Below, piece after piece: positions 1 through 20,701 of a DNA stretch of 20,701 nucleotides. Numbering within the stretch: the first letter of the stretch is position 1; every line of letters begins with the position of its first letter. Both the position numbers and the translations under genes were made by a program. A model generated the notes under the pieces. The model did not search any database. It worked only from the letters and a program-made list of their open reading frames with translations, and had not been told where the DNA came from. Source of the DNA: Oscillospiraceae bacterium (GTDB taxonomy: Bacteria > Bacillota > Clostridia > Oscillospirales > Oscillospiraceae); contig JAFSFK010000192.1 of the NCBI GenBank assembly GCA_017435245.1, positions 1 to 20,701 of the forward strand, in the 5' to 3' direction.

Positions 1-1
1 C

Positions 2-250
2 ATCGACGGTCTTGACCGCTGCTGTGTGTTCAGCGTCGGCTCTGACGGCACCGACGGTCCCACGGATGCCGCAGGGGGCTACGTGGACAGCAGTACCGCC
101 GCCAAGCTCAGAGCAAAGGGCTTTGATATTTCTGAAGTTCTGAAAAACAACGATGCCTACCACGCCTTACAGGCAGTGGACGGTCTCATCGTCACCGGTC
201 CTACCGGTACCAATGTCAACGATGTGGCCGTTGCCCTTTTAGACGGATAA
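2..250 (+). CDS. Glycerate 2-kinase, MOFRL family (3' end only)
   Basis: This is the last 82 codons of a gene that starts before the window. The frame is open from base 2, and the GTG at 26 is an internal valine codon rather than a start. The visible protein holds the C-terminal signature of the MOFRL-type glycerate kinase family: GSDGTDGPTDAAGGYVD, then a conserved NNDAYHAL stretch, and the terminal GPTGTNVNDVAVALL. The family phosphorylates glycerate to 2-phosphoglycerate with ATP in the cytoplasm, feeding glycerate from sugar-acid or serine catabolism into glycolysis. The aspartates of GSDGTDG sit in the conserved active-site region of the family. A strong intrinsic terminator begins 6 bases after the stop, so the gene ends its transcription unit and is not linked to the minus-strand operon that follows. 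Family assignment is secure; the rest of the gene is not visible. Confidence 0.9.
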   Translation: MDGLDRCCVFSVGSDGTDGPTDAAGGYVDSSTAAKLRAKGFDISEVLKNNDAYHALQAVDGLIVTGPTGTNVNDVAVALLDG

Positions 251-256
251 TGAATA

Positions 257-297
257 CCGCCGCAGACTCCCCGGTCTGCGGCGGCTCTTATTCTCTT
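257..297 (+). terminator. Intrinsic terminator of the glycerate kinase gene
   Basis: A perfect 11-bp GC-rich stem (CCGCCGCAGAC at 257-267 with GTCTGCGGCGG at 274-284) encloses a 6-base loop. A pyrimidine-rich, T-containing tract follows at 285-297. It starts 6 bases after the TAA of the upstream gene. Confidence 0.85.
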
Positions 298-300
298 CAA

Positions 301-385
301 ATTTCGATTTATCGAGTTGTTTAAAAATGTATTGCAGGGCGGGGTTATGACCCCGCCCTACATTGTCTGCTCGATAAATCGGAAT
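301..385. repeat. Dispersed palindromic intergenic element, copy A
   Basis: This 85-bp element has outer inverted repeats: ATTTCGATTTATCGAG at 301-316 and CTCGATAAATCGGAAT at 370-385, which differ at one position when one arm is reverse-complemented. It also has an inner perfect hairpin with arms AGGGCGGGGT (336-345) and ACCCCGCCCT (350-359). It fills the gap between two convergent terminators. Related elements occur at 6221-6426, 15985-16136 and 19606-19687. It codes for nothing I can see. It could be a MITE- or REP-like element; no target-site duplication is obvious. Confidence 0.75.
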
Positions 386-394
386 TGATATGCT

Positions 395-421
395 AAAATG
401 CCCGGTTTCCCGGGCATTTTT
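395..421 (-). terminator. Intrinsic terminator of the glycosidase operon (works both ways)
   Basis: Read on the minus strand, AAAATGCCCGG and CCGGGCATTTT pair around a 4-base loop, giving an 11-bp stem flanked by A and T runs. The stem begins right at the TGA stop of the six-hairpin gene (421-423), so the operon stops essentially without a 3' leader. The symmetry means it could also stop plus-strand readthrough. Confidence 0.85.
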
Positions 422-2331
422 CAGGCGTTATTCTCGTGGGTGCCGTAAAACTCAGACAGCATCATCAGCATACGGCCATTGTTGCTGGCATTGGGCTGCC
501 AGGGCATATAGTAGGGGTCGTTGTCCACAAAGCGCTCTGTAAAATAATAGGCATCGCTCATACCGTAGGCAAGCTCGGCCTTGATGACCGCCTCAGCCTT
601 ATCCCGTTTTCCCTGGGCCATCCAGGTCTGGAACCAACGCAGATCGCAGGTACCCAGATACCAGGTATGACCGGCAGCAGAATCCGTTTCCTTCAGAGGG
701 CGCAGCCGTCCATCGCACATCAGGCCGGTCAGACCCCGCTGCATACACCTGCGGTTGCGGAAGTAATTCTCCACCATTTCCGCCTCCCGGCTGTTGGGAT
801 CCATAACCCCGGCCTGCAGCAGCATCGCAGGACCATCTCCCTGATATGCGCCCATAGGCGGATCGGTCTGGGGAATACCCAGCCGGTTGGGAAGCAGCAG
901 CTCCTCGGGGTCGGTGTTCTTGGCAACCTCTGCCGCCAGGATCTTTTTCATTGTGGCAAGATAATCTTCGTATTCGGCACGAACCTCCCCGGCGTGGGGA
1001 TCATTGTGCTTTTCAAAAGCCGCTGCCAGGTCCCGCAGCGCCATTACGCTGTGCCCGTCGGACATACACCAGCTCTGGAATTCCCCGGGCCAGTCAGTGC
1101 CCTTCATCGCCGGGAAAATACCGGTATACAGGCAGCCCTGCCGGGCACTCTTTTTCCGCTGCCGCCGGATCCAGTCAAAGGCCAGCCAGGCAGCATTCTT
1201 ATAGCGCAGGTAGTCCTCTGTCCCCCACCGGAGCATATGGTTGGCACAGGCCCGCAGGGCACCTGCGGTGGTAGAACCCCACTTGGTGGCAAGGGTCACT
1301 TCCCCCGCATCCTCACCGGTCTTCGCCTGGCACTTGTCAAAGAAGAAATCATAGGCGGTACGGGTGTAGTCCCGGAAGTCACCGAGCTGCTCCAGAGGGA
1401 TCAGCCAATCCATTGCCTCCACCGACCAGAAGAACCGGTTCATACCGCCCTGCCGGGGTGCCACAAAACCCTCATCGGGATAGGTGGTGAACATCTGCAG
1501 CAGCTGGCTGATGAAATTGCGGACCATAGGCTCGTGCTCGGCAGTGCCGGGGATCTTCTGCAGCCGGGCGATCTGGCTCAGCCAGAATTTCTCCGCTTTT
1601 TTCTTTTCTGCGTCATAGCCTTCCAGCGCTTCCTTGTGATCAAAGGGATAAAAACGCAGGATGATGGACTTCTCCTGCCCGGGTGCAAGGGTAAATGCCG
1701 CTCTCAGCAGATGGCGCTGATGCCAGACACAGCCCTTTTCTGCCCCCTGCCAGGAGAGGGTAAAGCCGTCGGAAGCTTCAATATCGATGTTGTATTCCTG
1801 GTTGTCGGTGAGGGTCGTTTCCCCATCCCAGCTCCAGGTAGGCTGCAAAAATCCCCAGTTGGCCACATTGCCATCGTAGGTGATATAACCGTCGGCGCCG
1901 GTGCCGGTGAGGTAGTCCTCACGGCCGGAGCGCAGCAGCAGACCCAGAACATCGGAAACCGGCTCATTCCCTTCGTTGGCAACGGTGATGCGGATAAAGG
2001 TGCTGGGGTAAACAGTGCCGGTATTGCAGAAATTCTCCATATGCAGCGCATACTTCTGCTGCACATTCAGCATTCCGTGGACCGGAACGCCATCGTCCCG
2101 GGTACCCATTTTGGTATCCTTGAAGTCAACGCTTTCCAGCTCCTGGCCAACCAGCACACAGATACCTGCACTGTAGCATCTGGGATCGTGGAGCATTTCG
2201 GCGTATTTTGTGCCGAATTTGCTCATAACCACCTTGAAATCCGGCCACTGGGTACAGAAATATCCGGAAAAGGGCGGATGCAGATACCGCTTGGAAGTGG
2301 CAACTCTTTGCCAGCTTGCTTTATTACTCAT
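421..2331 (-). CDS. Six-hairpin (alpha/alpha)6-barrel glycosidase-like protein
   Basis: This 636-residue protein has no signal peptide, so it is probably cytoplasmic. Residues about 1-245 look like a beta-sandwich domain rich in aromatic and charged strands. From about 265 the sequence is helical with features typical of six-hairpin glycosidases: GGMNRFFWSVEAMDWL (295-310), KWGSTTAGALRACANHML (350-367), WPGEFQSWCMSDGH (414-427), AGHTWYLGTCDLRW (553-566) and a terminal FTERFVDNDPYYMPWQPNAS (597-616). Acidic residues in these motifs (E305, D308, D425, E599) are candidate catalysts, but I cannot assign a GH family or substrate. The gene is last in a four-gene minus-strand operon. Its ATG follows the TGA of the upstream GH1 gene after 3 bases (TGATTTATG) behind only a weak GGTGG-like ribosome site, so translation is probably coupled. 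The product most likely trims a glycoside or uronide alongside the two GH1 enzymes; that role is inference from context. Confidence 0.7.
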   Translation of the reverse strand: MSNKASWQRVATSKRYLHPPFSGYFCTQWPDFKVVMSKFGTKYAEMLHDPRCYSAGICVLVGQELESVDFKDTKMGTRDDGVPVHGMLNVQQKYALHMENFCNTGTVYPSTFIRITVANEGNEPVSDVLGLLLRSGREDYLTGTGADGYITYDGNVANWGFLQPTWSWDGETTLTDNQEYNIDIEASDGFTLSWQGAEKGCVWHQRHLLRAAFTLAPGQEKSIILRFYPFDHKEALEGYDAEKKKAEKFWLSQIARLQKIPGTAEHEPMVRNFISQLLQMFTTYPDEGFVAPRQGGMNRFFWSVEAMDWLIPLEQLGDFRDYTRTAYDFFFDKCQAKTGEDAGEVTLATKWGSTTAGALRACANHMLRWGTEDYLRYKNAAWLAFDWIRRQRKKSARQGCLYTGIFPAMKGTDWPGEFQSWCMSDGHSVMALRDLAAAFEKHNDPHAGEVRAEYEDYLATMKKILAAEVAKNTDPEELLLPNRLGIPQTDPPMGAYQGDGPAMLLQAGVMDPNSREAEMVENYFRNRRCMQRGLTGLMCDGRLRPLKETDSAAGHTWYLGTCDLRWFQTWMAQGKRDKAEAVIKAELAYGMSDAYYFTERFVDNDPYYMPWQPNASNNGRMLMMLSEFYGTHENNA

Positions 2332-2334
2332 AAA

Positions 2335-3729
2335 TCAGTCCACCATTCTGGTCTTGCAGATCTCGCTGAAGTAGTAGCGGCTCTTCTTCCAGACACGCTC
2401 TCCGGTCTCGTGGTTGACCCAAGTCAGGCCGAAACGGATGCGGTAGCCGTCCAGCTCCTCGTAGGAGTCAGCATCGTTCCAGTAGTAATAGCCCTTCAGG
2501 TTGATGCCCATACGCAGGGCACGGGCACACATACGCAGATGCTCACGGATGTAGGTAATACGTTCGGGATCGTCGCACTCTTTTTCCTTATCGTAGACAT
2601 TGGGCAGAGCACAGCCGTTCTCTGTGATGTAGATGGGGATGTTGTGGTAGCGCTGGGACACATACTGCAGCACATCCAGAAGTCCGGGAGGATAAGGGGT
2701 AAACTGCTGCCCCGGCGCAGAGTAGAAGCTGGAAACATAGTTGCTGAGCAGCCGGTTGTTAGGGTTATACTGGGTGCGGCTGGCAGAGTAGTAGTTGATG
2801 CCGATGAAATCCATAGGCACAAAGTACTTATCCAGCTGCTCCTGATAACCTTCGGGCATAGCTGCCTTGATCTCAGGGCATTCCCGGAACAGCCGCTGGG
2901 GATAATGTCCCTCCAGCATTGCCTCGGTCCACCAGCCGAAGCGCCACTCCATCTGCCGCTCCACAGCACCCAGATCCTCCTCATTCAGGTGGACAGGGGT
3001 GATGGGGGTGATGCAGTTGACAGCGCCGATCTTACCGCCCTGGTTCAGGGACTTGTAAAGCCGTACCGCACGGAAGTGGGCGATCAGACAATTCTGGGCA
3101 GCTACCAGACTGTTTTCAAAATCCGTCTGGAACGGAGGGAATGTGCCGGCACCGTAGCCACGGGCAACAGCGATATCACACTCGTTGAAGGTGGACCACA
3201 GCTTCACCCGGTCGCCGAAGGATTCAAAGCAGACCTTGGCAAAAGCCTCGTACCAATCGGGGAACTCCGGATTGGCATAGCCGCCCTTTTCCATCAGGCA
3301 CTGGGGCAGATCCCAGTGGAGGATATCCACAAAGGGCGTGATATTGTTCTCCAGCAGCTTGTTGATGACCTTGTTATAGAACTCGATGCCCTTGGGGTTC
3401 ACCTCACCCACACCGGTGGGAATGACCCGGGGCCAGGCAATGGAGAAGCGGTAGGTGTTCTGGCCGGTCTTGGCCATATCCTCGATGTACTCCTCGTAGT
3501 GATCATAAAAGAAGCAGCCACGATCCGGCACTTCGGAAGTGTAGGGCTTGCCCTCCCGCTTGGTAATGGGACCGCCGGGCAGCTGCTCCGGCACGAAGCC
3601 GGCATACTTTTCGGCGTAGTAGTCCATCACACTGGGACTCTTGCCGTCCCGGTCCCAGGCACCCTCGCACTGAAAAGCAGCGTTGGAGGTACCGATCAAA
3701 AAATCTTCGCCAAGTTTAAATCCAAACAT
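2335..3729 (-). CDS. GH1 beta-glucosidase-like enzyme, downstream copy
   Basis: This 464-residue protein has the usual length of a one-domain GH1 TIM barrel and no signal peptide. Family marks include QCEGAWDRDGK (20-30), RFSIAWPRVIP (94-104), HWDLPQ (138-143), the acid/base glutamate in STFNECD (E183) and the nucleophile glutamate in YITENG (E370). The C-terminal loop reads SYEELDGYRIRFGL (422-435). In canonical beta-glucosidases the matching loop is FEWADGY, and in 6-phospho-beta-glucosidases it carries a Ser/Lys phosphate-binding set, so an unphosphorylated beta-glycoside is the better guess. Two oddities are shared with the paralogue upstream: the residue after the acid/base Glu is Cys instead of the usual Pro (NEP), and the second loop Trp is Glu. 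The gene lies 13 bp after the first GH1 gene and has a good AAAGGAGAG ribosome site. Catalysis on a beta-glucoside or beta-galactoside is likely; the true substrate is unknown. Confidence 0.88.
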   Translation of the reverse strand: MFGFKLGEDFLIGTSNAAFQCEGAWDRDGKSPSVMDYYAEKYAGFVPEQLPGGPITKREGKPYTSEVPDRGCFFYDHYEEYIEDMAKTGQNTYRFSIAWPRVIPTGVGEVNPKGIEFYNKVINKLLENNITPFVDILHWDLPQCLMEKGGYANPEFPDWYEAFAKVCFESFGDRVKLWSTFNECDIAVARGYGAGTFPPFQTDFENSLVAAQNCLIAHFRAVRLYKSLNQGGKIGAVNCITPITPVHLNEEDLGAVERQMEWRFGWWTEAMLEGHYPQRLFRECPEIKAAMPEGYQEQLDKYFVPMDFIGINYYSASRTQYNPNNRLLSNYVSSFYSAPGQQFTPYPPGLLDVLQYVSQRYHNIPIYITENGCALPNVYDKEKECDDPERITYIREHLRMCARALRMGINLKGYYYWNDADSYEELDGYRIRFGLTWVNHETGERVWKKSRYYFSEICKTRMVD

Positions 3730-3742
3730 AACACGCTCTCCT

Positions 3743-5140
3743 TTAATCTACCATCTTTGTTTTACAGATCTCACTGAAATAATGGCGGCTCTTTTTCCAG
3801 CGCCGCTCACCGGTGCTGCTATCCACCCAAGTCAGACCGAAACGCAGGCGGTAGCCATCCAGCTCCTCGTAGGAATCGGCATCGTTCCAGTAGTAGTATC
3901 CCTTCAGGTTGCATCCGGCACGAAGCGCACGGGCGCACATCCGCAGATGCTCCCGGAGGTAGGTGATCCGCTCCGGATCGTCGCATTCTTTCTCCGGGTC
4001 ATTGATGTTTTCAAGGGCACAGCCGTTCTCAGTGATATACACCGGGATATTATGGTAGCGGTCCTTGATATACAGCAGCACATCCAGAAGTCCGGGAGGA
4101 TAAGGCGCAAACTGCTGACCGGGGCTGGAATAGAAGTTTTCCACATAAGTGGAAAGCATCGGTCTGTCCGGGTCGTACTGGGTACGGTTACAGATATAAT
4201 AATTGACCCCCAGGAAGTCCATGGGGATAAACCACCGATCCAGATCCTCCTGATAGTTGACCGGCATATTATCCCGGACGTAGGCACATTCCCGGATCAG
4301 CCGCTGAGGGTATCTGCCCTCCAGCATAGGCTCTGTCCACCAACCGAACCGGCGCTCCGTCTGACGGGCAGCGGCATCGATATCCTCCTGGCACATCCGG
4401 GCGGGCGTGATGGAGGTGAAGCAGTTGACAGCGCCGATCTTGCCCCCAAGGTTCATGGATTTATACAGCCGTACCGCCCGGAAATGGGCGATGAGCACGT
4501 GATGACCTGCCAGCTGACCTTCCCGGTTTCCTTCCCGGAAGGGCGGGAACCGGTTGGTGCCGTAGCCGCTGGTGACGGCAATATCCGACTCATTAAAGGT
4601 GGACCACAGCTTTACCCGGTCACCAAATGCCTCGAAGCAGACCTTGGCATAGGCTTCAAACCACTGGGGAAACTCCGGGTTCAAAAAGCCGCCCTTTTCC
4701 ATCAGGCACTGGGGAAGATCCCAGTGGTACAGGTCCACAAAGGGAGTAATATTGCATTCCAGGCACTTATTGATGACCTTGTTGTAAAACTCGATGCCCT
4801 TGGGATTGACCTCACCCACACCGGCAGGAATGATCCGGCACCAGGAAAGACTGAAGCGGTAGGTATTCTGACCGGTCTTTTTCATATCCTCGATGTAGGC
4901 TTCATAATGATCGTAAAAGAAGCAGCCACGGTCCGGCAGATCCTCAGAGTAAGGCTTCATCCGCCGGGTAATATCCACCGTTCCGGGAACATAGCCAGCA
5001 GCATATTTTCCGGCAAATTCCCGGGCGTAATGCTCCATAATGTTCTCGCTCTTGCCATCCCGATCCCAGGCGCCCTCACTTTGGAAGGCAGAGTTGCCGG
5101 TACCGATCAGGAAATCCTTGCCAAGCTTGAATCCAAACAT
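3743..5140 (-). CDS. GH1 beta-glucosidase-like enzyme, upstream copy
   Basis: This 465-residue protein aligns with the downstream GH1 protein from end to end and differs by one residue in length, so the two are tandem duplicates that have since diverged. Both catalytic glutamates are present: E184 in STFNESD and E371 in YITENG. HWDLPQ is at 139-144. The residue after the acid/base Glu is Ser rather than the family Pro. The active-site loop SYEELDGYRLRFGL matches the paralogue. No signal peptide is present. The stretch at about residues 45-68, next to the substrate entrance in GH1 folds, and the stretch at about 200-215 differ most between the copies, which may mean different aglycone preferences. 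It is the second gene of the operon. Its AAGGAGA ribosome site overlaps the TAA of the nucleoside-hydrolase gene, and the ATG lies 10 bp after that stop, implying co-translation. Confidence 0.88.
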   Translation of the reverse strand: MFGFKLGKDFLIGTGNSAFQSEGAWDRDGKSENIMEHYAREFAGKYAAGYVPGTVDITRRMKPYSEDLPDRGCFFYDHYEAYIEDMKKTGQNTYRFSLSWCRIIPAGVGEVNPKGIEFYNKVINKCLECNITPFVDLYHWDLPQCLMEKGGFLNPEFPQWFEAYAKVCFEAFGDRVKLWSTFNESDIAVTSGYGTNRFPPFREGNREGQLAGHHVLIAHFRAVRLYKSMNLGGKIGAVNCFTSITPARMCQEDIDAAARQTERRFGWWTEPMLEGRYPQRLIRECAYVRDNMPVNYQEDLDRWFIPMDFLGVNYYICNRTQYDPDRPMLSTYVENFYSSPGQQFAPYPPGLLDVLLYIKDRYHNIPVYITENGCALENINDPEKECDDPERITYLREHLRMCARALRAGCNLKGYYYWNDADSYEELDGYRLRFGLTWVDSSTGERRWKKSRHYFSEICKTKMVD

Positions 5141-5150
5141 TTCTATCTCC

Positions 5151-6068
5151 TTATTTTGTCAGCTTTTCCAGCATATCCGCAAAAAGCACATCCCGGTTGA
5201 TATAGTACACATACTGCATCTTGTGCTCCAGGGGTGTGTAATCGTACGTATGGTCATACTCCGGCAGGATGACATTCTCCAGCCGCTGCATCATAAACTT
5301 TTCCTCGTCGTTGCACAGCCAGGCAACCGCCGTCACATCCCACAAAGGCTTGCTCCAGGCCTTGCCGGGGGCCAACGCTTCGCAGTGAGCGATGGCGTTG
5401 GAGGCAAGATAGTCGCTCAGAGGATTCTTGCCCAGCATCCAGTGCTCCAGCTCGTACCGGGTGGTGGCAAACTGGCTCACCACACCACGGCAGGGCAGCT
5501 GCACCATAGGTACACCGCTTGAAAATACCACACGGCCGGAAGCCACATCCTGCCGCAGATTGAATTCGAAATTATCCCCGTAGTGCCGTGCGTGACCGCC
5601 CAGCCACACCAGCACGATCCGCTCCTTGATGGCAGGCTCCATCAGCAGTGCGGAGGCCACATTGGTCACAGCACCGATGGCCACCACATACAAAGGCTTT
5701 TCCGGGGTATAGGTCATAGCCAGCTCCACGATCTTCCCTGCTGCCTGGGACTTAACGGGAGTACGCTCATCAGGCAGGAAATCCTCACTGCCACGCCACA
5801 CAGGAGGCTTCTCCTGTCCGGGCAGTGCCAGCTCCAGGACCTTCAGGATCTCCTGATAGCTTTTATCCATACCTTCAGCAGGGGTCTGGACCTTCTTGTT
5901 CAAAAAAGGTGCTGCACTGATGGCCACCAAATTCACCCGCTCCGGGCTGCGCAGCAGGTAAGCCAGCGCAAACTGGTCATCGATCTCGTTGAAGCAGTCG
6001 GTATCCAGCACCACGTCCACCCGGGTGGTGGGGACCTTCAGTTTTTCCAGAAAGCAGTCACGATTCAT
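5151..6068 (-). CDS. Nucleoside hydrolase (IUNH) family protein
   Basis: This 305-residue protein has the size of the inosine/uridine-preferring nucleoside hydrolase family, which cleaves N-ribosidic bonds using a bound calcium ion. The N-terminal metal motif is VVLDTDCFNEIDDQFALAY (19-37). Compared with the classical DTDPGxDD, it carries two extra residues between DTD (22-24) and DD (30-31). Other marks are the VVAIGAVTNVASAL strand-loop (128-141), EFN near 168-170 followed by D174, and the C-terminal metal aspartate in WDVTAVAWL (D244). It has no signal peptide. It is the first gene of the operon, with a strong AAAGGAGAA site and a promoter just upstream. Its neighbours are all O-glycosidases, so the substrate may be a nucleoside-like or other N- or C-ribosyl compound rather than a housekeeping nucleoside. 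The family call is firm; the substrate is unknown. Confidence 0.87.
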   Translation of the reverse strand: MNRDCFLEKLKVPTTRVDVVLDTDCFNEIDDQFALAYLLRSPERVNLVAISAAPFLNKKVQTPAEGMDKSYQEILKVLELALPGQEKPPVWRGSEDFLPDERTPVKSQAAGKIVELAMTYTPEKPLYVVAIGAVTNVASALLMEPAIKERIVLVWLGGHARHYGDNFEFNLRQDVASGRVVFSSGVPMVQLPCRGVVSQFATTRYELEHWMLGKNPLSDYLASNAIAHCEALAPGKAWSKPLWDVTAVAWLCNDEEKFMMQRLENVILPEYDHTYDYTPLEHKMQYVYYINRDVLFADMLEKLTK

Positions 6069-6106
6069 AATTCTTCTCCTTTATATCCTAAGGAATATTC
6101 TTAAAA

Positions 6107-6135
6107 ATTATATCAGCAGATAACCTTACTGGCAA
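6107..6135 (-). promoter_or_regulatory. Promoter of the nucleoside hydrolase-glycosidase operon
   Basis: On the minus strand TTGCCA (6130-6135) and a perfect TATAAT (6107-6112) are separated by 17 bases. Transcription should start near 6100, giving a leader of about 30 nt before the ATG at 6068. No regulator gene lies beside it. Confidence 0.75.
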
Positions 6136-6220
6136 TGGAAATTCCTCAAAAACAATGTATTTTTTATCGTTTCCGCAAACATTCCGCTCCACCGTGCGCA
6201 ATATCCGCAGTCATCCGCAA

Positions 6221-6426
6221 ATTCCGGTTTATGGAGCTGTTGGAGGGAACTCGTAGGGGCGGATGCCCACATCCGCCCGAAAGTTTTTTCGTCCTCGAAG
6301 GACGCAAAAACTTAACACATTGGTGCATTTAGAATAAAATCGGTCCATCGAGGCCCGATTTTATTTCGGGCCGATGTAGGCATCGACCCCTACAATGTTA
6401 AAGCTAACTGCTCGATAAATGGGACT
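6221..6426. repeat. Dispersed palindromic intergenic element, copy B (composite)
   Basis: This is the largest copy, about 206 bp, in the 516-bp gene-free stretch 6069-6584. The outer arms are ATTCCGGTTTATGGAGC (6221-6237) and GCTCGATAAATGGGACT (6410-6426), pairing at 13 of 17 positions. Inside are three hairpins. One is a 9-bp perfect stem GGGCGGATG/CATCCGCCC (6257-6278). One is a GTTTTT...AAAAAC stem with a CGTCC/GGACG core (6283-6311). One is a GGCCCGA/TCGGGCC stem (6352-6372), whose left side can instead pair with an upstream AATAAAATCGG copy. A short reading frame across this region is repeat sequence, not a gene. Confidence 0.7.
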
Positions 6427-6445
6427 TTGTTTTTTACGAGCACCG

Positions 6446-6483
6446 AAAAAGCTGCCCTCCTTGCGGAAGGCAGCTTTCCTTTT
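6446..6483 (-). terminator. Intrinsic terminator downstream of the giant surface-protein gene
   Basis: AAAGCTGCC (6448-6456) pairs with GGCAGCTTT (6469-6477), and TCC/GGA inside extends the stem. On the minus strand the hairpin is followed by a T run, making it a plausible stop for the gene ending at 6585, about 105 bp away. The bases between (6484-6584) hold no gene and no clear signal. The plus strand also has a T-rich tail. Confidence 0.7.
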
Positions 6484-6584
6484 TCATCCGCAGGTAAGAT
6501 AACCTCACTGCCCTGCCCTATCCGCAGGGACTGCCGCAGCCGGGGCTTTCGCCCTTATGTTTCGTTATCCTCCCAGACGATGTC

Positions 6585-9500
6585 TTAAGAATTCTTGACT
6601 TTTTTCTTATTCTTGCGCACCACCGCAATGGCGATGACCGCAAGGATCACGGCGACCGCAAATACGCCGCCAAAGGCGATCAGCACAATCGTCTTTGCCT
6701 TGTCATCGCTAACCTCAGGTGCGGCAATGCCATCGGAAGGCTCTGTGGCTTCCCCCTCCACCCTGGTCACGGGATCCGGGGTGTTCAGAGAAGTCTCACC
6801 CTTGGTAATGGTGTAGACATCGCCCTCACGGACATAGTGGTAAGCACCGATGACCGTGTCGGTGATGCCGCCGTCGGGCTGATAGACCTTGATCTCGGCA
6901 TGATCGCCCAGGCCGTCGCCGTGGATATTCACAAAGGCGTCATTGACCAGCATCATATCCCCGTTGAGGTTGCCGCTGATGATCACATCTCCCTTGAACT
7001 GGTTAACGCTGGGAATGTAGGATTCGCCGTCGTGACCTGCATTGTCCAGCACCACTGCAGCACTGCCTTCTTTATTGGCAGAATCGGAGATCTTGACATT
7101 GGTCAGATATACACCGCCGTTGGCGTAGACCGCACCGGCATTTACCAGCGCAGAGTTGCTCCGCATTTGCGTATCGGAAATATCTGCCATACCCTTGGTG
7201 CCCACATAGAGGGCACCGCCTTCCTTGGCAGAGTTCTTGTTGATCGCACAGTTTCTCATGGTGATGGATGTGTCGGATTCCACAAAGACACCGCCGCCGT
7301 TACCCACAGCGGTATTGGCTTCCACAACGGTATCCTCCACCACCGCATTGCCCATAATGTACACCAGGATGCCCGCACCGTTGGCAGAAGCGGTGTTGCC
7401 GGTGAAGGTGCATCCGGTAATGGTGCCGTTACAGCGATAACCGATCTGCATACCGCCGGCCTTACCGATGGCATAGTTGCCGCTGACGGTAACATTTTCC
7501 ATCTCGTACTTGGTTTGCTGGGCCAGGTAGATACCTGCACCGCCGGAATTACCGCCCTTATCGCCGGTGATCCGGTTGCCGGTAACGGAGCAATTCTTCA
7601 TAACCAGCTCGGTTTCGGCGTAGATACCGCCGCCGCTGACATCCGAAATATTGTCACGGATCACACCGCCCAGGATCTCCACCTTACAACGGCTGGAGCG
7701 AATACCGCCGCCGCTGAGGCTTGCGTAGTTCTCAGCAACCACACCGCCGTTCATCTGCAGGGTCGCATCGGACTGGATCAGAATGCCGCCGGCGTGACCT
7801 TCGGTGTTCTTATTGCCGGTGATGGAACCGTCATTGAGGATCATCTGCGCCTTCGTACGCAGCACGACACCGGCACCGTTACCGTCAATGAGTTCATTTT
7901 CGGAGATGATACCGCTGTTCATCGTGACCTTGGTGGCGCTGACATACAGGCCTGCGCCCTCAAACTGGGCAATGTTCTTGGTGATGGTGACGCCATCGAT
8001 GATGGAGTCGTTGCCGGCAAGATACACACCTGCGCCACGGTAAGCCTTATTTCCGGAGATAGTGCCACCGTACAGCTTTACAGTAGCGTTGGAGTAGGCA
8101 CCGATGCCGCCGCTGGTCTGGTGCGCCTCATTGTTGGTAATGGAGCCGCCGTACATCGTCAGGTTGCCCTTACCCTGGGCAATGATGCCGCCGCCATGGC
8201 CGCTGCCGGACTTCTGTGTCAGTGCCTTGTTGCCGGTGATGGAACCGCCCCGGAGATTAAAGTAGCCACGCTGGCCACGAACCAGAACGCCTGCAGCACT
8301 GACAGAGGTAGTGTTACCGGAAATAGTACCGCCGTACATATTCACCACGCCGTCGCTGTACTGCACAACGCCGTTTTCATCCTTCCAGGAAGCCTCGGTG
8401 ATGTACATACCGCCGCCTTCCTTGCCGGCGTGGTTGCCGGAGATGGAGCCACCGTAAATATTGGCAATATCGCAGATGTACAGACCGCCGCCGGTCTTCT
8501 TGGAGGTGTTGCCGTTTATGCTTCCGCTTCTGAGGTTAAAGGTACCATCACGGGAGACAAAGACACCGCCGCCGTTGCCCTCTGTTGCGTTATTGCGGTC
8601 GATACGGCCGCCGGTCATATTCACGTAGCCCTTGGACTGGATGACCATACCGCCGCCGTTTCTGCCCTTGTTGCCGGTGATCTCACCGGATACGAACTCC
8701 ACCTTGCTCTCTTTACCGACGGTCATACCGCCGGCAGCCGTCAAGCCTTGGTTATTGGTGATCTTCACGCCGTCCACAAGAGCGGTTGCGTTGCCGCAGT
8801 AGACACCGCCGGCCTCGCCCTTGGCAGTATTGCCGGTGATCTTACCGCCCAGCAGCTTGATCTGGGCATCCACGGCATAAACACCTGCGCCGTTGCTGTC
8901 GGCCGTGTTGTTGGAGATCTCGCCGCCGTACATTTCGAACTTGGCGTTCTTAAAGGCAACCACACCGCCGCCGGAGCCTTCCGTCTTGTTGCCGGTGATC
9001 TTGCCGCTGTACAGGCGGAAGATGGTTCCTTCCTCTGCCGCATAGATACCGCTGGCACCTGCACTGGCATTGGTATTACCGCCGGTGAGCATACCGGAAA
9101 TATAGTTGCCCTTGGAATCGGTATGGGCCGTGCAGTCACACAGGTTCAGTGCCACACCGCCGCTGAGGCGGTAAATACGCTGTCCCTCCCCTGTCTGCCT
9201 GACGGTATAGCCGTTCAGGCACAGGGTGATCTCCTCCTGAACGCTCACTGCCACCATAGACTTCAGCTCCACATCCCCGATCAAATAGTAATGACCGGCA
9301 GTGCTGGGCAGGCTGGAAGTATCCGTCCAGGCAGTCCAGACCACATTTTCGTGGCCGCACTCGTCCTTTTCGTGGGGGGCGTGGATCGTCTTGGGATCCT
9401 GGATCATATACAGTCCGTCCTCCAGCACCTGCATGGTGTGGGTGACGTTCTCGTCATAAGTAAAGTATGCCAGCTCATCGGCTGCAACGCCCTTGCCCAG

Positions 9501-12500
9501 CAGCTGCTTGCCGCTTGCATAGAGGCTTTCCAGATCGGTGACAAATCCGATCCTGCAGCCATCCTCCAGGCCATCGGTCACAAAGGGATTACCCAGCACA
9601 ATGACCAGATTGCTTGTCTTCTTTTCCACGGTATTTCCGGTGATCTTAGCCGCACCGTTGATGGTCAGCGTACCCTCGGAGCCAAAGTCCACACCGCCGC
9701 CACGATGAGAAGCGGTATTTCCGGTGATGGCTGCGCCGTCGATGGTCAGATCGCCGGCAACGCAGAACACACCGCCGCCGGAGCGGGAGCTGTTTCCGGT
9801 AACCACTGTGCCCTTACCCAGGGTCAGGCTGCCGCCGCTCTGATAGACACCGCCGCCATTGGCGGTAACTGCGGTATTATTGGAAATTTCAAAATTCTCC
9901 GTATAGACATCGCCGCCCATAACCGCAAGGCCGCCGACGCCATTGGCTTTGTTTCCGGAGATCTTACCGCCCAGGAGCTTCACTGTACCACCGTCCACAC
10001 GCAGACCGCCAACAGAGGAGCTGTCGCCAGCATCGTTGCCGGAGATCTCGCCGCCGGTCATAGTAAAGGTACCGCCGCCGATGCGCATACCTGCGCCGTC
10101 TCTGCCGTAGGACCGGTTGTTCTTGATAACGCCGCCGCTGAGTGTAAAGACGGGATCGTTGGTACCGGAGATATACAGGCCTCGGACCTGATTGCCGGTG
10201 ATCTCACCGCCGGTCATTACGGCAGTACCGCCGATCTGATGGATGGTACCGGAATCCAGAGAATGAGAGATATTGCCGGTAAACACCACGCCATTTTCAA
10301 TGGTCACATTACCGCCGGTGATCAGCATACCGGGAGCCTTGAATGCGGTGTTGCCGCTGATCTCACCGCCGGAGATGGTCACTTCGCCGTCGGCGATCCG
10401 GATACCAGCTGCCGTGCCTTCTTCACCGGCATCGTTTCCGATGATCTTACCGCCGGTCATATGGAATCGACCGGCCTGGACACGAACGCCTACGCCCTCA
10501 GTCTTGGTAAAGGTGTTATGGCTGATCTCGCCGCCGGAGAGATTGAAGGTACCGTTCTGCACCAACACCGTGCGGGCATTGTTGCCGGTGATCTTACCGC
10601 CGGACATATTCAGTTCGCCACCACGGATGGTGATGACGCCCTCGGGATTGGTACAACCGCGGATCACACCGTCAATGATATTGACAATGCCGTGATCCTC
10701 CATACGGATCGCCATACCGGTACTTTCGTTGGTAACACCGGTACCGTCAATGATGCCGGCATAGAGCGTAAACGCAGGTGCCGCATCCGTTTCCGCATCC
10801 TTGTAAAGGCCAACAACGCCGCCCTTAGAGGAGCCGGGGATAAGCTTACCGGAAATATAGTTGCCGCTGTTGTCAGTATGTGCGGTACAGTCGCAGATGT
10901 TCAGCTTTGCACCGTTGGAGAGTCGGTAAACACGGTTATTTGCGGTAACAGTAAAGCCGTTAAGGCAAACAGTAATCTCCTCTGCAGTGGTCACACCCAC
11001 CATAGATGCCACATCCACATCACAGGTCAGATACCAGTGGCCGGAGGTTGCAGGCATAGTAGTGGCATCCCCCCACGCCTTCCAGGTCACACTTTCGTGA
11101 CCGCATGCATCCACCTCGTGAGGCTCGTGGGCAGAGTTGGGATCCTGGATCAGATACAGGCCATTGTCCTGTACCTTCAGGGAATGGTTGATCTTTGTGT
11201 CGTAGGAAACAAAGGAGAGCAGATCATCCTGCACAGCATTGGTTGCCAGCAAAAGCTTGCCGGTTTCAAACAAAGTGGTCAGGTCCGCAGTGAAGCTCAC
11301 ACCTGCGCCCTGGTTGAAGGTGCTCAGTGCAACACTCTGTCCGGCAGGCAGATAGATATTGTTGGTCTTGCCTTTGACGGTGTTGTTTTTGATCACCGCG
11401 TTGCCGCCAACAGTTACATTACCCTTGATGATATACAAACCGCCGCCGTTCGCCACAGCGCTGTTTGCGGTGATGCTGCCGCCGGTAACATTCAAAGTAC
11501 CGCCGTTGGAGAGCACTGCACCCCATTTTCCAATGGTGTTGCCGGTTATCTCGCCGCCTGTAATATTCAAAGTACCGCCGTCTATGCGGACAGCGCCGTT
11601 ATTGGTTACGGTGTTGCCGGTAATGCTCACTCCGGACAGGGTCACATTACCGCCTGCCACCAGCACTGCAGCGCCGTTGGTCGCTGTATTGCCGCTGATG
11701 ATACCGCCGCTCAGTGTAGCATTACCTCCGCCTACACGGATGCCGGCACCGGAGGACTTTCCGGAATTATTTCCGCTGATCTCACCACCGGTCATAGTAA
11801 AGATACCGCTATTGACGCGGACAGCCGCACCGTCAAAGGCTGCAAATTCGTGATTTGCCACCTTGCCGGTACCGGAGAGGTTCACGGTACCGCCGTCGAT
11901 CAAAATACCACGGGAGGTGTTGCCGCTGATCTCACCGGCAGAGAGGTTGAAGGTACCGCCCTTGACGGTAACCGCTGCGCCGGTGTTGGCGCTGTGGGAA
12001 ATGCCGGTGATCTCACCGCCGGTCATATTCACCGTACCGCCGGTAATGTAAATACCGATGGCGCTGCCGCCGGAGATGACCGTACCGGAAAGGCTGACGC
12101 TGCCGGAAGCAATGCTCAGCACACCGGTATCCTTGCCGGTAACGGTGTTATTAGCAATGGTACCGCCGGAAAGATTCACAGTTCCCTTGGGAATATGGAT
12201 CACCGCACCGGCAGAGGTATTGCTGCGGATCACGCCGCCCAGCATATTAAATACAGCGTTGGTATACAGCGCACCGCCGTTGCCTGTAATGGTATTGCCG
12301 GAGATCTCGCCACCGAACATATTGAAAGTGGCATCCGTCTGGTTGACGATGGTACCGGCACCATTGGTGGTATTTCCGGTAATGATACCGTCATAGAAAT
12401 TGATCACAGTGCCTTCGTGCTCCGCAAACAGAGCGCCGCCGGTAGCGGCATTGCCGCCGGTGATCTTACTTGCCACATAGTTGCCATCGGCATCAGTGTG

Positions 12501-14090
12501 GGCAGTACAATCACAGATGGTCAGCTTTGCGCCGCCGCTGAGGCGGTAGATCCGGGCTGCACCGGTCTGGATGATGTCATAGCCGTTCAGACACAGAACG
12601 ATGTCCTGGGCAGTAGACACTCCCACCGCAGCTGTCAAGTACACGTCGCTGGTCAAATAGTAATGACCGGTGGTGGTGGGCAGGGTGGCTGTACCCTTCC
12701 AGTCCGTCACATTTTCGTGACCGGGCTTGTAGTCACCGCCATTGTGGCCACGGCCTGTGATGGTGACCTTCCCGTCTGCCATCGTCATTTCGTGACCCAT
12801 ATCACTGGTGAAGAACTGATTGGCATCGGCCTGAGCCGTAACCGCAGAGATCGCCAAATTGGTAGCTGCCGCCTGACCGTCCCGGGTGGAGATGCCGATG
12901 CAGGCACCCTCGCTCAAAGGCACTTCGGTGCTGATCGCCACCGTACGTCCGCCGTTGACGAGATTCAGGTTCTGCAGGATCTTGCCCACATAGTTGTCGG
13001 CAATGACCGTCTTGCCACCCACGGTCACAAGGCTTGCGCCGCTGGTGGTCTGGTTATCCACACCGCCGCCACGGTTATTGGCCCGGTTGCCGGTGATGGT
13101 CACATTCTGCAAAAGAACACTCTTGGCATTTTGGAGGAAAATACCGCCGCCGTGGTTTGCGGTATTATTCGTAATGGTACCGCCTGTAATATTGATGACG
13201 GTGCCGTTATCGTTATCATTGTTTCTGGTGCTGATGGCACCGCCGGTGGTTCTGGAGGTGTTGCCGGTGAGGGTGCCGCCAGCCATATTCAGTGTACCCT
13301 TGTAGACGTAAACAGCACCGCCTCGCTGGGCCGTACAGTTACGGATCACGCCGCTGTTGATATTTACCACACCGCCGGAGGTAATGATGACTGCACCACC
13401 GCCGGAGGAAGCGGTATTGTTAACATTGGTACCGTCGATGATCACATCGTTCATCGTAAAGGTGCCTGCGCCGTACATACCAACGGCACCGCCCTCGGAG
13501 ATGCCGGGGATCAGCTTACCGGTGACATGATCGTCACCATCGGTATGGGCAGTGCAGTCACACACTGTGACACTGCCTCCGGCGATCCGGAAGATCCGGC
13601 GGACATTGCCGGTAGTGGGGGCAGAGATATTCTTGCCGTTGAGGCAAATGACGATATCCACATTGGAAGAAACGGCAATGGGCGCACTCAGCGCAAGAAC
13701 GCTGTCCACATCCAGATAATAGTGGCCGGACACATCGGTCTTAATATCGGAAGCCTGGGTAACGGGAGTCCAGGTGATATTTTCATCGCCGTGGCCGCAC
13801 TTGGTATAACCCTCCCGGGTATTATGAGAAGATTCCGCCTCCACAACAGGAGCGGTCTCAGTGACCGTTTCCGGAACTGTAGGCTCTTCGGCAGCCACAG
13901 GCTCTGTCTGCACTTCCTGTGTTTCCTCAGCAGCAGGCTCAGAAGCCTCCGGCAGTGTTTCCAAGGCTGCAGGCACAGTCTCCTGCAGGATCTCTTCAGG
14001 AGCAGTCTCCCCCTCTGCCACAACACCCAAGGGCATCATAGACAAGAGCATCGCCACGCACAGCAGCATCGCCAGAAAACGTTTTTTCAT
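6585..14090 (-). CDS. Giant exported beta-helix repeat surface protein (2,501 aa)
   Basis: The protein starts with a clear signal peptide (MKKRFLAMLLCVAMLL; likely cleavage after VVA at residue 25). A low-complexity Glu/Pro/Thr/Ala stretch follows to about 90. The rest is four cassettes, each opened by a head with CGH or PGH, CLNG and CDCTAHTD motifs (starting at residues 98, 456, 996 and 1578). Each head is followed by long runs of roughly 20-residue coils of the type GGxISGNTA or GGGVY, as in right-handed parallel beta-helices and Pmp-like repeats. Cassettes 2 and 3 close with a GLYxIQDP motif; the last cassette is the longest. A transmembrane helix lies at about 2467-2491 with a basic tail RKNKKKVKNS. 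No LPXTG sorting motif is visible, so it is membrane- rather than sortase-anchored. A role in adhesion or glycan contact is inferred. The gene is monocistronic, with its own promoter and a GGAGG ribosome site before the ATG. Confidence 0.85.
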   Translation of the reverse strand: MKKRFLAMLLCVAMLLSMMPLGVVAEGETAPEEILQETVPAALETLPEASEPAAEETQEVQTEPVAAEEPTVPETVTETAPVVEAESSHNTREGYTKCGHGDENITWTPVTQASDIKTDVSGHYYLDVDSVLALSAPIAVSSNVDIVICLNGKNISAPTTGNVRRIFRIAGGSVTVCDCTAHTDGDDHVTGKLIPGISEGGAVGMYGAGTFTMNDVIIDGTNVNNTASSGGGAVIITSGGVVNINSGVIRNCTAQRGGAVYVYKGTLNMAGGTLTGNTSRTTGGAISTRNNDNDNGTVINITGGTITNNTANHGGGIFLQNAKSVLLQNVTITGNRANNRGGGVDNQTTSGASLVTVGGKTVIADNYVGKILQNLNLVNGGRTVAISTEVPLSEGACIGISTRDGQAAATNLAISAVTAQADANQFFTSDMGHEMTMADGKVTITGRGHNGGDYKPGHENVTDWKGTATLPTTTGHYYLTSDVYLTAAVGVSTAQDIVLCLNGYDIIQTGAARIYRLSGGAKLTICDCTAHTDADGNYVASKITGGNAATGGALFAEHEGTVINFYDGIITGNTTNGAGTIVNQTDATFNMFGGEISGNTITGNGGALYTNAVFNMLGGVIRSNTSAGAVIHIPKGTVNLSGGTIANNTVTGKDTGVLSIASGSVSLSGTVISGGSAIGIYITGGTVNMTGGEITGISHSANTGAAVTVKGGTFNLSAGEISGNTSRGILIDGGTVNLSGTGKVANHEFAAFDGAAVRVNSGIFTMTGGEISGNNSGKSSGAGIRVGGGNATLSGGIISGNTATNGAAVLVAGGNVTLSGVSITGNTVTNNGAVRIDGGTLNITGGEITGNTIGKWGAVLSNGGTLNVTGGSITANSAVANGGGLYIIKGNVTVGGNAVIKNNTVKGKTNNIYLPAGQSVALSTFNQGAGVSFTADLTTLFETGKLLLATNAVQDDLLSFVSYDTKINHSLKVQDNGLYLIQDPNSAHEPHEVDACGHESVTWKAWGDATTMPATSGHWYLTCDVDVASMVGVTTAEEITVCLNGFTVTANNRVYRLSNGAKLNICDCTAHTDNSGNYISGKLIPGSSKGGVVGLYKDAETDAAPAFTLYAGIIDGTGVTNESTGMAIRMEDHGIVNIIDGVIRGCTNPEGVITIRGGELNMSGGKITGNNARTVLVQNGTFNLSGGEISHNTFTKTEGVGVRVQAGRFHMTGGKIIGNDAGEEGTAAGIRIADGEVTISGGEISGNTAFKAPGMLITGGNVTIENGVVFTGNISHSLDSGTIHQIGGTAVMTGGEITGNQVRGLYISGTNDPVFTLSGGVIKNNRSYGRDGAGMRIGGGTFTMTGGEISGNDAGDSSSVGGLRVDGGTVKLLGGKISGNKANGVGGLAVMGGDVYTENFEISNNTAVTANGGGVYQSGGSLTLGKGTVVTGNSSRSGGGVFCVAGDLTIDGAAITGNTASHRGGGVDFGSEGTLTINGAAKITGNTVEKKTSNLVIVLGNPFVTDGLEDGCRIGFVTDLESLYASGKQLLGKGVAADELAYFTYDENVTHTMQVLEDGLYMIQDPKTIHAPHEKDECGHENVVWTAWTDTSSLPSTAGHYYLIGDVELKSMVAVSVQEEITLCLNGYTVRQTGEGQRIYRLSGGVALNLCDCTAHTDSKGNYISGMLTGGNTNASAGASGIYAAEEGTIFRLYSGKITGNKTEGSGGGVVAFKNAKFEMYGGEISNNTADSNGAGVYAVDAQIKLLGGKITGNTAKGEAGGVYCGNATALVDGVKITNNQGLTAAGGMTVGKESKVEFVSGEITGNKGRNGGGMVIQSKGYVNMTGGRIDRNNATEGNGGGVFVSRDGTFNLRSGSINGNTSKKTGGGLYICDIANIYGGSISGNHAGKEGGGMYITEASWKDENGVVQYSDGVVNMYGGTISGNTTSVSAAGVLVRGQRGYFNLRGGSITGNKALTQKSGSGHGGGIIAQGKGNLTMYGGSITNNEAHQTSGGIGAYSNATVKLYGGTISGNKAYRGAGVYLAGNDSIIDGVTITKNIAQFEGAGLYVSATKVTMNSGIISENELIDGNGAGVVLRTKAQMILNDGSITGNKNTEGHAGGILIQSDATLQMNGGVVAENYASLSGGGIRSSRCKVEILGGVIRDNISDVSGGGIYAETELVMKNCSVTGNRITGDKGGNSGGAGIYLAQQTKYEMENVTVSGNYAIGKAGGMQIGYRCNGTITGCTFTGNTASANGAGILVYIMGNAVVEDTVVEANTAVGNGGGVFVESDTSITMRNCAINKNSAKEGGALYVGTKGMADISDTQMRSNSALVNAGAVYANGGVYLTNVKISDSANKEGSAAVVLDNAGHDGESYIPSVNQFKGDVIISGNLNGDMMLVNDAFVNIHGDGLGDHAEIKVYQPDGGITDTVIGAYHYVREGDVYTITKGETSLNTPDPVTRVEGEATEPSDGIAAPEVSDDKAKTIVLIAFGGVFAVAVILAVIAIAVVRKNKKKVKNS
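9117..9359 (-). repeat. Head module 4 of the giant surface protein
   Basis: This encodes the head starting at Cys1578: CGHENVVW, HYYL, LCLNGYTV, RIYRLSGG and CDCTAHTD. It follows the GLYMIQDP closing motif of cassette 3. The cassette it opens runs about 800 residues, the longest of the four. Confidence 0.8.
10872..11105 (-). repeat. Head module 3 of the giant surface protein
   Basis: This encodes the head starting at Cys996: CGHESVTW, HWYL, VCLNGFTV, RVYRLSNG and CDCTAHTD. It follows the GLYLIQDP closing motif of cassette 2 and opens a beta-helix run of about 500 residues. Confidence 0.8.
12492..12725 (-). repeat. Head module 2 of the giant surface protein
   Basis: This encodes the head starting at residue 456: PGHENVTDW, HYYL, LCLNGYDI, RIYRLSGG and CDCTAHTD. 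The first Cys of the other heads is replaced by Pro here, while the CLNG and CDC cysteines remain. Confidence 0.8.
13539..13799 (-). repeat. Head module 1 of the giant surface protein
   Basis: This encodes the head starting at Cys98: CGHGDENITW, HYYL, ICLNGKNI, RIFRIAGG and CDCTAHTD. It is the most divergent of the four heads and has slightly longer loops (261 bp against 234-243 bp). Confidence 0.78.
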
Positions 14091-14208
14091 ACCAAATATC
14101 CTCCAGACCGGCAGATTTCAAAATCGTAACAATTTGTAACAAAAAACACAATATATGCGGCACAAACCCCTTTATCGACCACAAAATATACGGGCGCAAT
14201 ATAGTTAA

Positions 14209-14237
14209 ATTATAACAGTGCCATTTGTGGTTGTCAA
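14209..14237 (-). promoter_or_regulatory. Consensus promoter of the giant surface-protein gene
   Basis: On the minus strand a perfect TTGACA (14232-14237) and a perfect TATAAT (14209-14214) are separated by exactly 17 bases. Transcription should start near 14202, giving an untranslated leader of roughly 110 nt. A palindrome (14226-14246) covers the -35 box. Confidence 0.85.
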
Positions 14238-14246
14238 CAAACCACA
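14226..14246. promoter_or_regulatory. Operator-like palindrome over the -35 box
   Basis: TGTGGTT (14226-14232) and AACCACA (14240-14246) form a perfect 7-bp inverted repeat around 7 bases, overlapping the -35 hexamer of the surface-protein promoter. A further GACCACA half-site-like sequence lies near 14177-14183. A repressor site is plausible, but no regulator can be named. Confidence 0.4.
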
Positions 14247-14322
14247 TTTCCTTTTTCTTCTCTATTATTGTGTCTTTTTTCTCATTTTCTCCGCAACCGG
14301 CAAAAGGCGCAATCCACAGGCG

Positions 14323-14351
14323 TTGACAACCATTTCAAAAAGTATTACTAT
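14323..14351 (+). promoter_or_regulatory. Promoter of the amidohydrolase pair
   Basis: A perfect TTGACA (14323-14328) lies 17 bases before TACTAT (14346-14351), a -10 box matching TATAAT at four positions. The leader to the ATG at 14382 would be about 25 nt. It fires divergently from the surface-protein promoter about 85 bp away. Confidence 0.6.
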
Positions 14352-14381
14352 TACAATAACGATGTTTCCGGGAGACTGATT

Positions 14382-15134
14382 ATGTATTTTATCGATTTCA
14401 ATTGTGCCATCGGCGAGCCGATGCGCTCTGAGCGGTACAGCACCGCCGAGGGCCTGCTTCAGTGGCTGGACAAATATCAGATCGATTGCGCTCTGGCATA
14501 TCACAGCGAGGCTATGCGGGAGCCGGAAATGGGAAATGCACTCATGGCGCAGGCCGCTGCCGCCTCCGGTGGACGGCTGAAAACCTGTTTCGTCCTGAAC
14601 CCCAGTCTGGAAAGCCTTGGGATCCCCGGTGAGGGTACACCTTTGGAGCGGCTGAAAAAGCACCGCCCCAGCGCTGTGCGGATCTTCCCCGGAGAGCAGC
14701 TGTACCCCTTTGACACCTTTTACGCCGAGGAGATCCTTACGCTCTGCCAGCAGCTGCGCCTGCCTCTGATCGTGGATTGTCCCTATGACAACGTCTTTCT
14801 GACCCAGCTGCCTCAGGTCTGCCGGGCTTATCCCGATGTACCGATCATCCTGCTGCGGTTCCTGTACAACCGCAGCAGGCAGTATATGCCCATCCTTAGG
14901 AAGCTTCCCAATGTCTATCTGGATATGAGCACCCACATCGACGTGGGCGGAATGGAAGAGGTGGTGCGGCGGTTCGGAAGCGAGCATCTGCTGTTCGGCA
15001 GCGGATTGCCTGTCTATGAACCCTCCGGTGCCCTGGGACTTCTTCTGTATGCCCAGATCAGCGATGCTGACCGGGAGAATATCGCATCCGGTAACTTCCT
15101 GCGTTTGGAAGGAGGCATCCGCTATGACGATTAA
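14382..15134 (+). CDS. Amidohydrolase-family protein lacking metal ligands
   Basis: The start is placed at ATG 14382, behind GGGAGA, because the bases before it hold a promoter. The 250-residue product has the fold pattern of small amidohydrolase-2 TIM-barrel proteins and matches its downstream neighbour in order: LDMSTHIDVGGMEEVVRRFG (180-199) and then LLFGSGLP (203-210). The catalytic ligands are gone. The N-terminal HxH motif is DFNCAIG (5-11), the mid-barrel His strand is LIVDCPYDN (129-137), the AHQGG strand is ILLRFLYNR (156-164), and the FGTD aspartate is FGSG. It may be a non-catalytic partner of the next gene product, a ligand-binding protein, or an enzyme with different chemistry. 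Its last 11 bp overlap the next gene, consistent with equal co-production. Function is unknown. Confidence 0.75.
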   Translation: MYFIDFNCAIGEPMRSERYSTAEGLLQWLDKYQIDCALAYHSEAMREPEMGNALMAQAAAASGGRLKTCFVLNPSLESLGIPGEGTPLERLKKHRPSAVRIFPGEQLYPFDTFYAEEILTLCQQLRLPLIVDCPYDNVFLTQLPQVCRAYPDVPIILLRFLYNRSRQYMPILRKLPNVYLDMSTHIDVGGMEEVVRRFGSEHLLFGSGLPVYEPSGALGLLLYAQISDADRENIASGNFLRLEGGIRYDD

Positions 15135-15948
15135 AGAAAAAGCCCTGAAAGGTCTGCCTCTGGACATTCCCATCATCGACGCCCACACCCACACCGGTCC
15201 CAAATACCGCCGTGGTTGGCACCAGAATCCGGATTACGCCAATGTCGCCGGCCAGCTGAAGCTGTACGACCTGCTGGGCATCGATTGCTGCGTCACCGCT
15301 CCCCATCCTCTGTGTGACGCAATGTCGGTTTTGACCAACGAGACCGCCGCCCGGGAAGCAGAACTGTTCCCAGGCCGGGTTTACGGCTATATTTACATCG
15401 CTCCCAGCAACGGTATGGACATCTGCCGGGAGAATCTTCGCAGATACAGCAAGAATCCGGCCTTCGTAGGCATCAAGTTCCTCAGCGGTTATCAGGGACA
15501 GTGCGATGACCCGGTATACCGTTACGCCGCTGACTTTGCCAACGAAGCACGCTGTCCCCTGCTGCTGCACACCTGGGCAGATAACCCCTCCACCAAATCT
15601 ATGGCAAAGCTGGCCCAAGAGCATCCCGACCTGAGTTTACTTATTGCCCATCAGGGCGGCGGCAAGGCAGCCGACACGCTCCGCACCGCCCCTTATATGA
15701 AGGACATCCCCAATATTTATCTGGAGCTGTGCGGCTCTCTGCACAACACCCTGAGCTTTTCGGATATCGCCGGGCTGGTGGGCGTGGACAGAATGATCTT
15801 CGGCACCGATGCCATTGATCTGGATCCCCGGTTCGATTTCGGTCGGCTGGCCATTTCTGACCTGCCCGACGATGCCAAGAAAATGATCTTTGCCGAAAAC
15901 TACCTGCGCCTGCTGGAGCACTCCCAGCTTGGCAAGATCCAATTATAA
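15124..15948 (+). CDS. Amidohydrolase-2 family metal-dependent hydrolase or decarboxylase
   Basis: The start at ATG 15124 is fixed by a strong GGAGG 8 bases upstream and overlaps the previous gene by 11 bp. The 274-residue protein holds the complete family metal set: DAHTHTG (H21, H23), IKF (K118), LLLHTWAD (H149), LIAHQGGG (H176) and FGTDAID (D229). The family contains hydrolases, lactonases and aromatic-acid decarboxylases acting through one or two divalent metals. It has no signal peptide, so it is cytoplasmic. A strong terminator follows directly. The preceding gene encodes a metal-less relative, so the two products may form a hetero-oligomer. The substrate cannot be read from sequence; a small carboxylate, lactone or phenolic acid released by nearby glycosidases is one possibility but is speculative. 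Confidence 0.85.
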   Translation: MTIKEKALKGLPLDIPIIDAHTHTGPKYRRGWHQNPDYANVAGQLKLYDLLGIDCCVTAPHPLCDAMSVLTNETAAREAELFPGRVYGYIYIAPSNGMDICRENLRRYSKNPAFVGIKFLSGYQGQCDDPVYRYAADFANEARCPLLLHTWADNPSTKSMAKLAQEHPDLSLLIAHQGGGKAADTLRTAPYMKDIPNIYLELCGSLHNTLSFSDIAGLVGVDRMIFGTDAIDLDPRFDFGRLAISDLPDDAKKMIFAENYLRLLEHSQLGKIQL

Positions 15949-15954
15949 TCATTT

Positions 15955-15983
15955 CAGCCGGAGGTCCCCCTCCGGCTGTTTTT
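15955..15983 (+). terminator. Intrinsic terminator of the amidohydrolase pair
   Basis: A perfect 10-bp stem (CAGCCGGAGG at 15955-15964, CCTCCGGCTG at 15969-15978) with a 4-base loop is followed by TTTTT. It begins 6 bases after the stop codon. Confidence 0.92.
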
Positions 15984-15984
15984 C

Positions 15985-16136
15985 AAATTCCGGTTTGTCG
16001 AACTGTTCAGTAATCTATCGTCATACCTCGTAGGGGCGCATCTGCGTATGCGCCCTTGAGATACCGTTTTTTGGGGCGGATACATAGATCCGCCCCTACG
16101 GATTCTAACGAACTTCTCATCAATAAACCGGAACTT
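15985..16136. repeat. Dispersed palindromic intergenic element, copy C
   Basis: The outer arms are AATTCCGGTTTGTCGA (15986-16001) and TCAATAAACCGGAACTT (16120-16136). Inside are two separate perfect hairpins: GGGCGCAT/ATGCGCCC (16034-16055) and GGGGCGGAT/ATCCGCCCC (16073-16096). The element starts 2 bases after the T run of the preceding terminator and ends about 40 bp before the promoter of the GH3 gene. Confidence 0.75.
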
Positions 16137-16174
16137 CTCTCTATCAATTTACATTGTTTTTCTGTAAATATCCA

Positions 16175-16203
16175 TTGTCAAATTCCTTCACATTTGCTAT
16201 AAA
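16175..16203 (+). promoter_or_regulatory. Promoter of the GH3 beta-glucosidase gene
   Basis: TTGTCA (16175-16180) and TATAAA (16198-16203) are separated by 17 bases. Transcription should begin near 16210, which rules out the upstream in-frame start near 16204 and makes the ATG at 16222 unlikely. Confidence 0.7.
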
Positions 16204-16245
16204 TTGGTTATAAGTCAAAATATGCACTCAGAAAGGAAATCCGCT

Positions 16246-18684
16246 ATGGCAGTTCAATTTACCGGACGAGAATCCGTCCCCGCTGTGGTTAAGGAAATGA
16301 CCCTTGAGGAGAAGATCCTTTTCTGCAATGGTGGTTCCCATTTCGGCAGCTACCCCATTCCCCGTCTGGGAATTCCCAAAGCACTGTTTACCGACGCTTA
16401 CTGCGGTGTCAACCTGCGCCATCACCTGTGTGACGTGTGGTCCACCCGGGAAGTGACTCCCAAGAACCCCAGTCCCACCTTCGGATCTCTTTCCCAGCTG
16501 ACCTTTATTATGAACCACCTGGAGGATCCCGAGATCCTTACGGATGAGGAGCGGGAAATGCAGGAAAATTTCCTGCAGTGGCTGAAGGATAACTGCGTCC
16601 CCAGCGGTGAGATGCCCAGCTGCTTCCCTGTGAATGCGCTGCTGGCCTCCTCCTGGGATCAGAATGTGATCTACAACTGTGCCTGCCAGGTAGGCCGTGA
16701 AGCTTCCGCTTTCGGTGTCAGTATGCTGCTGGGTACTCCCTGTATCGACATTCAGCGTGACCCCAAGGCAGGCCGTGGCTTTGAGTGCTACTCTGAGGAT
16801 CCCTACCTCACCGGCGAGCTGGCTTACCTGTACCCTGTGGGCGTACAAGAGCAGGGCGTCATCGCCGATATGAAGCACTTTGCCATCAACAACCAGGAGA
16901 CCAACCGCAAGACCGTCAGTGTCATTGCCAGTGAGCGTGTCATCCGGGAGATCTATCTGGAGGCCTTCCGCAAGGTGGTTCAGAAGGGCAAGGTCAGAAA
17001 TGTTATGACCTCCTACAACTACATCAACGGCGTTGCTGCTGCGGAAGACCCCTGGCTGGTAACGGATATCCTCCGTGGCGAATGGGGCTTTGACGGCTTC
17101 CTGGTCACTGACTGGGGCGGTGCATATAACCGTCCTGCGGTCATCAAGGCCGGCACCGACCTGATCATGCCCCATATGAAGCTGACTCCTGTCCGCCTGA
17201 AGGAAGCGCTGGAAAGCGGTTTCCTCACCGAGGAGCATCTGGAAAAGGCAGCTACCAATATTTTGAATGTTATGGCGGATATGCCCTGTATGAAGGGCCG
17301 CCGCTTCACCGATATTGATGGGGAAGCCGGCCGCAAGGCTGCTTACGAAGCCGCAGCCGGCGGTATGGTACTGCTGAAGAACGAAAATGCTCTGCCTCTG
17401 GCAGAAAGCAGCTTTGTCAGCTTCTACGGCGATCGCTGCAAGCGCTTTATCGAAAGTGGCATCGGCAGCGGCCGTGTCCATACCACCAAGACCTCCTCTA
17501 TGACGGAGCGGTCTGCATCCATCATCGGTGAGGATCACATTCTGTACAATAGTGTAAACGCCAAAACCTCCGCTGTGGTAGTCACCGTCACCGCCCACGG
17601 ACAGGAAGGCTCCGACCGGGAGAGCATTGAACTGGATGCCGATCAGAAGTCCCTGCTTCAGAAGGCCATCGCCGACGCTAAAAGCGTCAGCGCCAAGGTG
17701 ATCCTGGTGCTGAACATCGCAGGACCTGTGGAGCTGATGGACTTCATCGACGATGTGGATGCGGTTCTGTGCGTCTACTTCCCCGGTATGGAAGGCGGTA
17801 ATGCTGCTGCTGATATCCTCTTCGGCCGCCGCAATCCCAGCGGCAAGCTGGCCCAGACCTTCCCCAAGTACTACCGGGACTGCGCCTCCTTCGGCAACTT
17901 CCCCGGCGAGAATCACAAGGTCTACTTCGGCGAGGGTATTTACGTGGGTTACCGCTGGTTCGATATCCGCCGCACCGAGCCTCTGTTCCCCTTCGGTCAC
18001 GGCCTTAGCTACACCACCTTCCAGCTCAGCGATCTGCGCCTGAGCAAAAACACCCTGGATCTGGATAACGACGATACCATTACTGTCACCGTCAAGGTCA
18101 CCAACACAGGTAGCCGTGCAGGTGCGGAAGTGGTACAGATGTATCTGAAGGATCCCACCTCCACCCAGCCTAAGGAGGATAAGGCGCTGAAGGGCTTTGC
18201 CAAGGTTTACTTGGAGCCGGGCGAGAGTAAGGATGTGACAATGGAAATTGATAAGGAGCGCCTCAGCTCCTTCGACGAGGAGCTCCACGCCTGGGTCTGC
18301 GAGCCGGGTCTGTTCCAGGTGCTGGTGGGCAATTCCTCCCGGAACATCACTCTCACCGCCGAGTTCCGGGGCAAGGGCTTTAACCCCTACGGCTACGGCG
18401 AAAAGACCTACTACGCCGTTCTGGCTAAAGACCCCAGAGCCGTGGATGTGATCATCGGAATGCTGCCTGAGGGCGTGCTGACCAAAAACGATATCGCCCG
18501 TCAGACCGAGTATATCGATGCCGTGTTCACCATGCGGGATGCCTTCAAGCTGCACATCCGTCCCAAGCTGACAAACTTGGACGATGAAGCCGCTGAGGCA
18601 CTGCTGCAGAGCATCTGCAAGGAGCTAGGCAAGATCGACATCACCGACTTCCACCAGAAATACTCCGAATCCGAGATCTTCTAA
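16246..18684 (+). CDS. GH3 beta-glucosidase-like enzyme
   Basis: The start at ATG 16246 is chosen because AGAAAGGA lies 8 bases upstream and the promoter excludes the earlier in-frame starts. The 812-residue protein has GH3 architecture. An N-terminal TIM barrel holds GRGFECYSEDP (177-187), ADMKHFAINNQETNR (207-221) and the nucleophile aspartate in FLVTDWGG (D289). A second alpha/beta domain from about 370 holds GMVLLKNENALPL and HGQEGSDRESIELD (451-464), where E454 or E459 is the likely acid/base. A fibronectin type III-like domain covers about 605-705, with the typical TNTGSRAGAEVVQMYLKDP. A C-terminal extension of about 100 residues (710-812) is beyond the usual three-domain core. No signal peptide is visible, so it acts inside the cell, hydrolysing beta-glucosides or similar glycosides with retention. 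It is monocistronic. Confidence 0.9.
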   Translation: MAVQFTGRESVPAVVKEMTLEEKILFCNGGSHFGSYPIPRLGIPKALFTDAYCGVNLRHHLCDVWSTREVTPKNPSPTFGSLSQLTFIMNHLEDPEILTDEEREMQENFLQWLKDNCVPSGEMPSCFPVNALLASSWDQNVIYNCACQVGREASAFGVSMLLGTPCIDIQRDPKAGRGFECYSEDPYLTGELAYLYPVGVQEQGVIADMKHFAINNQETNRKTVSVIASERVIREIYLEAFRKVVQKGKVRNVMTSYNYINGVAAAEDPWLVTDILRGEWGFDGFLVTDWGGAYNRPAVIKAGTDLIMPHMKLTPVRLKEALESGFLTEEHLEKAATNILNVMADMPCMKGRRFTDIDGEAGRKAAYEAAAGGMVLLKNENALPLAESSFVSFYGDRCKRFIESGIGSGRVHTTKTSSMTERSASIIGEDHILYNSVNAKTSAVVVTVTAHGQEGSDRESIELDADQKSLLQKAIADAKSVSAKVILVLNIAGPVELMDFIDDVDAVLCVYFPGMEGGNAAADILFGRRNPSGKLAQTFPKYYRDCASFGNFPGENHKVYFGEGIYVGYRWFDIRRTEPLFPFGHGLSYTTFQLSDLRLSKNTLDLDNDDTITVTVKVTNTGSRAGAEVVQMYLKDPTSTQPKEDKALKGFAKVYLEPGESKDVTMEIDKERLSSFDEELHAWVCEPGLFQVLVGNSSRNITLTAEFRGKGFNPYGYGEKTYYAVLAKDPRAVDVIIGMLPEGVLTKNDIARQTEYIDAVFTMRDAFKLHIRPKLTNLDDEAAEALLQSICKELGKIDITDFHQKYSESEIF

Positions 18685-18690
18685 AACAGC

Positions 18691-18726
18691 AAAGCGGTCA
18701 TCCAACCGGATGACCGCTTTTATTAT
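18691..18726. terminator. Shared bidirectional terminator between convergent genes
   Basis: A perfect 13-bp stem (AAAGCGGTCATCC at 18691-18703 with GGATGACCGCTTT at 18708-18720) has a 4-base loop and ends in TTATT on the plus strand. It serves the GH3 gene (stop at 18684) and probably also the convergent gene that stops at 18732. Confidence 0.9.
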
Positions 18727-18731
18727 TGTTC

Positions 18732-19490
18732 TTAAAATCCCATATCGTCCCGGACGGATTTCATAATCCGCAGCATAGGCTGAGGGAAAGAAGAATTTGC
18801 ATCGTGCTCAATGGTGCACAGCACCATACAACACCCCAGATGGATGCCCAGTCTGCGGTGCAGGCTGCACTGACCGCCGGAAAGGAACAAAAACGGAATT
18901 CCCAGTTCCTCCTTCAGAAGATTGGTGATCCGCAGATTTTCCAGCTGCTGTTCCATAGTATCGGCGCCGGTGACGATCTTCACCACATCCGCACCTCTGC
19001 GTTTTTGCTCCAGTGCCACCTCCAGCACCTTTTCCGCAGGGGTAAAGGTGAAAATATGGGAGGACATCAACACCTCAGCGCCCTGGGCGTGGAGCTTGTC
19101 GATCAGCTCCATTTGCTTGCGGATGGCTTCGGGGTCATCCGTCAGCTGCATAGGATGCTTGCAGTAATGATCGCCGGGCACATCGCAAAGGGTTGCGCCG
19201 TACTTCGCCCAGGTCAGCAGACCTTCCGCCAGCACTTCATCCGGGGTATCGCCGTTATTGCGTCCCCGGTAATTGGTCACATAGCAGGGTCTGTCCCGCA
19301 TCTCCCGAATCAGCTGTTCATATACTTCCGGATTCTGATACTCCGGCTTCAGCCACTCTGCCTGCAAACAGAATGCCTCCGCACCGTCACACAGGGCATT
19401 GCGGATCCGTCCGATGGCAAGGTCGGGCGTTTCGCATATTAACATCGCCGTCAGCAGCGGTTTTGGGTGGTTCAAAAATGTAGGATTCAT
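18732..19490 (-). CDS. Divergent type I 3-dehydroquinate dehydratase-like protein
   Basis: This 252-residue protein has the length and strand order of class I DHQase, which dehydrates 3-dehydroquinate through a lysine Schiff base. The conserved pair is visible: H145 in LMSSHIFTFTP and K171 in GADVVKIVTG. HRRLGIHLG (211-219) and a late SSFPQPML (233-240) correspond to the Arg and SAPGQ-loop regions. The fit is imperfect: the ELR substrate motif near residue 45 reads AEWLKP, and the TxR strand reads TNYRGRNNG. The protein may therefore act on a related carboxylate instead of, or as well as, dehydroquinate. No other shikimate gene is nearby. It is preceded by a strong AGGAGG and is monocistronic. 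I am confident in the superfamily, less in the reaction, and give no gene symbol for that reason. Confidence 0.72.
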   Translation of the reverse strand: MNPTFLNHPKPLLTAMLICETPDLAIGRIRNALCDGAEAFCLQAEWLKPEYQNPEVYEQLIREMRDRPCYVTNYRGRNNGDTPDEVLAEGLLTWAKYGATLCDVPGDHYCKHPMQLTDDPEAIRKQMELIDKLHAQGAEVLMSSHIFTFTPAEKVLEVALEQKRRGADVVKIVTGADTMEQQLENLRITNLLKEELGIPFLFLSGGQCSLHRRLGIHLGCCMVLCTIEHDANSSFPQPMLRIMKSVRDDMGF

Positions 19491-19514
19491 AGATTTCGCC
19501 TCCTATTTCCCTTC

Positions 19515-19543
19515 ATTATAAGCGCATGTGCAAGCGTCCACAA
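19515..19543 (-). promoter_or_regulatory. Possible promoter of the DHQase-like gene
   Basis: On the minus strand a perfect TATAAT (19515-19520) lies 17 bases after TTGTGG (19538-19543), which matches only the TTG of the -35 consensus. The -10 is so close to the ATG at 19490 that the leader would be about 20 nt. A second TATAAT (19555-19560) has no good -35 partner. Confidence 0.45.
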
Positions 19544-19605
19544 CAGCAAAATTGATTATAATTCCGCCTTTTTTAATTATAGACTGAAGCACAACATCCG
19601 CCGCC

Positions 19606-19687
19606 CAAATTCCCGCATATTTAACGGCGGCAGCAAGCCACCGCCCTACAGTGGCGTATGGAATTCGGCTCGACAAACCGGGATTTG
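19606..19687. repeat. Dispersed palindromic intergenic element, copy D (decayed)
   Basis: The right arm TCGACAAACCGGGATTTG (about 19670-19687) matches the reverse complement of the left arm of copy C. The left arm begins CAAATTCC (19606-19613) but is otherwise eroded. The core is an imperfect GGCGGCAGC...GCCACCGCC hairpin (about 19626-19645) followed by the family's CCCTAC. A 72-codon reading frame across it on the minus strand is repeat sequence, not a gene. Confidence 0.6.
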
Positions 19688-19705
19688 TCTCTTTCTTTCG
19701 GATAT

Positions 19706-19744
19706 ACAAAAGAAACCCCACAGGCTTTCACCTGTGGGGTTTTG
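19706..19744 (-). terminator. Intrinsic terminator of rpsU
   Basis: AAACCCCACAGG (19713-19724) pairs perfectly with CCTGTGGGGTTT (19731-19742) around 6 bases. On the minus strand it is followed by TCTTTTGTAT. It lies about 25 bp after the rpsU stop. The plus-strand side also ends in TTTT. Confidence 0.88.
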
Positions 19745-19766
19745 AGCATAGTGTAACGAGGGAAAA

Positions 19767-19949
19767 TTAATAGAACTTTCTCTTGTTCTTACGGGCAGCT
19801 TCAGACTTCTGCTTACGCTTCAGGCTGGGGCTGACATACTGCTCGCGCTGCTTAACTTCAGCGATCACGCCCTCCTTGGCACAGCTACGCTTGAAACGAC
19901 GCAGAGCGCTCTCCAGAGATTCGTTCTCCTTAACGCGAATTTCAGACAT
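19767..19949 (-). CDS. rpsU: 30S ribosomal protein S21
   Basis: The 60-residue protein starting [19 protein letters not shown] has the typical S21 sequence and length: the central [19 protein letters not shown], then a very basic tail ending RKNKRKFY. S21 is a small-subunit protein that sits near the anti-Shine-Dalgarno region of 16S rRNA and supports initiation. The start at 19949 is chosen over an in-frame ATG 24 bases upstream, because GGAGGGAGGG lies directly before it and the longer form adds eight residues (MPSEGGKT) not found in the family. The gene has a perfect consensus promoter and its own terminator, so it is expressed alone at a high level. Confidence 0.95.
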
Positions 19950-20016
19950 TGTTTTCCCTCCCTCCGATGGCATCCGGCTAGTTCCAGGATGCGTTCAGGG
20001 CCATATCGGCTTGAAT

Positions 20017-20045
20017 ATTATATGCTTTCCTTTGGCAATTGTCAA
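20017..20045 (-). promoter_or_regulatory. Perfect consensus promoter of rpsU
   Basis: On the minus strand TTGACA (20040-20045) and TATAAT (20017-20022) are both exact and separated by 17 bases. Transcription should start near 20010, giving a leader of about 60 nt. Confidence 0.92.
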
Positions 20046-20060
20046 GAACTTTTGACAGTT
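20037..20060. repeat. Inverted repeat over the rpsU -35 box
   Basis: AATTGTCAA (20037-20045) and TTGACAGTT (20052-20060) form a 9-bp inverted repeat with one mismatch and a 6-base spacer. It contains the rpsU -35 hexamer and begins 14 bases past the leuS stop. It could be an operator, or a weak end signal for leuS; it lacks the T run expected of a terminator on the minus strand. Confidence 0.45.
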
Positions 20061-20073
20061 TTTTATAAATATC

Positions 20074-20701
20074 TTACTTTACGATCAGATTGACCAGCTT
20101 GTTCTTGACCACGATGGTCTTAATAATATTGCCACCGTTCTTCTCCAGGAACCGGGCGATCTTCTCATCAGCCAGAACATTGGCGATCACGGTATCGTTG
20201 TCCAGGTCGGCATCCATTACCACAGTACCACGCATCTTGCCGTTGACCTGCACAGCCATAGTCACTTCTGCATCCTTGCACTTAGCCTCATCATAGGTGG
20301 GCCAAGACTCGTATGCGATGGTATTATCGTGGCCCATCACCTGCCAGATCTCCTCACCCACGTGGGGAATGATGCAGGAGATCATCTTGATGAAGCCTTC
20401 AGCATACTCTCTGGGGCAAGAACCGTTCTTGTAGACCTCGTTGACGAAGACCATCATCTGGGCGATGGCAGTGTTGAAGCCCAGCACCTCAAAGTCATTT
20501 GTGACCTTCTTGACGGTCTGATGGTAAACCTTGGTCAGCTTGCCGTCGTCGGTGTCGGTGATATTTGCACTTTCCGTAAAGAAGTTCCAGACACGGTTGA
20601 TGAACTTCTTGGCACCGGCAACACCGGTGGTGGACCAGGGCTTGGAAACCTCCAGGGGGCCCATGAACATTTCGTACAGACGCAGGGTGTCGGCGCCGTA
20701 C
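20074..20701 (-). CDS. leuS: Leucyl-tRNA synthetase (3' end only)
   Basis: About 208 C-terminal codons are visible; the gene runs off the window edge and stays in frame to base 20701 (YGADTLRLYEMFMGPLE). The family pattern is clear: the end of the catalytic domain, then the helical anticodon-binding domain with KKFINRVWNFF, FNTAIAQMMVFVNEVYK and CIIPHVGEEIWQVMGH, and the small C-terminal domain with VQVNGKMRGT and a terminal IVVKNKLVNLIVK. The enzyme charges tRNA-Leu in the cytoplasm. The KMSKS loop and editing domain lie outside the window. It is followed by rpsU on the same strand, but rpsU has its own promoter. Confidence 0.96.
   Translation of the reverse strand, partial: YGADTLRLYEMFMGPLEVSKPWSTTGVAGAKKFINRVWNFFTESANITDTDDGKLTKVYHQTVKKVTNDFEVLGFNTAIAQMMVFVNEVYKNGSCPREYAEGFIKMISCIIPHVGEEIWQVMGHDNTIAYESWPTYDEAKCKDAEVTMAVQVNGKMRGTVVMDADLDNDTVIANVLADEKIARFLEKNGGNIIKTIVVKNKLVNLIVK

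Follow-up and report, generated by a model that had tools for sequence, protein, structure and literature searches.

An amidohydrolase-fold pseudoenzyme encoded together with an intact relative: a probable two-subunit amidohydrolase from an Oscillospiraceae bacterium

The gene pair and the lost metal site

The window, that is, the whole analysed stretch of 20,701 nucleotides from an Oscillospiraceae bacterium, carries two overlapping genes on its forward strand, the first of which encodes an amidohydrolase-fold protein that lacks the metal ligands, while the second encodes a relative that has kept them. The two genes and the features that accompany them are listed here in the order of their positions:

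14323..14351, + strand: promoter-like site TTGACA-17-TACTAT, 5' of gene 1 (10/12; consensus match only)
14382..15134, + strand: gene 1, a metal-less amidohydrolase-fold pseudoenzyme of 250 aa (ATG at 14382, stop ending at 15134)
14400..14408, + strand: N7-C8-A9 of gene 1, replacing HxH (H21 and H23 of gene 2), from the alignment with gene 2
14679..14681, + strand: R100 of gene 1, replacing the strand-4 Lys (K118 of gene 2), same alignment
14775..14777, + strand: D132 of gene 1, replacing the strand-5 His (H149 of gene 2), same alignment
14856..14858, + strand: R159 of gene 1, replacing the strand-6 His (H176 of gene 2), same alignment
15003..15005, + strand: G208 of gene 1, replacing the strand-8 Asp (D229 of gene 2), same alignment
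15110..15115, + strand: AGGAGG inside gene 1, read directly, the likely ribosome-binding site of gene 2
15124..15134, + strand: overlap of 11 bp between the genes, from the start of gene 2 to the stop of gene 1
15124..15948, + strand: gene 2, an intact amidohydrolase of 274 aa with the ligand set HHKHHD (from its reading frame, its PF04909 match, the ligand table and its place in the partner clade)
15955..15978, + strand: terminator-like hairpin with a 10-bp stem and T5, 3' of gene 2 (consensus match only)

Both proteins are matched by the PF04909 (Amidohydro_2) profile, gene 1 at 45.6 bits and gene 2 at 61.4 bits (E 1.6e-16) against a cut-off of 26.4, and the NCBIfam models gave a name to neither. 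The two are only 22% identical over 231 columns and are therefore not a recent tandem duplicate. An overlap of 11 bp, claimed in the initial annotation, agrees with the start and stop positions. The shared promoter and terminator that it also claimed correspond to sites that flank the pair and are consensus matches, in a region with four promoter-like and four terminator-like sites where 1.8 and 2.5 are expected.

At the six ligand positions gene 1 reads NARDRG against HHKHHD in gene 2, so that the full amidohydrolase-2 ligand set described for the second protein and the change at every matching position described for the first are both confirmed, the strings NCA, LIVDC, LLRFL and FGSG being correct as given. 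The predicted fold of gene 1 is an amidohydrolase TIM barrel, the fold on which the earlier reading depended, and gene 1 is, judged from its sequence, a member of PF04909 by descent and fold and not a metalloenzyme of the usual type. Among 71 homologues of gene 1 the ligands are lost in 67 (62 keep none of the six, four incomplete proteins lack every one that falls within their length, and one keeps one), and the four that keep all six are at most 29% identical to gene 1; conservation of the loss, a check that the initial annotation had proposed, is thus found in homologues, and the loss is not an accident of a single sequence. The replacements themselves are stable within the gene 1 subfamily, with Arg at the Lys site in 67/71 and at the strand-6 site in 61/71, and the A1 relatives of gene 1 (29 proteins, down to 39% identity) share 23 invariant columns, including N7, R18 and R100.

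With six of six ligand positions changed, gene 1 could be taken for a decaying duplicate, but this is barely credible: the ligand-free state is shared across the homologues, 29 of which nevertheless have 23 invariant columns in common, the gene 1 clade is separate from the partner clade (see below), and dN/dS in the lineage is low. In four loci of one genus distant from gene 1 (L053-L056), the ligand-poor gene gave dN/dS values of 0.04 (at dS 0.085, with few changes), 0.07 (at dS 1.4) and 0.05 (at dS 2.0), the last two being near saturation, and the partner gene gave 0.02 at dS 0.25; these values come from a set of ten comparisons, of which six were saturated in dS and which lies outside gene 1 itself. 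Decay of gene 1 was rejected on the subfamily conservation and the low lineage dN/dS. To judge from the ligand loss and invariant columns in its homologues, together with these ratios, the kind of protein to which gene 1 belongs is maintained by selection without a metal site.

The 5' neighbour of the pair, at 6585-14090 of the window on the - strand, encodes a 2501-aa right-handed beta-helix protein with many short repeats, which as read from its N-terminus is probably secreted, and a promoter-like TTGACA-17-TATAAT (12/12) stands 5' of this gene at 14237-14209 on the same strand. The 3' neighbour is a glycosyl hydrolase family 3 gene. At 2335-5140 (- strand) lie two similar adjoining genes, whose products have 464 and 465 aa; the first has a glycosyl hydrolase family 1 match, and a nucleoside hydrolase-like gene adjoins the two. 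The product of 18732-19490 (- strand) resembles type I 3-dehydroquinase (49.9 bits), and no further gene of the shikimate pathway was noticed in the window.

Pairing, fusion and descent

To find relatives, a gene 1 profile was run against 391 genomes of the class and a closer one against a genome-contig collection, PF04909 was used on 61 genomes of the family, and the class was searched again with a partner profile; the class searches scored up to six candidates per genome and gave shortened lists, and the loci inspected are part of the matches. At all 47 testable lineage loci that were inspected, the ligand-poor gene lies directly 5' of the intact gene (37 gene pairs, with the ligand-poor gene first in every one) or is fused N-terminally to it (10 fusions). 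Left out of the 47 were L051, L108 and L151, where the place of the partner is off the contig, and L105, at a contig start, where only the tail of the upstream barrel is visible. The co-occurrence of the adjacent pair in other genomes that the initial annotation had put forward for checking was therefore recovered, and homologues of gene 1 commonly standing alone, which would have spoken against a partnership, were not encountered among these loci.

At 45 of the loci the ligand-poor member is readable at all six positions, of which it keeps none in 31, one in 13 and two in one, and the 14 loci with one or two positions kept count against the two-subunit explanation given below. The intact partner at the same loci has HHKHHD in 39, HHKDHD in three (L049, L052 and L159) and is cut by the contig end in three (L053, L054 and L072). 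At the two other loci, L079 and L080, the ligand-poor member is a C-terminal piece only, with Gly at the Asp position, and the partner was read by eye only. The HHKDHD set, which has Asp for the strand-5 His, was seen in the intact halves or proteins of L049, L052, L105, L151 and L159 and is possibly a changed metal site in some intact partners.

In the genome-contig collection, all 13 loci found with the gene 1 profile, which are among the 47, were paired or fused, and the titles of this set name Bacillota (including Paenibacillus cymbidii), Armatimonadetes, Latescibacterota, Verrucomicrobiia, a PVC-group bacterium, Zipacnadia and unclassified bacteria, so that the pair or fusion occurs in at least four named phyla when Zipacnadia is counted as a class of Armatimonadota. 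From the partner side, 31 of the 34 listed matches of at least 175 bits have a ligand-poor neighbour or half, two are at contig ends and one is L105, although this test was not blind, since the profile was built from paired partners; matches at or below 163 bits include solo enzymes and a reversed layout. Two ligand-poor PF04909 proteins of family genomes, L035:1498-2322 (RRSTHS) and L037:1492-2535 (NHQHMS), have no second PF04909 match within about 1.5 kb on either side, which counts against partnership; both lie outside the lineage sets and score only 25 and 31 bits against the gene 1 profile. A further overlapping pair at L119:4090-5593, in which the first protein reads HHKHHG (five of six ligands) and the second HRYENG, falls in neither main clade.

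The source assembly itself (1.56 Mb, 63% complete) gave eight PF04909 matches on five contigs, with a two-part unit on each, namely the window pair, a second pair (on C52) whose genes overlap by 4 bp, and three fusions, which are 543, 552 and 558 aa long. In all three fusions the N-terminal half is without ligands and the C-terminal half has HHKHHD; Pfam places the ligand-less half of the fusion on C90 below its cut-off and does not list that of the fusions on C38 and C135. When the C90 protein was used as a query, in a search restricted to candidates between 0.55 and 1.75 times as long as the query, 91 homologues were found, of which 88 have at least 526 aa and whose source names include Clostridia, Lentisphaerota and Victivallaceae. 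An alignment of 51 of these 91 has HHKHHD in the C-terminal half of every protein, and in the N-terminal half none of the six positions is kept in 50 and one is kept in a single protein; the gene 1 profile matches the N-terminal half of this fused family with an hhalign E of 5.6e-33. A model of the fused protein (544 residues, pLDDT 95.8, pTM 0.93) predicts that the two barrels hold a defined arrangement, and no two-barrel PDB chain of this kind was present among the 50 Foldseek matches listed or the four sequence matches. The existence of natural fusions makes the case for partnership stronger than adjacency alone would.

A quick tree of 108 hand-chosen rows, with SH-aLRT as its sole measure of support, placed 50 ligand-poor proteins in one clade (SH-aLRT 99) and 42 partners, gene 2 among them, in another (98), with 16 solo intact proteins, for which no second match was present in the fetched flanks, outside both. 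The trees of the two members mirror each other (r 0.769 over 42 pairs and 0.861 when only the 25 unfused pairs are taken, with neither value reached in 2000 permutations), a correlation that includes shared descent and was calculated without a neutral control pair.

It could be argued that the two genes encode independent enzymes that are co-transcribed only and form no physical complex, as operon products need no contact and neither adjacency nor mirrored trees are proof of it. This explanation is unlikely in the light of the 10 fusions among the 47 loci, the two-barrel length of 88 of the 91 fused-protein homologues within the length range searched, the constant order of the genes in 37 of 37 pairs, and the confident model of the fused protein. 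It is likewise quite improbable that gene 1 encodes an enzyme of its own, with a metal-free chemistry in the same pathway: the subfamily does have conserved residues, several of them at former ligand positions, but pairing and fusion persist while the replaced residues change between subfamilies, and an independent enzyme would be expected to occur alone somewhere, which it does at none of the testable loci.

A second layout was also seen, in which the intact amidohydrolase comes first and is followed by a ligand-poor protein with a GHWPF-like motif. Fifteen such pairs were found (L107, L111, L112, two in L113, L115, L116, L117, two in L118, L120, L153, L156, L157 and L160); in L114 the ligand-poor member of this layout stands at a contig start, and in L154 the intact gene is without an adjacent ligand-poor gene, which counts against partnership. 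Under midpoint rooting, the reversed layout's ligand-poor genes are set off from the main ligand-poor clade, but when the tree is left unrooted, a single branch (support 93, not starred) has all 65 ligand-poor rows, from both layouts, on one of its sides. Given the latter placement, a single ancient loss of the ligands, common to both layouts, is possible, and no claim of two independent losses is made.

A proposed two-subunit amidohydrolase

The product of the pair is probably an obligate hetero-oligomeric amidohydrolase, to which gene 1 and gene 2 contribute one kind of subunit each. In this system, gene 2 would provide the catalytic, metal-binding barrel, and gene 1, a paralogue that was retained with the same fold but has no metal site, would stand in for the second subunit of a homodimer, where it would either keep the catalytic barrel in working form or complete the active site of gene 2 from the side. 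A one-chain version of the same machine would be represented by the fusion proteins, which have about 520-560 aa, and the overlapping frames in the window would couple the synthesis of both products. If a metal-less copy took the place of one subunit, this would account for the fusions, for the coupling of the frames and for the conservation of the pairing. The proposal of the initial annotation, that gene 1 is a retained pseudoenzyme acting as the partner of its active relative, is supported by the conserved loss, the pairing throughout the testable loci, the fusions and the predicted fold; physical contact of the unfused products is an inference, as are the stoichiometry of the complex, what the metal-less half does and which chemistry is carried out.

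A narrower version of this explanation, and one compatible with it, is that gene 1 serves as a ligand-binding or allosteric subunit, whose emptied site, with R100 and R159, forms an anion pocket through which a substrate, product or effector is sensed and gene 2 is tuned. This may be considered possible but somewhat doubtful. The stability of both Arg replacements in the gene 1 subfamily and the presence of N7, R18 and R100 among the invariant A1 columns are in its favour, but other paired ligand-poor subfamilies differ at these positions, as in the fused P0089, which has N-K-I-D-E-G, so that an anion pocket is not the shared role of the whole lineage. Since the former ligand positions carry different residues from one subfamily to another, the pocket has no single conserved role, and support of the catalytic barrel or completion of its site is ranked above effector binding because the replaced residues vary while the pairing is constant.

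A precedent for two different amidohydrolase-fold chains in one heteromer is found in the 2-aminoisobutyrate hydroxylase AibH1H2, which in the portions of the reports cited is described as an (alpha-beta)2 heteromer of two different amidohydrolase-superfamily subunits, one catalytic and the other proposed to be structural; AibH1 binds a metal to which a structural role is ascribed, and AibH2 acts as an oxygenase with a dinuclear Mn/Fe site (PMC10401708, PMC12141560). The window pair is like this system, as far as it is described there, in that it consists of two amidohydrolase-fold proteins, both of PF04909 and with the fold of gene 1 predicted. Unlike AibH1, gene 1 keeps none of the six ligand positions, and one-chain fusions exist in its lineage. 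No AibH chain was found among the sequence and structure matches listed, which leaves room for a remote kinship.

Dihydroorotase is a member of the amidohydrolase superfamily. Another example of an inactive homologue with a role in a complex is the ATCase-pDHO of Pseudomonas aeruginosa, where, according to the part of the report cited, an inactive dihydroorotase homologue is required for the activity of its partner enzyme (PMC7053772); that partner is a transcarbamoylase, as opposed to the PF04909 amidohydrolase that accompanies gene 1. In ACMSD, which belongs to this fold family, the cited text describes a dimer of two like subunits, each with zinc, in which Arg239 enters the active site of the other subunit (PMC11650718). 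No conserved equivalent of this Arg239 was found in the ligand-poor lineage, where the analogous column (R166) has Arg in 44 of 103 ligand-poor rows, against 18 of 95 intact rows, in a poorly aligned loop. For AdoMetDC with its inactive homologue and for the PRO and ENZ proteins of TbPRMT1, the section cited reports that the enzyme gains activity or stability from its inactive relative (PMC10211241); these heteromers, so described, have other folds than the window pair, while the proposed principle of enzyme and pseudoenzyme is alike. The window pair would thus belong among the enzyme-pseudoenzyme heteromers, with the fusions and the fused model lending indirect support to a complex.

Neighbouring genes and a possible wider class

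The genes that accompany the pairs were examined in 78 neighbour proteins from 29 loci, which comprise 74 of 97 mechanically listed neighbours and four added by hand, two pieces being one split gene (L099). These gave 10 DegT aminotransferase, 5 Gfo/Idh/MocA oxidoreductase, 3 xylose-isomerase-like and 2 phosphotriesterase matches, with the DegT count biased upward because two of the hand-added neighbours (L077 and L098) were chosen as presumed aminotransferases. Across 16 pair-bearing genomes, of roughly two dozen seen, there are 44 strong DegT matches (>180 bits), and 8 of them lie within 5 kb of a lineage pair, where about 0.3 would be expected according to a hand estimate from length alone. 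The aminotransferase beside one pair resembles sugar and scyllo-inosose aminotransferases, and further neighbours have scores with inositol dehydrogenase and hydroxypyruvate isomerase models that are below the cut-offs. These enzyme types suggest that some pairs may serve sugar or cyclitol catabolism; no sugar-type enzyme of these kinds adjoins the window pair.

On a broader scale, a tentative proposal, which has a reasonable chance of being right but falls short of an even one, is that a widespread and ancient class of two-barrel amidohydrolases exists, in which a metal-free barrel has replaced one protomer of an ancestral homodimer and shapes the active site or substrate range of its partner. 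This class would take in overlapping pairs, fusions and the reversed order, and the substrates of many copies would be aminated or oxidised sugars or cyclitols. Judged by titles and the openings of abstracts, no paper on such amidohydrolase pairs was present among the open-licence literature listed, a survey that is weak as proof of absence.

Family models see a plain amidohydrolase here, and in the three fusions of this assembly the ligand-less half stays below the Pfam cut-off or is not listed. If the two proteins are obligate partners, the intact subunit expressed alone may be inactive or give misleading results, and functional screens would need the pair. The pairs and fusions, in their two gene orders, could serve as a natural series for the passage from a homodimeric metalloenzyme to an enzyme-pseudoenzyme pair. 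As a minor observation on the neighbouring genes described above, the DegT aminotransferase gene beside one of the pairs (L099:10203-11450) is split by one in-frame TAG.
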